64,000 nt of DNA from Bacteroides ovatus (GTDB taxonomy: Bacteria; Bacteroidota; Bacteroidia; Bacteroidales; Bacteroidaceae), in NCBI RefSeq assembly GCF_001314995.1, contig NZ_CP012938.1, positions 5,642,001 to 5,706,000 of the forward strand, in the 5' to 3' direction. The translations under genes and the position numbers were made by a program. Numbering within the stretch: the stretch's first letter is position 1; every line of letters begins with the position of its first letter. Below are positions 1 through 64,000 of this stretch, in pieces. A model generated the notes under the pieces. It made no database searches. It was not told the DNA's origin and was given only the letters and a program-made list of their open reading frames with translations.

Positions 1-1371
1 TGTTGCACCCTTACCATAAAGTTCGTTCACAACTTCGGCATACATCAGCAATACTTGCGGATAACGCATTTTCACTACGTTGATACCGGAACAAACTTTC
101 TGATCGCTGGCCAATACAGCTGCGTACCATTCAGAGTTTTCCATCATCTTACGATAATCCCATTTTCCACAATAAAGACCGAAAGGAGCATTTCCTAACA
201 TATATTCTTTAAATACTTTGGTGTTTTTGTCTGTAGAAAGTTGTGAAATAGCACAAGTCAGATCGCGGCGGATATCTCCTTCGCCAAATGACAGATAATA
301 AGGAGCAGTCAGTTTCAACTTACCGGATGAGTTACCTTTCGGACCGAATAGGGAACTGGCACCGTTTATACGATATCCGATAGTATATCCCAGCTCACCA
401 CTTTTGTTTAGTCCCATTGGAATCTCGAACAGGTTTTCTTGATAAGTCTGATCTAGTTGTCCGATATTTATTAAACGCCAGTATTCTTCTACAGAAGGAT
501 TCAGTTTATGTTTTCCTGAACTGACAACAGCTGCCAGATGTTTTTCGGCCAATTCGAATAGTTCTCTACGTTTGGTATCGCTGCAACGTTGAGTAGGATA
601 AGTAGCGTCACTGTTATCTCCGGTGATATATCCGTCTTTAGCTTGTTCGCGGATAGCATATCCGGCACGTGTCATTGCAATGTTAGCCAAGAGAGCGTGA
701 GCATAGCCTTTGCTTACATGTTCGGTTGTATAACCGTCTTCACCAGCCCAAGGTAAATATCCGATAGCTTCCTCGAGTTCAATTATCAATTCATCCATGA
801 TATCGTCACGATCTGCCTTTCCAATGTAAACATTAGACAGGTCGCTGTTGGAAGATTCTGTTTTGAAAGGAATATCACCGAACAAGCGGATCAGATCGAA
901 ATAAATCATCGCACGCAATGTCATCGCTTCTGCACGGAATCTCATCATGCTGGTACGGGTTGCTCCTGCTTGTTGTATCAGTTGGCTATTGTTTATACCA
1001 TCTACTACCAGATTCGCATTCTCGATTACTCCGTACATGGCATCCCATACTTTGGAAAGTTGTGACCATCCCGGATTAGCGTTGTAGTTCATATTACCAC
1101 GTTCGCTGGACGTGTTGCTTGCATCCGTACCCAAACCGTCAATCAGTTCACAGTCGGTATTGGTTCCGGCAATGATAGGTAGGAAGTTAGAATAAGTCTG
1201 GTCTTGCGTCAGGCTGCCGTAAACTTTATTAAGTGCCAATTCTGTATAATAGGCATTATTAAAAGTTGATTCATTATCCAATTCAGACGGTGAGGTCTGA
1301 TTCAGGAAGTCCGAACAGGAAGACAGGGCAATTAACCCCAGCCCCAGGAATAATGTCTTATATATTTTCAT
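1..1371 (-). CDS. SusD-like outer-membrane glycan-binding lipoprotein (C-terminal part beyond window edge)
   Basis: The reading frame is open from the ATG at 1369-1371 to base 1 (457 codons) and runs off the window, so roughly the last 100-150 residues are missing. The start MKIYKTLFLGLGLIALSSC is a lipoprotein signal with lipobox LSSC, followed by SDFLNQTSPSE, the usual SusD N-terminus. Further in are EAMTLRAMIYFDLIRLFGDI and, at the edge, PQVLLMYAEVVNELYG, both hallmarks of the SusD/RagB TPR fold. SusD proteins form the lid over the partner SusC channel and deliver oligosaccharide to it. The gene follows its SusC by 25 bp on the same strand, so they are co-transcribed. The ligand is inferred to be pectic from the neighbouring lyases; the sequence alone does not show it. 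Confidence 0.95.
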   Translation of the reverse strand, partial: MKIYKTLFLGLGLIALSSCSDFLNQTSPSELDNESTFNNAYYTELALNKVYGSLTQDQTYSNFLPIIAGTNTDCELIDGLGTDASNTSSERGNMNYNANPGWSQLSKVWDAMYGVIENANLVVDGINNSQLIQQAGATRTSMMRFRAEAMTLRAMIYFDLIRLFGDIPFKTESSNSDLSNVYIGKADRDDIMDELIIELEEAIGYLPWAGEDGYTTEHVSKGYAHALLANIAMTRAGYAIREQAKDGYITGDNSDATYPTQRCSDTKRRELFELAEKHLAAVVSSGKHKLNPSVEEYWRLINIGQLDQTYQENLFEIPMGLNKSGELGYTIGYRINGASSLFGPKGNSSGKLKLTAPYYLSFGEGDIRRDLTCAISQLSTDKNTKVFKEYMLGNAPFGLYCGKWDYRKMMENSEWYAAVLASDQKVCSGINVVKMRYPQVLLMYAEVVNELYGKGAT

Positions 1372-1396
1372 ACGATCAATCTGTTTAATGTTTTAA

Positions 1397-4300
1397 TTAG
1401 AATGTAACGTTAATACCACCCACAAATGTGCGGCTCTTAGGATAAGCGGCGTAATCTATACCCGGAGTCATCGCATTTTTCTTACTGCTTGTATCGACTT
1501 CAGGGTCTGCTCCGCTGTAGTTAGTCCAACAGAACAGGTTATATCCTGTCAGATAGATTCTCACATTCTGCATAAACGCTCTCCTTACAATTGTTTTCGG
1601 AAGAGAGTATCCGATAGTAATGTTATTCAAACGCAGGAATGAGGCTTTTTCTACTGCATAATCAGTCAGCTGCATGGTAGTAGCGCTGGCCGGATTGTAC
1701 ATATTGGCGTTAGCGTTTATTTCATTCAGACGTAATCCTGCTGTTGTCATGTCTCCATAGGTATTAAGGACATCTGTAGAGCTGGACGACAGGTTCAAAC
1801 CAGTTTCCGGATCAATCCATGTGTAACGGTTAGACAGTCTGAAATCATTGTTTAAGTTATAACCGGTTCTTGAACCTGAACGGAAAGAAGCTGCCAGTTT
1901 TGTTCCATTGACAATTACATTTCCGAGAGAGTAGTTGAAGAATACATTGAAGTCGAAATTACCTACGCGACCATCGAATCCAAAACCACCGGTTGTAGGA
2001 GCGATAGTGTTACCCAAACGTTGTTTGAGAGGGTTACCATCTTTATCACATTCCAGTTTCAAACCACCCGGATAGTATTTACCACCGGTGATAGTAGGAC
2101 TGTTATCTTGCATTCCGTCTTTTAATCCCCATTCGCTACCTGCCCAAACCAGTTCGCCGGTAGGGTTGGTGACAGGATCATATACAGTATAATAACCGTT
2201 TGTCTTATATCCCCAAACTTCACCCAAACGTCCGCCTTTCTCTACGCGGAAGTCTTCGTATTTGGCCATTGTACTACCTGACCAGTTACTACTTTGCCAG
2301 GGAGAGTCTGTATTCAGTTTATCAATGCGGTTGCGGTTGTAAGCAATGTTGGCATTGAAGTTCAAAGAGAAATTCTTTTTATCAAATAAAACAGCACTAA
2401 CAGACAATTCTACACCTTTATTGGATGTCTGTCCGAAGTTCTTGTACTGATAGTTATATCCGGAGAGAGAAGGAATTTCAGTACGCATCAATAAGTCTCT
2501 GGTTGTATTCCAGTAAAAGTCGATAGCACCGGAGATACGATTGTTCCAGAATCCATAGTCAATACCGATGTTACGGGTAACTGTTGTTTCCCACTTCAAA
2601 TCGGGGTTGTATAAGTTCGTTCCATGTTCCAACATGGTAGTGCTTTCTCCGTTGAAGAAAGGATTGCGTGCATCATTACCTCCCAAAGAGTAAGTGGTGG
2701 AAAGCAAACCGGAATTGATACGGTTGTTACCGGCAGTACCGAAGCTTAAACGTAGTTTCAAAGCTGACAGCCAGTCTTGAGTGTTACTCATGAAAGCCTC
2801 GTCAGAGATACGCCATGCCAAAGCTGCTGACGGGAAAACACCCCAACGATTTCCGGAACCGAACTTGCTCGAACCGTCTGCACGTACTGTAACAGCAAGC
2901 AAGTATTTATCCATCATAGTATAGTTCACACGACCAAAGAATGATAATATGTTTTCTTTTGCAGCAATGGTAGATTGGTTGGCTAAAGCTTTGCCCGAAC
3001 CCATATTTGCTTTCATATCATCGAAATTCATAGTAACAGGGAAAGCTACAGATACATTTTCTATTGATTTCCTTTGGCTGCTGCTTACTTCATGTCCGAT
3101 CAATACATTGAGTTTATCACGACCTTTGAACAGTTTTTTGTTATCATAGGTCAATGTGTTGGCATTACGCCAGCTCATCGTCTTTTCTCTCAACAGGTAG
3201 GCTTGTGGCTGACCGTTATATCCATATTTAGAATTAGATACTGCATCTACTCCCCAATACTGTTCTGTATCGTCAAACTTCCATCCATATCCGAATTCGG
3301 AACGGAATGTCCAGTTCTTGAATGGTTTCCAGTTTAAACCTACATTGTAGTTCTGGTTGAAAGTATTGCGGGTTTTATCCGTTGCAAGCAGACGTTCCAA
3401 TGGAGATTTCTGTTGTGCCGAACTGTTTTCTTCGTCGTCATCACTGTATTTAAGTGAATCAACCGGACGGAATACGGTAGCATTAGCCACAGTTGAATTG
3501 GCAGCATTGGATTCATTGGTATCAGCACCACCACCTAAACCGTCAATGGTAGAGTAACTTAACCGGGCGTTAAAGTCCAGTGTCATCCATTTATTCAGTT
3601 CTGATTTAATTTTTGCATTTACATTGTCTTTTTTGAAGCCGGAATTAAGCATGATACTTTTTTCTTCATTATGGGCATAGCTGACACTATAAGTCATTTG
3701 CTTGGTTCCGCCACTTACATTAATGTTGTATTGTTGCTGGTTTCCAGTACGTCCGAACATCTCGTCTTGGTAATCGGTACCATCAATAGAACGCCAGATA
3801 TCCATATCGGCAAAGTTTCCATAATCCAGAGAACCGATTTCACGCTGATAAGCAACGAAATCGTAAGGACTCAAGACTTCAGTCAGTTTGGTTACCTGTT
3901 TAAAACCGAAAGAAGCACCGAAGTCTACTTGCGTTTTACCTTCTTTTCCGCTCTTGGTAGTAATGATGATTACACCATTTGCACCACGGGCACCATAAAT
4001 GGCTGTGGAAGAAGCATCTTTCAATACGTCGATGCTTTGAATTTCCGAGGGAGCGATATCACTAATGCTTGAAACAGGGAAACCGTCTACAATATATAAA
4101 GGAGAGTTATCCTGTGATAGTGAACCACCACCGCGAACACGGATCTTTATATCTGCATCGGGAGAACCTTCAGTAGTAGTAACACTAACTCCGGCAAGTT
4201 TACCGGTAAGGGCTTCAGATGCACTTGCTACTGGTATAGCAGCTAAGTCTTTGGCACTAACAGAGGCTACAGAACCGGTTAAATCTCTTTTATTGACCGT

Positions 4301-4654
4301 ACCGTAACCAATTACTACGACTTCGTCCAAAGCTTTCGAGTCGTCGACCATTTGTACATTAATTGTTTTTCTACCTTGAACGGCTACTTCTTGAGTTTTC
4401 ATACCTATGTATGAAATAACCAATGTTTTTTTGCCATCAACTTTAATAGAAAAATTACCATCTAAATCTGTAATCGTACCATTGGTAGTATTACCTTTTT
4501 CTACAACAGAGGCTCCAATAACAGGCTCTCCGCTGGTGTCTTTCACGTTACCTTTTACGGTAATCGTTTGCGCAGATACGCTAAGCGATATTGCTGAAAA
4601 TAGTATTAGCAATAAGGAGCGCATGTTTTTCACTTTGTTAGACATTCTTTGCAT
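1397..4654 (-). CDS. SusC-like TonB-dependent oligosaccharide transporter
   Basis: This 1085-residue protein is an outer-membrane TonB-dependent channel that imports oligosaccharides handed over by SusD. After a signal peptide (MRSLLLILFSAISLSVSAQ) comes a carboxypeptidase-regulatory-like domain (TVKGNVKDTSGEPVIGAS). Next are the TonB-box region LDEVVVIGYGTV, a plug domain with the family motif DASSTAIYGARGANGVI, and a long beta-barrel ending in aromatic GGINVTF. Two in-frame ATGs precede the signal peptide (4654 and 4645) and either could be used; the shorter is plausible. A -7 box on the minus strand at 4721-4728 gives a leader of about 60 nt. It is the first gene of the leftward susCD pair. 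It shares long identical stretches with the second SusC at 13827, which suggests a duplication specialised for different pectin fragments. Confidence 0.97.
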   Translation of the reverse strand: MQRMSNKVKNMRSLLLILFSAISLSVSAQTITVKGNVKDTSGEPVIGASVVEKGNTTNGTITDLDGNFSIKVDGKKTLVISYIGMKTQEVAVQGRKTINVQMVDDSKALDEVVVIGYGTVNKRDLTGSVASVSAKDLAAIPVASASEALTGKLAGVSVTTTEGSPDADIKIRVRGGGSLSQDNSPLYIVDGFPVSSISDIAPSEIQSIDVLKDASSTAIYGARGANGVIIITTKSGKEGKTQVDFGASFGFKQVTKLTEVLSPYDFVAYQREIGSLDYGNFADMDIWRSIDGTDYQDEMFGRTGNQQQYNINVSGGTKQMTYSVSYAHNEEKSIMLNSGFKKDNVNAKIKSELNKWMTLDFNARLSYSTIDGLGGGADTNESNAANSTVANATVFRPVDSLKYSDDDEENSSAQQKSPLERLLATDKTRNTFNQNYNVGLNWKPFKNWTFRSEFGYGWKFDDTEQYWGVDAVSNSKYGYNGQPQAYLLREKTMSWRNANTLTYDNKKLFKGRDKLNVLIGHEVSSSQRKSIENVSVAFPVTMNFDDMKANMGSGKALANQSTIAAKENILSFFGRVNYTMMDKYLLAVTVRADGSSKFGSGNRWGVFPSAALAWRISDEAFMSNTQDWLSALKLRLSFGTAGNNRINSGLLSTTYSLGGNDARNPFFNGESTTMLEHGTNLYNPDLKWETTVTRNIGIDYGFWNNRISGAIDFYWNTTRDLLMRTEIPSLSGYNYQYKNFGQTSNKGVELSVSAVLFDKKNFSLNFNANIAYNRNRIDKLNTDSPWQSSNWSGSTMAKYEDFRVEKGGRLGEVWGYKTNGYYTVYDPVTNPTGELVWAGSEWGLKDGMQDNSPTITGGKYYPGGLKLECDKDGNPLKQRLGNTIAPTTGGFGFDGRVGNFDFNVFFNYSLGNVIVNGTKLAASFRSGSRTGYNLNNDFRLSNRYTWIDPETGLNLSSSSTDVLNTYGDMTTAGLRLNEINANANMYNPASATTMQLTDYAVEKASFLRLNNITIGYSLPKTIVRRAFMQNVRIYLTGYNLFCWTNYSGADPEVDTSSKKNAMTPGIDYAAYPKSRTFVGGINVTF

Positions 4655-4720
4655 GTTTATTAATTAATGGTTGTTGTTTGATATTTCATAAAAATCCCGA
4701 TGAGAGTTCATTCATCGCTA

Positions 4721-4728
4721 CAAAAGTA
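4721..4728 (-). promoter_or_regulatory. -7 box of the leftward susCD pair
   Basis: On the minus strand this reads TACTTTTG, an exact match to the Bacteroides sigma-ABfr -7 consensus TAnnTTTG. It lies about 65 nt ahead of the SusC start. A TTG that could serve as the -33 element lies at 4753-4755, slightly farther away than ideal. Confidence 0.5.
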
Positions 4729-4964
4729 TGAGAATGAAGATATAGTGATGTGCAATATTTGTTTTTCACCTCGTATTTTTTGTTTTTTAGTTTGTTGCGA
4801 GGTGTAGTTATTAGCTTTGAAGGGTGTTATTTGTGTTCTAAAGGCCGGCAAATATACGAATCAGAGATTTATAAATTGATTTTTTCACCGGTTTTTATCC
4901 GGCATTCATCGGAATTTATACCGTAAATCAACTGAAAAGCCTGTGGAAGCATAGGGAAATGATG

Positions 4965-4972
4965 TATCTTTG
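4965..4972 (+). promoter_or_regulatory. -7 box of the LiaF-like/LytTR operon
   Basis: TATCTTTG matches TAnnTTTG exactly and lies 28 bp ahead of the ATG at 5001, giving a leader of about 20 nt. The rest of the 4655-5000 gap is A/T-rich and shows no further gene or obvious structure. Confidence 0.5.
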
Positions 4973-5000
4973 AACCATTAATCAATTAATAATAGAAACA

Positions 5001-5795
5001 ATGGAAGAGAAACAAAATTTTCCCCGTGCTACAGGCTTTTCCGGTAAAATACTGATAGCTTTGCTTTTTATCCTTTCCGGGATTCTACTGTTTGCCCGTA
5101 ATATGGGATGGATAACTTCAGAAGTATTTGATTTGATCGTATCCTGGCATTCACTCCTTATATTATTAGGTATATATGCAATGATTCGCCGCCATTTCAT
5201 CGGTGGAATCATCCTTTTTCTGGCGGGTGTTTATTTTCTGATAGGAGGACTTTCCTGGTTACCGGAAAATTCACAGGCAATGGTGTGGCCCCTCGCTCTG
5301 ATAATAGCAGGTGTTTTATTTATCTTCAAACCCGGCAGAAATAAGAGGGCGCAATGGGCTCGTCAGCATACAATGGAACATCGTCGGCAATGGATGAAGA
5401 TGCATCAGGGTAGACCCGGCATGAACTTTGAGAGTGAGCAACAACAATCGGAATCAGTAGATGGCTTTTTGCGTTCGGAGAATGTCTGGGGAGCTGCACG
5501 TCACGTAGTACTTGATGAGTTGTTTAAAGGAGCCATGATTCGTACCTCTTTCGGGGGGACGACTATTGATCTTCGCCATACCCATATTGCACCGGGAGAA
5601 ACCTATATTGATTTGGATTGCAGTTGGGGAGGAGTCGAGATTTATGTCCCGTCGGATTGGACAGTCGTCTTCAAATGCAATGCTTTCTTTGGAGGATGTG
5701 ATGACAAACGCTGGCAAAATGGGAATGTAAACAAGGAGAATATATTGGTCATTCGTGGAACGCTTTCTTTCGGAGGCTTGGAAGTTAAAGACTAG
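5001..5795 (+). CDS. LiaF-like membrane protein
   Basis: This 264-residue inner-membrane protein has four closely packed hydrophobic segments in residues 12-112 (for example ILIALLFILSGILLFA and FIGGIILFLAGVYFLIGGL). A basic linker (residues 113-145) follows, then a beta-rich C-terminal domain containing FGGTTIDLRHTHIAPGETYI and GGVEIYVPSDWTV. This is the layout of the LiaI/LiaF-like family (cell-wall-active antibiotic response). In Firmicutes LiaF restrains an envelope-stress two-component system; in Bacteroidetes the role is not established. The stop is 3 bp before the next ATG, so it is co-translated with the LytTR membrane regulator and probably modulates it. It is not a usual PUL component. 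Confidence 0.85.
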   Translation: MEEKQNFPRATGFSGKILIALLFILSGILLFARNMGWITSEVFDLIVSWHSLLILLGIYAMIRRHFIGGIILFLAGVYFLIGGLSWLPENSQAMVWPLALIIAGVLFIFKPGRNKRAQWARQHTMEHRRQWMKMHQGRPGMNFESEQQQSESVDGFLRSENVWGAARHVVLDELFKGAMIRTSFGGTTIDLRHTHIAPGETYIDLDCSWGGVEIYVPSDWTVVFKCNAFFGGCDDKRWQNGNVNKENILVIRGTLSFGGLEVKD

Positions 5796-5798
5796 CGT

Positions 5799-6617
5799 AT
5801 GAAACCACATCCGATAATAGATTATCCATTCCGCTGGATTCCGATGCTGGTGCTGGCGTTTATTCTGGTTGCGACACAGGTGGCTTTAGTCTGTGGATAT
5901 ACCGGAAACGACTATCTTCCTGCTCTGGTAGATGGAGTGGCAACAATTGGTTGGCTGGCAGCCATAGCCTATTTGGCCTGGTTTGTGGTCGGTCTTGTTT
6001 CGTTGTTCCAGACGGATATAATCATGATAATCGTTGGAAGCCTATTATGGCTGGCGGGTAGTTTTATGATCTGTGATATCATGGTGAGGATTGTAGGCAT
6101 ATCCTATATTCCTTTTGTGCAGACCATACCTTTCCGGTTATTGTTCGGGCTGCCAACCTTGATTGCCATTACTTTATGGTATCGCCTGATCGTAACTAAA
6201 GAAGAAGTACAGAATCAGGAACTGGATAAAGAATTGGCTGCACATCAGCTAACTGTGACCGAACAACAAGGAGAACCACAGACAGAATTAATAGATCGCA
6301 TTACGGTGAAAGACGGTTCCCGCATTCATCTGGTAAAGACAGACGAACTGATCTACATACAAGCCTGTGGAGATTATGTAATGTTGATAACCCCTACCGG
6401 AGAATATCTGAAAGAACAAACTATGAAATATTTTGAGACCCATCTGTCTCCTGATACTTTTGTGCGTGTGCATCGTTCTACGATTGTCAACGTAACACAA
6501 ATTTCGCGGGTCGAGCTTTTCGGAAAAGAAACTTATCAGTTGTTATTGAAGACTGGCGTGAAACTTAAAGTAAGTCTTTCCGGTTACCGGTTATTAAAAG
6601 AGCGGCTGGGGATCTAA
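5799..6617 (+). CDS. Membrane-anchored LytTR-family transcription regulator
   Basis: This 272-residue protein has four predicted transmembrane helices in residues 14-135 and a cytoplasmic linker rich in Glu/Gln. Residues 165-272 form a LytTR DNA-binding domain: VKDGSRIHLVKTDELIYIQA, then FVRVHRSTIVNVTQI and the terminal LKVSLSGYRLLKERL. It lacks a receiver domain, so the membrane part must carry the signal. LytTR proteins bind direct repeats and usually regulate their own operon or surface functions. The tight coupling to the LiaF-like gene suggests a two-protein membrane signalling unit. Its target could be either of the adjacent pectin units or unrelated genes; nothing in the sequence decides this. 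Confidence 0.9.
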   Translation: MKPHPIIDYPFRWIPMLVLAFILVATQVALVCGYTGNDYLPALVDGVATIGWLAAIAYLAWFVVGLVSLFQTDIIMIIVGSLLWLAGSFMICDIMVRIVGISYIPFVQTIPFRLLFGLPTLIAITLWYRLIVTKEEVQNQELDKELAAHQLTVTEQQGEPQTELIDRITVKDGSRIHLVKTDELIYIQACGDYVMLITPTGEYLKEQTMKYFETHLSPDTFVRVHRSTIVNVTQISRVELFGKETYQLLLKTGVKLKVSLSGYRLLKERLGI

Positions 6618-6697
6618 AATTTGTTCAATCTTATCATAAAAACTGATTTTTCCCCTATATCGGTCAAAAAATGAATGTCAGAATGAAAAGCTTCCAC

Positions 6698-6705
6698 TAC
6701 TTTTG
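6698..6705 (+). promoter_or_regulatory. -7 box of the stand-alone pectate lyase gene
   Basis: TACTTTTG is an exact TAnnTTTG match. It overlaps the upstream TTG at 6703, so that codon cannot be the start. This supports the ATG at 6736 as the true start, with a leader of roughly 20-25 nt. Confidence 0.55.
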
Positions 6706-6735
6706 TTTCCATCATCTAATAATGTGAATAAGGAA

Positions 6736-8265
6736 ATGAAAAGAAAATTAGTTTATGTTTGTCTGCTGGCAATGGTTGCGGGAGGAATGATGTCCTTTTC
6801 CTATGACATACCCGAAAAACAGGAGACAGGCGGCCGGGAAGATCGAGTGATCTCTTTTCCCGGAGCTGAAGGACACGGTAGATACACGACAGGCGGCCGT
6901 GGTGGTAAAGTGTATCATGTGACTTCTTTGGAAGACGATGGTTCGCAGGGGACTTTACGTTGGGCTTTGAAACAAAATGGACCTAAAACGATTGTCTTTG
7001 ATGTGGCAGGTACGATTCATCTGAAATCGGAATTACGAACAGGGAAAGATCATCTCACCATTGCAGGACAGACTTCTCCCGGAGGAATCTGTCTGGCTGA
7101 TTATGGCTTTTCTATTAATTCTAATAATGTAATTATCCGTTTTCTTCGTTTCCGCCCCGGAGAAGCCAGTGGGAAAGAACCCGATGGGTTGGGCGGCTGT
7201 GATAAGAAAGATATTATGGTAGACCATTGCTCTGTCAGTTGGAGTGTAGATGAATGTCTTTCCGTTTATGGTATGGAAAACTCTACGGTACAATGGTGTA
7301 TTGGCTCTGAAGCATTAAGAAAAGCGACTCATGTAAAAGGGGCACATGGATATGGAGGCAATTGGGGAGGACATAAAGCTTCTTATCACCATAACCTGAT
7401 CGCTCACTGTGAGAGTCGCGTGCCTCGTCTGGGCCCTCGTCCTTCTACATTAGCTCTTGGCGAATGTGTTGATATCCGGAATAATGTTTTCTACAACTGG
7501 GCTGGAAACGGTTGCTATGGCGGGGAAGATCAGCATGTCAATATCGTCAATAACTATTATAAACCGGGACCGGCAACAAAACAGGCTTCCAAACAGGTGC
7601 AATATCGTATTGCCAAAGTCGGAGTTTATCCGCAAGCTTATGTTTACGTTGATGGAGAACCCAAAAAGAACTTGGCTTTTCAACCTTACCTGCAGAAATG
7701 GGGAACTTTCTATATTGATGGAAATAAGATAGAAGGTAACAACAAAGTTACTGCCGATAACTGGACGGACGGAGTCTATGCCCAGTTGAAGAATGATGAA
7801 AAAGTAGATTTCCTCTGGACAGAAGATGCCAAAGAATCTATCCGTCTGAAAGAACCTCTTGATTTTGGAGTAATCACTACTTATTCGGCTGACAAGGCTT
7901 ATGAACAGGTGATGAACTATGCAGGTTGCTGTAATTATCGTGATGAAGTAGACAAACGTATCATTTCCGACACCCGGAAAGGAACGGCAACTTTCACCGG
8001 AGAAGGAAATAAACCCGGATTTATCAATAGCCCCAAAGACACAGGCGATTCTCCCTGGCCGGAATTATCAATAGCAGGTCTTTCGGCACCGGTAGATTCG
8101 GACGGTGATGGCATACCTGATGAGTGGGAAATAAAAAACGGACTTGATCCGAATAATCCCGTAGATGGAAATACAAAAACGAAAGATCCGAATGGACAAT
8201 ATACGAATCTTGAGGTATATTTGAATAGTTTGGTGCAACATATAGTCGATGCACAGAACAAATAG
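6736..8265 (+). CDS. PL1-family pectate lyase, secreted
   Basis: This 509-residue enzyme cleaves homogalacturonan by beta-elimination. I chose the ATG at 6736, which opens the signal peptide MKRKLVYVCLLAMVAGG, rather than the upstream TTG that lies in the -7 box. The parallel beta-helix starts with VISFPGAEGHGRYTTGGRGG. It includes IMVDHCSVSWSVDECLSVYG (about residue 160) and the strand SRVPRLGPR (about 225), whose arginine is the likely catalytic base of PL1. A C-terminal PVDSDGDGIPDEWEIKNGLD segment (from about 453) resembles a calcium-binding thrombospondin-type-3/dockerin-like loop. No lipobox is seen, so it is probably periplasmic. It forms its own unit, with a promoter upstream and a strong terminator downstream, and shares the same core with the BACON-PL1 enzyme at 11398. 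Confidence 0.93.
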   Translation: MKRKLVYVCLLAMVAGGMMSFSYDIPEKQETGGREDRVISFPGAEGHGRYTTGGRGGKVYHVTSLEDDGSQGTLRWALKQNGPKTIVFDVAGTIHLKSELRTGKDHLTIAGQTSPGGICLADYGFSINSNNVIIRFLRFRPGEASGKEPDGLGGCDKKDIMVDHCSVSWSVDECLSVYGMENSTVQWCIGSEALRKATHVKGAHGYGGNWGGHKASYHHNLIAHCESRVPRLGPRPSTLALGECVDIRNNVFYNWAGNGCYGGEDQHVNIVNNYYKPGPATKQASKQVQYRIAKVGVYPQAYVYVDGEPKKNLAFQPYLQKWGTFYIDGNKIEGNNKVTADNWTDGVYAQLKNDEKVDFLWTEDAKESIRLKEPLDFGVITTYSADKAYEQVMNYAGCCNYRDEVDKRIISDTRKGTATFTGEGNKPGFINSPKDTGDSPWPELSIAGLSAPVDSDGDGIPDEWEIKNGLDPNNPVDGNTKTKDPNGQYTNLEVYLNSLVQHIVDAQNK

Positions 8266-8304
8266 GTAATCAGCAATTCCCCGTTCAATGCGGAGAATTT
8301 AGAT

Positions 8305-8355
8305 GATATGCCCTTCAGGTGTTTTATGATAACATTTGAAGGGCATATCTTTTTT
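8305..8355 (+). terminator. Strong intrinsic terminator after the PL1 gene
   Basis: A perfect 13-bp stem (GATATGCCCTTCA at 8305-8317 with TGAAGGGCATATC at 8337-8349) is followed directly by six T. It isolates the lyase gene from the downstream operon. The remaining gap up to 8660 shows only a weak -7-like box (TATCTTTA, 8631-8638) that probably serves the operon starting at 8661. Confidence 0.85.
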
Positions 8356-8660
8356 GTGCATGGCTATACCAGAGGGGCACTTTTTTACCCCAGTCCGTTT
8401 TTTACTCCTTTTCTACTAAATCTTACTCTATCTTCTCTTGCTTAATCCTCAATTTTGCACTGGTGAAAGAACAAAAAAATCACTCTAGCGAAAAACATCA
8501 TTAATGTACAATGAAAATCTAAACAAATGAGAAACATGAAGCCAGCACTTATAATAGCCAATCCTCCTTAGGCTTGAATCCGCCTTTTAAAGAAAAAGGG
8601 CATAGAATTTTTATTCTTTTAATAATTGTATATCTTTAAATTATATATAAACTAATATTT

Positions 8661-9545
8661 ATGAAACATCTAGCAAGTTTATTTCTTCTGTCATTTCTGC
8701 TTTGCTGTTCTTGTTCACAGCAAATGGATGATGAATGGAAACCGAATGAACAACTTCCCAATGTGCCCGAAACCCAACCGGTTGGCGTTTCTTTCAGTAG
8801 GGCTAGTCTTGAAACTTTTGCTGAACATGGAATTACAGAGGTCGGTGTTTATGTCTACCTGCAAGATTCCATGGTATATGGAAAAAATCTCCCTTTAAAT
8901 AATGGAGATTTAAAAGTCGACCTTCCTTTAGGAGAAAATCTGCAAACCTTCATCGTGGCAAATGCCGATCATCTGGTGGATACAGATAGTCTTTCCAAAG
9001 TTGTAGTTTATCAGGATGCTCATATTCAAAAGCCGGTTTATATTTCGGATGTCGTAGGCTTTACTTCAGATAACTCGGTCAGTTCGCTCAACGTAGAATT
9101 GAAACGTTTAGTCGGGCAAGCAGTGTTCCAGCCGAAAGAGACGGAGGAGGAATTGAGTGCTATCACTCGTTTTGACCAGTTGAATGTCACTTTTACAAAT
9201 GTGGCAATAGGCTATAAAGTAAAGAGTAAAGAATGTATTACAGAAAATGTGACCATCTCCACTAATCTTTCTACCGGCTTTGGAGCTTCGGTTTATTCAT
9301 TTCCCACAGTGAATGGAGATTCCAGAACATCTATAGATGTGGTATATCTGAAAGGAGGCGAGGAGGTGAATCGCATCATCAGCCCTCTTGATACCGGTAT
9401 AGGCTTTGAGTCTTCCAAGCGTTCTACCGTACATATGAAAATTACGGATGAGAATTACTTGGACGAGCCGTGGCTTTCGGTACGCACAGTCATGTATAAG
9501 AGTACATCCACTCAACCGTTTACAATAGAAGTTTCAGAATTTTAA
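8661..9545 (+). CDS. FimB/Mfa2-like lipoprotein, first gene of the pectin operon
   Basis: This 294-residue lipoprotein has lipobox LLCCSC in its first 20 residues. It consists of beta-rich sequence with two repeated Ig-like halves, including EVGVYVYLQDSMVYGK, LPLGENLQTFIVANADHL and LVGQAVFQP. The pattern fits the fimbrillin-anchor (FimB/Mfa2) fold. In other Bacteroidetes these proteins terminate or anchor fimbriae; here no fimbrial pilin or usher gene is present. The gene starts the nine-gene pectin operon, 12 bp before the next ORF. I infer a surface glycan-binding or scaffold role rather than fimbria assembly. It has no catalytic motif. Confidence 0.7.
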   Translation: MKHLASLFLLSFLLCCSCSQQMDDEWKPNEQLPNVPETQPVGVSFSRASLETFAEHGITEVGVYVYLQDSMVYGKNLPLNNGDLKVDLPLGENLQTFIVANADHLVDTDSLSKVVVYQDAHIQKPVYISDVVGFTSDNSVSSLNVELKRLVGQAVFQPKETEEELSAITRFDQLNVTFTNVAIGYKVKSKECITENVTISTNLSTGFGASVYSFPTVNGDSRTSIDVVYLKGGEEVNRIISPLDTGIGFESSKRSTVHMKITDENYLDEPWLSVRTVMYKSTSTQPFTIEVSEF

Positions 9546-9557
9546 AACAGGAGTTAT

Positions 9558-11363
9558 ATGAGAAATATATTCTATTCACTGACGGGAATAATGCTCCTGT
9601 TGGGAATAACAGCTTGTTCGGAAGAAGAACGATATGCCACTTCGGTAGTAAAAGAGATACAACTGTTTCTGGATGACGAACCGTGGGCGGTGAACACAGG
9701 TGCCTCTAACAAACCCCTGTTTATCTATACAGCCGATGGTGAGTATGTAGCCAACTATTCGTCGCTTTATCGCTTTCAGTTGCCCAATGGGAGTTATAAC
9801 ATTATTTCTACCACACAATCCGATTCTATTCCCAGTCCGAAGAATCTGAATGATATTGTGATACATCAGGATCCGACGGCTAAAACAAAATATGCCATTT
9901 CGGCACCGGTGGCGTATAAATCCCCGTTCGACGAACCGCTTAGTGTGCGTATGTACAATCGTACAGGTGTGCTTCGTCTGAAGTCTACCGATCGTAAATC
10001 GGATAAAAGCTACTCGAAATTACGCGCAGTCGTTTCTTCACCAATATCAGGATATAAACTATCGGATGCTACTTTTGTAAAAGCTCCGACAGATGTGCAA
10101 CGCGAGAAAGAGACAACAACCGGTGGAGTGAACTACACCGATGACTTTGTATTGTTTCAAACGCAAAGCGAAGGCGGAACAGTATCTGTGCGTATCGACT
10201 ATCTGGATAAGAATAATACGGTAGTCCAATCTAAAGCTATCGATGGCACATTCCCCATCTTGCCTGATGATACGGTACAAGTGGCGTTTGCACTGAACAA
10301 CGTAGATGAACCGATCATACAAGATTACACTGTAACAATTGCTTCGGAAGGATGGAACGAAGAAGATATCAATCCGGAAGCTCCGATGAGAATTCCTGAC
10401 GGATACAGATATGTAAGTCCGGAAGAGAACCTTGAATCAATCTGTAAATCAATGCTGGCGGATGCTTCTGTAAATGAGGTGAAACTTTTCCTGAAAGCAG
10501 GTGCTACCTATAAATTAGGTACACAGACCGAAATACCGAAAGCTCTCTACATCATGGGACAGGCACCGGGTGATGGTGAAGAATTGGCATTTATGGAAAT
10601 GGGCAACATGAGTATCAACTGTCCTGATGCCATTATTGAAGCCTTCCACTTCGAGAATCTGAAAATAAAGGTGACAACTTCCGATTTCTTTAAGTTTAAA
10701 AACCAAGCTTTCCATGTATCTACTATCTCTTGGAAGAACTGTGAAATCAGCGATTTGGTACGTACAATGTGGTATCAGGAAGTAGATGCTGCACAGAAAC
10801 AGATTGCCGATCATATTGTGATTGAGAATTGTCGTTTCTTAGGTTTGAATTCCGGTGGAAGTGGCCTGTTCGGTCTTTCTACCAAGCAGGACGCGCCGGT
10901 ACACAACTTTGTGTTCAAGAACTCTACGTTCCATGCCAACAATCTGACAAGAGCTTTGATAACCGGTTTGGGCAGTATGACAGGCGAATTGAATGTGACA
11001 ATAGAGAATTGTACATTTGTGAGTATGGCTCCTGCTGCAATGACCTTCTTCGACTTAAATCCGAAGAATACCTCTTCATTCCACTTAGTTGTCCGTAATA
11101 ATCTCTTTAGTGGTGTTTGTGAAGTCGGACAGGGAACTTGGTTCACTACAAGAAACGTCACAAGCAAGACTTTCGAGAATAACTATCGCACCAATGGCTT
11201 TGTAGTGGCTAACTGGGGAGTTGATACTGCTGAAATACCGGTAGAAACAGCTCTCCCTATGGAAACACTCTTCAAAGATGTGGCTGGTAGAGATTTCACT
11301 ATTACTGATAAAAACTCCGAAGTATATACAAATGGAATTGGTGATCCGCATTGGATTAAATAA
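9558..11363 (+). CDS. Non-catalytic beta-helix lipoprotein with FimB-like N-terminus (A)
   Basis: This 601-residue lipoprotein has lipobox LLGITAC. Residues 25-275 are beta-rich and FimB/Mfa2-like (for example FQLPNGSYNIISTTQS). Residues 285-601 form a right-handed beta-helix with short repeated strands: FHFENLKIKVTTSDF, HIVIENCRFLGL and LNVTIENCTFVSMAP. The helix ends in a segment shared with the proteins at 18990 and 20698: METLFKDVAGRDFTI followed by GDPHW. I see no lyase, esterase or hydrolase catalytic motif. It resembles the DUF4957/DUF5123 proteins found in Bacteroides pectin loci. A role as a surface pectin-binding protein is an inference from its lipid anchor, operon and fold. Confidence 0.75.
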   Translation: MRNIFYSLTGIMLLLGITACSEEERYATSVVKEIQLFLDDEPWAVNTGASNKPLFIYTADGEYVANYSSLYRFQLPNGSYNIISTTQSDSIPSPKNLNDIVIHQDPTAKTKYAISAPVAYKSPFDEPLSVRMYNRTGVLRLKSTDRKSDKSYSKLRAVVSSPISGYKLSDATFVKAPTDVQREKETTTGGVNYTDDFVLFQTQSEGGTVSVRIDYLDKNNTVVQSKAIDGTFPILPDDTVQVAFALNNVDEPIIQDYTVTIASEGWNEEDINPEAPMRIPDGYRYVSPEENLESICKSMLADASVNEVKLFLKAGATYKLGTQTEIPKALYIMGQAPGDGEELAFMEMGNMSINCPDAIIEAFHFENLKIKVTTSDFFKFKNQAFHVSTISWKNCEISDLVRTMWYQEVDAAQKQIADHIVIENCRFLGLNSGGSGLFGLSTKQDAPVHNFVFKNSTFHANNLTRALITGLGSMTGELNVTIENCTFVSMAPAAMTFFDLNPKNTSSFHLVVRNNLFSGVCEVGQGTWFTTRNVTSKTFENNYRTNGFVVANWGVDTAEIPVETALPMETLFKDVAGRDFTITDKNSEVYTNGIGDPHWIK

Positions 11364-11397
11364 TCAATAGAGTATTAACAATATAAAGATATAAAAC

Positions 11398-13785
11398 ATG
11401 AGATATTTTCTATTCATATTATTGGTAGGATTGTTGAGCGCATGTAGTTCGGACGACGAATCTAATGCGGGTGCAACAGCTGCCAAACTGGAAGTGTCGA
11501 AGAATGAGGTGAAGTTGAGTAACGTAGACGGTTCGTTTACAATCAACGTAACGGCTACCTCTACATGGACTGCCGAAGTGACCTCGACAGGCGACTGGTT
11601 GACTATATCAAAAAGCTCCGGAGAGGGGAATGGTGATCTCCGTTTGTTTTTTACCGAGAATACAGACGGTCCCAAGCGCACCGGAACAGTAAAAGTATCA
11701 ATGTCGGGTGCAGGCTCGACATTGGAACAAGAGATTAGCGTAGAGCAACTGGGGGCCGATCCCGATATTTTGTTTGATTATTCATCAGACCCTTTGTCAT
11801 TCCGGGGAGGTACATTCACCTGCAAAGTAGTGGCAAATGTGGAATGGGAACTGGAGATAGCAGCAGAGTACGACTGGATCAAGTTGAAGGAAGCAACTCC
11901 CAGAACCCGCAGTTTTGTGACGGATGAAGTAACATTTGCCGTAGATGCAAATGCAAACAAAACCAGAACAGCCGTCCTGATATTCAAATCCGTAGGAGAT
12001 TATACATTGCAGCGTGTCCTGAAAGTGACACAAGACGGTGTAAGCGGTGAGGTGACGATAGAACAGGATGAGTATATCATTCCTTATAAATGTCCTAAAC
12101 TGGTTATCTCGGCTCCGCAAGGAGAAAACCCGGTAGATTACGATGCTGTAATATCCGAGAGTTGGATTACGCAGGATAAGAAAAACTCTACTGCCAATGA
12201 AGTCGTATTGAATATCGAAAATAATGAAACAGTCTTTCCACGTACAGCAACGGTAGAGATGTTGGATAAAGTAATTACCATCTTCCAATATGGTAAACCC
12301 GATACAAGCATCGGTGACGATCATTCTACTTCTATACTCGCTTTCCCGGGTGCCGAAGGTGGCGGTCGTTTTACTACCGGTGGTCGTGGCGGCGAAATCT
12401 ATCGTGTGACCACGCTGGCAGATTATAACAAAAACGAAACCCCTATTGAGGGCAGTTTACGCTATGGAATTGAGAAATCCAACCAACCACGCACCATTAT
12501 TTTTGATGTATCCGGTATCATCGAACTGAAAAGAGGGCTGTATCTGAATGAATATCCTAATTTGAGTATCATTGGTCAGACCGCACCGGGCGACGGTATC
12601 ACATTGAAGAATTACAACTTCACCTTTAACCTGTCGAAAGATCCAGCTATTGGTGCAGGTGGCAGTCTGAATGCTATTGTTCGTTTCTTGCGTTGCCGTC
12701 CGGGCGATCAGTTTGCCGATTATGGAGAAGATGCGATTGGCGGACGCTATTTCAAAGATGCCATTATCGACCATATTACAGCCGGATGGAGTGTGGATGA
12801 AACACTGACTTTCTATGGCGTACAGAACTTCACGGCACAATGGTGTATCGCTTCTGAAAGTATGAACCTGTCTAACCATGCCAAGGGTGCTCATGGTTAT
12901 GGTGCTATGTTTAGTGGAGATAATGCTTCTTTCCACCACATACTGTTAGCACACCACGGTAGCCGCTGCCCGCGTATCTCCGATTTGTCTGCTCCCGGTA
13001 CACAAGAATCTTATGACTTTACCGGATATTTCGATGTGAGGAATAATGTCTACTACAACTGGAGTGGAAGAGGACAAGGCAGTTATGGCGGAAAGTATGC
13101 TGCTTTCAACCTGACCAACTGCTATTATAAACCGGGGCCAGCTACCGGAACAAACAACCGTTCTTACCGTATCCTGTCAAGTGATCCTACTGCCAGAGCT
13201 TATATCAATGGCAATTATGTGTTAGGTAACACAGGTGTCACGGCTGATAACTGGACAGAGGGTGTTTGGGGACAATTCGATTCTTCACTGGGTACGGTTC
13301 CTGAAGCAGAAAAGCAAGCTATGAAGATGGCAGATTACCAACCTTTCAGCAAACTGACCAGTCACACGGCTGAACAAGCTTACGATAAAGTATTGGAATA
13401 TGCCGGAGCTTCTTTGCGTAGAGATGTGATAGATCAGCGTATCGTTCGTGAAGTAAAGAATGGTACTTACACCTATATCGGTTCCAAACCTGAAGAAGAC
13501 GGCAAAGCCAAGCAACCCGGTATCATTGATACAGTATCAGATACTGAAGGTTACATTAAGGTGAAGTCGTTGAATCCCTGGCCTGATACGGATGGTGATG
13601 GAATTCCTGATATTTGGGAAGAAGCTTACGGGTTGAATCCTAACGATCCGAGTGATGCACAAAAAATCAGTTCGTCGGTTGATCCTAACGGACGCTATCC
13701 GAACATCGAAGTTTATTTCCACAACTTGGTTCAGCACATTATCTATTATCAGAACCAAGGCGGAATAGTAATGGAAAAGAAATAA
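11398..13785 (+). CDS. BACON-domain PL1 pectate lyase lipoprotein
   Basis: This 795-residue outer-surface lyase has lipobox LLSAC. Three tandem BACON-type beta-sandwich domains span residues 30-300, with TSTGDWLTISKSSGEGNGD in the first and YDWIKLKEA in the second. A PL1 catalytic beta-helix starts at about 315 with AFPGAEGGGRFTTGGRGG. AIIDHITAGWSVDETLTFYG lies near 456 and the conserved arginine strand SRCPRIS near 520. Near the C-terminus is DTDGDGIPDIWEEAYGLN, a calcium-loop-like motif. BACON domains are thought to bind carbohydrate or mucin, or to act as spacers. The enzyme would make the first cuts in homogalacturonan at the cell surface, feeding the SusC/D pair encoded just downstream. 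Confidence 0.93.
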   Translation: MRYFLFILLVGLLSACSSDDESNAGATAAKLEVSKNEVKLSNVDGSFTINVTATSTWTAEVTSTGDWLTISKSSGEGNGDLRLFFTENTDGPKRTGTVKVSMSGAGSTLEQEISVEQLGADPDILFDYSSDPLSFRGGTFTCKVVANVEWELEIAAEYDWIKLKEATPRTRSFVTDEVTFAVDANANKTRTAVLIFKSVGDYTLQRVLKVTQDGVSGEVTIEQDEYIIPYKCPKLVISAPQGENPVDYDAVISESWITQDKKNSTANEVVLNIENNETVFPRTATVEMLDKVITIFQYGKPDTSIGDDHSTSILAFPGAEGGGRFTTGGRGGEIYRVTTLADYNKNETPIEGSLRYGIEKSNQPRTIIFDVSGIIELKRGLYLNEYPNLSIIGQTAPGDGITLKNYNFTFNLSKDPAIGAGGSLNAIVRFLRCRPGDQFADYGEDAIGGRYFKDAIIDHITAGWSVDETLTFYGVQNFTAQWCIASESMNLSNHAKGAHGYGAMFSGDNASFHHILLAHHGSRCPRISDLSAPGTQESYDFTGYFDVRNNVYYNWSGRGQGSYGGKYAAFNLTNCYYKPGPATGTNNRSYRILSSDPTARAYINGNYVLGNTGVTADNWTEGVWGQFDSSLGTVPEAEKQAMKMADYQPFSKLTSHTAEQAYDKVLEYAGASLRRDVIDQRIVREVKNGTYTYIGSKPEEDGKAKQPGIIDTVSDTEGYIKVKSLNPWPDTDGDGIPDIWEEAYGLNPNDPSDAQKISSSVDPNGRYPNIEVYFHNLVQHIIYYQNQGGIVMEKK

Positions 13786-13826
13786 AGGTGTGGAGCAAAT
13801 AAATCTATTTACAATAAAAGCATAGA

Positions 13827-16800
13827 ATGATGAATAAAATAATCATAAGCATATTTATCCTGCTGTGGGTAGCAGTGGGTGCTATGGCACAGACTGCTAC
13901 CGTGACCGGTATGGTGACCGACGATATGGGGCCGGTAATTGGTGCCACAGTAACGGTGCAAGGCACTTCAATAGGTGCAACGACCGATTTGGATGGTAAA
14001 TTTACATTGACCAGTGTGCCCAATGTAGCCAAGGCCGTGTTGATAGTTCGCTATGTAGGTATGGAAGAAGCAAAAGAACCGTTGAAAGGACGTACCTCGA
14101 ACATTAATATCCACATGAAAGAAGCTGTTGGAATGTTGGACGACGTAGTCGTAATCGGCTATGGTACGCAGAAAAGAGGTAATCTTACCGGTTCTATCGC
14201 CAGCGTATCCGGCAAGATATTGGAGAAAGTACAGACCACTTCTGCTGCTGAAGCCATCGTCGGTAAACTGCCGGGTGTGCAGGTGACAGCTGTAGACGGT
14301 TCGCCGGATGCTGAAATTAAGATTTTGGTACGTGGTGGCGGTTCTATTACACAAGATAACAGTCCGCTTATCATATTGGACGGATTTGAAGTAAGCAGTC
14401 TGAACGATGTTCCACCTACCGATATTGAATCTATCGAGGTCTTGAAAGATGCGGCTTCCACAGCTATCTATGGTGCGCGTGGTGCCAACGGTGTAATCTT
14501 GGTGACAACCAAACGTCCTGTTGAAGGACGGGTTGTCATTAGCCTGAACACTTATGTGCAGACCAAAGAACTTTCCAACAAACTGGATGTGATGGACCCT
14601 TACGAATTTGTATTGATGCAATATGAAAATGCGCGTCAGAAAAGCTCTAATCCTACAGCTTTTAATAATAAGTATGGACATGCTTACGAACACTACATCT
14701 ATCAGGGAAATGCCGGAACTGACTGGCAGGACGAGGTGTTCGGTTCCAATCCGGTGGCCAAATATGTAGACCTTAGTGTGAATGGTGGTACGGAGAAAGC
14801 CAAATATAAACTATCCTTTATCCATCAGGACCAACCGAGTGTGATGGTAGGCAACGGACTGAAACAAAACAATATGAACGCTTCTTTCAACTTCAAACCT
14901 TTTAAATTCCTGACGTTGGAATACCGCACGCGTTTGTTGCATAAGGAAGTAGATGGATCCGGTACGGAAGGCGTTAGTTTGTTGACTGCTTTGCGTGAAA
15001 AACCGACTAAGGGTCTGGATGAATATATGAAACTTCCCGAAGACGATACGTATTTCGATCCCGATCAACTGGAAGAGGAAACTCTTTTTGATCCCAAAGA
15101 AGAATCGAAAAGAAATTATAAAAAGAGAATCAACAAGTCGCTCAATACGATGGGAGCCGTGACCTGGGATATTATGAAGGGTATGACTTTCCGTAGTGAA
15201 TTTGGTTTCGAGAATAACTCTGAAGAACAACGCCGTTTCTGGGGTATGGAGACCAGTAAAGCTCGTAGCAACAATAACCAGCCGGTGGCGGAATGGAGCA
15301 TGAAACAAGGTACCAAGTGGCAGCTTACCAACGTGTGGAACTACAACTTTATGCTAAAAGAAGCACATGATATCCGTCTGATGTTGGGACAGGAAATCAA
15401 GCATAACCAGACTACTACCAAAACTTACTCTACTCGTTTTTTTCCGGAAAATATCACGGCAGAAAAGGTCTTTGATAATTTGTCGCTGGGTACTCCTTAT
15501 GAGAACTCCTCGTCAGCGGCCTCTCCCTCTCGTATTTCTTCATTCTTTGGCCGTATCAACTATGGCTATAATGATAAATACCTCGCTACGGTAACGCTGC
15601 GTGCCGATGGTTCTTCCAAGTTTGCCAAAGGTAACCGTTGGGGATTCTTCCCGGCAGGAGCGTTGGCATGGCGTATCTCTAACGAAGACTTTTTGAAAGA
15701 TAATCAGGTCGTATCCAACTTAAAGTTGAGATTAAGCTACGGTTCTTCCGGTAACGACCGTATCGATGCCGACCTTTATCAGAAATTGTATGGGGTAAGC
15801 AGTTCCCGTCCTGCCGGATGGGGAGAAGTCAGCCACTATTACTATAACTTCTATAACTCTAAATATGTGTACAATCCTGATGTGAAATGGGAAACCACCA
15901 TCACACGTAACATTGGTATTGACTTCGGTTTCTTTAAAGAACGCCTTAGCGGTACGATTGATGTGTACTGGAATACAGTCAAAGATTTGCTGGTGCCTTC
16001 GGATATTCCAGGTTACACAGGCTACACTAAACTGATGACCAATGTGGGACAGACATCCAATCGGGGTATAGAACTTCAACTGAATGCCTGGCTGATAGAA
16101 ACGAAAGACTTCTCACTGAACGCCACATTCAATATCGGTCATAATAAAAACAAGATTGATAAACTGGCAAGTGGTGAAAAAGAATGGATTCTCACTTCGG
16201 CCTGGAGAAATGACGTCGTGAACTCTGATGATTATCGTGCCTATGTGGGTGGTACCAGTGGTTTGATTTACGGTTATGTCAATGATGGATTCTATACCGT
16301 AGCCGATTTTGAATCTTTCGACTCCAAATCCAGAACATGGAAACTGAAAGAAGGAGTGGTAGATTCAAGCCCATTGTCCGACACTCCGCGTCCCGGTAAT
16401 GCCAAGTTCAAGAAACTCACTCCGGTAGATCCCAACAGCACCAATCCTTATCAGCTGACAGAAGCCGACCGTACTGTTATTGGCAACACTACTCCGAAAT
16501 TCTCGGGAGGTTTTGGTCTGAATGCTACTTATAAAGGATTTGATATGAGTATGTTCTTCAACTTTATGTATGATTTTGATGTACTGAATGCCAACAAAAT
16601 TATGCTGACCACTTGGGCGGACAATAAAGAGAACAACTTCCTGATGGACATCGCTTCAGATAAACGCTGGCGTAACTTCGACGACATGGGTAATGAGATC
16701 CGTTACAGTCCGGAAGTACTGGCAGAATTCAATAAGAATGCTACCATGTGGAATCCCACTTCCATCGGACGCCCCATCTGTATGTCGTATGCCGTGGAAG

Positions 16801-17042
16801 ACGGTTCATTCCTGCGTCTTAATTCAGCTACCCTCGGTTACACCTTACCAAGTGTGTGGACGAAGAAAGTCGGTTTGAGTAAAGTGCGTTTCTATGTATC
16901 GGGCAATAATCTGTTTACCCTTACCGGATATAGTGGTTATGATCCGGAGGTGAACATCGCTACCGGTTTGACACCGAACATTGATTATAACCGTTATCCG
17001 CGTAGCCGTACCTATACATTTGGTGCACAGTTGACTTTTTAA
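13827..17042 (+). CDS. SusC-like TonB-dependent transporter
   Basis: This 1071-residue outer-membrane transporter has a signal peptide (IIISIFILLWVAVGAMAQ), a carboxypeptidase-regulatory-like domain (TATVTGMVTDDMGPVIGATV), the TonB-box region LDDVVVIGYGTQKRG, a plug with DAASTAIYGARGANGVI, and a barrel ending in FGAQLTF. A second ATG lies one codon downstream; either start gives the same signal peptide. It precedes its SusD partner by 25 bp. The plug region matches the leftward SusC (1397-4654) closely, including the segment RVRGGG/LVRGGG followed by QDNSPL, so both belong to the same subfamily. The import substrate is inferred to be oligogalacturonides from the adjacent lyase, methylesterase and polygalacturonase. 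Confidence 0.97.
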   Translation: MMNKIIISIFILLWVAVGAMAQTATVTGMVTDDMGPVIGATVTVQGTSIGATTDLDGKFTLTSVPNVAKAVLIVRYVGMEEAKEPLKGRTSNINIHMKEAVGMLDDVVVIGYGTQKRGNLTGSIASVSGKILEKVQTTSAAEAIVGKLPGVQVTAVDGSPDAEIKILVRGGGSITQDNSPLIILDGFEVSSLNDVPPTDIESIEVLKDAASTAIYGARGANGVILVTTKRPVEGRVVISLNTYVQTKELSNKLDVMDPYEFVLMQYENARQKSSNPTAFNNKYGHAYEHYIYQGNAGTDWQDEVFGSNPVAKYVDLSVNGGTEKAKYKLSFIHQDQPSVMVGNGLKQNNMNASFNFKPFKFLTLEYRTRLLHKEVDGSGTEGVSLLTALREKPTKGLDEYMKLPEDDTYFDPDQLEEETLFDPKEESKRNYKKRINKSLNTMGAVTWDIMKGMTFRSEFGFENNSEEQRRFWGMETSKARSNNNQPVAEWSMKQGTKWQLTNVWNYNFMLKEAHDIRLMLGQEIKHNQTTTKTYSTRFFPENITAEKVFDNLSLGTPYENSSSAASPSRISSFFGRINYGYNDKYLATVTLRADGSSKFAKGNRWGFFPAGALAWRISNEDFLKDNQVVSNLKLRLSYGSSGNDRIDADLYQKLYGVSSSRPAGWGEVSHYYYNFYNSKYVYNPDVKWETTITRNIGIDFGFFKERLSGTIDVYWNTVKDLLVPSDIPGYTGYTKLMTNVGQTSNRGIELQLNAWLIETKDFSLNATFNIGHNKNKIDKLASGEKEWILTSAWRNDVVNSDDYRAYVGGTSGLIYGYVNDGFYTVADFESFDSKSRTWKLKEGVVDSSPLSDTPRPGNAKFKKLTPVDPNSTNPYQLTEADRTVIGNTTPKFSGGFGLNATYKGFDMSMFFNFMYDFDVLNANKIMLTTWADNKENNFLMDIASDKRWRNFDDMGNEIRYSPEVLAEFNKNATMWNPTSIGRPICMSYAVEDGSFLRLNSATLGYTLPSVWTKKVGLSKVRFYVSGNNLFTLTGYSGYDPEVNIATGLTPNIDYNRYPRSRTYTFGAQLTF

Positions 17043-17067
17043 TTGAAATCTATAAAATGAAAGAACA

Positions 17068-18969
17068 ATGAATAAGAAACTAATATACTCACTCATTGCC
17101 GGAACTATGTTCACTTTGACGTCTTGCGATGATTTTCTTGATGTGCAGCCCGCCTCCGGCTTTACTCCCGAGTACATATTTTCCAGCGAATCGGAGATGA
17201 AAGCGTTGATGACCCGTATCTACTCTTCCATGACGGAAGACGGATTGTACGGAAGTAACCTTGCCAGCGGTTTGAATACGAATACCGATGTGGAAATGAG
17301 TTCGTTCAAGAACAACACTGTCAGTACCAATGGCTCGGATATAGGCTGCTTTGATTCCCGTCCCACCTGGTCGGTATTGAACGCTACTTGGAACAATATC
17401 TATTATGCTATCAATTATGCCAACGACTTTTTGCAGGCTGTGCAGGAGTCACCATTGTTTTCCGATAAAGTAACAGGTGATACTCCTTCCGAAACACAAC
17501 AGATGTATGGAGAAGTGAAAACTCTTCGTGCCATGCTCTATCTGGACTTGATCCGTACATGGGGAGATGTAGTGTTTATTATCAAACCAACGGAAGCGAC
17601 CGATGACTTCTTCAGCCTGGGTACTACCGACCGCAATGTCATTCTGGAATATCTGATTGATGACTTGATAGCTGTAGAACCGATGATGAAATATGCAGTC
17701 GATTTGGATTATGGCGTAGAACGTGCTTCACGCGAATATTGCCAGTCGCTTATCGGACAGTTGGCTCTCTATCGGGGTGGTTGGACTCTTCGTGCCGACA
17801 AAGAAGATGTGACTCACGTAGGTTACATGGAACGAGGTGATAACTTTGAACATTATTATGAGATTGCCATCACTTATCTGGGGAAGGTAATCAAAGAAAG
17901 CAAACACGACTTGACTCAAAGTTTTGAAAACTTGTGGGTAAATGAATGTAACTGGAAGACTGCCAACAACGATGATGTCATGTTCGCTGTTCCGATGCTG
18001 AAAAGTGTCACCAGTCGTTATGGCTATAATATCGGTGTTACTATTGCAGAAGGTAAGCACTCTTATGGCAGCGCCCGCAACTATGTAACTTTCTGCGGTA
18101 CGTATGTTTATTCGTTTGATAAGGATGATTTGCGTCGTGATATGACTTGTGTACCTTATAAATATGATAAAGACCTGAATCAGGAGATTGATATGGGAGT
18201 GACTGGTATGGGTGTTGGTAAATGGTCCAAACTCTATATGCAGTCTCCGCTGGGTGCTTCCAGTGGTTCTAATACAGGTATCAACAGTGTACGTATGCGT
18301 TTTGCAGATGTTTTGCTGATGTATGCTGAAGCAGTCAATGAACTTTACGGACCGCGTGACGATGCCAAAGAAGCACTGAAGCGTGTTCGCCGCCGTGCTT
18401 TCGATGCGGCTCAATGGACGGATAAAGTAGAAAGTTATGTAGAGAGCCTGACTAATGAAGCAGATTTCTTCCAAGCAGTCATGGATGAGCGTAAATGGGA
18501 GTTTGGTGGTGAAGGTATTCGTAAATACGATCTTGCGCGTTGGAATAAATATGGTGAAGTTATCTACAATCTTTATAACGAGATGACTAATTGGGGATTG
18601 GTAGCTAACGGAGCTTACGTACCAGGCATTGAGAAAGTACCGTCTAATATCTATTACAAGCAAGTGACGGACCCTGAACATTCTGATAGAAAGGTATTAG
18701 ACATTGTAGGTATTGACGAATATGGTCCCGGTGTAGGTCGCCCTGCCGGTTACACAGTATTGGAGTATGCGTTGGGATGGAGAGTGTTGAACAAAGAAAC
18801 ACAGCTTTATGAAACGTTGGATGCTATTTCATGGAGTTTCCGTGGATTTATCAACAAGAACAACGATCAATTAGTGAAACCTACCGATCCTGTGAGATAC
18901 CTGTGTCCTTATCCTGCAAAGGTTATAACAGACCATCGCGGATTGATTCGGAACTATTATGGATACTAA
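17068..18969 (+). CDS. SusD-like glycan-binding lipoprotein
   Basis: This 633-residue SusD/RagB lipoprotein has lipobox FTLTSC followed by DDFLDVQPASGFTPEYIF. Typical family segments are VKTLRAMLYLDLIRTWGDVV, RMRFADVLLMYAEAVNELYG and VMDERKWEFGGEGIRKYDLA near the C-terminus. The N-terminal MYAEAVNELYG-type motif also occurs in the partial SusD at the left edge. It binds oligosaccharides above the SusC pore. It sits directly after the SusC gene in the pectin operon. Confidence 0.97.
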   Translation: MNKKLIYSLIAGTMFTLTSCDDFLDVQPASGFTPEYIFSSESEMKALMTRIYSSMTEDGLYGSNLASGLNTNTDVEMSSFKNNTVSTNGSDIGCFDSRPTWSVLNATWNNIYYAINYANDFLQAVQESPLFSDKVTGDTPSETQQMYGEVKTLRAMLYLDLIRTWGDVVFIIKPTEATDDFFSLGTTDRNVILEYLIDDLIAVEPMMKYAVDLDYGVERASREYCQSLIGQLALYRGGWTLRADKEDVTHVGYMERGDNFEHYYEIAITYLGKVIKESKHDLTQSFENLWVNECNWKTANNDDVMFAVPMLKSVTSRYGYNIGVTIAEGKHSYGSARNYVTFCGTYVYSFDKDDLRRDMTCVPYKYDKDLNQEIDMGVTGMGVGKWSKLYMQSPLGASSGSNTGINSVRMRFADVLLMYAEAVNELYGPRDDAKEALKRVRRRAFDAAQWTDKVESYVESLTNEADFFQAVMDERKWEFGGEGIRKYDLARWNKYGEVIYNLYNEMTNWGLVANGAYVPGIEKVPSNIYYKQVTDPEHSDRKVLDIVGIDEYGPGVGRPAGYTVLEYALGWRVLNKETQLYETLDAISWSFRGFINKNNDQLVKPTDPVRYLCPYPAKVITDHRGLIRNYYGY

Positions 18970-18989
18970 TCAGTAAAAAGACAAACGTT

Positions 18990-20642
18990 ATGATAAAGTT
19001 ATTACGAAAACTTGCAACGGCTATGCTGCCCGCACTCCTTTGCGGCACCCTGTTCATAGGCTGCGAGGCAGATGATAAATATACGAAAGTGGACGACCTG
19101 TTCCAGCCCCGGTTTGTATTGGAGAAACCGGAGGTGAAAGCAAACTCTGTGACATTGGTATGGTATAAAGTGAACGATGCTATCTCTTATACGGTACAAC
19201 TACATCAGGATCAATATTATACCAGCTTGTTTATGGAGATAGAAACCACTGATCCTTATGTGTTTATCGATGATATTCCTTACGGAACTACTTTCTATAT
19301 TCGTGTACGCAGTAATGCTGCCAACGCTACCAACAACTCGCAATGGAAATACACCAGTGCCTCTACTGAAGCTCGTCCGGAATATGCCCAACTGGTGGAA
19401 GATGTTTCCAAAACCGAAATTACGGAATCATCGGCTATCATTCGCTGGAAGAAAGACAATAAACAGAATCCGGTGGATAGTATAAGCATTATCCCTATGA
19501 TGAATACGACACTGCCTGGTATTAGCCGCTATCTGACCATTGAAGAAATGATGCAGGGATTTGCCGAGGTGGATGGTTTAACGAAGAATACACTGTATGC
19601 TGTCAACCTGTATGATACCAGTAAACCGCGTAAATATGACAAACCTTATAATCAGGTAACGTTCCGTACGGCAGGCCCGTCGGCTATGTCCATACCGGTA
19701 GGCTTGGATGACGATTTATCTGCGATGTTGCTGAACAACGATGTCGATCCTGAAGTGCCCGAAGGTACAGAATACTATTTGCCTGCAGGTTCTTCTTACC
19801 GCGTCACTCCGTTCGCTTTGATGAAAGGCTTCCGTTTGGCCGGTAGTCGTGATGGAGTTAAACCTATTGTTGTTTTGGAAGGTAGTTGGAGTATTGCAGA
19901 GGGTTCTTACCTCTCCAGTCTGGAGTTTGATAATATTGAATTCCGTCATGAAGCAAACAATAACTACTTTATGAATACCAGCAAGGCATACACAATAGAG
20001 AATGTCAGCTTTGTAAATTGCGACTTCATAAGTCTTCGCCGAGGTTTCTGGCGCCATCAGTCCGCTAATGCCAAGTACATTATGAATCTGGAAATGGAAG
20101 GATGCCGTTTCGAAGGTTGTGGATGGCAAACAAGTGCTTATGGTGCATTTAATCTTCAGTCTTTCGACAAAGATAACGGAGTTTCTTATGACCAGGTAGA
20201 CCGTGCAATCTTCCGCAACTGTACATTTAGCAACGACAATGATGGAACCAATGGTTATGGCTGGGGTAACCTTTTCTATGCTCCTTATATGGATAAACCT
20301 ATCGACCTGGAATATAAGAATGTAACTATTTACAACTACAGCCGTAATCAACGTCTGATTAACATTGAATCTGCCGTAGGTTCTAAATTGGTAATGGAAG
20401 GTATCTTGTTGGCATCCCCTTGCGGTGACTTGTTTGCTATCGGTGCTAACACTACTACTACATTCTCTAATAACTATACCACCGCAGACTATACATTGGG
20501 AGGTAAGAATATGAATGCGACCGATTTGAAAATTACGGCAGCCGAACTGTTTGCCGATCCGGCTAATGGAGACTTGACGATTAAGGATACCTCTTCTCCG
20601 ATTGTAAGCAACCGTGCCGGTGATACTCGTTGGTTGCCTTAA
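18990..20642 (+). CDS. Fibronectin-III/beta-helix lipoprotein (B), non-catalytic
   Basis: I chose the ATG at 18990, which opens the signal peptide MIKLLRKLATAMLPALLCG with lipobox LFIGC. A longer frame exists upstream but overlaps the SusD gene. The protein is 550 residues. Residues 30-290 look like two fibronectin-III-type domains (SVTLVWYKVNDAISYTVQL and the TSASTEARPE linker; ESSAIIRWKKDN in the second). Residues 295-550 form a beta-helix with EFRHEANNNYF, MNLEMEGCRFEGC and AIFRNCTFSND. The C-terminus reads AAELFADPANGDLTIKDTSS and ends with AGDTRW, matching proteins A and C. It probably occupies the SusE/F-like surface-binding position that follows susCD in many loci. Confidence 0.78.
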   Translation: MIKLLRKLATAMLPALLCGTLFIGCEADDKYTKVDDLFQPRFVLEKPEVKANSVTLVWYKVNDAISYTVQLHQDQYYTSLFMEIETTDPYVFIDDIPYGTTFYIRVRSNAANATNNSQWKYTSASTEARPEYAQLVEDVSKTEITESSAIIRWKKDNKQNPVDSISIIPMMNTTLPGISRYLTIEEMMQGFAEVDGLTKNTLYAVNLYDTSKPRKYDKPYNQVTFRTAGPSAMSIPVGLDDDLSAMLLNNDVDPEVPEGTEYYLPAGSSYRVTPFALMKGFRLAGSRDGVKPIVVLEGSWSIAEGSYLSSLEFDNIEFRHEANNNYFMNTSKAYTIENVSFVNCDFISLRRGFWRHQSANAKYIMNLEMEGCRFEGCGWQTSAYGAFNLQSFDKDNGVSYDQVDRAIFRNCTFSNDNDGTNGYGWGNLFYAPYMDKPIDLEYKNVTIYNYSRNQRLINIESAVGSKLVMEGILLASPCGDLFAIGANTTTTFSNNYTTADYTLGGKNMNATDLKITAAELFADPANGDLTIKDTSSPIVSNRAGDTRWLP

Positions 20643-20697
20643 ATTTAAATTGAGAATATGAACTTACATGATTAAGAATAAATTAAAATATAATATT

Positions 20698-22554
20698 ATG
20701 AATCTGAAACATTTATTTTTCTTAGCGGTTGCCGGAACGTTGGCAGTAGCTTGTAGTGAAGTTAATGAAAATTCTCTTACTGATGGCGATGGTCAAAGAA
20801 TGCTTCGCACTATCAGTTCGGGCAACGACCGTTTCACTACACGATTGAATAGCGAAACCAGTGAATGGGAGAACGGTGATGCTATTGGTATATATATGTT
20901 CGATACGGAAGATAAGAATGTGTTGAACGATGCCCTTAACGTGAAATATACGACGATTGGCGAGGGGCTTACGGCGAACTTCTCGTCCGATCCCGGAATA
21001 GCAATCTATGATATGCCTACGAATTTCGTAGCCTATTATCCGCATACTACATCTGCAGATGTTATTGATGCCACAGCAGCACTTTATAAAGTAGATGTAA
21101 GCGATCAGTCTGACGGTATCTCTGCCCACGATTTAATGTGGGCAAAGGCTGCCAACCAGTCAACGGAATCATTGTTGGCAGGTGGATTGGCATTCACTTT
21201 CCATCATAAGTTAGTGCTTCTACGTGTTAAGATTACGAATGAAAACGTGTCGAATGTGACAAGTATAACGGTAGGGGGGATGAATACCACAGCTACTTTC
21301 AGCCTGATAGACGGGAAATTGACTAACATGGATACGCAGAAGTCTATTTCCCTGCAGAAAACAGGAGATAAATCTTTTATTGGTATCATGTTGCCTGCTG
21401 AAGAGTTGATAAATAAAATGTCGCTCACTATCATGGCAGACGGTGGTAAGTATCAGTACACAGTGCCTGAAGGCAGCAAGATAGATAAGTTTGTTGCAGG
21501 CTATGAGTATACCTTCAATATCAATGTAGGAAAAGAGACTAGCGGAGAAATAGGCGGTGGTTCCGGCAGCAACACACCTTGGGGTGATGGTGGCAGCGAG
21601 GATGGCGACGGTGATAAAGTTTCAGAGAATGAAGCAATTCCTGCTGATTATGCTCAAAAAGCGATTAATGCAGAAACAAACCTGTCGACAATATTGTCCG
21701 GTGCTTCCGGTAAAGTTGCGTTAGTATTTGCTGCCAATGCAGAAGGTTATACCTTTAGCGATGCAATGGTAGTGCCCGAAGCTGTAACAGAGTTGTTACT
21801 GATTGGTGATACAGAAAAACAAGTGAAGATGAATCTGAAACAGATACAATATACCAGTCTTCAAAAGATAGCATTGAATAACTTAGATATTACAGGTGAT
21901 AACTCAACCGCTCTGCTGACTAACAATGAAACTGCCCAACTCGCTACTGATGCTGTGGTAGATTTCAAGAAGTGTAACTTTAGTAACATGAAGACTGTTT
22001 GTGACTGGTCAACCGGAGATAACGGGGCACAAAACTTACTTTCTGCTGTAGTGATCGATGATTGTCTGTTTGCCAATATGCAAAATGTCTTCAACTATTA
22101 TGGTTCTAAAGCAATCACTATCACTAACTCTACACTTTATAAAATGACAGAACGCGTTATTTACGTGAAAGATGCCAATAGTGTAGTTATCACTGTCGAA
22201 AATTGCACATTGGCAGATATGGCAAAGACTCCATTTGAAAGCCGATATGCGAATGGTAATCTCTATTATAAGAATAATATTTCGGCCTGCTTCGTTACAA
22301 GTAACCCTAACATAGGCTATAAAATGGATGTACGGGAATTCTCCGGTAACTATGCAGCGGCAGCTACCGAAGCCGGACAGATGCCTGTATTGAATGTACA
22401 TGGAAAAGCAATTGATACCAATACTTTTCCTAATGCCTGGATAGATACGTCCAAAACAGTTACCGAACTGTTTGAAGATGCAGGAAACGGCAACTTCAAA
22501 CTGAGAATTGATGCTCAAGTAGGTGACCCGCGTTGGTATAAGAATGTAAAATAA
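20698..22554 (+). CDS. Fimbrillin-like/beta-helix lipoprotein (C), non-catalytic
   Basis: I chose the ATG at 20698, whose signal peptide MNLKHLFFLAVAGTLAVAC ends in a lipobox; an ATG ten codons upstream is less fitting. The protein is 618 residues. Residues 30-285 match the fimbrillin-like family (WENGDAIGIYMFDTEDKNV, TNFVAYYPHT, LAFTFHHKLVLLRVKI). A Gly/Ser/Asp linker containing TPWGDGGSEDGDGD follows, then a beta-helix (VIDDCLFANMQNVFNYYG, ITVENCTLADM) ending in VTELFEDAGNGNFKL and GDPRW. The same N-domain plus linker occurs on the methylesterase encoded next. No catalytic residues are evident; a pectin-binding surface role is inferred. Confidence 0.78.
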   Translation: MNLKHLFFLAVAGTLAVACSEVNENSLTDGDGQRMLRTISSGNDRFTTRLNSETSEWENGDAIGIYMFDTEDKNVLNDALNVKYTTIGEGLTANFSSDPGIAIYDMPTNFVAYYPHTTSADVIDATAALYKVDVSDQSDGISAHDLMWAKAANQSTESLLAGGLAFTFHHKLVLLRVKITNENVSNVTSITVGGMNTTATFSLIDGKLTNMDTQKSISLQKTGDKSFIGIMLPAEELINKMSLTIMADGGKYQYTVPEGSKIDKFVAGYEYTFNINVGKETSGEIGGGSGSNTPWGDGGSEDGDGDKVSENEAIPADYAQKAINAETNLSTILSGASGKVALVFAANAEGYTFSDAMVVPEAVTELLLIGDTEKQVKMNLKQIQYTSLQKIALNNLDITGDNSTALLTNNETAQLATDAVVDFKKCNFSNMKTVCDWSTGDNGAQNLLSAVVIDDCLFANMQNVFNYYGSKAITITNSTLYKMTERVIYVKDANSVVITVENCTLADMAKTPFESRYANGNLYYKNNISACFVTSNPNIGYKMDVREFSGNYAAAATEAGQMPVLNVHGKAIDTNTFPNAWIDTSKTVTELFEDAGNGNFKLRIDAQVGDPRWYKNVK

Positions 22555-22595
22555 CCATTGAATTACTCTTGTAATACTGATTAAACATTACAGTT

Positions 22596-25007
22596 ATGAA
22601 ATTATTTCATTCATTATTATATCCCTTGTTAGGTGGTTTGTTTTGCCTCTCTTGTTCGGATGATGAGCAAGATTCAGGTACAAAACAACCTACTACTGCG
22701 GGAGAGGTTACCTTCGGTGTAGACCTCACAGGTTTCTCAACCCGTGTCACCCAAGACGGATCGTCATGGAATGACGGAGATAAGATCGGAACATACGTAT
22801 TGGATATGAAGACTCTTGAACCTGTCACAGAAGCAGCGAATGTACCTTATGTCTGCTCGGAAGAGGGTGCGTCGGTTTCTTTCACTTCCACTACACCGCT
22901 GAAAGTGCAAAATGATGGAACACCGGTGAAGTTTGTGGCATACTATCCGTATAATGCCGATGTACGTAATTTTAATTATCCCGTGCAACTGGCCGCTCAA
23001 GAAAGAGGAAGTACGGCGTGCGACTTACTATATGCTGCCACGAAAGAAGAATACACCTACTCTCCGGAGAACGAACCCCATATCTCATTAAACTTTACCC
23101 ATCGTCTGGCAAAAGTGATTCTGAAGTTTGTGAATATGGAAAAAGAACCGTTGGAAGTAAGTGATGTACGGATTGAGGGGATGCAAACTGCCGCTTCATT
23201 CAATATACAAACAGATGTACTGACGGTTGACGAAAGCTCTGTTGCTACAATCAACCCTTATCACAATGCTACAACAGGATTCTACGAAGCTATCATTCTT
23301 CCATCGGCATTGACAGACAGCTATAAAGTGTCTTTCGTATTGGACGATAGAGAGAAAGAGTGGATATTTACTAATTTGGACATTGCTTTGCCGCAATTCC
23401 ACAAAGGTTATAGCTACACATTCGCACTCTACATAGACGACAGCGGCTTTGTAGAAATGGGACGTCTTGAAAATGTGGAAGGCGGAAACTCATCAGCTCC
23501 CTGGGAAGACGGAAGCAGTGAGGACGGAACGGCCGAAGGTGACAAGACTCCTGTATCAGGATATGCCTTCACACCTGCCGACGGCACGCAGCAAGCACTA
23601 GCAGATACCGAACTGAAAATCGCCTTTGAAGGCACTGCACCCGAACTTGGTACGAGTGGTTGTATCCGCATCTATCGTATGAGCGACCATAAACAGGTAG
23701 ATGAAATCAATATGGCAGAACGCAGACAGTCTATCGTAAACGGTCAGACCCAACTGAATACGTGGATGGATATTATCGGCGTTACGCCTACCGGTTCTTC
23801 CGTTAGTCGTCGTATCGTCAATTATTATCCGGCACGGGTGGAAGGTAAGAGCTTCATTATCAAGCCTCATCAACAGCGCTTACAACCCGACACCGAATAT
23901 TATGTAACCATCGAACAGGCAGCAGTGAAACAAACAGACTTCAAGGGAGTATATGGCCGTGCATGGACGTTCAAGACGAAGCCGGCACCAGCATTGACCG
24001 GACCGAACTATGAGGTGAAAATTAGTCACACCGACCCCAATGCTGACTTCTATACTTTGCAAGGTGCTATTGACTTCTGTGCCACACATGTCGATTTGAA
24101 TGCTGCTAAGACATTCCGGATGGATGACGGTATCTATCAGGAGATTATCTACTTGCGCGATCAAAGCAACATCACAGTAAAAGGAAATGCTAGTGATAAT
24201 ACGGCTGTCAATATTCAATATGATAACAGCAATGATATTAACGGTGGTATAGGCGGCGGAACCAATATCGATCAGTTTGCCCCTACCGGCACTATTGTGC
24301 CCTCTTCCGGAGGTCGTTCGGTGGTGATACTCGATGGTAACAGTGATAAAATCCGCTTTGAAAATGTGACGATAGAGAATGCGTATGGCTGGACACTAGG
24401 CAAGAATGGTCAGGCCGAGGCACTTTATATTAACAACAAATCGGCTGCTTTTATCAATTGCCGTGTCTTGAGTTTCCAGGATACTTTGCTTCCCGGTGGA
24501 GGTTACAACTGGTTCAAAGATTGTTTCATAGCCGGAGCTACCGATTTCATCTGGGGGTCGGGTAAGGTGGTACTGTTTGAAGATTGTCAGATCCATGCAC
24601 CTAGCGGTACACGTGCTGTAATGCAAGCGCGTGTCAGTGCGGGTTACTTGGGTTATGTATTCTTGAACAGCCGTTTCACGGTAGGCGAAGGCGTTACTAA
24701 CTCTACTTTGATTTATCAGTTTGAGCCGGACAATCTGACCTTCTTAAACTGTACGTTTGCCGATGTGTACGGTCCTAACTTTGTAGGAGAGAATAAACCG
24801 CTGACACCGGCTGTACCTACTGTTGCCACCGGCTGCAAACTTTACAACTGCAAGACTGAATCGGGTTCTGATATTTATCAATCTATTCCGGCAACGGTGC
24901 GCAATACAGTGCTGCAACTTAGTAAGGAACAATACGATCAATACTTCGGTACACGTGAAACCATCATGAGTTGGGATGGCTATACCGATGTGGCTTGGTT
25001 CAAATAA
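22596..25007 (+). CDS. CE8 pectin methylesterase with fimbrillin-like N-domain, lipoprotein
   Basis: This 803-residue lipoprotein has lipobox LFCLSC. Residues 25-285 are a fimbrillin-like domain (SWNDGDKIGTYVLDMKT, VKFVAYYPYNADV). A linker with APWEDGSSEDG (about 300) and an Ig-like domain (about 315-465, YAFTPADGTQQALADTELKI) follow. The C-terminal CE8 beta-helix carries GIYQE (about 510), GQAEAL, FQDTL (about 626) and ATDFIWG (about 647), which supplies the catalytic aspartates. The family's LGRPW motif is not recognisable; the equivalent region reads STLIYQFEPDN. It would remove methyl esters from homogalacturonan so that lyases and GH28 can act. The linker and N-domain are shared with the preceding lipoprotein. 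Confidence 0.9.
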   Translation: MKLFHSLLYPLLGGLFCLSCSDDEQDSGTKQPTTAGEVTFGVDLTGFSTRVTQDGSSWNDGDKIGTYVLDMKTLEPVTEAANVPYVCSEEGASVSFTSTTPLKVQNDGTPVKFVAYYPYNADVRNFNYPVQLAAQERGSTACDLLYAATKEEYTYSPENEPHISLNFTHRLAKVILKFVNMEKEPLEVSDVRIEGMQTAASFNIQTDVLTVDESSVATINPYHNATTGFYEAIILPSALTDSYKVSFVLDDREKEWIFTNLDIALPQFHKGYSYTFALYIDDSGFVEMGRLENVEGGNSSAPWEDGSSEDGTAEGDKTPVSGYAFTPADGTQQALADTELKIAFEGTAPELGTSGCIRIYRMSDHKQVDEINMAERRQSIVNGQTQLNTWMDIIGVTPTGSSVSRRIVNYYPARVEGKSFIIKPHQQRLQPDTEYYVTIEQAAVKQTDFKGVYGRAWTFKTKPAPALTGPNYEVKISHTDPNADFYTLQGAIDFCATHVDLNAAKTFRMDDGIYQEIIYLRDQSNITVKGNASDNTAVNIQYDNSNDINGGIGGGTNIDQFAPTGTIVPSSGGRSVVILDGNSDKIRFENVTIENAYGWTLGKNGQAEALYINNKSAAFINCRVLSFQDTLLPGGGYNWFKDCFIAGATDFIWGSGKVVLFEDCQIHAPSGTRAVMQARVSAGYLGYVFLNSRFTVGEGVTNSTLIYQFEPDNLTFLNCTFADVYGPNFVGENKPLTPAVPTVATGCKLYNCKTESGSDIYQSIPATVRNTVLQLSKEQYDQYFGTRETIMSWDGYTDVAWFK

Positions 25008-25032
25008 TAAAATGTTTAGGTAAAAAGATACG

Positions 25033-26607
25033 ATGAATAGATTGAATCGAATGACTGGCTTGGTATCGGTCATCATAGGACTATTTTGTGCTTGTCAGGG
25101 TACTGCCAAGCAGGTGGATGTGGAGACAGATTTGAAGGCAATGTATGCAGACCTTCCTTTCTCCATGCCCGCCATAGAGCGTCCCGTTTTTCCCGATTAT
25201 CAGGTAAATATCTGTGATTTCGGAGCAAAAAGCGATGGGGTGACGCTGAACACGGAGGCTATTAATAAGGCTATCAAAGTAGTGCACGACAAAGGAGGGG
25301 GTAAAGTAATCATTCCGGAAGGTTTGTGGCTCACAGGCCCCATTGTTTTGCAAAGTAACGTCAATTTGCATGCAGAAAAGAATGCTTTGATTGTGTTTAG
25401 CGGTGACACCTCGTTGTATCCGATTATTACGACTTCATTTGAAGGACTGGATACACGGCGCTGCCAGTCGCCTATCTCGGCAATGAATGCAGAAAACATA
25501 GCTATTACCGGTTATGGCGTTTTTGATGGAGCGGGAGACAGATGGCGTCCTGTGAAGAAGGATAAAATGACGGACAGACAGTGGAAGAATCTGGTGAACT
25601 CCGGTGGTAATGTGGATGAGAACGGCAAGGTGTGGTATCCTAATGAAGGGGCATTGAAAGCATCCGTTCTCATGTCTGGCCAGGGGAATCAACAGGCTGA
25701 AATCACGAGTGAAGAATGGGAGGAGATGAAAAGTTGGCTGCGTCCTGTACTGCTAAGTATTGTGAAGAGTAAAAAGGTGCTTCTGGAAGGCGTGACTTTC
25801 AAAAACTCTCCGAGCTGGTGTCTTCATCCGCTTTCGTGCGAATCTTTGATATTGAATGATGTAAAGGTGTTCAATCCCTGGTATTCGCAGAACGGAGACG
25901 CGCTCGATGTGGAATCATGCAAGAATGTGCTGATTGCCAACTGTTTCTTTGATGCGGGAGATGATGCAATCTGCCTGAAGTCTGGTAAAGACGAAGATGG
26001 CCGTCGCAGAGGTGAACCTTGTGAGAATGTGATTGTGAGAAACAATACCGTTTTGCATGGTCATGGCGGATTCGTAATTGGTAGTGAGATGTCCGGAGGA
26101 GTGAAGAATGTATATGTGTCCGAATGTTCTTTTATCGGTACGGATGTCGGGTTGCGGTTTAAAAGTGCCCGTGGACGTGGTGGCGTCGTGGAGAATATTT
26201 ACATCAATAATATAAATATGATTGATATTCCTAATGATGCTTTGATTGCCGATTTATATTATGCGGCCAAAAGTGCTCCCGGTGAACCGATTCCGAGTGT
26301 GAGTGAAGAGACTCCTGCTTTTAGGAACATCTATATCTCGGATGTGTTTTGCAGGGGAGCAGGACGGGCGGCGTATCTGAACGGACTTCCCGAAATGCCG
26401 ATTGAGAATATTTCCATCAAGAATATGGTGGTTACTGGTGCTAAAGAGGGTATTGTAGTGAATCAAGTGGCAAAGCTCAACATCGAGAATGTTGAAATTG
26501 ACACTCCTGACCAATCTATGATACAGATCGAAAATACAACGGATATCACCATTAACGGAAAAGATCTGGGAACGATTTCAGAGAAACGGTTGCTGACCAA
26601 GAACTAA
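25033..26607 (+). CDS. GH28 polygalacturonase-type hydrolase
   Basis: This 524-residue hydrolase has the lipobox-like sequence IIGLFCAC and then the GH28 opening NICDFGAKSDGVTLNTEAIN. Catalytic motifs run along the beta-helix: NGDALD (about 286, equivalent to NTD), DAGDDAICLKSG (about 306), HGHGGFVIGSE (about 341) and RFKSARGRGG (about 374, equivalent to RIK). The full motif set supports hydrolysis of alpha-1,4-galacturonosyl bonds, probably exo-acting as in many Bacteroides members with this insertion pattern. It is the last gene of the pectin operon and is followed by a terminator hairpin within the repeat element. Confidence 0.93.
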   Translation: MNRLNRMTGLVSVIIGLFCACQGTAKQVDVETDLKAMYADLPFSMPAIERPVFPDYQVNICDFGAKSDGVTLNTEAINKAIKVVHDKGGGKVIIPEGLWLTGPIVLQSNVNLHAEKNALIVFSGDTSLYPIITTSFEGLDTRRCQSPISAMNAENIAITGYGVFDGAGDRWRPVKKDKMTDRQWKNLVNSGGNVDENGKVWYPNEGALKASVLMSGQGNQQAEITSEEWEEMKSWLRPVLLSIVKSKKVLLEGVTFKNSPSWCLHPLSCESLILNDVKVFNPWYSQNGDALDVESCKNVLIANCFFDAGDDAICLKSGKDEDGRRRGEPCENVIVRNNTVLHGHGGFVIGSEMSGGVKNVYVSECSFIGTDVGLRFKSARGRGGVVENIYINNINMIDIPNDALIADLYYAAKSAPGEPIPSVSEETPAFRNIYISDVFCRGAGRAAYLNGLPEMPIENISIKNMVVTGAKEGIVVNQVAKLNIENVEIDTPDQSMIQIENTTDITINGKDLGTISEKRLLTKN

Positions 26608-26710
26608 CTGTACTACTCGTTTTTATACTGTTTTTATTGTCAATCTGTCAGAACGGAAGTTAAAGAAGTGAATTACAGTATAATATATGTTGACAATAGA
26701 AGCTGACAAT

Positions 26711-26756
26711 AGGCTGACAATAAGAATTAAGAGTTCTATTGTCAGCCTGTTTTTTT
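26711..26756 (+). terminator. Terminator of the pectin operon, built from the repeat arm
   Basis: AGGCTGACAATA (26711-26722) pairs with TATTGTCAGCCT (26737-26748), extended by GAA/TTC with one bulged A. The stem is followed by seven T (26750-26756). It therefore acts as the intrinsic terminator for the rightward operon and is part of the inverted-repeat arm. Confidence 0.75.
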
Positions 26757-26796
26757 ATTGTATAGTTATGCTGACATCTTGGAATTGTTGTTTTAA

Positions 26797-27104
26797 GGTT
26801 CTGATATAGTTGCATTCGTATGCCTGTACAGTTGAGTAAGTATGTCTGTATAGTTGAGTAAGTATACCTGTATAGTTTGATTAGTGTGCCGGTATAGTTG
26901 GGCAAAGGTGCCGCTATCTTTACCTTCCCACGGCCGTGGTAGCTTCTTCTCACGGCCGTGGTGAGATACTACCACAGCCGTGGAAAGATCTCGTCACGGC
27001 CGTGAAGAACTAACAAGATCGATACTTTAGCAGAACGATAACGGCACCTTAGTTGAACAATAACGGTGTCTTTGCGGAATAATGCAGGCTTGGTAAGTAA
27101 GGGA
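26797..27104. repeat. 22-bp-register tandem array with CACGGCCGTG palindromes
   Basis: About fourteen consecutive 22-bp units can be laid out with no register slip. Four central units begin with the palindrome CACGGCCGTG (26929, 26951, 26973 with one change, 26995), spaced exactly 22 bp apart. Units to the left (26819-26906) share the pattern TATGCCTGTATAGTTGAGTA. Units to the right carry a related sequence in inverse orientation: GAACGATAACGGCACC (27033-27048) is close to the reverse complement of the segment starting at 26907. The first half of each unit is more conserved than the second half. The period equals about two turns of DNA. Confidence 0.85.
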
Positions 27105-27134
27105 TAATAGCTGCATAGTGCAGTTTTAAACAAT

Positions 27135-27179
27135 AATAGGCTGACAATAAAAGACGAAAATCTTTATTGTCAGCCTATT
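27135..27179 (-). terminator. Hairpin at the end of the leftward GH3 gene
   Basis: A 19-bp stem with one bulge (AATAGGCTGACAATAAA from 27135 with its complement ending at 27179) encloses a short loop. On the minus strand it lies about 150 bp after the GH3 stop and is followed by ATTGTTTAAAA. It mirrors the operon terminator at 26711 and may end GH3 transcripts; the T-tract is weaker. Confidence 0.5.
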
Positions 27180-27330
27180 GTCAGCTTCTATTGTCAGTGG
27201 GTAATAGCTTGAAAACAATCACTTTATGAAGCCATAACTCTTGGCCTGACAATAAAAACCATTTTTTTATAAATTCTCAATGTAGCCTAAGTTCATTAAC
27301 CCGGCCTCAAATTGTATGTAATAGCATTGC

Positions 27331-29922
27331 CTATTGAATCTGAATACTGCACGTTTGCAAGTCTTTTTCATTTGAACTGTTTCCGTAAAGTATCTTATAT
27401 GTTCCGTTTAAAGGACGTATGGTATTGGTCGCTGCATCAAACCATTCGAAAGAATCGTACGGAAGCTCTATCTGGACGTTCTGTGTCTTACCTTTAGCAA
27501 TGCTAACCCGTTGGAAACCACGAAGAGTTTTTTGCGGACCTTCTTTGTCGTCAGGACGGCAGATGTACACTTGAACCACTTCTTCACCGTCTCTCTGCCC
27601 GACGTTACTTACCGGGATAGTAAGAATTGCTTTTTCGCCTTTGGTCAGCTTCGATTGGTTCAGGGTCGCTTTCCCATAAGAGAAACGGGTATAACTTAAA
27701 CCGTAGCCGAATGGATAAAGAGGTGTTTCCGTCATGAAACGGTAGGTACGTCCCTTCATCGAATAATCTTCATAATCCGGTAATTGTTGCATGCTTTTAT
27801 AGAAAGTGATAGGCAGACGTCCGGCAGGATTGTAATCTCCGAAAAGAACATCGGCAACGGCTGTTCCACCTGCCTGTCCGGGATACCATGCTTGCAGGAT
27901 AGCATCGCAATTCTGCGTTTCAGGCACGATGGCCATTGCCGAACCGGAGAAGTTGACGAATACTGTTTTCTTTCCATTCTTCTTTAGAAGAGCAAGAACT
28001 TCGCGCTGGATGGCGGGCAATTCGATTTCTGTACGGTCGCCGCCTTTGAATCCGGGGTCGGATACCCGCATGGATTCTCCTTCCAATAGGGGGGAGATAC
28101 CTCCGGCAAAGATAACTACATCTGCGCTTTGCAACTTGTTCAGGATTTCACGGGCATCCATTGGAGTTTGTTTTGCCAAGTCGAAGTTCAGTGTAGGGTT
28201 ATCTTTAACCTGAATAAAACGCAACTCGATGTCGTAACTCTTTCCTGCTTCGTAGTTGAAAGAATACAGATTGGTATGATTCTTGATGTTGGTGGCTTCT
28301 GCTATTTGCTTGCCGTTGAGGAATAAAGTAACTCCTCCGTTAGTCATCACGCGGAAAGTGGCGGCACCGGAATCTGTTGGGCGGAAAGTGGAACGATAGA
28401 TGGCGGTGAAGTTTTTCAATCCTACACCGGGAGCAAATACGGTAGAACCTTCTGCACTGAAATGGAAAGGAGTGGTCAGACGGTCGGTTGCGGCAATCTT
28501 GCCTTTATATTCGCGGTTATTCCAGTAGGTGGCGTTGAATCCGGCTTCTCCGTCGATGCTGCACTGATTGAATAGGCTGTGCAGGGTGGTGTCGTTTGTA
28601 TATCCGCATACAGGTTCGTAGATGATTTGTGCGTCAGGTAGTTTGGCGCGTATTCCTTCCAGTAGAGTAACGGTATGTGAAGGGAAGCCGTTGTAGTTAC
28701 CCCATTGCATTACCGAGTCGTTGGCGTTGGGGCCGATGACTGCGACTTTCATCTGACGGTTTAATGGAAGGATGTTGTTATTGTTTTGGAGTAATACCAG
28801 ACTTTCGTGTGCCATTTTCAGTGCCAGTTCTTTGTGTTTGGGACAGTCGATAACAGAAAATGGAATGTTACTCCAGGGATGAGTCGAATTCATTTCTCCC
28901 AGTTCAAAGCGGGCTTTCAGTAGTCTTTTGACTGATGTATTGATTTTCTCTTCCGAAATCAGGCCTTTTTTCACAGCATCGGTGATGCTTTTGAAGTTAC
29001 CGCCACATTCGAGATCTGTTCCGCTTAAAACAGCGTCGGCAGAGGCATGGGCGGCATCGGGATGCGTTTCATGTTTCTTGCGTTGGAAAAAGTCTCCGAT
29101 TGCTCCGCAGTCGGTGACTACGATTCCTTTGAATCCCCAGTCGTTGCGGAGAATTTGGGTTAACAGACGGTTGCTGCCGCAGCAGGGATCGCCTTCGAAA
29201 CGGTTGTAAGCGCACATCACTTCTTTAACTCCTGCTTTTTGTACCAGTTCCTTGAAAGCAGGAAGGTAGGTTTCCCATAAGTCTCTGGGTGCAATGTTTT
29301 CTGCGTTGAAGCTGTGACGGTTCCATTCGGGACCCGAGTGTACGGCAAAGTGTTTGGCGCAGGCATGAAGTTTGTCATATTCGGCATCTTCCGGTCCTTG
29401 CAGACCTCTGACTGCCGCCATTCCCATACGTCCGCTTAAATAAGGGTCTTCGCCGTATGTTTCCTGTCCTCGTCCCCAGCGGGGGTCGCGGAAGATATTG
29501 ACGTTGGGAGTCCACATGGTCAGTCCCTGATAACGTTTATATTGTCCTTTTTCATTGAATTGGCGGTTCTTGGCGCGTGCTTCGTCAGATACGGCATCAA
29601 AGACTTCGTATAATAGTTCGTCGTTGAAAGAAGCGGCCATACCTATGGCTTGTGGAAAGACAGTAGCCAGTCCGGCGCGGGCAACGCCATGAAGAGCTTC
29701 GTTCCACCATTCATACGGCTTAATGCCAAGCCGGGGAATAGCCGGTGAGTTGTTTTGCATCAACGCCACTTTTTCTTCTAATGTGAGGCGTTGAAGTAAA
29801 TCGTCCGCCCGTTGTTCCGCAGTTAATTTCGTGTCCTGATAGGGATACTTGCTGGGTTGTTGTGCCTGTACATTTACCCCTTGAATTCCGATAAGACAGG
29901 CAATGATCCATTGCTTTTTCAT
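27331..29922 (-). CDS. GH3 glycosidase with PA14 insertion (beta-xylosidase/glucosidase type)
   Basis: This 863-residue secreted enzyme has signal peptide MKKQWIIACLIGIQGVNVQA. The GH3 (alpha/beta)8 domain contains RLGIKPYEWWNEALHGVAR, DPRWGRGQETYGEDP and KHFAVHSGPE. The nucleophile Asp is in GIVVTDCGAI (about residue 268). The second GH3 domain is interrupted by a PA14-like beta-domain (about 455-590; RVMTNGGVTLFLNGKQIAE). A C-terminal fibronectin-III-like domain carries FPYGYGLSYTRF-type sequence (YPFGYGLSYTRFSYG). The WWNEALHGVAR form is typical of bacterial GH3 beta-xylosidases and related exo-enzymes. It is transcribed divergently from a GH43, so both may trim side chains. The exact substrate is uncertain. 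Confidence 0.93.
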   Translation of the reverse strand: MKKQWIIACLIGIQGVNVQAQQPSKYPYQDTKLTAEQRADDLLQRLTLEEKVALMQNNSPAIPRLGIKPYEWWNEALHGVARAGLATVFPQAIGMAASFNDELLYEVFDAVSDEARAKNRQFNEKGQYKRYQGLTMWTPNVNIFRDPRWGRGQETYGEDPYLSGRMGMAAVRGLQGPEDAEYDKLHACAKHFAVHSGPEWNRHSFNAENIAPRDLWETYLPAFKELVQKAGVKEVMCAYNRFEGDPCCGSNRLLTQILRNDWGFKGIVVTDCGAIGDFFQRKKHETHPDAAHASADAVLSGTDLECGGNFKSITDAVKKGLISEEKINTSVKRLLKARFELGEMNSTHPWSNIPFSVIDCPKHKELALKMAHESLVLLQNNNNILPLNRQMKVAVIGPNANDSVMQWGNYNGFPSHTVTLLEGIRAKLPDAQIIYEPVCGYTNDTTLHSLFNQCSIDGEAGFNATYWNNREYKGKIAATDRLTTPFHFSAEGSTVFAPGVGLKNFTAIYRSTFRPTDSGAATFRVMTNGGVTLFLNGKQIAEATNIKNHTNLYSFNYEAGKSYDIELRFIQVKDNPTLNFDLAKQTPMDAREILNKLQSADVVIFAGGISPLLEGESMRVSDPGFKGGDRTEIELPAIQREVLALLKKNGKKTVFVNFSGSAMAIVPETQNCDAILQAWYPGQAGGTAVADVLFGDYNPAGRLPITFYKSMQQLPDYEDYSMKGRTYRFMTETPLYPFGYGLSYTRFSYGKATLNQSKLTKGEKAILTIPVSNVGQRDGEEVVQVYICRPDDKEGPQKTLRGFQRVSIAKGKTQNVQIELPYDSFEWFDAATNTIRPLNGTYKILYGNSSNEKDLQTCSIQIQ

Positions 29923-30260
29923 TTTCTAGTTCTTTTGGTTTTTAGATTTGAGACTGCAATAGTACGTGCTTTTCATTATTTTTGTGGGGAATATCCGGTA
30001 GAAAAGGAGGATTTCCTATGCAAGGCTTATTTGGAGCCGATAAATCCATAGACCTGTTCAAAGATAAAACATTTTAGCTGAATAGAACGTGAACTTTATA
30101 ATGTAAATAGAAAGATACTGAAATGTTTGTTTGAAAGGGTATGTATGATTGTCCTCCTTTTGTACTGATTATTACTCTGGCAGGATGGAGGAAATGCTTA
30201 ATATTGCATTGTTAATTAAGCTCATCCGGGCGTTTATTCATTGATTAAAATGCGAATACT
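29923..30260. other. Divergent intergenic region between GH3 and GH43 genes
   Basis: This 338-bp gap must hold both promoters. On the minus strand TACTATTG (29957-29964) is a one-mismatch -7 box for GH3, which is transcribed leftward. For GH43 only a weak TAATATTG is seen near 30198. I see no gene, repeat or clear operator. Confidence 0.4.
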
Positions 30261-32267
30261 ATGATGTATCATTCGACTTGTTCTTTTAAGTGTTTACCTT
30301 ATCTTTTGATTCTGGGGTGCATATTGACGTTCCTGCAAGCTTGTGCACCTGTTCAGAGATATGTCCTGTTATCCTCCGATAATGGTGACGGAACCTATAC
30401 CAATCCGGTGATTAATGCCGATTATCCTGATCCGGATATTATCCGTGTAGGGGAGGATTATTACATGGTTAGTTCGTCCTTCGTGGCAATGCCGGGAATT
30501 CCGGTCTGTCATTCGAAAGATTTGATTAATTGGCAAATTATCGGTCATGCCTATGACAGTATCACTTTCCAGCCTCAATATCGGATGGAAAATGAGAAAA
30601 CGGCTTATAGCCGTTTGTGCTGGGCCCCTACCATCAGATATGATGAAGGCATTTATTATATAGGAGTCAATATTGCGGATGATGGCTTCGTCATGTTTAA
30701 GAGTACGAGGCCGGAAGGTCCTTATACGATGCATAAGTTTGAAAAGCGGTTGTATGATCCCGGCTTTTTTATTGATGATGACGGTAAAAAGTATGTCACT
30801 CACGGAAAAGGGAAAATCTATCTGACGCGGTTGAAAGATGATGCTACGGGAGTGCTCGACCCTCAAGATAAAGGAACGCTCATTATAACAGCTCCCGAAG
30901 GTTACGGCCATTTGTTTGAGGGATGTCACACTTATAAAAGAAACGGATGGTATTATGTCTTTAATCCGGCGTTGGGGTATGATGGGGTGCAGATGATAAG
31001 CCGTTCACGAAACCTTTATGGACCTTATGAAACGAAAGTTCTGATAGATGATGATATTAATTATGCCGGTGCAGGTGTTCATCAGGGTGGGTATATAGAA
31101 ACGGCTGAAGGAGAATCCTGGGCATACACTTTTCAAGATCGCGATTATATGGGGAGGTGTCTTATGTTATATCCTATGAAATGGGAGAATGAATGGCCGG
31201 TTGTCGGACCGGAAGGCAGACCGGGGAAAGGAGTGGTTACTTATCGGAAACCGGCAGTCAAAGGTAAACATAAGATGAATTATCCTCATCATTCCGATTC
31301 TTTTGACAAACCGGAATTGGCTCCGGTCTGGGAATTTAATCATGTTCCGTATAAAGAGAAGTGGAGCTTGACGGACAGGCCGGGTTATTTTAGAATATAT
31401 GCTCAACATGCCAAAGGTTTTTATTGGGCGAGGAACTCGTTAACTCAAAAGGTGACAGGACCGTATAGCACGGGCACGGTATTATTAGACTTGTCCGGTT
31501 TAAAGGAAGGTGACTTTGCCGGAAATGGGATTATGGGAAGAATGATGTATCAATTTGGAGTCAGAAAGAAGGACAACCGCTTTTGGCTTGAAATGAGAAA
31601 AGGGAACCGGAATGCGGCAGAGATGATTGTGGATAGTCTTGAATTGAAAGATGTTCAGAGAATTTATCTGCGCACAGAAACAACGAAAGAAGGGGCTACT
31701 CGTTTTCATTATAGTTTGGATAATCGCCAATATCATCGTTTCGGTCCTGAAGGTGTTTCTAATTTCTGGGGATTTCTAGGGATACGGCATGCACTCTGTT
31801 GTTATAATGTAATGAAAGGAAATCCTTGCGGATATGCCGACTTTGACTCTTTTGAACTGGAAAGTGCGCATCGCGGCAATCATTATGATGCATTTACGGA
31901 AATAGACTTCTTTCGTTATGACGACCGGGAAGGGATGACATTGGTTCGTCCTGTCGGCAAACGTCCGATGCAATTTCTAACGGATATAAAGGACAGCGAT
32001 TGGCTTGTGTTTAATAACTTGACATTTAAGAAAAGACCCGGAAAGATAACATTCGAACTGCAGGCTTTGAATCCGGGAGGAGTTCTTGAGATGAGAAGAG
32101 GTTCTTTACAAGGGGAACTGTTGGCTTCTTGCACTATTCAATCTACTAACGGGGAGTGGACGAAGCAGAGTTTTGAAGTAAAGAAATTACGAAAGAAAGA
32201 GAAAGTCTATTTTGTGTTCGGAGGTTCAAATAAGAGCTTATCTATTAAGAATTTCATATTTGAGTAG
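30261..32267 (+). CDS. GH43 glycosidase with C-terminal beta-sandwich domains, lipoprotein
   Basis: This 668-residue lipoprotein has lipobox LTFLQAC. The five-bladed GH43 propeller opens with YTNPVINADYPDPDIIRVGE (catalytic base Asp near 54). RLYDPGFFIDDDGKKYVTHG (near 163) contains the pKa-modulating Asp, and FEGCHTYKRNGWYYVF (near 218) contains the general-acid Glu. Residues about 340-530 form a beta-xylosidase C-terminal concanavalin-like domain. Residues 540-668 look like a CBM6-type beta-sandwich (KDSDWLVFNNLTF, SIKNFIFE). GH43 enzymes act on arabinofuranosides or xylosides. The pairing with GH3 suggests removal of arabinan or xylan side chains attached to pectin. ATG codons at 30261 and 30264 are both possible starts. 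Confidence 0.93.
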   Translation: MMYHSTCSFKCLPYLLILGCILTFLQACAPVQRYVLLSSDNGDGTYTNPVINADYPDPDIIRVGEDYYMVSSSFVAMPGIPVCHSKDLINWQIIGHAYDSITFQPQYRMENEKTAYSRLCWAPTIRYDEGIYYIGVNIADDGFVMFKSTRPEGPYTMHKFEKRLYDPGFFIDDDGKKYVTHGKGKIYLTRLKDDATGVLDPQDKGTLIITAPEGYGHLFEGCHTYKRNGWYYVFNPALGYDGVQMISRSRNLYGPYETKVLIDDDINYAGAGVHQGGYIETAEGESWAYTFQDRDYMGRCLMLYPMKWENEWPVVGPEGRPGKGVVTYRKPAVKGKHKMNYPHHSDSFDKPELAPVWEFNHVPYKEKWSLTDRPGYFRIYAQHAKGFYWARNSLTQKVTGPYSTGTVLLDLSGLKEGDFAGNGIMGRMMYQFGVRKKDNRFWLEMRKGNRNAAEMIVDSLELKDVQRIYLRTETTKEGATRFHYSLDNRQYHRFGPEGVSNFWGFLGIRHALCCYNVMKGNPCGYADFDSFELESAHRGNHYDAFTEIDFFRYDDREGMTLVRPVGKRPMQFLTDIKDSDWLVFNNLTFKKRPGKITFELQALNPGGVLEMRRGSLQGELLASCTIQSTNGEWTKQSFEVKKLRKKEKVYFVFGGSNKSLSIKNFIFE

Positions 32268-32291
32268 AATATCCAGCAAGGTCATATATCG

Positions 32292-32329
32292 AACCTTTAT
32301 CGAAATAGAAAATCACTAAAGTAAAGGTT
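32292..32329 (+). terminator. Weak hairpin after GH43
   Basis: AACCTTTA (32292-32299) pairs with TAAAGGTT (32322-32329) and is followed by TTAG. The stem is short (8 bp) and the loop is A-rich, so termination here is plausible but not strong. Confidence 0.35.
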
Positions 32330-32365
32330 TTAGAGGATAATCATAGCTGGCTTATAGATATTTAC

Positions 32366-32443
32366 TACATTTGCGAACGACCGGTAATACTTCCGGTTAT
32401 TTATAGAATATCCTTTTGGTACATTGTGCGTTGGGGATATTCT
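32366..32443 (+). promoter_or_regulatory. Promoter and structured leader of the methyltransferase gene
   Basis: TACATTTG (32366-32373) is an exact -7 consensus. The leader of about 110 nt folds into two small hairpins: ACCGG/CCGGT (32380-32384 with 32393-32397) and AGAATATCC/GGATATTCT (32405-32413 with 32435-32443). The second is followed by a T-rich stretch, so attenuation is possible. I do not recognise a known riboswitch. Confidence 0.45.
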
Positions 32444-32490
32444 TGTTTGTATAAGAAATAATAGTAAATAATGGATATTGGAGGAGGCAA

Positions 32491-33258
32491 ATGAATAGTG
32501 ATTATAAAGTTGGCGATTTAATTTATGATGCAAATATTTATGATGGAATGAATACCAGCATGGATGATTTGCAATTTTATAAGCGGTGGTTACCTAAAAA
32601 CAAGGATGCCCGAATACTTGAGCTTTGCTGTGGAATTGGCAGACTTACTCTTCCTATTGCAAAGGATGGATATGATATAAGTGGGGTTGATTACACTGCT
32701 TCAATGCTCCATCAGGCTAAGATGAAAGCTGCCGAGGCTGGACTAAGAATCAATTTCATTCAGGCGGATATCAGGACTCTGGATTTACAGAAGAAGTACG
32801 ACCTTATTTTTATTCCATTTAATTCGATCCATCATTTATATGAGAATGAAGATTTATTTAAGGTACTTCATGTCGTTAAAAATCACCTCAAAGACGGAGG
32901 CTTATTTCTGTTGGATTGTTTTAATCCGAATATTCGGTATATAGTTGAAGGTGAGAAAGAGCAGCAGGAAATAGCCACGTATACAACTGGCGATGGAAGA
33001 GAAGTCTCGATAAAGCAGACAATGCGATATGAAAATAAAACCCAGATTAATCGGATCGAATGGCATTATTTTATCAATGGTGAATTCAATTCTATTCAAA
33101 ATCTGGATATGAGAATGTTTTTCCCTCAAGAGTTGGATTCATATTTGGAATGGAATGGTTTTAGTATTATTCATAAATATGGAGGATTTGAAGAAGAAGT
33201 ATTTAATGGTGATTCGGAAAAACAGGTGTTTGTTTGTCAATGTAAGTTTGGATATTGA
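32491..33258 (+). CDS. Class I SAM-dependent methyltransferase
   Basis: This 255-residue cytoplasmic methyltransferase has the Rossmann motif I ILELCCGIGRLTLPIA, motif II GVDYTASMLHQAK, and IQADIRTLDLQKKYDLIFIP for motifs III-IV. A C-terminal beta-extension (about 165-255) would bind the substrate, which I cannot name. An unusually strong Shine-Dalgarno sequence, GGAGGAGG (32480-32487), precedes the ATG by 3 nt, whereas its neighbours have none. Its coding sequence also looks more A/T-rich. Both features suggest recent acquisition, perhaps from a Firmicute. It is a single-gene unit with its own promoter and a shared bidirectional terminator, and has no evident link to the PULs. Confidence 0.88.
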   Translation: MNSDYKVGDLIYDANIYDGMNTSMDDLQFYKRWLPKNKDARILELCCGIGRLTLPIAKDGYDISGVDYTASMLHQAKMKAAEAGLRINFIQADIRTLDLQKKYDLIFIPFNSIHHLYENEDLFKVLHVVKNHLKDGGLFLLDCFNPNIRYIVEGEKEQQEIATYTTGDGREVSIKQTMRYENKTQINRIEWHYFINGEFNSIQNLDMRMFFPQELDSYLEWNGFSIIHKYGGFEEEVFNGDSEKQVFVCQCKFGY

Positions 33259-33294
33259 TGTGTTGTTGACAGGCAAATCTCTTTATCTTGTATG

Positions 33295-33373
33295 AAAAGT
33301 CCCTTTATATCAGTTTACTCTATCGAATTTCGATTGATCGAATAATGAGACAACCGGGTATAAAGGGACTTTT
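33295..33373. terminator. Bidirectional terminator between methyltransferase and HTCS
   Basis: A perfect 15-bp inverted repeat (AAAAGTCCCTTTATA at 33295-33309 with TATAAAGGGACTTTT at 33359-33373) carries A- and T-tracts at both ends, so it can terminate both convergent genes. The 49-nt loop contains a smaller ATCGA/TCGAT hairpin. Confidence 0.75.
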
Positions 33374-33391
33374 TATATTCTTATCAAAGAG

Positions 33392-36300
33392 TTATTTTTT
33401 TCTCTCTTTGTATTCTGACGGGGTAATTCCTATCACTTTCTTGAAGCACTTGCTGAAATATTTCGGATCGTTGAACCCCGTCATATATGCTACCTGGGAG
33501 AAGTTATATTCGTCGCTGTCAATCAGTTGTACGGCACGTTTGATACGTATTTCCCGTATAAAGTCAACAGGTGTCAGTCCGACGATTGATTTTAATTTCC
33601 GGTAGAAGATTGTACGGCTAAGCATCAACTGTTCTGCAAATTCGTCAATCGTTAGTTCGGCATTGTCCATCTGTTCTTCCATGTATGCCATTACTTTTTT
33701 CATAAATTGCTCGTCGTATGGAGTAATCTGTGGTTGTGAAGGAGTCAGAGGATCGGGAGAAGAGGTATTCTTTCCTTCCATCAGCCTATTCATATAGAGT
33801 TCCTGCAATGCTTTGCGTTGTCGTAACAAGGAGGCTACACGGGTCTTTAGATAAGTAGCACTGAAAGGTTTGGTGATATAATCGTCAATGCCTTGTTCCA
33901 ATCCGGCGATACGGTCGTCCAGAGAGGCCTTGGCTGATAATACAATGATGGGGATATGGCAAATATTGTTGTTCTCTTTGATTTGCCTAATCATTTCTAA
34001 ACCGTCCATCACCGGCATCATAACATCGCTGATAATAAGATCGGGCAGGTCGTCAACAGCATGTTGCAATCCCTCTTCACCATTGGAAGCTGTGATTACC
34101 GTATAATTCTCCGACAAAATACTTTTCAGAAAAGCCTTTAACTCTTCATTATCTTCTACCACCAATATGGAGAAACCATCCGAATTAGTCTCAAGGTCTT
34201 CTTTTTCTTCCACCTCTTCCGGCGCTTTCATGCTATCGACGGGATGAGGCGCTGAACTCTGACTATCATTCAGGATAAATTCGACCTGTACATCCTCCTC
34301 GAAAATTTCCCGTTGTAAAGGCAAGCTTACTGTAAAACGGCTGCCTACTCCGGGTTGACTATTTACTGTAATAGTGCCATGATGCATTTCCACCATCTCT
34401 TTCACGAGAGACAGCCCGATGCCGGAAGATGGTTGCAGAATATTCTGTTTTACCAATGACTCGAAGCGTTGGAACAAGGAATGTTGCTTTTCTACTGCAA
34501 TTCCGATTCCTTCGTCTGCAACCTCTATCTCTACCGTCTTCTCTTTCGTTGTGATATTGACTGTAATCGACTTGTCGGCAGGTGTATATTTGAATGCATT
34601 GGAAAGCAGATTGAAGAATATCTTTTCAAACTTGTCTCTATCCACCCAGCTATATACCGACTGGATGGTAGAAGTCAGCTGATAGTTTATGTTCTTTTCT
34701 TCAGCTATCAGTTTGAAGCTACTCATCACCTTTTGCAAAAGTGGAATCAAATCGGTCTCTTCAATCAGTAGTTTCATTTTCTGATTCTGAATCTTGCGGA
34801 AATCCAGAATCTGATTCATCAGTCGGAGCATGCGCTCTGTGTTCTGATGTACCAAAGTCAAATGCTCACGGGCGGAAGGAGAAAGCGGTTCATTCTCTAA
34901 TACCTCTGTCACAGGGCTACTGATTAAAGTTAGCGGAGTACGTAACTCATGAGATATGTCAGTAAAGAATCGCAGTTTGATATTTGCTAATTGTTGTTCC
35001 ATATCCACTCTGTGACGTAACCGATAGATGTAAAACAACACATATACGATGCTTGCCGTAAAGAGTATGAATAGAATGAAATAGAGCAGCCATGCCCAGT
35101 AGGTTTCCCAAAAGGTGGGGAGTACATGTATAGATAGAGTCCGTACATTGTCCACCCAGACCCCGTCACTGTTTGTTGACTTTATCTGCAACTGATATTT
35201 GCCTGCAGGTAAGTTGATGTAGCTAGCGGAACGGTTATTATCTGCTTCATTCCATTCTTCTTCTAGTCCTTGCAGGCGATAGGCATATAAAATCCCTTTT
35301 GGATTGACATAATCAAGTGCAGCAAACTGGAAAGTTACATTCCTTTGAGAGGGCTCCAGTTCCAATTCTTCCAGATTGTCAATAGAGTGATCGGTAAGGT
35401 GTCCTTGAATCTTGAGTCCTGTAAACACAATAGGAGGGACATAGCTACTCTTCCGCATCTTCTCCGGAGAAACTTCCAGAAAGCCTTTATCAGTTCCTAA
35501 GATAATTTGGTTACGGGCATTGATAATAGGAAGAGCTTCGGAGAAATTGAATTCCTGATAGATGGAACTTAATTCATAGTTCTCAAAAGTTTCTTTGGCA
35601 GGATCGAATTTGGAGAGCGCAATCTCCGAAACAACCCATAGCTGATTCTGTGTATCTTCAATCATTGATAGTGCCAAATCGGAAGCCAGCCCGTTGTTCT
35701 TGTCGTAGTTTCTGAATTGGATATTCTCGTTCAGCAGATTGGGAGATATCACTTTATTTACGCCTCCGGTGAAACTGATGATATAAGTGGTTTTATTCTT
35801 GTCTGTATAGATATGCATGATATCGTTGGCACTAAGACTGTTTTTATCTCCCGGTCTACGGATATTCCGGTAGAATTTAATCTCTTCCAGGCGTTCGAAG
35901 TTGTTCGAGAATGTCAGCAGTCCGTTAGTCGTTCCCACTAAAATCACTCCTCCCGGAGCTTCTGCAATATTGCGTACTTTCATACCGTAAGCTATGGGAT
36001 AGTTTCTTAACTCATTATTACTATGAATAAATGAAACTTTTCCATCTTTAGCTTGTGCCAGCAGATTTAATCCACCCCCATAACATCCTATCCAAATATG
36101 ATTACGACTGTCCTGAAAGATAGCATAAATACTATTACTGCTTAAACTATAAGGATCATTTGTCTGGTGTTCAAAATGGTGAATAGAGTAATGATTTGCT
36201 CCTGTCTTTTTAAGTTGGAAAAGTCCGATTTCTTTAGTCCCCAACCATATATTTCCATCTTTATCTTCCAGAATCGAATATACCCCATTATAGAACGATT

Positions 36301-37732
36301 GTTTTTCCTTAATGATATTTCCTTGTTTGGATAAGTACCCCACCAGGTTACCATCCGGTGCGAATATCTGGATATAATTAGATTTCGATGCTGTCCATAG
36401 ACGTTTATTGCTGTCTTGCAGGAATGCACGTGTTTCTGCCTCGTAATCAGTCAGGTTAAATTGATAGCTCTGTGGAAAGAAGCATAGTTTCTCTACACCA
36501 CGTGCTGTTGCAAACCAACAGTTTCCCTGATTATCCAATGTATAAGACCTGACTAACGGACTGAAAATAGACTTAGGATTATTGATATCCGTAAGAAGCG
36601 GTTTGAGAGTTCTTTCTTTCCGGTCATAGTAGCAAAAGTTTCCTTCCGTGGGGAGTAACCATAGGTTTTTCGCATTATCTTCAAAAATAAGTTTGCGACT
36701 TTTACGCCCATGCTTGATAATCTCATCTTTTGGGGTGAACAGATGCTCTTTTTCATTGGTCACGAGGTTAAGATGGACAATGCCCGGATCTTTTGAAAAA
36801 ATCCAGATATCTCCCAAGTGGTCTTGATAGACAGATTCTACATCGTTGGAAGTTTGGGTAGCTGTACGGATGTCTATTTGCTGGAAACTGTTCTTCGGGA
36901 TAGAATACAAAATCACTCCATTATCCGTTCCCAATGCCAGCATATCTTTTCCTATGGTAGTGACATTGTTTATTTTATGATGCGGATAAGGAATATCTAC
37001 GAATTTCAGTTTTTTAGTGTGGAAGTCATATCTGGCTAACTTGTCATTTTCTGCAATCAGATAGATCGTTTCCTTTATTTGGGTGATGAACTGGAAAGGA
37101 AAGTCAGTATCCAGTGTTTTCTTTCCTATGATGGAAACACCTTTATCCGTCAATATCCATTCATCTTCTTCAGAGTCTTGATAAATGTTAAATATTTGAT
37201 TTCCTTTCAGGTTGTGGTTGGAAGCTGAATAAAGTGTGATGCCTTCTCCTTTTTTGCATAATTGTTCGTCCACTCTGAATGCATATCCGCTTTCACAGAG
37301 AATCCAGGCAATCCCTTTCTCCAGCGAATAAATGCGTGTAACATTGTTAGTTTGTTTCGTGGAAAGTTCAATAGGTTGGAGAACATCAATAAACTTCTCG
37401 GTTTCCACATCAAAAAGACAGGCTTGTCCATCGTAAGTGGGGCACCATATATCTCCGTATTTGCTTTCTGAAATAGTTCCCATGCGATTACTGCCGAATG
37501 CATATTTACTCTCTTGCGAAGTTTTATATGTCTTAAAAGTGTATCCGTCAAACTTGTTAAGCCCGTTCCAGGTACTAAACCAAACAAGCCCTTTCTGATC
37601 CTGTAAAATGCTCATTACATTACCTTGAGCGAGACCGTCACTCACGGAGAAATGTTTAACTTGGCAGATAGGTTGAGCAGCTATATCGATCGCTATTGTT
37701 AGAAGAAGAAATAAAGTATGGAGCCGTTTCAT
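33392..37732 (-). CDS. Hybrid two-component system (HTCS) sensor-regulator
   Basis: This 1446-residue one-polypeptide sensor spans the inner membrane. I chose the ATG at 37732 because it opens the signal peptide MKRLHTLFLLLTIAIDIAAQ and lies just after a -7 box; the upstream ATG (37768) would precede the transcription start. Domains in order are: two seven-bladed Reg_prop propellers (about 25-770; VWFSTWNGLNKFDGYTF), a Y_Y_Y domain (about 780-865), a TM segment (about 874-902), HisKA with FFTDISHELRTPLTLI (about 930), HATPase (NLLSNAFKYTP, GIGLSLVKEMVE), a receiver (ILVVEDNEELKAFL; phospho-Asp in ISDVMMPVMDG, about 1234), and a C-terminal AraC DNA-binding domain (about 1335-1446). HTCSs bind an oligosaccharide in the periplasm and induce the cognate PUL. 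It could control the GH43/GH3 unit or the pectin operon. Confidence 0.96.
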   Translation of the reverse strand: MKRLHTLFLLLTIAIDIAAQPICQVKHFSVSDGLAQGNVMSILQDQKGLVWFSTWNGLNKFDGYTFKTYKTSQESKYAFGSNRMGTISESKYGDIWCPTYDGQACLFDVETEKFIDVLQPIELSTKQTNNVTRIYSLEKGIAWILCESGYAFRVDEQLCKKGEGITLYSASNHNLKGNQIFNIYQDSEEDEWILTDKGVSIIGKKTLDTDFPFQFITQIKETIYLIAENDKLARYDFHTKKLKFVDIPYPHHKINNVTTIGKDMLALGTDNGVILYSIPKNSFQQIDIRTATQTSNDVESVYQDHLGDIWIFSKDPGIVHLNLVTNEKEHLFTPKDEIIKHGRKSRKLIFEDNAKNLWLLPTEGNFCYYDRKERTLKPLLTDINNPKSIFSPLVRSYTLDNQGNCWFATARGVEKLCFFPQSYQFNLTDYEAETRAFLQDSNKRLWTASKSNYIQIFAPDGNLVGYLSKQGNIIKEKQSFYNGVYSILEDKDGNIWLGTKEIGLFQLKKTGANHYSIHHFEHQTNDPYSLSSNSIYAIFQDSRNHIWIGCYGGGLNLLAQAKDGKVSFIHSNNELRNYPIAYGMKVRNIAEAPGGVILVGTTNGLLTFSNNFERLEEIKFYRNIRRPGDKNSLSANDIMHIYTDKNKTTYIISFTGGVNKVISPNLLNENIQFRNYDKNNGLASDLALSMIEDTQNQLWVVSEIALSKFDPAKETFENYELSSIYQEFNFSEALPIINARNQIILGTDKGFLEVSPEKMRKSSYVPPIVFTGLKIQGHLTDHSIDNLEELELEPSQRNVTFQFAALDYVNPKGILYAYRLQGLEEEWNEADNNRSASYINLPAGKYQLQIKSTNSDGVWVDNVRTLSIHVLPTFWETYWAWLLYFILFILFTASIVYVLFYIYRLRHRVDMEQQLANIKLRFFTDISHELRTPLTLISSPVTEVLENEPLSPSAREHLTLVHQNTERMLRLMNQILDFRKIQNQKMKLLIEETDLIPLLQKVMSSFKLIAEEKNINYQLTSTIQSVYSWVDRDKFEKIFFNLLSNAFKYTPADKSITVNITTKEKTVEIEVADEGIGIAVEKQHSLFQRFESLVKQNILQPSSGIGLSLVKEMVEMHHGTITVNSQPGVGSRFTVSLPLQREIFEEDVQVEFILNDSQSSAPHPVDSMKAPEEVEEKEDLETNSDGFSILVVEDNEELKAFLKSILSENYTVITASNGEEGLQHAVDDLPDLIISDVMMPVMDGLEMIRQIKENNNICHIPIIVLSAKASLDDRIAGLEQGIDDYITKPFSATYLKTRVASLLRQRKALQELYMNRLMEGKNTSSPDPLTPSQPQITPYDEQFMKKVMAYMEEQMDNAELTIDEFAEQLMLSRTIFYRKLKSIVGLTPVDFIREIRIKRAVQLIDSDEYNFSQVAYMTGFNDPKYFSKCFKKVIGITPSEYKERKK

Positions 37733-37755
37733 AGTAGTTACTTTAATGTTTATAG

Positions 37756-37763
37756 CAAAAATA
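37756..37763 (-). promoter_or_regulatory. -7 box of the HTCS gene
   Basis: The minus strand reads TATTTTTG, an exact TAnnTTTG match 24 bp ahead of the chosen start codon. Its position decides the start in favour of 37732. Confidence 0.5.
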
Positions 37764-37902
37764 AACAAAACAATGCAGAATGGAAAGTCCGATAAGTGGT
37801 TTGAACGAATAATACTCGTTTTTTCCTATTTTTTCCTCTTCATCCTATACAGCATTGATCTCTATGTTGTGTTTTGAACAAAAATAAGAGAGTAATATTA
37901 GT

Positions 37903-38063
37903 TAAAAAAATCCTCTTTATAATCTGAATAAGATTATAAAGAGGATAATTTTATTGACAAGAGTTGCATGGGGTATGGTGAGATGAAATCATAATTGGGG
38001 AATAAATTGCACAAGACTTTCACAAGTATCCTCCTGCCAATACCTAAAATCATAGCAAAGCTA
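37903..38063 (-). ncRNA. Candidate small RNA or short-ORF transcript with strong terminator
   Basis: In the divergent HTCS/radical-SAM gap, the minus strand carries a -7 box TAGCTTTG (38056-38063) with a TTG element at 38085-38087. About 110 bp downstream is a perfect 16-bp hairpin with a 5-nt loop (37910-37925 with 37931-37946), followed by seven U (37903-37909). A terminator here serves neither annotated neighbour, which implies an independent transcript of about 145 nt. Within it, AGGAGG precedes a GTG at 38023 opening a 29-codon frame (VKVLCNLFPNYDFIS..., stop at 37934-37936) that ends inside the hairpin. So it may encode a tiny protein or be a regulatory RNA. Confidence 0.45.
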
Positions 38064-38176
38064 ATTAAATAGTTTTTCGAATTGCAATATTTATTAATTT
38101 ATCTTATGGTATTTATGAAATTTTTAATATATTGAAGATATTTTGTGCCAACTTTCCGTAACTCGTTGATTTTGCT

Positions 38177-38184
38177 TATGTTTG
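38177..38184 (+). promoter_or_regulatory. -7 box of the radical SAM gene
   Basis: TATGTTTG is an exact TAnnTTTG match and lies 24 bp before the ATG at 38209. Confidence 0.45.
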
Positions 38185-38208
38185 TAGGTAAAATAAAGAA
38201 TGAAGTGA

Positions 38209-39186
38209 ATGAATATGTCTACACAGCTATTATATAATGATTTCCCTACTTTTTTGCGGAAATATTTTCCTTACAAAGTACAAAAGATTTCATTGAATGC
38301 AGGTTTCACTTGCCCCAATCGTGATGGTACAAAAGGGTGGGGTGGATGTACTTACTGCAATAACCAGACTTTTAATCCGGATTATTGTCGGACAGAGAAA
38401 TCTATTGCTATTCAATTGGAAGAAGGTAAATGCTTTTTTGCCCATAAATATCCGGAAATGAAATATTTGGCCTATTTTCAGGCCTACACCAATACATATG
38501 CGGAGTTGGAAGGCTTGAAGCGTAAGTATGAGGAAGCATTGGCGGTGGATGGGGTAGTCGGGCTGGTGATTGGTACGCGTCCCGATTGTATGCCGGAAAG
38601 TTTGTTGCGTTATCTGGAAGATTTGAACAAACATACGTTTCTCATGGTAGAATATGGGATCGAAAGCACTTGTGATGAAACCTTAAAACGCATCAATCGG
38701 GGGCATACTTATGCAGATACAGTAGAAGCTGTGTGTCAGACAGCGGCCTGTGGTATCCTGACAGGTGGACATATCATCCTCGGACTTCCGGGAGAAACAC
38801 ATGATACAATGGTGGCACAAGCCGAAATTCTTTCCGATCTGCCTTTAGCTACACTTAAAATCCATCAGTTACAGTTGATCCGTGGTACGCGAATGGCGCA
38901 TGAGTATGACGTAACTCCTGCTGGCTTTCATTTGTTTAACGAGGTTGAGGAATATATTGATCTGGTGATTGATTATGTAGAACATCTCCGTCCCGATATG
39001 GTTGTGGAACGTTTTGTTTCCCAATCTCCTAAAGATTTATTAATAGCTCCGGACTGGGGATTGAAAAATTATGAATTTGTAGCTCGTTTACAAAAAAGAA
39101 TGAAAGAAAGAGGTGCTTATCAAGGTAAGAAGTATAGGGATTCGGAAAAAAGGATTATTTTTGCAAACGATAAACTTACCACTTAA
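38209..39186 (+). CDS. TIGR01212/YhcC-family radical SAM protein
   Basis: This 325-residue cytoplasmic radical SAM enzyme opens with QKISLNAGFTCPNRDGTKGW, followed by GGCTYCNNQTFNPDYC. The cysteines form the iron-sulfur/SAM site of the YhcC family (CX-rich variant). VGLVIGTRPDCMPESLL and GIESTCDETLKRINRGHTY are family-typical barrel segments. The family is conserved but its substrate is not known. An ATG two codons later (38215) is an alternative start. It is followed by the flavodiiron gene after 58 bp, possibly in one operon. Confidence 0.92.
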   Translation: MNMSTQLLYNDFPTFLRKYFPYKVQKISLNAGFTCPNRDGTKGWGGCTYCNNQTFNPDYCRTEKSIAIQLEEGKCFFAHKYPEMKYLAYFQAYTNTYAELEGLKRKYEEALAVDGVVGLVIGTRPDCMPESLLRYLEDLNKHTFLMVEYGIESTCDETLKRINRGHTYADTVEAVCQTAACGILTGGHIILGLPGETHDTMVAQAEILSDLPLATLKIHQLQLIRGTRMAHEYDVTPAGFHLFNEVEEYIDLVIDYVEHLRPDMVVERFVSQSPKDLLIAPDWGLKNYEFVARLQKRMKERGAYQGKKYRDSEKRIIFANDKLTT

Positions 39187-39244
39187 TAAATAGCTGTTTT
39201 GCGGAGTATAGAATAGTGGAAGAAATATTTAATGGATTTGAAAG

Positions 39245-40441
39245 ATGGAAAGTAAAACAAGAATTAAAGGAAATGTCCACTATGTGGGAGTAAATGACCG
39301 TAACAAGCACAGATTTGAAGCGATGTGGCCATTGCCCTATGGAGTTTCATATAACTCTTATCTGATTGATGATGAAATGGTGGCATTGGTAGATACGGTA
39401 GATATCTGTTATTTTGAAGTCTACTTGCGTAAAATCAAGCAAGTGATTGGAGAACGTCCCATTAATTATTTGATTATAAATCATATGGAACCGGATCATT
39501 CGGGATCTATCCGATTGATTAAACAACATTATCCGGAAATTATTATCGTGGGTAATAAGCAAACATTCGGTATGATTGAAGGTTTCTATGGGGTAACCGG
39601 TGAACAATATCTGGTAAAGGACGGTGATTTCCTCGCTTTAGGACGTCACAAACTGCGTTTTTATATGACTCCAATGGTGCATTGGCCGGAAACGATGATG
39701 ACTTTTGATGAAACGGATGGAGTTCTTTTCTCCGGTGACGGATTCGGATGTTTTGGTACTGTAGATGGCGGATTCCTGGATACCCGGATCAATGTCGATA
39801 AGTACTGGGGAGAAATGGTTCGTTACTACTCTAATATCGTTGGTAAATACGGAAGCTCCGTGCAAAAGGCTTTGCAGAAATTAGGTGGACTTCCCATTTC
39901 TGCCATTTGTTCTACTCACGGACCTGTATGGACAGAGAATATTGCAAAGGTGATCGGCATATATGATCGTTTGAGTCGTTATGATGCGGATGAAGGTGTT
40001 GTTATTGCCTACGGAAGCATGTATGGAAATACAGAGCAGATGGCGGAAGCTATTGCTGAAGAGCTTTCTGCACAGGGGGTTAAGAATATCGTTATGCATA
40101 ACGTAACAAAGAGTCATCCTTCTTATATCATAGCGGATATTTTCCGTTATAAGGGATTGATTATCGGTTCTCCTACGTATAGTAATCAGATATTTCCGGA
40201 GGTGGAAGCGCTGCTTTCAAAGATTCTGCTGCGTGAGGTGAAGGGACGCTATTTGGGTTACTTCGGTTCTTTTGCATGGGCAGGTGCTGCGGTGAAACGT
40301 CTGGCGGAGTTTGCTGAAAAGAGTAAATTCGAATTGATCGGTGATCCGGTGGAGATGAAGCAGGCTATGAAAGACCTGACTTATACCCAGTGCGAAAATC
40401 TGGCACGTGCCATGGCGGACCGTTTGAAGAAAGATCGTTAA
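39245..40441 (+). CDS. Flavodiiron protein (FprA-type A-flavoprotein)
   Basis: This 398-residue cytoplasmic enzyme reduces O2 to water (or NO to N2O) and protects anaerobes from oxygen. The N-terminal metallo-beta-lactamase-like domain keeps the diiron ligands: NHMEPDHSGS (HxExDH), MVHWPETM, FSGDGFGCFG and STHGPVW. The C-terminal flavodoxin domain (about 255-395) has the FMN loop YGSMYGNTEQMAEAIAEEL. There is no rubredoxin extension. A possible -7 box (TATTTTTG, 39156-39163) lies inside the end of the preceding gene, so it may have its own promoter. Confidence 0.95.
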   Translation: MESKTRIKGNVHYVGVNDRNKHRFEAMWPLPYGVSYNSYLIDDEMVALVDTVDICYFEVYLRKIKQVIGERPINYLIINHMEPDHSGSIRLIKQHYPEIIIVGNKQTFGMIEGFYGVTGEQYLVKDGDFLALGRHKLRFYMTPMVHWPETMMTFDETDGVLFSGDGFGCFGTVDGGFLDTRINVDKYWGEMVRYYSNIVGKYGSSVQKALQKLGGLPISAICSTHGPVWTENIAKVIGIYDRLSRYDADEGVVIAYGSMYGNTEQMAEAIAEELSAQGVKNIVMHNVTKSHPSYIIADIFRYKGLIIGSPTYSNQIFPEVEALLSKILLREVKGRYLGYFGSFAWAGAAVKRLAEFAEKSKFELIGDPVEMKQAMKDLTYTQCENLARAMADRLKKDR

Positions 40442-40489
40442 AACAGTGAATGAGATAATTTATTAACTAACCTATAAAATAATCGACTT

Positions 40490-41302
40490 ATGAGACTTAT
40501 TATTCAGCCGGACTACCAGTCCGTATCTCTGTGGGCTGCACATTACGTTGCCGCTAAAATAAAAGCTGCCAATCCAACCCCCGAGAAACCATTTGTATTG
40601 GGCTGTCCCACCGGATCATCTCCTCTGGGCATGTATAAAGCTTTGATCGACCTGAATAAGAAAGGAATCGTTTCCTTCCAGAATGTGGTAACATTCAACA
40701 TGGACGAATATGTAGGATTGCCGAAAGAACATCCGGAAAGCTATTATTCTTTCATGTGGAATAACTTTTTCGGTCATATCGACATTAAACCCGAGAATAC
40801 TAATATTCTGAATGGTAACGCTCCGGATCTGGATGCAGAATGTGCACGTTACGAAGAAAAGATCAAGTCATACGGTGGCATCGACCTGTTCATGGGTGGT
40901 ATTGGTCCTGACGGACATATTGCATTCAACGAACCGGGATCTTCATTGACTTCACGCACTCGTCAGAAAACGTTAACAATGGATACCATCATTGCTAACT
41001 CCCGTTTCTTTGATAATGACATCAACAAAGTTCCTAAGACTTCTTTGACAGTGGGAGTAGGTACTGTGCTTTCTGCAAAAGAAGTGATGATTATTGTAAA
41101 TGGTCATAACAAAGCTCGTGCTTTGTATCATGCGGTAGAAGGTGCTATCACACAGATGTGGACAATCAGTGCATTGCAAATGCATGAAAAGGGTATTATC
41201 GTTTGTGATGATGCTGCTACAGCTGAATTGAAAGTGGGTACTTACCGTTACTTCAAAGATATCGAATCTGCTCATTTGGATCCGGAATCATTGATTAAGT
41301 AA
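40490..41302 (+). CDS. nagB: Glucosamine-6-phosphate deaminase
   Basis: This 270-residue enzyme converts glucosamine-6-phosphate to fructose-6-phosphate and ammonia, the last step of amino-sugar catabolism. Its length equals the usual NagB. Clear motifs are [38 protein letters not shown] and [19 protein letters not shown], with the catalytic Asp and His. [22 protein letters not shown] sequence lies near the C-terminus. The 48-bp gap from the flavodiiron gene and the terminator behind it suggest it ends a short rightward unit. Confidence 0.97.
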
Positions 41303-41324
41303 TTTGTAATGAAATAATAGAAAT

Positions 41325-41361
41325 AAGGGCTGCGCACTGAAAATGTGACGCAGCCCTTTTT
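41325..41361. terminator. Bidirectional terminator between nagB and the esterase
   Basis: AAGGGCTGCG (41325-41334) pairs perfectly with CGCAGCCCTT (41349-41358) around a 14-nt loop and is followed by TTTTT. A-rich sequence on the left allows termination of the convergent esterase gene too. Confidence 0.85.
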
Positions 41362-41404
41362 ATTTCTGATACTATTATGTGAAGATTAGATTTTGGATGA
41401 TTGT

Positions 41405-43531
41405 CTAACGAGCAAGTATTTTGGCTATTTCTGTTGCTGCTACTTTATATCCTTCACCAGTGAAATGAATGTAATCATTTCCATAAAGTCCGTCTTTCAT
41501 AGTTCCGTCCGCTTCGGTGAACCATTTGGTGGGATTGATATATTCAACTTTCTCGAATCGGTGATGTTGTAATATGTCATGAATCTTATCACATTGTGTG
41601 CGCACTTTACTCTGTTGTTCCTTACCGGATGGAAACAGACCTAAAAGAATGATACGTGATTCGGGGAATTGCTTCCGTACTTCATTGGCTACTGCGATAA
41701 TTCCTTCAGCCGTGTTTTCGGGACTGTCTTTTCCACTTATCAGATTATTAATTCCAATGGCAATCACTATGTTTTCAGGGTGGCAACTATTGTAGTTATC
41801 ATAACGGACACGCCAAAGCAGGTTTTGCGTGCGGTCGCCGGATATGCCGGCACTTTCCCAATTATCCTTTCCTATGGCATTGTCCATAGCCTCTTTGCCG
41901 GGCTTGTAAGTCACTTCTTTTCTGTTACCTCCCCAACCTTGTGTGATGGAATTTCCCAATAACAACAGTTTTAAATGTTTCCCATTGAGAGTGGTGGTTA
42001 TGTCTTTTGCTACGCTGTTCCAGTCCGAGTTTTGGGTCCATCCGGCTGCCGAACGGAATTCATTTCCCGGTACAGGATGCACACACATATTTTCCGCCCT
42101 GTTCGTAGCTTTGAGGATGAACTGCACAATAGGCTCGGGATTGTTGAGGGAGTGCGGGTGATGATCCACTCCAGGCTTATGAATAATAGTAATTGGTGCA
42201 TGCAATTCCTCCATACGTTGTTCGAAAATGGCTGTGTTTTCAGCAACCGACACCACTTGGTCAGCATCACCTACCACGTGCAGGATGGGGATTCCGGCTT
42301 TTGCCATTGTCGGTGCACAGTCTATCGGATTCTTTTTCCAGTTCAACGCTTCAGCTTCGTTTTTAAAACCGTAAGCATTGAGAAGTTGTTTCGTATCCAT
42401 GGCGGAACCGGCAGATTTACCTTGTCCCATAGGCCAACTTTTGAAGTCCATTACGGGGGCATCTGCATAAATACATGCCACTTTTTCCGGGTTTTGTGCC
42501 GCCCAGTTATAGACAATCAGCCCGCCACGACTCATCCCTTCAAGTGCCACTTTCTTGTTGAATCCGGCTTTCACCATTCGCTTGTAAAAACTATTCCAGC
42601 GTTGAACAGCTTTATCCGAGCCATATAAGTCGGCTACATCACAGTAAACAATATGAAAGCCATGTTCCAATAATGCTATGTCAGTCTGTGGCTCATGCCC
42701 CCAAAAGCGTGCACGAATCATCCAAGGTTTTCCTATGGCTTCTTTTGCGGGCTCTACTACAAGGCATTTTACTCCCTCATTCTCAAATTCATACCCTTGG
42801 TGTCCATGGAAGTTGAATCGTTTGGCATCTTGTATTCCCAGTGATGTCTGCAGCTTTGTTGGAGAAGCTGTTGCTTTTACAGCGAGATATTCATATATCT
42901 TTTGGGCCATGACTCCTGCTCCGATAGAAGAGGGGTGCAGTTTGTCCGGTAGCATAACCGAATCCCACTGGTCGCCGAAGAGATTAAACAGATTGATAAT
43001 TTCCAGTTGATTTTTCCAGGCCAATTCTTCCACCGTGGGGCGTACCTCGTTTTCTATCAGTTGTGCATTGATTTCCGAACCCTCCGGCAGGAAACAACGG
43101 ATAGGAGTCAGGAGAATAATACGTGGATGTGATTTCAGATTCCGGTATGTGTCAATTAATGTCTGGTAATTGTCTTTGAATTCGTTTTTGTATTTCCAGT
43201 TTTGCGGTTTGGTATCGTTAGTACCTAATTTGATTAATACAATATCGGGCTGATATTCCAGAGATGCTTTGTAGGTATCTGTTTCGGAATATGGGTAATC
43301 TCCTTTAGACAATATAGTTCGACCAGAGGCTCCGAAGTTTTTGACCTCATACCCATCTCCCAGATAAGCTTGAAGTTGTGCCGGATAGCAGTTCATTTCC
43401 CGGTTGGGGATGAATGCTCCATAAGTAATACTGTTTCCTATGCACGCTACCCGTATGGGTTCACTTGCAAATGATTGGATAGTAATGAATAGACATACAA
43501 GAAAGATGCCGATGTGATTTAATTTTTTCAT
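41405..43531 (-). CDS. Three-module secreted esterase: SGNH - alpha/beta hydrolase - SGNH
   Basis: This 708-residue protein has signal peptide MKKLNHIGIFLVCLFITIQS. It appears to contain three hydrolase modules. Module 1 (about 25-220) is an SGNH/GDSL-type domain: VACIGNSITYGAF, NFGASGRTIL, LIKLGTNDTKP and DKLHPSSIGA. Module 2 (about 240-480) is an alpha/beta hydrolase: ALEGMSRGGLIVYNWAAQNP (nucleophile Ser), VVGDADQVV and GVDHHPHSL complete a Ser-Asp-His triad. Module 3 (about 500-708) is another SGNH domain: LLLLGNSITQGWGG, AGISGDRTQNLLWR, IAIGINNLISG and YGNDYIHFTGEGY. SGNH and alpha/beta hydrolases in Bacteroides often deacetylate glycans. The substrate here is unknown; pectin or hemicellulose esters are plausible given the region. 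It is a monocistronic gene. Confidence 0.88.
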   Translation of the reverse strand: MKKLNHIGIFLVCLFITIQSFASEPIRVACIGNSITYGAFIPNREMNCYPAQLQAYLGDGYEVKNFGASGRTILSKGDYPYSETDTYKASLEYQPDIVLIKLGTNDTKPQNWKYKNEFKDNYQTLIDTYRNLKSHPRIILLTPIRCFLPEGSEINAQLIENEVRPTVEELAWKNQLEIINLFNLFGDQWDSVMLPDKLHPSSIGAGVMAQKIYEYLAVKATASPTKLQTSLGIQDAKRFNFHGHQGYEFENEGVKCLVVEPAKEAIGKPWMIRARFWGHEPQTDIALLEHGFHIVYCDVADLYGSDKAVQRWNSFYKRMVKAGFNKKVALEGMSRGGLIVYNWAAQNPEKVACIYADAPVMDFKSWPMGQGKSAGSAMDTKQLLNAYGFKNEAEALNWKKNPIDCAPTMAKAGIPILHVVGDADQVVSVAENTAIFEQRMEELHAPITIIHKPGVDHHPHSLNNPEPIVQFILKATNRAENMCVHPVPGNEFRSAAGWTQNSDWNSVAKDITTTLNGKHLKLLLLGNSITQGWGGNRKEVTYKPGKEAMDNAIGKDNWESAGISGDRTQNLLWRVRYDNYNSCHPENIVIAIGINNLISGKDSPENTAEGIIAVANEVRKQFPESRIILLGLFPSGKEQQSKVRTQCDKIHDILQHHRFEKVEYINPTKWFTEADGTMKDGLYGNDYIHFTGEGYKVAATEIAKILAR

Positions 43532-43593
43532 GATGAATATGATGGTTTTGGTTTGTTGGGGGGATAACCAATCGTTGTTTTGCTGTGTATAAA

Positions 43594-43660
43594 CGAACTG
43601 GCATGCTACTAATAATAAAACTTATTTATTCACGTTCCTATCATATAGCATACCAGTTCG
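43594..43660 (-). terminator. Hairpin after the YciO gene
   Basis: CGAACTGGCATGCTA (43594-43608) pairs with TAGCATACCAGTTCG (43646-43660) with one mismatch. On the minus strand the stem is followed by TTTATA. It separates the AsmA-YciO unit from the esterase gene. Confidence 0.5.
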
Positions 43661-43676
43661 ATTCATTTTTCGGCTT

Positions 43677-44291
43677 TTATACCTCTTCCAGCCAGCCTTT
43701 CCCTTGCCGGATGATTTCCAGTTCGTCGTCGGTACATTTCACTACAGTGGAAGGTTCTATACCTCCGATACCTCCGTCAATGACCAGATCGACAATGTCA
43801 CCGAACTTCTCATCTATCAGTTCGGGATCTGTCATATATTCCAAGTCCTCATGCTCTTCGTAGGGCAGAGTGGTCGTCATAATGGGAGCATCCAGCAGGC
43901 GTGCGATTTCGCGGATGATATTATTATCCGGCATACGGATACCCACTTCTTTCCGGTTGCGGAAGATTTTGGGTAACCGGTTGGTTCCGTTCAAAATAAA
44001 GGTGAATGGCCCTGGAAGATTATGCTTCATCAGCTTGAATATATTATTGTCTACTTTCGCATATTCGCTGATGCTACTCAAGTCATAACAGATGATAGAC
44101 AGATTGTTCTTTCTAGGGTCTATCTCTTTGATCCGGCATATCCGTTCTATAGCACGTTCCTTCAAACCATGACAGCCGATGGCGTACATCGTATCAGTGG
44201 GATAGATAATCAGTCCGCCGTCATTCAGGATGTCGATGATTCGTTGTAAATCCTGCGGGTTATTATTTTTGTCATATAGCTTCAGAAGCAT
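43677..44291 (-). CDS. YciO/Sua5/YrdC-family protein (threonylcarbamoyl-AMP synthase-like)
   Basis: This 204-residue protein has the YrdC-fold motifs GGLIIYPTDTMYAIGCHGLK, ICRIKEIDPRKNN and LPGPFTFILNGTNRLPKIF, plus VGIRMPDNNIIREI. Sua5/YrdC proteins make threonylcarbamoyl-AMP for the t6A modification of tRNAs that read ANN codons. The length and KEIDPRKNN variant fit the YciO subgroup, whose exact role is less certain. It follows AsmA by 19 bp and is co-transcribed with it. Confidence 0.9.
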   Translation of the reverse strand: MLLKLYDKNNNPQDLQRIIDILNDGGLIIYPTDTMYAIGCHGLKERAIERICRIKEIDPRKNNLSIICYDLSSISEYAKVDNNIFKLMKHNLPGPFTFILNGTNRLPKIFRNRKEVGIRMPDNNIIREIARLLDAPIMTTTLPYEEHEDLEYMTDPELIDEKFGDIVDLVIDGGIGGIEPSTVVKCTDDELEIIRQGKGWLEEV

Positions 44292-44310
44292 AATTCATTC
44301 TCCTTCTCTC

Positions 44311-46839
44311 TTATTTGAGTTTCTTTTTTAAGAAATCCAGTGCCTTTTCTGCTGCTTTCTCTGTCACCTTTTGTTTGATTGAATCCTTATTGGCGGTAGC
44401 GGCAGAGTCCAGTCCCAGTTTCTGTCCGAGTTTGCTGATAGCTTCATCGGCTACAGCCTCGACAGCTTGATTGGCCATGCTTTTAGTATCGACGCTGACT
44501 TTCGGAGAGGTAAATGAACCTCCGATCTTCAAGTCAAGAGTCATTAGTTTAGAGATATTGCCTACAGATGTCGGCAACTTCACTTTTCCGGAGTAGTCGA
44601 TGGTTTGATCGAGGCCTGTGCTACCGGAAAGATTCAATGTGTAGTCTCCCATCTTGATATCGAACGGTTTGGTTTCTACGCGTCCGTCTTTGATGGTGAA
44701 ATCCAGTGTCATATCTTTCACCTTCATGTCTTTCAGACTTGGCTGTTTAACGGCATCGGCTATTTCGTCGATTGCTTTCACTCCGCTCAAACTAAGATCA
44801 CGGGTGGAAAGGCTGCCATCACCTTGCATTGTATTCAGTACAGGGCTCATGGTTGCATCCAAATCTGTCAGTATATTAATACTTCCGGAGAAATTACCTT
44901 TCAGGTTTTCGAAGATAGGAGCCATCTTCTGCACCATGTCCAATTCTTTGTAAGCTTGTGCGAAACCGATATTGGAGAGTTTGAATCCGGCTTTCATTTC
45001 CGGCTTCTTTACGTTGGCAGTGGAGTAGTAGCCGTTCATGACCACGTTGCCACCCATGGTGTTCATGGAGAGGTTTTTCATATCCACTTTGCCATCTTTT
45101 ACCACAAGCTTGCCGTTCATATTATTGAAAGACATCTTATCGAATAACACCTGTTTCAGGTTAGCGTCCATTTGGAAGTCGATGTTGCGGGGAACTTCCA
45201 TAATACCCGTGGCAGCTGTAGCTACGGAGTCGGTAGACGCAGTTTCTGATGCAGTCGCTTCATCCGCAGAAGCGGCCATGAAGTCGTTCAGATTGAAATA
45301 GTTGGAACGAATATTCAGGTTTCCTTTCAATGTAGTACCTTTCAATGCGTAACCGATATAGTTTTCAAACCGACTGTCGGCTGTGATATCATTCTTTCCG
45401 ATGTTGACGGTTGTCTCGCTCAACTGGAGGTATTTCGGGGTGAAAGTGAAGAGAGACTTCTTGATTTCTACGTCCGGCATATCTTTCATTTTGAGTTTCA
45501 TACCCGTCAGTCCGATAGTACCTGAAGCTTGCATACGTTCGTATTCCTCTTTTTCGATATAGGAAAGGCGTCCTGACATTTGCATATCGGCGTCAATGGT
45601 ACCGTTCAACTCCATATCTCCAAGTGGATAGACTTGTTTTATCATACCTAAATTGAGAATCCCTTTAGCTTCAGCTTTAAAGTCCGGATCGCTGATCGGT
45701 GTTTTTACATTAGCCGTCAGGCTAAACGGATTTCCGGCAAGACGGAAACTGAAAGGATTGATATTGACCGTCGTCAGGTCGATATTTCCTCCCGGGTTCT
45801 GGACGTTGGCACTGATATTGATTTGATCCACTCCTGCCAGTAAAGCCGGATAGCGGAACATGGCATTCTTGACTTGCATATCAATGTTGAATGCAGGAAC
45901 GGTGTCGCCTTGCAAGATACCTTTGGCCGTTGCAGTAAGCGTAGCGGTTCCGTCTGTTTTCAGACTGGAGAATTCCGTTGCATAAATGGCTGGAATCAGT
46001 GACAAGATTTCCTTAAACCCGATATCGTTCGTGTTAAGTTTCAAGTCCATGTCGATAGCCGGATCTTTCAAGGCTACCCAACCGTCGATACCTGCCTGAA
46101 TGGCGTTGAGGCGGATGGTGTTGTCTTTTAATGTGTATTTGTTATTGGCAAGGTCGGCATCCACATCCATTGTTGCGGAGATATTGGCATTGGCCAGGAA
46201 AGGGATTCCATTCATCTTGTAAGTAAGTGATTTGGTTTCCGCTTCCAACTTCAGAGTAGTGCGGTCACTTCCTAAGTCTCCGGCGCAGACTGCGTTAAAG
46301 TCGCGGATATCAGCATACATCTTCCCTTGTTGATCGTCATAAATCAGGTTCATGTTTTTGATAACAAAGCGTTGTAGCTTCACTTTGAAAGGAGAAGATG
46401 CTTCTTCTTCTGAAACAGGAGCTTCGGCTGTTGCTGTTGTATCCGGTTTCATAATATCCCAGTTGGCACGTCCGTCCGGCAATACAATGGCATGTAAACG
46501 TGTATCTTCAATAAATATTTTAGAAATATCGTAACCGCTATCTCCGAAAAGAGAGAATAAGTTGACTGCGGCAGTAACTTCTCCGGCCTGTACAAGGGTG
46601 TCGTTGGCAAATTCACCAGTACCTTTTAACCAGAAATCCTCGAGAGTGACAGAAGCCTGTGGAAAGTTACGGAACAGGCTAATGTTAAGGTTCTTAAAGT
46701 CAAATTGTGCATTAAGCATCTTGTTGCCTTCTGTTTTTACAATGTCGGCTATCTTTCCCTGGAAGGCGAAAGGAAGAAGGAACATCAGAATGATGATGAC
46801 TCCTACTGTGATAGCTGCGATTTTCAAACCTTTTTTCAT
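44311..46839 (-). CDS. AsmA-family envelope protein
   Basis: This 842-residue protein has one N-terminal transmembrane anchor (IAAITVGVIIILMFLLPFAF) and a long periplasmic beta-rich region typical of AsmA/TamB-like lipid-transfer proteins. Typical segments are VTLEDFWLKGTGEFANDTL and ILNLGMIKQVYPLGDMELNG, and the conserved C-terminal AsmA region contains GNFSGSINILTDLDATMSP. AsmA relatives form bridge-like grooves that move phospholipids or affect outer-membrane assembly. The last 60 residues are Lys/Ala-rich (KQKVTEKAAEKALDFLKKKL). A -7 box (TAGTTTTG on the minus strand, 46877-46884) lies 38 bp upstream. Confidence 0.9.
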   Translation of the reverse strand: MKKGLKIAAITVGVIIILMFLLPFAFQGKIADIVKTEGNKMLNAQFDFKNLNISLFRNFPQASVTLEDFWLKGTGEFANDTLVQAGEVTAAVNLFSLFGDSGYDISKIFIEDTRLHAIVLPDGRANWDIMKPDTTATAEAPVSEEEASSPFKVKLQRFVIKNMNLIYDDQQGKMYADIRDFNAVCAGDLGSDRTTLKLEAETKSLTYKMNGIPFLANANISATMDVDADLANNKYTLKDNTIRLNAIQAGIDGWVALKDPAIDMDLKLNTNDIGFKEILSLIPAIYATEFSSLKTDGTATLTATAKGILQGDTVPAFNIDMQVKNAMFRYPALLAGVDQINISANVQNPGGNIDLTTVNINPFSFRLAGNPFSLTANVKTPISDPDFKAEAKGILNLGMIKQVYPLGDMELNGTIDADMQMSGRLSYIEKEEYERMQASGTIGLTGMKLKMKDMPDVEIKKSLFTFTPKYLQLSETTVNIGKNDITADSRFENYIGYALKGTTLKGNLNIRSNYFNLNDFMAASADEATASETASTDSVATAATGIMEVPRNIDFQMDANLKQVLFDKMSFNNMNGKLVVKDGKVDMKNLSMNTMGGNVVMNGYYSTANVKKPEMKAGFKLSNIGFAQAYKELDMVQKMAPIFENLKGNFSGSINILTDLDATMSPVLNTMQGDGSLSTRDLSLSGVKAIDEIADAVKQPSLKDMKVKDMTLDFTIKDGRVETKPFDIKMGDYTLNLSGSTGLDQTIDYSGKVKLPTSVGNISKLMTLDLKIGGSFTSPKVSVDTKSMANQAVEAVADEAISKLGQKLGLDSAATANKDSIKQKVTEKAAEKALDFLKKKLK

Positions 46840-46876
46840 TTGCTTCTATTTTAAGAGTTTGAGATATTACAAAGAG

Positions 46877-46884
46877 CAAAACTA
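46877..46884 (-). promoter_or_regulatory. -7 box of the AsmA-YciO unit
   Basis: The minus strand reads TAGTTTTG, an exact TAnnTTTG match 38 bp before the AsmA start. Confidence 0.45.
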
Positions 46885-46920
46885 ATAAAAGTTTTTGATA
46901 TAGAGGGAGAATCAGTTCTT

Positions 46921-47090
46921 TTTCTTTCGTCTTGATACGAAAGAAAAGGAACCAAAAAGAAAGAATCAAGGCTGCGTTTTTCCGACTACTCCGGTGTTTC
47001 CTCCGGCTAAAGGGCAGAAACTCGCTACGCTCAAACAGTCTGCCCTTTTTAACGCCGGAGAAACCACCTGCGCTTGACGTCGGAAAAACG
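46921..47090. repeat. Nested palindromic intergenic element
   Basis: The gap between the AsmA start and the helicase end holds a 10-bp hairpin (TTTCTTTCGT/ACGAAAGAAA, 46921-46946). It also holds a three-level nested palindrome: CGTTTTTCCGAC (46975-46986) with GTCGGAAAAACG (47079-47090); GGTGTTTCCTCCGGC (46993-47007) with GCCGGAGAAACCACC (47054-47068); and AAAGGGCAGA (47009-47018) with TCTGCCCTTT (47039-47048). The apex CTCGCTACGCTCAAACAG resembles short repeats that recur between genes in many bacterial genomes. The inner hairpin can terminate the helicase transcript. Confidence 0.75.
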
Positions 47091-47204
47091 AGGCCGGGAG
47101 GCCATGCGGGGGCACTGTTTGATGGAGATATTGTGTGTAGGATGATTTTTATGTAAGTGTGTAGATGACAAAGATGGATAGGTGCGGAGGTCGGGAAGAA
47201 TAGG

Positions 47205-49199
47205 CTATTTTTTCTTTCTAAGTTCTTCTGCAATTCTCCATTGTAAGGCGGCTTCTCCTTCTTTCCCGACTTTCAACAGAGCGTCTCCGAAGAGTTCGTG
47301 TGCACCGGCATGTTCCGGTTTCAGGCTAGTGGCCTTGTTCAGGTCGGCAATGGCACCTTCTGTGTTTTCTGTTTTTAGCCGGAGCTTTCCACGGTTATAG
47401 ACAGCTTTAAAGTTTGCCGGATAGAGGGTGACTGCAGTGTTGAAGCAGTTTTCAGCATCGAAATACTCTTTGTTGTTGAAGAGAGTGATTCCTTTGCGTA
47501 TCCAGGCATCCACATAATTAGGGTCGAGACTAAGTGCCTTGTCGTAGTTGGCGAGGGCGGCACGTGAGTCGTGTGCCTGGGTGATACATTCGTTACCCAT
47601 TAATAGATATTCGTGAGCATATTGGCGGAGGCGTTCCTGCTGTTCGCGCATTTGCTCTTTGAGTTTCTTATTCTGCTCTTTCAAGGTGTTTATGACACCA
47701 AGTTTACGTCGGATAAAACGGCGGGGAACAGATTTCTCAATATCATAGCGGGAATGAATGGCGCGGAAAAACTGTTCCAGACATTCCTCCATGTCTCCTT
47801 TGTCGAAAGCGCGTGAAGCAGCAGCGTATTGCACGTCGGCCTGCGCTTGTTTCAGAGCTTTGTCGATAGCCTGCCGGTCGTTGAAACGTCCGGCAAAGTT
47901 TACGATTTCGGGGCGGACGAAGACGTCAGCACGGTTAATAGGCTTTTTGAGCTGAATACCGTCCAGTGAGGTACAGCGGCTTAGTGCCACGTATGCTTGT
48001 CCACCTGCAAATACACCACCTGTGAAGTCGATGACTACACGGCTGAAAGTCAGTCCCTGACTCTTATGGACAGTGATGGCCCAAGCTAACCGAATGGGAT
48101 ATTGTGTGAAGCTACCTAAGACTTCTTCTTCTATTTCTTTTGTCTTTTCGTTGTAGCGATAACGGATATTGCGCCATGATTCACGCTTTACGTCACATTC
48201 TTTTCCATCGTCGGTGATAACGTAGATGGTTTCTTCTTCCTCATCAATTCCGGCAATGACACCAATGGTACCGTTTACCCACCTGCGGTCGAAATCATTT
48301 TTAATAAAGATGATTTGTGCACCGGGTTTCAGTACGAGCTCTTGTGAGGTGGGTAGACTGCTTTCGGGGAAATCTCCTTCGATGACTCCTTCAAAAGTAA
48401 TTGGGTCTCCGGGAAGTTCCGCCAGTTTCTTTTCGTTGATAGAGTCTACCGTGTCTCTACGGGTGGCCAGAGTGATATACATATCAGCTTCCGATTCTTC
48501 TATCTGGCTTCCATAACGGGTGTTCAGTAGTTGCAGATCAGCCGCTCCGGCTGTATTGTTCCGGATATGGTCGAGGACGCCGACAAAAACGGGGTCTGTT
48601 TGGCGGTATACCTTTTGAAGTTCGATGGATACCAGGTCTATCTGGCCGAATACTCTGGCAGAGAAAAAATAGGGTGTAGGATAGAAGCGGTTCAATATTT
48701 CCCGTTCGTCGTTTTTTACGACGGGCTCCAGTTGGAATACGTCGCCTACCAATAACAGTTGTTTTCCTCCGAAAGGTTCGCGCAGATTATGAGAGTATAC
48801 ACGTAGGATTCGGTCGATGGCATCAATGATATCCGCCCTTACCATTGAAATCTCGTCGATGATGACCAGTTCTATTTGTTCCAACAGCTTCCGGTGAGGC
48901 TTGGTGTATTTGAAAAATTCATGGATACGACCACGCTGGAGACTCAAGTTCGGGTCATCCGGCAGCAGCGGATAGAAAGGGAGTTTGAAGAAACTATGCA
49001 TCGTACTTCCTCCGGCATTGATAGCAGCGATGCCTGTCGGGGCGAGTACAACGTGTTTCTTTTTGGTATTTTCGCAGACGTAACGCAGGAATGTAGATTT
49101 CCCTGTACCCGCTTTCCCGGTCAGGAAAACCGATTGACGCGTATATTGAATCAGGTTCAGGGCGTCTTGAAACGCTGCGTTATTGGTGTCTACGCTCAT
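47205..49199 (-). CDS. Pif1-like DNA helicase fused to TPR repeats
   Basis: This 664-residue cytoplasmic protein is a superfamily-1B 5'-3' helicase over residues 1-430. It has Walker A FLTGKAGTGKSTFLRYV, LAPTGIAAINAGGSTMHSFF, Walker B LVIIDEISMV, VGDVFQLEPVV, and the C-terminal WAITVHKSQGLTFSRVVIDF and AYVALSRCTSLDGIQL. A coiled-coil-like stretch follows (about 490-530; NKKLKEQMREQQERLRQ). At least three TPR units then span 535-660 (ANYDKALSLDPNYVDAWIRK and similar). Pif1 helicases unwind G-quadruplexes and stalled replication structures. The TPR tail suggests a protein partner. The gene starts 2 bp after the HAD phosphatase stop. Confidence 0.93.
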   Translation of the reverse strand: MSVDTNNAAFQDALNLIQYTRQSVFLTGKAGTGKSTFLRYVCENTKKKHVVLAPTGIAAINAGGSTMHSFFKLPFYPLLPDDPNLSLQRGRIHEFFKYTKPHRKLLEQIELVIIDEISMVRADIIDAIDRILRVYSHNLREPFGGKQLLLVGDVFQLEPVVKNDEREILNRFYPTPYFFSARVFGQIDLVSIELQKVYRQTDPVFVGVLDHIRNNTAGAADLQLLNTRYGSQIEESEADMYITLATRRDTVDSINEKKLAELPGDPITFEGVIEGDFPESSLPTSQELVLKPGAQIIFIKNDFDRRWVNGTIGVIAGIDEEEETIYVITDDGKECDVKRESWRNIRYRYNEKTKEIEEEVLGSFTQYPIRLAWAITVHKSQGLTFSRVVIDFTGGVFAGGQAYVALSRCTSLDGIQLKKPINRADVFVRPEIVNFAGRFNDRQAIDKALKQAQADVQYAAASRAFDKGDMEECLEQFFRAIHSRYDIEKSVPRRFIRRKLGVINTLKEQNKKLKEQMREQQERLRQYAHEYLLMGNECITQAHDSRAALANYDKALSLDPNYVDAWIRKGITLFNNKEYFDAENCFNTAVTLYPANFKAVYNRGKLRLKTENTEGAIADLNKATSLKPEHAGAHELFGDALLKVGKEGEAALQWRIAEELRKKK

Positions 49200-49201
49200 A
49201 A

Positions 49202-49987
49202 TCAGATAATACCAAAATGCTTCATTGCCTTGCTGATGCCATCCTCGTCGATGGGAGCTGTCACATAATCGGCAGCGGCTTTCACATCCTCTTTGGCTTG
49301 TCCCATGGCTACTCCGATGGCTGCATGGCGGAGCATGCTGATGTCATTTCCTCCGTCTCCGAAAGCCATGGTATCTTCGAGTTTAATATCAAAATAGCGG
49401 ATTATTTCATCAATGCCCTTTTGCTTGGTGTCTCCTTTGGCGGTCACATCGGCAAATGCAGGATACCATCGGCCTATCTCGCAGGTAGGAATAGACGGAC
49501 GGATTTCTTTTTCTTCCTCTTCCGTGATAAAGGGTGTCATTTGGATGACTTCCTTACTGGTTGCCTCCTCGAAAGATACAGTCGGAATCACATTCACGTG
49601 CAGGAAATCATAGAATATCTTTTTCACCATGTCATTGGGCTGGCAAACGGAAATGTTGTGTTCCTCTACAAAGATACAGGGAACGCCTTTTTTCTCGCAG
49701 AAATCTCCCATCGCTTTTACTTCGTCCTGGGGGATGGCACTTTTATAGATTACCTGTTCCCCGACAAAGCAGTAAGCCCCGTTCATGGTGATATATCCAT
49801 CAATCAGATTCCGGTCTTGCAATTCGGAGAGGTTGTTGATAATGGCTTTCGGACGTCCCGTAGCGATAAATATCTTCAGTCCTTTTGCACGGGCGGCTTC
49901 CAGTGCCTCAATGGTAGACGACGGGATGCGGTGAGTTTCAAAACTGACCAATGTTCCGTCTATATCAAAAAATAATGCTTTCGTCAT
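49202..49987 (-). CDS. HAD-superfamily (Cof-type) sugar phosphatase, BT4131 orthologue
   Basis: This 261-residue HAD phosphatase has motif 1 ALFFDIDGTLV (nucleophile Asp8, acid/base Asp10), motif 2 IFIATGRPKAI, and motif 3/4 Lys and FGDGGNDISMLRHAAIGVAM. A C2-type cap lies between. Sequence and length match my memory of B. thetaiotaomicron BT4131, a structurally characterised hexose-phosphate phosphatase, with only scattered substitutions. It is the first gene of a two-gene unit with the Pif1-TPR helicase. A full promoter lies just upstream. Confidence 0.95.
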   Translation of the reverse strand: MTKALFFDIDGTLVSFETHRIPSSTIEALEAARAKGLKIFIATGRPKAIINNLSELQDRNLIDGYITMNGAYCFVGEQVIYKSAIPQDEVKAMGDFCEKKGVPCIFVEEHNISVCQPNDMVKKIFYDFLHVNVIPTVSFEEATSKEVIQMTPFITEEEEKEIRPSIPTCEIGRWYPAFADVTAKGDTKQKGIDEIIRYFDIKLEDTMAFGDGGNDISMLRHAAIGVAMGQAKEDVKAAADYVTAPIDEDGISKAMKHFGII

Positions 49988-50009
49988 AAATTCTTTTTTG
50001 AATGGAGTA

Positions 50010-50040
50010 CAAAAGTACTATTTTTCTATGTAAATAGCAA
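50010..50040 (-). promoter_or_regulatory. Promoter of the HAD-helicase unit
   Basis: The minus strand has TACTTTTG (50010-50017) and a TTGC element (TTG at 50038-50040), spaced as in the Bacteroides -33/-7 consensus. This is the best-formed promoter in the window. Confidence 0.6.
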
Positions 50041-50187
50041 TTAGGAGATTTCTCTTATGCTTTTTTTAAGTCTCTACTCTTATCGATAGGAACACAATTA
50101 TTTAAAAGTGCCTAATAAAATGATTAATTATAATAGGTTCCTTTATTCTTTTGACTAAAAAAGTTTCCCAAGCATGGCATCAAGTCT

Positions 50188-50523
50188 TTATTCTTCTAAC
50201 GAATTCTCCTTATACTTCTCTCCATAGAGTTGCTGGTACTCCTTTTGGAAACGGTCATAAACACTTTGTGCATACGCTTTTTGTCCAAGTTTCTTGAGTG
50301 CTTTTATTTTGAAAGTCAATGCCGTTTCGCTCATTCCGTCAAACGAGAAAAGCACGTCGGACAATACGATAACCTTTCTGGGTTCATTATTCGCTTCTAC
50401 GATAGGAAGCAGTTTCTCGATGATCCGGATGAAAAGTTCGTCATGGTTAATTTTGATATTGCCAAACCATTCGTAATGTACAAAAGTAGGCAGTAAGGTG
50501 CCTCGTTGCAGCAGGCCGATAAA
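50188..50523 (-). pseudogene. Headless C-terminal fragment of a BTAD/SARP-like regulator
   Basis: On the minus strand an open frame of 111 residues runs from an in-frame TGA at 50524-50526 to the stop at 50188-50190. It lacks a usable upstream start. It reads like the C-terminal end of a regulator: LFIRIIEKLLPIVEANNEP, then LTFKIKALKKLGQKAYAQSV and YDRFQKEYQQLYGEKYKE. The last pattern resembles the helical repeats of bacterial transcriptional-activator (BTAD) domains of SARP-type regulators. I see no other part of the gene nearby, so it is probably a decayed remnant. The assignment to BTAD is tentative; the rest of the 49988-50666 gap shows only the HAD promoter. Confidence 0.6.
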
Positions 50524-50666
50524 TCAGAATCCTAATTATTAATGGGATGGCAATTATGCTTCTTTCTGTTTTAATAAGACGGGATATTGCAGAACTTGAT
50601 AAAACTAACAGTCTGTCCGGATATTCCCTTGGGGAGATTTAATCGGGCTTTAAAAATCTTGAATCA

Positions 50667-51656
50667 ATGAAACAAATAAAATATTTATCCTTTATCCCTT
50701 TTCTAGCTCTTCTCTGCTTGATGACGGGATGTGAAAATGACAAAGATGTGTATTACCCTTATGTCAATGTTCCGCTTACTACGCACAATCCGGTGCTCGT
50801 TGAGGGAGAAGTCCTGCATATCGGTATTGGTTTGGACGGTGTGAATTATCGTGTAGAGAGTGATAATGAGGATGTGGTGACTGCCGAGGTGGTTGGCAAC
50901 GAGATACTGTTGACAGGCAGTGACATAGGTAGCACCATCGTTCGTCTTTCGGATGATAGCTACAATCGTGCTCTCATGACGGTTGAAGTACGTAAACTTC
51001 AGGAACTGACACTCGAATCGCTCCCGGAGGGAGTGGAAGTATTGCGTCTGGATAATGACGGTGTTATTCTTCGTGAAATGAAAATACTGACCGGTAATGG
51101 CGGTTATACCGTTAAATCTCTGAATGAAGGGGTAGCTACTGTGGCAATCTCCGGCACTACAGTAACTGTTACTGTGGTAGGTGACGGTGGTACAACTATT
51201 ACTGTGACCGACCAGGAAAAGGAAAGCCGTTCCATAGATTTATGGGTACCGCTCAATCTTGACGACCCGACGCCACGTATTTATTGGGATGGTTATCGTG
51301 CCGATATTAACACGGCCGGAGTTTCCAGTACCGGATCTTATGCGACGCCAAAAGATATGTACTGGTATCAACAAAACGGTGAAGTGAAAGATACATATTA
51401 TGTCTACTTTAACGGTGGTTGGGCAAACAATTTAAATTGTGTGAATGCTGCCAACCGTAATCCGAAGTTTGAAACGACTATCAATGACACTAAGACTTCG
51501 TATACAGACAAAGCAGCCTCTGCCGTTAAACTGACCGAGTTTATTTTGGAAAAACGTATCGGTACAGGTCCGACGAGCCATCCGCATATCTATTTCATCT
51601 CTTTAAAAACAGAAGATGGTAAGCGTGGATTTATAGTGCATCGTTGGAATGAATAA
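50667..51656 (+). CDS. Secreted lipoprotein with Ig-like (BIG2-type) domains, function unknown
   Basis: This 329-residue lipoprotein has lipobox LMTGC. Two Ig-like repeats follow: VESDNEDVVTAEVVGNEILL with GSTIVRLSD, then SLNEGVATVAISGTTVTVTV with GGTTITVTDQE. The alternation of ATV/VTV strands is characteristic of BIG2 folds. The C-terminal 110 residues (DPTPRIYWDGYRADINTAGV onward) form a separate domain I do not recognise. A terminator follows (51700-51734). It stands alone between a decayed regulator and the aminotransferase gene. Confidence 0.75.
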   Translation: MKQIKYLSFIPFLALLCLMTGCENDKDVYYPYVNVPLTTHNPVLVEGEVLHIGIGLDGVNYRVESDNEDVVTAEVVGNEILLTGSDIGSTIVRLSDDSYNRALMTVEVRKLQELTLESLPEGVEVLRLDNDGVILREMKILTGNGGYTVKSLNEGVATVAISGTTVTVTVVGDGGTTITVTDQEKESRSIDLWVPLNLDDPTPRIYWDGYRADINTAGVSSTGSYATPKDMYWYQQNGEVKDTYYVYFNGGWANNLNCVNAANRNPKFETTINDTKTSYTDKAASAVKLTEFILEKRIGTGPTSHPHIYFISLKTEDGKRGFIVHRWNE

Positions 51657-51699
51657 TAAAGACAAATAGGTTCTTAGTTTTTTTTCAGGGTATGAATAT

Positions 51700-51734
51700 G
51701 AGGGTCGGATGCTGTATTGCTCCGGCCCTCTATG
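51700..51734 (+). terminator. Terminator after the Ig-like lipoprotein
   Basis: GAGGGTCGGA (51700-51709) pairs with TCCGGCCCTC (51721-51730) with one G-U pair. The stem is followed by TATGTTTTG. Confidence 0.6.
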
Positions 51735-51790
51735 TTTTGATAGAGCATACAAAATTAGAGGCTGCCTTTCGGTAATACCACGAAAACAAC

Positions 51791-51798
51791 TATCTTTG
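51791..51798 (+). promoter_or_regulatory. -7 box of the aminotransferase gene
   Basis: TATCTTTG is an exact TAnnTTTG match, 42 bp before the ATG at 51841 and downstream of an in-frame ATG at 51709. This favours the later start. Confidence 0.5.
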
Positions 51799-51840
51799 CT
51801 AACTGTTTATTATACACATAACCTAACAATATTATGCAGT

Positions 51841-53013
51841 ATGAACTATAATTTTGATGAAATAATAAACCGTCATGGTACAGATTCCGTAAAATGGGAT
51901 GCAGTAGAGAATCGTTGGGGACGCAATGACCTGATTCCAATGTGGGTAGCTGATATGGATTTCCGCACAGCTCCTTTTGTCATAGAGGCTTTGAAAAAAC
52001 GCCTGGAGCATGAAGTACTCGGATATACATTTGCTTGCAAAGAATGGTCGGAGTCTATTATTAACTGGGTGAAGGAGCGCCATGGTTGGGCAATCCGTGA
52101 AGAGATGTTGACTTTCACTCCCGGTATTGTTCGCGGCTTGGCTTTTGTGATCCACTGCTTTACGCAAAAAGGAGATAAGATAATGGTAATGCCCCCTGTT
52201 TATCATCCTTTCTTTTTAGTCACTCAAAAGAATGAACGTGAAGTGGTATTCAGCCCGTTAGTCCTGAAAGATGAACAATATTATATTGATTTCAACCGCT
52301 TCCGTCAAGATATTCAAGGATGCAAATTGCTTATTCTAAGCAACCCCCATAACCCGGGTGGACGTGTATGGACCAAAGAGGAACTGTCTCAAATAGCCGA
52401 CATCTGCTATGAAAGCGGCACATTGGTTATCTCTGACGAGATTCATGCTGACTTAACCCTACCTCCATACAAACATCCTACCTTTGCTTTGATTTCAGAG
52501 AAGGCACGGATGAACTCTCTTGTCTTTATGTCTCCCAGCAAGGCATTCAACATGCCGGGATTGGCTAGTTCTTATGCAATTATTGAGAACGACGAACTTC
52601 GTCACCGTTTCCAGACATATATGGAAGCAAGCGAGTTTAGCGAAGGACATCTCTTTGCTTATTTAAGTGTAGCAGCTGCTTACAGTCATGGTACAGAATG
52701 GCTGGACCAAGTGGTAGCATATATTAAAGGAAATGTGGATTTCACTGAAACGTATTTGAAAGAACATATTCCTGCTATCAAGATGATCCGTCCGCAAGCC
52801 TCTTACTTGATCTTTCTGGATTGCCGCGCATTGGGACTCAATCAGGAAGAACTGAACCGTCTTTTTGTAGAAGATGCTCATCTGGCGCTGAATGATGGAA
52901 CAACATTCGGTAAGGAAGGCGAGGGATTTATGCGGTTGAACGTTGCTTGTCCACGTGCTACGCTGGAAAAAGCATTGAAACAGTTGGAGCAGGCTGTAAT
53001 GGATTTAAAATAG
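51841..53013 (+). CDS. PatB/MalY-type PLP-dependent C-S lyase or aminotransferase
   Basis: This 390-residue fold-type I PLP enzyme shows RNDLIPMWVADMDFRTAPFV, GYTFACKEWSESIINWVKER, LLILSNPHNPGGRVWTKEEL and VISDEIHADLTLPPYKHPTF. The PLP lysine is in SPSKAFNMPGLASSYAI. Members (MalY, PatB) cleave cystathionine or similar C-S bonds and some act as aminotransferases. The start at 51841 (MNYNFDEIINRHGTDSVKWD) fits the family N-terminus; the upstream extension crosses the promoter. A terminator-like hairpin is not clear; the gene ends facing the 22-bp array. Confidence 0.93.
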   Translation: MNYNFDEIINRHGTDSVKWDAVENRWGRNDLIPMWVADMDFRTAPFVIEALKKRLEHEVLGYTFACKEWSESIINWVKERHGWAIREEMLTFTPGIVRGLAFVIHCFTQKGDKIMVMPPVYHPFFLVTQKNEREVVFSPLVLKDEQYYIDFNRFRQDIQGCKLLILSNPHNPGGRVWTKEELSQIADICYESGTLVISDEIHADLTLPPYKHPTFALISEKARMNSLVFMSPSKAFNMPGLASSYAIIENDELRHRFQTYMEASEFSEGHLFAYLSVAAAYSHGTEWLDQVVAYIKGNVDFTETYLKEHIPAIKMIRPQASYLIFLDCRALGLNQEELNRLFVEDAHLALNDGTTFGKEGEGFMRLNVACPRATLEKALKQLEQAVMDLK

Positions 53014-53127
53014 TCTTTTAAGTCCATTCCCCGGTTCGGAAATAAAATCAATCCGTTCAGGGGATGAAGCTATATTTCCTGTCTCACTCTTGCTTTTTAC
53101 TATTTAATTTTGTATCTTTAGTGCTTC

Positions 53128-53325
53128 TCATCTTCCCAAAGACAGGTAATCATATTACAAAGTGACCAATATCATCTTATAAGGTGATATTGGTCACCTT
53201 GCAATGTGCCTATTGTCCCATTGTAACGGGACGACTTACCGACTGCATAAAAAACTACTAATCTCTGTACTGAAAACCCTTAATCTTTGCACTGAAAAGT
53301 CTTAAGTACAAGATTGAAAAAGTAG
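53128..53325. repeat. Second 22-bp-register palindromic array
   Basis: Nine successive 22-bp units fill the gap between the convergent aminotransferase and GH106 genes. Units at 53128, 53150, 53172, 53194 and 53216 share a core close to the palindrome TCAYCTTRYAARGTGA. Units at 53260 and 53282 share AATCTYTGYACTGAAAA and fall in the same register. Because neighbouring cores are self-complementary, a 13-bp perfect stem also forms (GTGACCAATATCA, 53162-53174, with 53185-53197). No coding frame is evident in the 53014-53359 gap. Confidence 0.75.
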
Positions 53326-53359
53326 TTTGTTGCGGTATGATGATATGACAATGTCTCAA

Positions 53360-56125
53360 CTATGGCATCACATTTACCGGAATCAGCCGTACCTCACTAT
53401 TCAAGCCGGAGGGTAATGGACTCCAATGTCCATAATTGGCCGGACGATAGTTCAAATCAACAATATTGATTTCTTTGAATTTGCGCCACTGCACTCCCTG
53501 CCTGTCTAATTCTGCAATTCGATTCGCAGGGAGATTCGTGACTTCTATCTCGATGTGGTTTTTTCCGGGTTTTAAGAACTGGCCCACCTTTAGTTGATAA
53601 GGCACTGCCCATGCGCATCCCGCTTCCTGTCCGTTGATGCGGACACGGGCACTTTCGCGTACATCTCCCAAATCAAGAATCCAGTCGTCGGCCTGCAAAG
53701 TCGGCAATTCGATGTCTAAGGAATAAACACCGGTTCCCATGTTCGTTTGGGCTGCCGGATGATCGATATGGGTCCATGAACAGGGGCGATCTATATCAAA
53801 TGTTCCTTGAATTTCCGGTTTGCTTTCGGCGAAGTGTAACTTCCAACCATGATCCAGACGAAGACTGAAAGGTTGCTCTTTGACATACTTCCACGGTTTG
53901 GATGCCTGCAAAGGTTGTTGATATGTTTGCAGAATGATCGATTCACCGGATTTTAATTGCAGATAGACTTGTGTTTTTCCGTTTGCCTGTCTTACCTTAG
54001 CTTCACCACATTCTCCGGTCATGGGATTGAAGAGAGCGGCTGCGGCTGCATTCGTTCCCAATGTGATCCAACCGTCCACTCCTTTATTTTGCAAGGAAGA
54101 GATGAAATAGTGGTGTCCCGTATCATTCACTCTTCGGATCGCTTGTAGTCCGAATTTGGTTTTCATTTCTTCGGGAGAAATATTGCAGCTGGCCAATGTG
54201 CGTGCATAATCCGTTCCTGTGATAATCTTCCCCTTTCCGATTGGAGTAACGGTTGTTTCCGAGAAAGAAACAGCCGGAAGTTGCCGGAGCGTACGCTGGT
54301 AACTTTGGCGTTTTTGTTCCAACTGACCGTATCCCGGTACATCTGTCGGATAATTTTCGAGGAATACGATAGTAGCTCCCTGTTTGGCCAGTTCATAAAG
54401 ATGTGTCAATACATCACTCGGCATTAGGTGTGCAGCAGGCACTACCAATGCTTTGTAGCCCGTTCCGCCTGAAGTAACCAACTGTCCGTCTTTGAAACGT
54501 GTACTGCGAATAAAGTTATCGGAAATATAATCCCCGTCATACCCGCTGTTGTTGATGCGATGGATAGCGTCGATAAACTTAGGAGCCAGTTTATCCATGT
54601 GGTGTATCGTGAATAATAACAATCGTCCCGGTTGTTCATTCCACATATCATATACCGGAAGATAAATCAGGAAATCATTATCCGGCCGTCCCATTTGCAG
54701 AAAGCTCTGGCAACGGGTGATATAGTTGAAGAACGAAGGAGCATCACGCCAAATACTGTTTGTCGGACTCATATTGATAGAAGCGTAGAACAACCATCCG
54801 GGCCATTCGGCTTCTTTCGGAGAATACGGAGTGCCGTGGAAAAACATGTGATTGACTCCGGAAACAAACATCAAATCCATATCCGGTTTACATTGCGACA
54901 GGGAAGTACGGAAATGCTCCGTCAGCCATGTAAATGTCTCGGAAGAAGTATACGTTTTTCCTGCAATATGAGCTGCCGAGGAGGCATATTTCAGCATAGA
55001 CAGGTCCGAATCATTCTTTTTGGTCAATGAGTCCTGACGCAATCCTTCGATGTGGAACTGCGACAGTCCGAAACCTTCACATTCCGGAATATCCACGGAA
55101 GCATAGATATCAATCAGATTACCGGGCGAACCATGTGCCTGATTACGGGTGATACTACCGTTTTTGTGTGCCCAGTCTGTCCATTGATGACTGAAGTTCT
55201 CCAATAAGAGGTCGGAAATGGTTTCCCGGTAATCCGACACGATACGTCTGCTAACTTCCGGACGGTTTTTATCCAGGAATTCGGGGAAATGTTCTTCCAG
55301 TTTATACCCCCGTCTACGAGCGAACTGTTCCAGGAAATCATCCGTCCAGTCAGCTTGATAAACTTCGTATGAATCGTTGAAGAAAGTATGTGGATAACTT
55401 GTCTTGCTACTTTTGAAAGCACGGTCAAAGCGGGAAAGATAATTTTTTACCGCCTTTTTTGAGAGATGATTCATCACATAGCCTTCTCCTCCCGGAGCTG
55501 CCCGTTTCACTTTCTGCCTTGTTTTTCCGATGTAAAGAGCGATCACTTTCCATTTGCCGGCAGGCGCTTTCCATTGCAGTTTGTCTTTTTTGACGTGAGC
55601 AGTCAGGTTGATACATTTGCCTTTCTCATCATATGCCATCACCCGGCTTAGTACAGAAAATGGTTGTTGCTTGGGATCGGTCACATTAATATCCTGTTCA
55701 ATCTCTTTGCCGCCCTCTATTTCGTATGTCTGGAAGATAGCCTTGGTAGCCGCATCTTCTATACTAACTTCAGGTCCGCCAAAAGGCCATCCGGTTCCGG
55801 TATTCATATCAATCTCAATACCCGTACGTTTTCCTTCCGCTTGTGTATGCTTAAGCATTTCCATCCAGTGGGGAGAAAGGAACTGAATATCATTCGCGTC
55901 ATTGCCTTGCACCCCATAGATAGGAGTAATTTCTACTGCTCCCATTCCGGTACGTGCGTATTCTTCCAGATTATACGTCAGATTCTTTTCGTCTACGGCA
56001 CTTCCCAGCCACCACCATCTGGCGCCGGGACGTGCTTCCACCGGAGTGTCCGGCCATTGTTGTGCTTGCATTACTCCACCTGCGGCGAGCAGGCAAAGAA
56101 CTATCCATTGTCTTTTATTCATCAT
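53360..56125 (-). CDS. GH106 alpha-L-rhamnosidase
   Basis: This 921-residue secreted enzyme has signal peptide QWIVLCLLAAGGVMQA. The N-terminal GH106 barrel starts RPGARWWWLGSAVDEKNLTY, includes YARTGMGAVEITPIYGVQGN and GIEIDMNTGTGWPFGGPEV, and continues to SQFHIEGLRQDSL. A C-terminal beta-sandwich (about 780-915) contains SARVRINGQEAGCAWAVPYQ and NHIEIEVTNLPANRIAELD. GH106 enzymes remove alpha-L-rhamnose from rhamnogalacturonans. It is the last gene of the leftward RG-I operon; its ATG overlaps the TGA of the GH28 gene before it (ATGA), giving tight translational coupling. Confidence 0.95.
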   Translation of the reverse strand: MMNKRQWIVLCLLAAGGVMQAQQWPDTPVEARPGARWWWLGSAVDEKNLTYNLEEYARTGMGAVEITPIYGVQGNDANDIQFLSPHWMEMLKHTQAEGKRTGIEIDMNTGTGWPFGGPEVSIEDAATKAIFQTYEIEGGKEIEQDINVTDPKQQPFSVLSRVMAYDEKGKCINLTAHVKKDKLQWKAPAGKWKVIALYIGKTRQKVKRAAPGGEGYVMNHLSKKAVKNYLSRFDRAFKSSKTSYPHTFFNDSYEVYQADWTDDFLEQFARRRGYKLEEHFPEFLDKNRPEVSRRIVSDYRETISDLLLENFSHQWTDWAHKNGSITRNQAHGSPGNLIDIYASVDIPECEGFGLSQFHIEGLRQDSLTKKNDSDLSMLKYASSAAHIAGKTYTSSETFTWLTEHFRTSLSQCKPDMDLMFVSGVNHMFFHGTPYSPKEAEWPGWLFYASINMSPTNSIWRDAPSFFNYITRCQSFLQMGRPDNDFLIYLPVYDMWNEQPGRLLLFTIHHMDKLAPKFIDAIHRINNSGYDGDYISDNFIRSTRFKDGQLVTSGGTGYKALVVPAAHLMPSDVLTHLYELAKQGATIVFLENYPTDVPGYGQLEQKRQSYQRTLRQLPAVSFSETTVTPIGKGKIITGTDYARTLASCNISPEEMKTKFGLQAIRRVNDTGHHYFISSLQNKGVDGWITLGTNAAAAALFNPMTGECGEAKVRQANGKTQVYLQLKSGESIILQTYQQPLQASKPWKYVKEQPFSLRLDHGWKLHFAESKPEIQGTFDIDRPCSWTHIDHPAAQTNMGTGVYSLDIELPTLQADDWILDLGDVRESARVRINGQEAGCAWAVPYQLKVGQFLKPGKNHIEIEVTNLPANRIAELDRQGVQWRKFKEINIVDLNYRPANYGHWSPLPSGLNSEVRLIPVNVMP

Positions 56126-57525
56126 TCTTTCAGTGTGTTATAGTATTCTATATTTTCTGCGTCATCAGTTACAAAAAGCGGTCGTCCGTCCGGCTGTTCA
56201 AAGTGGAAGCGGATGCCGTCGAAGGTAATGTTCCGTGCGTGGCGGATATAAAACCCTTTGGCGGGAATAGTGCCGAACATCCAGGGTTCGGGGTATACTT
56301 TCTCCTGTTCGGGCGGAATACGTTTGCCATCCTCTTCGCTATATCCTCCTTTATAATAGAGGTGAATATTCCGAAAAGTTACGTCCTCAATACATGCACC
56401 CGGCACTCCGCTGATGATAGAAGCATACCGGCTGTCGGCATTCCATACATTGATATCGCTGATAAGAATACGTTTCATGGTGCCCACAGGAGTGCCTTCA
56501 GGACTGCGCATACGTGCGCCCAACCGGAGGAAAATAGGTGCGTTGACTATATTTCTCATTGTAATATTACTGATTACAATATCTTCCAGATGTCCTCCGT
56601 CTACCGTTTCCAATGCCAATCCACGGCAATGTTCAAAGATACAGTTCGTAATCGCAATATTGCGGAAACCTCCACTACTTTCTGTGCCGAGTTTGATGCG
56701 TCCCGTACGGAAACCATGATCGGGAGCCTGCGGTTCGTCCAACTGCCAAGTGCCGTCCATTACACTGCCTTTGTCAAAGCCGCTGACATAACAATCACTG
56801 ATCGTCACATTTTCCGTATCTTGGAAGCGTCCTAATCCATAAGAGGCTTTCAATACAATGGCATCATCCCAGGGGGAGTTCACCGTGCATTGGCTGATAC
56901 GTACGTTCCGGCAGCAATCAATATCGAAGCCGTCCCGGTTGGTGTCTACTTTCAGATTCAGAATCGTCAGATGATCCACTCCGGTAGCCAACAGGGCGAA
57001 ATGCCCGCAATGCAGCATGGATAAATCTTTCAGGGTCACATTTCTGCAATCTTTCAGGCTGATAGCCTTATTGCCTACCCCCGGTAGGCGGCTCTCTTCA
57101 CGGGTCAAGCCTTTGCCGTAGATTAAGCCGGGACCACTGATCGTAATATTCTCCAGTCCGATTCCCCAAATTAAAGAGTTTTTCCAATGGCTGTGACCGA
57201 AATCCTGATACTTATTATGTTCATTCGGTTCGGCGGTATCATATCCTTCCTCTTTTCCGGGAAAGGCGGCAATGATACGGGTGCCCTGTTCCAAATAGAT
57301 ATGAATGTTACTTTTTAACCGGATGGAATAACACGCATATTCTCCTGCAGGTAGATATACTGTGCCTCCTCCGGCCTGTGCGGCCGCTTCAATCGCACGA
57401 TTGATGGCAGGCGAATCAATCGTTTTCCCATCCGCTTTGGCTCCGAAGTCCATTACATTATAAATGGCTGCATGTAGATAGATGCAACCTATTAACAGAC
57501 TGAATAATAAATAGATCCTTTTCAT
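56122..57525 (-). CDS. GH28 hydrolase, rhamnogalacturonan-type
   Basis: This 467-residue secreted protein has signal peptide [19 protein letters not shown]. The beta-helix starts [20 protein letters not shown]. Acidic motifs are [12 protein letters not shown] (about 193) and [13 protein letters not shown] (about 216). The canonical GHG segment is replaced by [12 protein letters not shown], while [12 protein letters not shown] (about 274) keeps RIK. This altered motif set suggests action on rhamnogalacturonan or on decorated galacturonate rather than plain polygalacturonate. It overlaps the preceding gene's stop and the following GH106 start by 4 bp each. Confidence 0.92.
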
Positions 57526-58124
57526 TTTTTGTCGATTTTGGCAAAAATATCCGGTAACATATAGTAGTTGTAATCCGCTTTTTCATTCTGTTCGTAGAAA
57601 CAGAAGTAAAGCCGAGAAGGCTTGCTTCCTTCGTTTCGGGAAGAAGCCGGGGAGAGACTGCAACGTCCGGCCAGTACAGGGCGGTCGGTTCGTTTGCCTG
57701 ATTCGTAAAGCATCAGGGGAGTTGCATCCTTATGTCCGTCGCTCAAGCGGATATCATCGGTAGGAGTGACAGCCTGCAGCGTCCGTAATTGCATACTTTC
57801 TCCGTAGTAGCAAGTGAAGGCTTGTCCCTCCACGCTGAATACATTGATGTCCGAATCCGGTTGGCAATCGCCGAAACTCCAAAATAGGGCATCGGCTTCC
57901 GGAGCAGAGGCGACTTCTACTTCCAGGATAAATCCACGACTATCGGGCAGTGCTTTCCATTGGAAGGATACTCCCTGTATCTTTTCTTTAGGTTTTAGCC
58001 AGTGGCTTTCATTTCCTTTTGATATGCCCAACCGGAAAGTGCCGGCAGGTGGCGTCAGTGCTTGTGCTTGCGCATCAATGAGCAAGATTCCCAGCAGTAC
58101 GATGGTCAGGAGATGTCTTAACAT
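57522..58124 (-). CDS. Small secreted protein of the RG-I operon, function unknown
   Basis: This is a protein of about 200 residues. I prefer the ATG at 58124 ([20 protein letters not shown], a signal peptide) to that at 58151, which lies further inside the upstream gene. Either way the start overlaps the end of the preceding GH28 gene, by 50 or 77 bp, which is unusual. The mature part is beta-rich with [40 protein letters not shown] and [12 protein letters not shown] do not recognise the family. Its position between two GH28 genes and a 4-bp overlap with the next suggests an RG-I binding or accessory role. Confidence 0.75.
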
Positions 58125-59610
58125 AGTTGAAGTTGATATTACTTTGTTCATTCTCTTTTAGTTCAATGACATTCTTTTCTTCTGTCTTTAATGTAATTTC
58201 AGACAAGTTGAAATTCTTCGTATAGCAGATTTTGCCCGGTTTGTCGGTCTGCGCTTCGATGGCATAAAGATAGAAATTTTCCAGACGTAACGAGTCATTC
58301 CATCCCGAAGCGGAGATAAATTCGTCCACATTTTCCGCTTTTACCTTTGATACGTAGACATTGCGGAAACGCGGATAACCTTTTTCGGGAGGCGTTACCG
58401 GAGTCAGCATGATTCTCCAGTGTTCCGGGATTTCTTTCCCTTCATACTCTTTGGGTAAAGTGCTGTAACTGTAACTGGGGTTCCAGTTCAAGTCCGCCGC
58501 CAGCACGTGACGGACGTTTTCCGCTTTTACTTCGGTCATATAAATGTTTTCGATTGTCCCTCCACGGTTCATGGCGCTTTTCAACCGCAGCACGGCGGAG
58601 GTGCCGATTGCTTCCAGATTATATCCCAATACATTCCGTATGCTACCGGAAGTTTCGCTTCCGCAGGTGATAAGTCCGGCACCTTTGCGGGCGATGCAAT
58701 TGCGTATGACCACATTTTCCGTAGGAAGGTTCACCCGCAGTCCGTCTGCATCCCGTCCCGATTTGATACAGATATTATCATCGTTACAGTCTACATCGCA
58801 GTTTTCGACCAAGATATTGCAGGAAGAATCAATGTCGATACCGTCCGTGCTCGGACCGTGTCCACCTATATTGTTGTTGATGGTCAATCCGTCTATCGTG
58901 CAATAATCGGAGTAAAGAATCTGACATCCCCAAAAACCGGTACGCATCAGGGTAAATCCTTTCAATGTAATGTCCGAGCTACGTTCTATGAGGATGCCCC
59001 GTACCCGTTTGCAGTCGTAATCCACAATCCAGCGCAATCCTTTTGCTTCGTATTCTTTCCGCATTTCCCAATATTTATCCCAAAATACTTTTCCCCGGCA
59101 GTCCAGCGTTCCTTCTCCGCTGACGGAAGCGTTCTTTTCATTGACAATGTTGATAACTGCCGCGGGCCATGTCATCTCGATTCCTGCAATCCGCGAACGG
59201 AATTCGGGATAATGATGAATGGATGGGCTGGCCAGTAAAGTCACCCCTTTGTCCAGTTGCAGGTTGACACCGCTTTTTATGAACAGTGCGCCAGTCTGAT
59301 AATATCCCGGCTGAAGAACTACCGTTCCTCCACCGATGACGGCACAACTGTCAATTGCTTTCTGGATAGCTTCCGTGCTAAGCACCGTGCTGTCTGCTAC
59401 TGCGCCAAAAGAATTAGCGGATAAAATTACATGGTTTCCGGGCATTTGCCGGCTGCCTACACTATCGGCCCATGACAAATCCGGTTGTTGCGGTACTTGC
59501 CCCCATTCGAAGCTGTTGTTTCCTGCCTGTTTAGCCGTTGGGGTGGCGCAAGCTGCTGTCAAAAGTGTGCCTGCCAATAGGAACAGGGGAAAGATGCTTT
59601 TGGTTTTCAT
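58075..59610 (-). CDS. GH28 hydrolase, lipoprotein, with altered catalytic motif
   Basis: This 511-residue lipoprotein has lipobox LLTAAC. The beta-helix begins [20 protein letters not shown]. Motifs are [13 protein letters not shown] (about 252), [18 protein letters not shown] (about 276) and [11 protein letters not shown] (about 330). The usual GHG loop is instead [15 protein letters not shown], so the conserved His is absent. The C-terminus carries an extra region after [18 protein letters not shown]. It is probably an exo-acting enzyme on RG-I or oligogalacturonide ends. The lipid anchor places it on a membrane surface, unlike the GH28 at 56122. Confidence 0.92.
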
Positions 59611-59658
59611 ATTTATCTAATGCCTGATTCTTAATACTTAATACCTACTACTTATCTC

Positions 59659-60897
59659 TTAATTTCCGTCCGGTTTTTCAATTTCCGTGAATGGTGATTC
59701 GTTCCAGTGGAAACCATTTACATCGTCCGGCTGTGCCGGATTATAGGACGGGTCTATTTTCAGGTGTTTAGCCAGTTCCGGTACGGCTTTCTTCATTCCT
59801 TCAATCACACATTGGGCTATTTGATAGGCTCCGTATGGATTGAAGTGGGTGTTATCCTCAAAAGCTTTGGTCTGTCCCGGATAAGTGCCTGCCGGATAGT
59901 GTACGAAAGCACGTTTCGACGTTTCTGTTCCCAAAGCTTCATAAAGCGTACGGGTCATTTCGTTGAGGTCGATCAACGGAACATTTTCTTTAGCTGCCAG
60001 CCAGCGCATGGCTTCCGGATAATCTTCGTGTGTGTCACGGATATGTCCGGTTGCGTCGAAACTCCGGCGTTGGGTGGGAGTGACCAATACGGGGTATGCT
60101 CCCCGTGCACGGGCTTCATCAATAAATGTTTTCAGGCTGGTCATAAAAGAGTAATAAGCTCCTTTGCCCGGCCCTTTTTGCTTTTGGTCGTTATGCCCGA
60201 ATTCCATGAAAAGATAATCTCCTTTCTTTATCTGGCTCAATGCTTTTTTCAAACGTCCTGCGGCAATAAACGTATTGGCTGATTCGCCCGATTCCGCATA
60301 ATTGGCGATACAAACGTCCGTACCGAAAAAATGAGGTATCATTTGTCCCCAGCTTGCCCATGGCTCGTTGTCCTGGTCGACTACGGTACTGTTACCACAT
60401 AGAAAAACGGTAATCACCGACGGATCGGCAGGCTTGATGCTGATACTCTGGCATACGGGTGCATCGCCGTTAAATTCCAGCGTCAGTTTATCGTCCCAGT
60501 TCAGTTTGGCTTTTTCGCGGGGTTTGATACGTACGGATTCTTTTTCGGAAATGCGGGGGTTGCGTTTGTTGATGATAAATGTTTCATCTACGAATTGTCC
60601 CTTTTTAGTAGCGAGGTTATCAATGAACAGTCGGCGTGATTCGCCTCTTACTGTTGTCACCCCTGCCTGTTTCTTGCTTCCCAGGCGAACGGTTACTTGA
60701 TAGTTACCGTCCGGCACGCGGACAGAAAAGAAGAAGGGTGCCTTGCTGCCTTTTTCGGGAGTAGCGACGAGATCATATCCATATCCCGTCTCCTCACTGT
60801 AGCGGGGAGCATCTGCCAACTGGTATGTTTGGGCTTTCTCCTGTGCATTGACACTTGCCGTAGCTAAGAGTAGCAAGCCTATGATCGTAGTTTTCAT
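59659..60897 (-). CDS. CE12-family rhamnogalacturonan acetylesterase
   Basis: This 412-residue secreted esterase has signal peptide MKTTIIGLLLLATASVNA. Residues 25-155 form a galactose-binding-like beta-sandwich (FFFSVRVPDGNYQVTVRLGS). Residues 160-410 are an SGNH hydrolase: VFLCGNSTVVDQDNEPWASW (nucleophile Ser about 164), NYAESGESANTF, LFMEFGHNDQKQ (about 236) and DNTHFNPYGAYQIAQCVIEG (Asp/His, about 352). CE12 enzymes remove acetyl groups from galacturonate in RG-I, exposing the backbone to lyases and glycosidases. It follows the GH2 gene after a 129-bp gap holding a hairpin repeat. Confidence 0.95.
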   Translation of the reverse strand: MKTTIIGLLLLATASVNAQEKAQTYQLADAPRYSEETGYGYDLVATPEKGSKAPFFFSVRVPDGNYQVTVRLGSKKQAGVTTVRGESRRLFIDNLATKKGQFVDETFIINKRNPRISEKESVRIKPREKAKLNWDDKLTLEFNGDAPVCQSISIKPADPSVITVFLCGNSTVVDQDNEPWASWGQMIPHFFGTDVCIANYAESGESANTFIAAGRLKKALSQIKKGDYLFMEFGHNDQKQKGPGKGAYYSFMTSLKTFIDEARARGAYPVLVTPTQRRSFDATGHIRDTHEDYPEAMRWLAAKENVPLIDLNEMTRTLYEALGTETSKRAFVHYPAGTYPGQTKAFEDNTHFNPYGAYQIAQCVIEGMKKAVPELAKHLKIDPSYNPAQPDDVNGFHWNESPFTEIEKPDGN

Positions 60898-60935
60898 GTA
60901 AAATGATATTTAATGTATATTGTTTATGGAATTTA

Positions 60936-61013
60936 GGCACGGATTACACGGATTTCACGGTTTTTAGAATTACGCTTTTATAAAGCAACAGCGTAATCCG
61001 TGTAATTCGTGCC
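60936..61013. repeat. Inverted-repeat hairpin inside the RG-I operon
   Basis: GGCACGGATTACACGGATT (60936-60954) and AATCCGTGTAATTCGTGCC (60995-61013) pair over 19 bp with one mismatch. Inside, ATTACGC/GCGTAAT (60969-60975 with 60991-60997) adds a nested stem. The motif looks like a short dispersed intergenic repeat common in Bacteroidetes. Lying between GH2 and CE12, it could stabilise or attenuate the operon mRNA. Confidence 0.75.
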
Positions 61014-61026
61014 TGATAATTCCCAT

Positions 61027-63903
61027 TTAGTTAATTTTCGGTTTGAGCTCGTCAGGAGAATCTTTGGTATAAGATTTCACATCTCCCGCCACTTTGGTGA
61101 ATAATGCTTGTATTAGCTCCGGAGCTATCTTGTCTGCCGGACGGAAAGCATCCGAATTCATATAATTCAGGATTGCTTTGTGCATCTGGCGGGCAACGAT
61201 TCGTTTTTCCGGTTGGGAAGTAATGTCCATACTGGTCATCATCAATTTACCGTTCAATACCTTTGCTTCGAACAACATGCCAATTTTCCGGCTGATAAAC
61301 CAGGTATCAATACTTTGAACCGTTGGTTGGAATGTTGCCGGGAAGTCGGTGAATTGCATCACCTGCGCTTTGTTCAGCAGTTCCCACCATTGCAGGTTGC
61401 TATGATACTCGGTAGGGAATTCGCGGAAAAGAGGGTGATATTCATTCAGGAAAATACCGGTTGTGTGCGGCGGACGCATCTTGAACCAGGAAGTATTCCA
61501 GAATACGGGAGTGAAGTATTGTTTGACTTCTTTGCCGTATTGTATCTTTCCGGCAGCCGTAATCAGCACATTTCCTCCGTCCTGCAACACTGCCAATGCT
61601 TTGGCGTCCAAGGTGTCGGTGGTATATACTGTTCCTTGTACCAGTTCCACTTGTGCCGGATATACCCAGAAATCCCAGTCGTTTACGGCATCACAGCCTT
61701 CGATACGTACTTCCAGATTTAGTTTCTGCTGTGTATCGATTCCTTCCAGAGTCATATCTACACTACCCAGAGAATAAAGATTTCCGATGGGAATGTGATG
61801 GGTGCCGACAGTTCCATGAGCATATACTTTTCCGAATTTATCCTTAATGGTATATACTGTTTTTGCACTTTCTAAGGGAGCAGCTCCGAAATGAGATACT
61901 TCAATGTCGGCATGGAATGTTTCATTGTTGGCATATACAAATTTAGGAATACGTGCCAAAGGTACGGTCGGACTGCAAAAGCGTCTGAACTGTTCTGCGT
62001 TGATATATCCTTTTTCTTCAAAGAACACGTCCAGTACACCGACTAATGCAGTTCCCTGGCCGGAATAATCATTGAGAGCCAGCAACTGGAATCCCGCATA
62101 GTCCGGAGTACGCAAGGTCTTTTCAATCTCATGTTTGTAGCAGAGTGCCTGCAATTTGCCCGAAGCCATCATAAAGTCGTGACTCTGGCTTCCCATGTGG
62201 TTATCGTTCAGAATATCCCGGAAGATTTCAAAGTTCTTCGCTTTGTTGACTCCGGTATATTTACGGATCTCATTGAAATTCGGGAATACGCACCATTGAC
62301 CTGTTTCGTGTGATACATACGGTTGTTTCACCGTGTCGATTCTTGCACGATAATCCGATTCACTTTCCGGTTGCGCACCTGCCCAACTAAGTCCGCGTGC
62401 GCCGGCTTTCACATGATACTCATTGTGAGGTTGCCATTGCCAGCTGTTTCCAACGGAGGCTCCTGTGTATACACGACGCGGATCGGTTGCTTTCCAATAA
62501 TCCACGAACTTGCTGACCCATGCCACCCAACGACCGGAAGGTTCATTGCCGCAAGCCAGCATGCAGTAAGAAGCGTAATTCCCATATTCCTTGGTCAGTG
62601 CAATGGTTTCGTCCATCAGGTATTTGTCAATCGGTTGTCCGTTACCCAGTCTCGGACCGTGGTTCGGCCAGCTCGGTCCTTCCGGTTGCAGATAGAAACC
62701 GACCAGATCGGCAGCGATGAAAGCTGCTTCCGGCGGACAGAAAGAGTGGAAGCGCATGTGATTCAGACCATAGTTACGACAAATGCGGAACACCCGTTCC
62801 CAGGAAGCTACATCCATCGGCGCATAGCCTGTCAATGGGAAGTCACAGTTTTCCACCGTACCGCGAAGCATCGTTTTGCGACCATTTACATAGAACCATT
62901 TCCCTTCTATCTTGAAATCACGCATACCGAACTGTACTTGTTGTGTGTCAGTTTGCTTGCCGTTGGTCAATTTTGCCGTCAGTTTATAAAGTGCCGGACT
63001 GAATTCATCCCACGTCAGAAACTCTTTTCCCATCGGAAGTTCCATTTCCACCGGATTATCTCCCGGACGGATGTTGAAACTTTGATGTACGGGAGCCACT
63101 TTGTGCTGAATGTCCGTGTTAAAGCTCGCAGCGGAAAGGGTGATCTCTCCCTTGGTGGAAGAAGCAGACCGTATATTCATGCGAACCAGCGCTTTCTGAT
63201 TGCTTAAATCGGGATATACCTGAATATCTTCTAAATGAACTTTGGGAGTGGCTTGTAATTCGATTCGTCCGACGATACCGTTCCAGTTACCTTGTGTCTG
63301 GTCGGTGATGCTGTGAGAATCTGGACCTACGTTGATTTCTTTGATTCTATTATCGATACGGATGGTAATCAGGTACGTTTTTCCGGGGGTGGTTGCAGCA
63401 GTCAGGTCATAGACATGGGGAACACAAAGACTGTTTTGCATACCAAGCTCCTGCTGATTTACCCATACAGTAGTTTCGATGTGCGGACGTTCCAGAAAAA
63501 GAGTGATTCTTTCTCCTTTCCAGTCAGCCGGAATTGTCACTTTCTTTTGATACCAGGCCACACCTACATAATGTTTGTCGGGAGTCAGAAAGAAGGGTAG
63601 CTTTACTTGTCCCTCTATCCTGTATTTTTCCATATATGGGTTGAAGTAGTAAGAACTGTCGTAGAGGCTTCCGGTCCATTGGGTACGGACGGTCACTTCA
63701 TCTCCTTTCAATTTTTCGGGCATGGAGCCGGGTAGGTTGATAGAATCGTCGAGGGATTTTTTGAACCATTGTTCCTTGACGCCGGTATCTTCCCGGTCTA
63801 TCTGGAAATTCCATTTGCCGGATAAACTGAAAGAGTGATTTTGTCCCGCTACGGTCAGTATGGAGATAAATACGATAGCAATACTTACTAAAAGTCGTTT
63901 CAT
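61027..63903 (-). CDS. GH2 beta-galactosidase/glucuronidase-type enzyme
   Basis: This 958-residue secreted enzyme begins at the ATG at 63903, which opens signal peptide MKRLLVSIAIVFISILTVAG; an upstream in-frame ATG (63930) is less fitting. The sugar-binding domain includes VTIPADWKGERITLFLERPH and TTVWVNQQELGMQNSL. The barrel has LNHMRFHSFCPPEAAFIAAD, the acid/base Glu in ACGNEPSGRW (about 450) and the nucleophile Glu in YVSHETGQWCVFP (about 531). Extra C-terminal domains cover about 660-958. GH2 members in RG-I loci remove beta-galactose side chains or unsaturated sugar ends; which applies is uncertain. It is the first gene of the leftward operon in this window. Confidence 0.93.
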   Translation of the reverse strand: MKRLLVSIAIVFISILTVAGQNHSFSLSGKWNFQIDREDTGVKEQWFKKSLDDSINLPGSMPEKLKGDEVTVRTQWTGSLYDSSYYFNPYMEKYRIEGQVKLPFFLTPDKHYVGVAWYQKKVTIPADWKGERITLFLERPHIETTVWVNQQELGMQNSLCVPHVYDLTAATTPGKTYLITIRIDNRIKEINVGPDSHSITDQTQGNWNGIVGRIELQATPKVHLEDIQVYPDLSNQKALVRMNIRSASSTKGEITLSAASFNTDIQHKVAPVHQSFNIRPGDNPVEMELPMGKEFLTWDEFSPALYKLTAKLTNGKQTDTQQVQFGMRDFKIEGKWFYVNGRKTMLRGTVENCDFPLTGYAPMDVASWERVFRICRNYGLNHMRFHSFCPPEAAFIAADLVGFYLQPEGPSWPNHGPRLGNGQPIDKYLMDETIALTKEYGNYASYCMLACGNEPSGRWVAWVSKFVDYWKATDPRRVYTGASVGNSWQWQPHNEYHVKAGARGLSWAGAQPESESDYRARIDTVKQPYVSHETGQWCVFPNFNEIRKYTGVNKAKNFEIFRDILNDNHMGSQSHDFMMASGKLQALCYKHEIEKTLRTPDYAGFQLLALNDYSGQGTALVGVLDVFFEEKGYINAEQFRRFCSPTVPLARIPKFVYANNETFHADIEVSHFGAAPLESAKTVYTIKDKFGKVYAHGTVGTHHIPIGNLYSLGSVDMTLEGIDTQQKLNLEVRIEGCDAVNDWDFWVYPAQVELVQGTVYTTDTLDAKALAVLQDGGNVLITAAGKIQYGKEVKQYFTPVFWNTSWFKMRPPHTTGIFLNEYHPLFREFPTEYHSNLQWWELLNKAQVMQFTDFPATFQPTVQSIDTWFISRKIGMLFEAKVLNGKLMMTSMDITSQPEKRIVARQMHKAILNYMNSDAFRPADKIAPELIQALFTKVAGDVKSYTKDSPDELKPKIN

Positions 63904-64000
63904 GATATATAGAGTTGATATGTTTTTCATTCTTTTTAAAATCTGCCGCTAAAGTAGAGCTTTTTAAGGGTTTAGTAAATAGAAAGATGTACAGATACAT
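63904..64000 (-). promoter_or_regulatory. Upstream region of the RG-I operon (right window edge)
   Basis: The minus strand contains TACTTTAG near 63949-63956, a one-mismatch -7 box, about 45 bp before the GH2 start. The rest runs to the window edge and no gene is visible in it. Confidence 0.35.

Follow-up and report, generated by a model that had tools for sequence, protein, structure and literature searches.

REP/BIME repeats occur in more than 100 copies and have an associated RAYT transposase, and the ends of Tn7/Mu-like transposons carry direct TnsB-like sites. To our knowledge, no settled role has been assigned to genes of the VapE/BT4734 type, nor do we know of inverted iteron-like end modules in SaPIs or SCC elements. 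Iteron origins beside primase-helicase genes of the kind carried by SaPI5 (Rep/PriRep1) and SCCmec (Cch2) are described in the available part of PMC7581432, and the BT4734-like family is placed among the archaeo-eukaryotic primases in the accessible text of PMC5862659. The DNA analysed here, referred to as the window, comprises 64,000 nucleotides of Bacteroides ovatus and contains a repeat-rich block between two convergent genes from the ORF list, which we take to be GH28-like (25033..26607, plus strand) and GH3-like (27331..29922, minus strand).

Ten of the eleven TGACAATA words of the window, counted on both strands, lie inside this block, the eleventh being found at 10996. They are located at 26635 (<), 26691, 26704 and 26715 (>) and 26737 (<) in the left half, and at 27142 (>), 27165, 27176 and 27189 (<) and 27247 (>) in the right half, so that the order R-FFF-R then F-RRR-F described for ten copies in an earlier, sequence-only reading of this DNA maps as it had been claimed. 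The 33-bp perfect inverted repeat reported there (left arm 26691..26723, plus strand; right arm 27164..27196, minus strand) was recovered by an exact inverted-repeat search, and the outer 13-bp inverted pair is exact as well. The 33-bp repeat is the longest exact inverted repeat in 26608-27331 and far exceeds chance, since 60 dinucleotide-preserving shuffles gave a maximum of 16 and a mean of 10.0. Each end of the block consists of a module of about 125 bp with its units in fixed order. The left module (26608..26750, plus strand, V/B type, placed by alignment with 27 other ends) has the spacing <56>13>11>22<, and the right one (27130..27285, minus strand, U/A type, placed in the end alignment) has <58>13>11>23<, the outer boundary being approximate in both. 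The end-module pattern matched twice in the window and never in 100 shuffles.

The block had also been described as lacking a recombinase gene and any coding frame. Indeed, it contains no coding gene, the single listed ORF of 80 aa or more between the flanking genes being a 97-aa GTG ORF on the minus strand that crosses the hairpin and the arrays, but the interior is not featureless. It contains a 22-bp-period tandem array, with a left part at 26805..26914 (plus strand) and a right part at about 27030..27090 (minus strand) that is inverted with respect to the left one, and four CACGGCCGTG-type palindromes spaced 22 bp (26929..27004). The identity of the array at period 22 is 0.77, against a shuffle maximum of 0.48. 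A search with Rfam gave no match in the window at gathering score and six weak matches, all sub-gathering, in the 1 kb around the element.

Related sequences are dispersed in this and other Bacteroides genomes. The block rendered 25 alignments against its own genome (a single contig of 6,472,489 bp), at 7 places, 2 of which matched in the array only; two inverted ends were found at 4.974/4.978 Mb (3.8 kb apart) and at 3.2738/3.2743 Mb (0.65 kb apart), and a single recognisable end at 4.809 and at 5.924 Mb. A sequence-only end model built from an alignment of 28 ends matched 19 of 95 Bacteroides genomes, with 9 to 30 matches each in 11 of them and 1-5 in 8, figures that include second matches on the opposite strand and are not copy numbers. 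A degenerate end pattern, searched by exact match in a genome contig collection from which the own genome is possibly excluded, detected 30 stretches, all titled Bacteroides (xylanisolvens, finegoldii, faecis, bouchesdurhonensis, faecichinchillae, GM023 and one MAG), and had no match in viral contigs. The full-length element described below gave partial matches to 9 records each in phage and plasmid collections, none of which covers 80%. In G085, G090, G043 and other genomes the match to the query was limited to the array part, and CACGGCCGTG-type 22-bp arrays are present in the own genome, without recognised end modules, at about 6656-6753 of L011 and 6438-6526 of L014. A single fixed copy without conserved symmetry, which according to the sequence-only reading would argue against an element, is thus not what was found: there are multiple copies and their symmetry is conserved.

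Full-length relatives of 2.7-5.2 kb carry between their ends a gene for a VapE/BT4734-type primase-helicase and a 22-bp-period palindromic array, arranged as end, VapE, divergent array, second gene and inverted end. Among 21 loci, a VapE ORF was found in all 8 with two ends more than 2.5 kb apart (7 distinct places) and in none of the 13 others, and three further loci (L009, L044 and L051) have VapE between ends. In L009, the protein encoded between the ends has 720 aa and matches PF08800, PF05272 and PF12990, and a relative of it is present in L044 and L051. The second ORF encodes an HU-like 203-aa protein in 6 of the 8 full-length loci (5 distinct places), the copy in L129 matching PF18291 (HU-HIG); that of L133 encodes a 154-aa protein of no clear family, which is the second gene product in the B. 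ovatus group, and neither of these genes was recognised in L134. As judged from ORF lists, with family searches covering the proteins of L009, L129 and L133, no integrase, recombinase or transposase was recognised in the full-length copies L009, L044, L051 and L129-L135, with the exception of an insertion in L044 whose transposase is presumably ISAs1-like.

The short two-ended copies retain the period-22 array in 14 of 14 cases and remnants of VapE, HU or the 154-aa protein in 8 of 14, a set that includes orthologues (L013, L092 and L143; L147 and L148) and copies with related flanks (L048, L049 and L050). From these remnants, they look like internal-deletion derivatives of the full-length element, and the retention of array and ends in gene-less copies is expected if array and ends are cis sites. 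The window copy shares both ends and the array with the full-length relatives and has no genes; no remnant of VapE, HU or the 154-aa protein was detected in it when it was compared among the 14 short copies. We consider it probable, therefore, that the window block arose from a VapE element by internal deletion and is non-autonomous. A MITE-like element had been one of three suggestions of the sequence-only reading, together with a protein-binding boundary and an RNA-processing module, and it is the best supported of them in view of the dispersed copies, the gene-bearing full-length relatives and the remnants in short copies, but no clean empty site accompanies it.

The spacing <56-58>13>11>22-23< is found in the window and in most ends of the ovatus group, and that of the B. 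faecis copies is about <57>13>12>22-23<; a unit is missing or shifted in ends of L012, L013, L045, L046 and L053, among others. Given this conserved spacing, the suggestion of protein binding at the ends may be right. Beyond the outer units, a further 20-30 bp is common to other copies. The TTTTTATA pair that had been proposed as a possible target duplication is present, but its distance outward from the outer units is 8-17 bp, which places it within this shared stretch, so that it is more likely to be part of the element ends. No target duplication was found at the loci compared, at which the termini could be placed to within several bases. In ovatus-group elements, the V-type end carries GTACCTGTTTTATTGTCA and the opposite, U-type end carries TTCTTATTGTCA, and the two-ended ovatus-group copies displayed have one end of each type. 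Because these ends differ in sequence, the elements are polar. By closest match in the end alignment, the window copy has its V end on the left and its U end on the right, and in full-length elements it is the V/B-type end that adjoins the VapE stop codon.

The two inner units of the end module pair as a hairpin, located in the window at 26712..26747 on the plus strand (GGCTGACAATA...TATTGTCAGCC, followed by a T-run) and, as the inverted counterpart, at 27135..27179 on the minus strand. Both hairpins fold strongly (z -6.9 on the left, -6.7 on the right), and in a covariation count on 28 sequences 95.3% of the cells of the inner stem were paired, against 31-52% in slid controls, with both sides changed in 5 of 15 pairs. 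Strong folding, a T-run after the left hairpin and compensatory changes in the stem could all be accounted for if the block were a domesticated transcription-termination or RNA 3'-end module acting between convergent genes, which agrees with the absence from the window locus of the 3' regions that G012 and G129 have there. The units had in fact been read earlier as terminators of both flanking genes and as a possible RNA module; the hairpins and the compensatory changes lend some support to that idea, but a simple terminator scan of the block found none, with 0.5 expected. ORFs are present on both sides at 14 of the 16 sites examined and converge at 7 of the 14 (one-sided binomial 0.04 vs 25%, the sites not all being independent), a bias in the direction of such a module that nonetheless leaves half of the sites non-convergent. 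Moreover, the compensatory changes could equally reflect a protein reading both arms, and termination leaves the VapE full-length copies, the 22-bp array, the polar ends and the outer units unexplained. A module of this kind is, in our opinion, distinctly unlikely to be what the block represents.

The VapE protein retains Walker A, Walker B and the conserved TSN motif. In primase motif I, as defined in the available part of PMC5862659, the second acidic residue is absent from 13 of the 15 VapE sequences displayed, and in 6 of those 13 (L009, L129, L051, L224, L245 and L226) the first is absent too, both being retained in the distant VapE proteins L228 and L248. Given these losses, priming by VapE may be dead. 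The VapE profile matches 7pds with E 1.6e-10, a likeness by sequence to SaPI5 PriRep1, and its AlphaFold model (mean pLDDT 81.9) matches SaPI5 PriRep1 with E 3.1e-13 and TM 0.40/0.59, and also NrS-1 and viral primase-helicases. VapE is likely to be a replication initiator, and we infer its link to the ends and the array. A role of VapE as a defence system was discarded, since the PADLOC 'PrimPol' match only restates the primase domain.

The ends might instead be those of a classical DNA transposon, for instance a Tn7/Mu-like one, with the transposase located elsewhere and VapE as mere cargo. In line with such a system are the inverted ends, in which direct words resembling binding sites follow each other at about one turn, the V and U ends that differ as in polar transposons, and the fact that no recombinase was seen inside the element. 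Nevertheless, among the 11 genomes in which the end model matched 9 times or more, 10 carry a same-family VapE at 72% DNA identity or more, as scored on the 2 best candidates per genome, and cargo would not be expected to be so constant; in addition, other VapE genes have inverted ends built on different words, and the loci compared gave no target duplication. Taken together, this makes a transposon with VapE as cargo very unlikely.

PF08800 was present in 38 of the 40 Bacteroides genomes tested and had 12 matches in the own genome. To look beyond the TGACAATA family, 46 VapE loci were compared with controls, consisting of 6 of the 12 own-genome matches and 40 matches from the genome collection taken in rank order with gaps. 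Left out above the last locus taken were 4 matches close to the end of a contig, 3 whose open frames were short, 3 members of the TGACAATA family in other genomes, the own-genome matches in the ranked list and, for spread over genomes, 13 further full-length matches; in the own genome, L009 was excluded as a family member, as were L233, for which no inverted repeat was listed, and 4 others. When the 3' side of VapE was compared against the upstream 3.5 kb, an inverted repeat of at least 40 bits was found at 21 of the 46 loci vs 1 of 81 control ORFs, and one of at least 60 bits at 14 of 46 vs 0 of 81; since orthologues are included among the 46, Fisher values are optimistic. The other 25 loci gave no inverted repeat of at least 40 bits, and at L223 an inverted repeat that is present escaped the comparison, one of its arms falling beyond the geometry tested. 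In the upstream 700 bp, 21-23 bp was the best period at 38 of the 46 loci vs 7 of 60 controls, and an array of this period stood out from shuffles at 36 loci vs 4 controls, or at 23 vs 2 when a larger margin was required. Array and inverted repeat occurred together at 17 of the 21 loci. The repeat words at these loci include TGACAGCA, TTGCAGAT, GAGGGTA, GGTGATAGG, GATCTAGCG and GTCAGCACT. An order and spacing near those of the window were found at 3 of 8 other-word loci (L227, L224 and L252, with <57>12>10>13<, <57>13>11>12< and <49>13>11>13<), and by the words chosen the order differs from <>>>< in the remaining 5 (L251, L262, L263, L264 and L272). The derivation of the window copy is unaltered by these differing orders or by the motif I residues. 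In the own genome, the VapE genes of L227, L224, L223 and L228 lie between or beside inverted repeats with GAGGGTA, TGACAGCA or TATGATAGATACC.

At the window locus, end-model matches identify the same element between the same flanking genes in G105. That copy (L124:2276-4200) is larger, as a group II intron (Rfam matches at 2363-4200; RT and maturase domains) is located directly after the left end-module hairpin and a DDE-transposase gene lies near the right end. G012 and G129 have no end-model match at this locus. The flanks of G129 are 98% identical, and its sequence beside the GH3-like gene resembles, by eye, that of G012; because this 3' sequence was not seen in the own genome or in G105, the element apparently replaced both 3' regions. 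L123, from G129, has an unrelated stretch of about 925 bp between the flanking genes of 98% identity, although elsewhere the G129 loci compared match B. finegoldii at 98-99% identity, which suggests that the gene cluster was transferred.

The sequence-only reading had proposed a search for dispersed copies and for empty sites in relatives, and the former were obtained but not the latter. No clean empty site with both flanks was found at the window locus, at a site beside an AMP-binding gene, or at L146, L147, L043 and L135, where the intergenic sequence was wholly different, one side only matched, or a portion of the element was present in the relatives too. Beside the AMP-binding gene, the array and end remnants are still present in G099, and G012 and G001, which have no remnants, share TTTACATATA-like sequence with the element edge; target and edge are indistinguishable at this site because that sequence is common to both. 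In a comparison of B. finegoldii DSM 17565 with a second strain, both carry the element at four loci; three of these are 99.1-99.7% identical between the strains, and the flank of the fourth differs. Several copies are orthologous between species, and some orthologues have lost one end, which points to decay. Recent activity is not supported, in view of these decaying orthologous copies and of the element being in both B. finegoldii strains.

Between L044, from B. finegoldii DSM 17565, and L009, from the own genome, identity is 98.7% to one side of the element and 92% to the other, and the change falls at the 22-bp array, the site of the ISAs1-like element in L044. A gene that we take to be polysaccharide lyase-like is on the 98.7% side, where a different gene is found in G129 and in another strain of B. 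finegoldii. The L009/L044 copy may, judging from this shift in identity, be the joint of a gene-cluster transfer or exchange. Three B. finegoldii TSDC17.2-1.1 'plasmids' (NZ_OY725905.1, NZ_OY725922.1 and NZ_OY725952.1) carry the housekeeping genes gcvH, purE, miaA and metA and look like chromosomal contigs labelled as plasmids.

The presence of the element in both B. finegoldii strains at the four loci compared, and the recombination that may have used it at L009/L044, would fit an immobile remnant of an integrated replicon or satellite, in which the array would serve as the origin and the ends as secondary origin or partition sites, and which homologous recombination would have spread in the past. 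An initiator helicase with adjacent iterons is also the layout of SaPI/SCCmec origins in the available part of PMC7581432. Without past mobility, however, it is difficult to account for copies scattered over unrelated sites of a single genome, or for gene-less copies in which ends and array persist, and we find an immobile remnant unlikely.

For the derivation from a VapE element that we favour, the following mechanism can be proposed. VapE, as an SF3-type initiator helicase with a BT4734-type primase domain, would bind the array, the ends or both as iterons and would replicate or copy the element; an intact element would mobilise gene-less copies in trans, so that selection would keep only the cis sites. 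Counting against this explanation are the lost motif I residues, the 25 VapE loci without an inverted repeat of at least 40 bits, the differing word order at 5 of 8 loci, the decaying orthologous copies, the window copy being free of gene remnants, and the searches in which neither a clean empty site, a target duplication nor a recombinase of the element was recognised. At the window locus, the element appears to have supplanted the 3' regions of the convergent genes on either side, whose transcripts may now be ended in part by its hairpins. More broadly, and with somewhat less than even confidence, the window copy could be the gutted form of an undescribed class of recombinase-free chromosomal elements, in which VapE and an HU-like partner would recognise inverted terminal modules (the word varying by family, and a spacing of about 57, 13 and 11 bp being kept in several) together with a 22-bp palindromic origin array, and which would spread by replication-coupled copying and shed gene-less derivatives across Bacteroides genomes. 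Among the literature matches listed, in a coverage outside which most subscription papers fall, no title or abstract describes these elements. If VapE genes serve to replicate small elements whose ends are defined, they would provide one explanation for unexplained intergenic repeats of gut Bacteroides, and would pose the question of how an element with an initiator helicase but no recognised recombinase spreads. The changing of the recognition word at a kept spacing would also be a natural experiment in protein-DNA co-evolution.

Compared with known systems, the ends resemble those of Tn7-like transposons, in which each end has several short sites in direct order and the two ends are inverted to each other, but no Tns/TnsB-type ORF was recognised in the element ORF lists and the unit word varies between VapE groups. 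As in REP/BIME repeats, palindromic units are intergenic and alternate in orientation; the window family, in contrast, is far less numerous (at most 30 end-model matches per genome, vs more than 100 copies) and has fixed-order multi-unit ends and VapE-bearing full-length forms. With the SaPI5 Rep/PriRep1 and SCCmec Cch2 modules it shares a primase-helicase initiator of a related helicase fold and a repeat array beside its gene: the SF3-like primase-helicase is present in full-length elements only, and candidate iterons adjoin the initiator gene at 38 of 46 loci vs 7 of 60 controls. Unlike those modules, the VapE unit measures 2.7-5.2 kb, is bounded by inverted iteron-like end modules and has no integrase or Ccr recombinase recognised in its ORF lists. 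MITEs are likewise short, gene-less, multicopy, with inverted ends, and derived by internal deletion of a longer element. The window copy is short, has no coding gene and has terminal inverted repeats, and full-length forms with the same ends account for an internal deletion, the copy itself being without remnant. It differs from MITEs in that the longer partner element is of the VapE family, with no transposase recognised in it, in that no target duplication was found, and in that the ends are complex multi-unit modules of about 125 bp and the internal array is kept as well. On balance, the block looks like the MITE-like remnant of a family of VapE elements new to the literature searched, on whose ends and array VapE would act.
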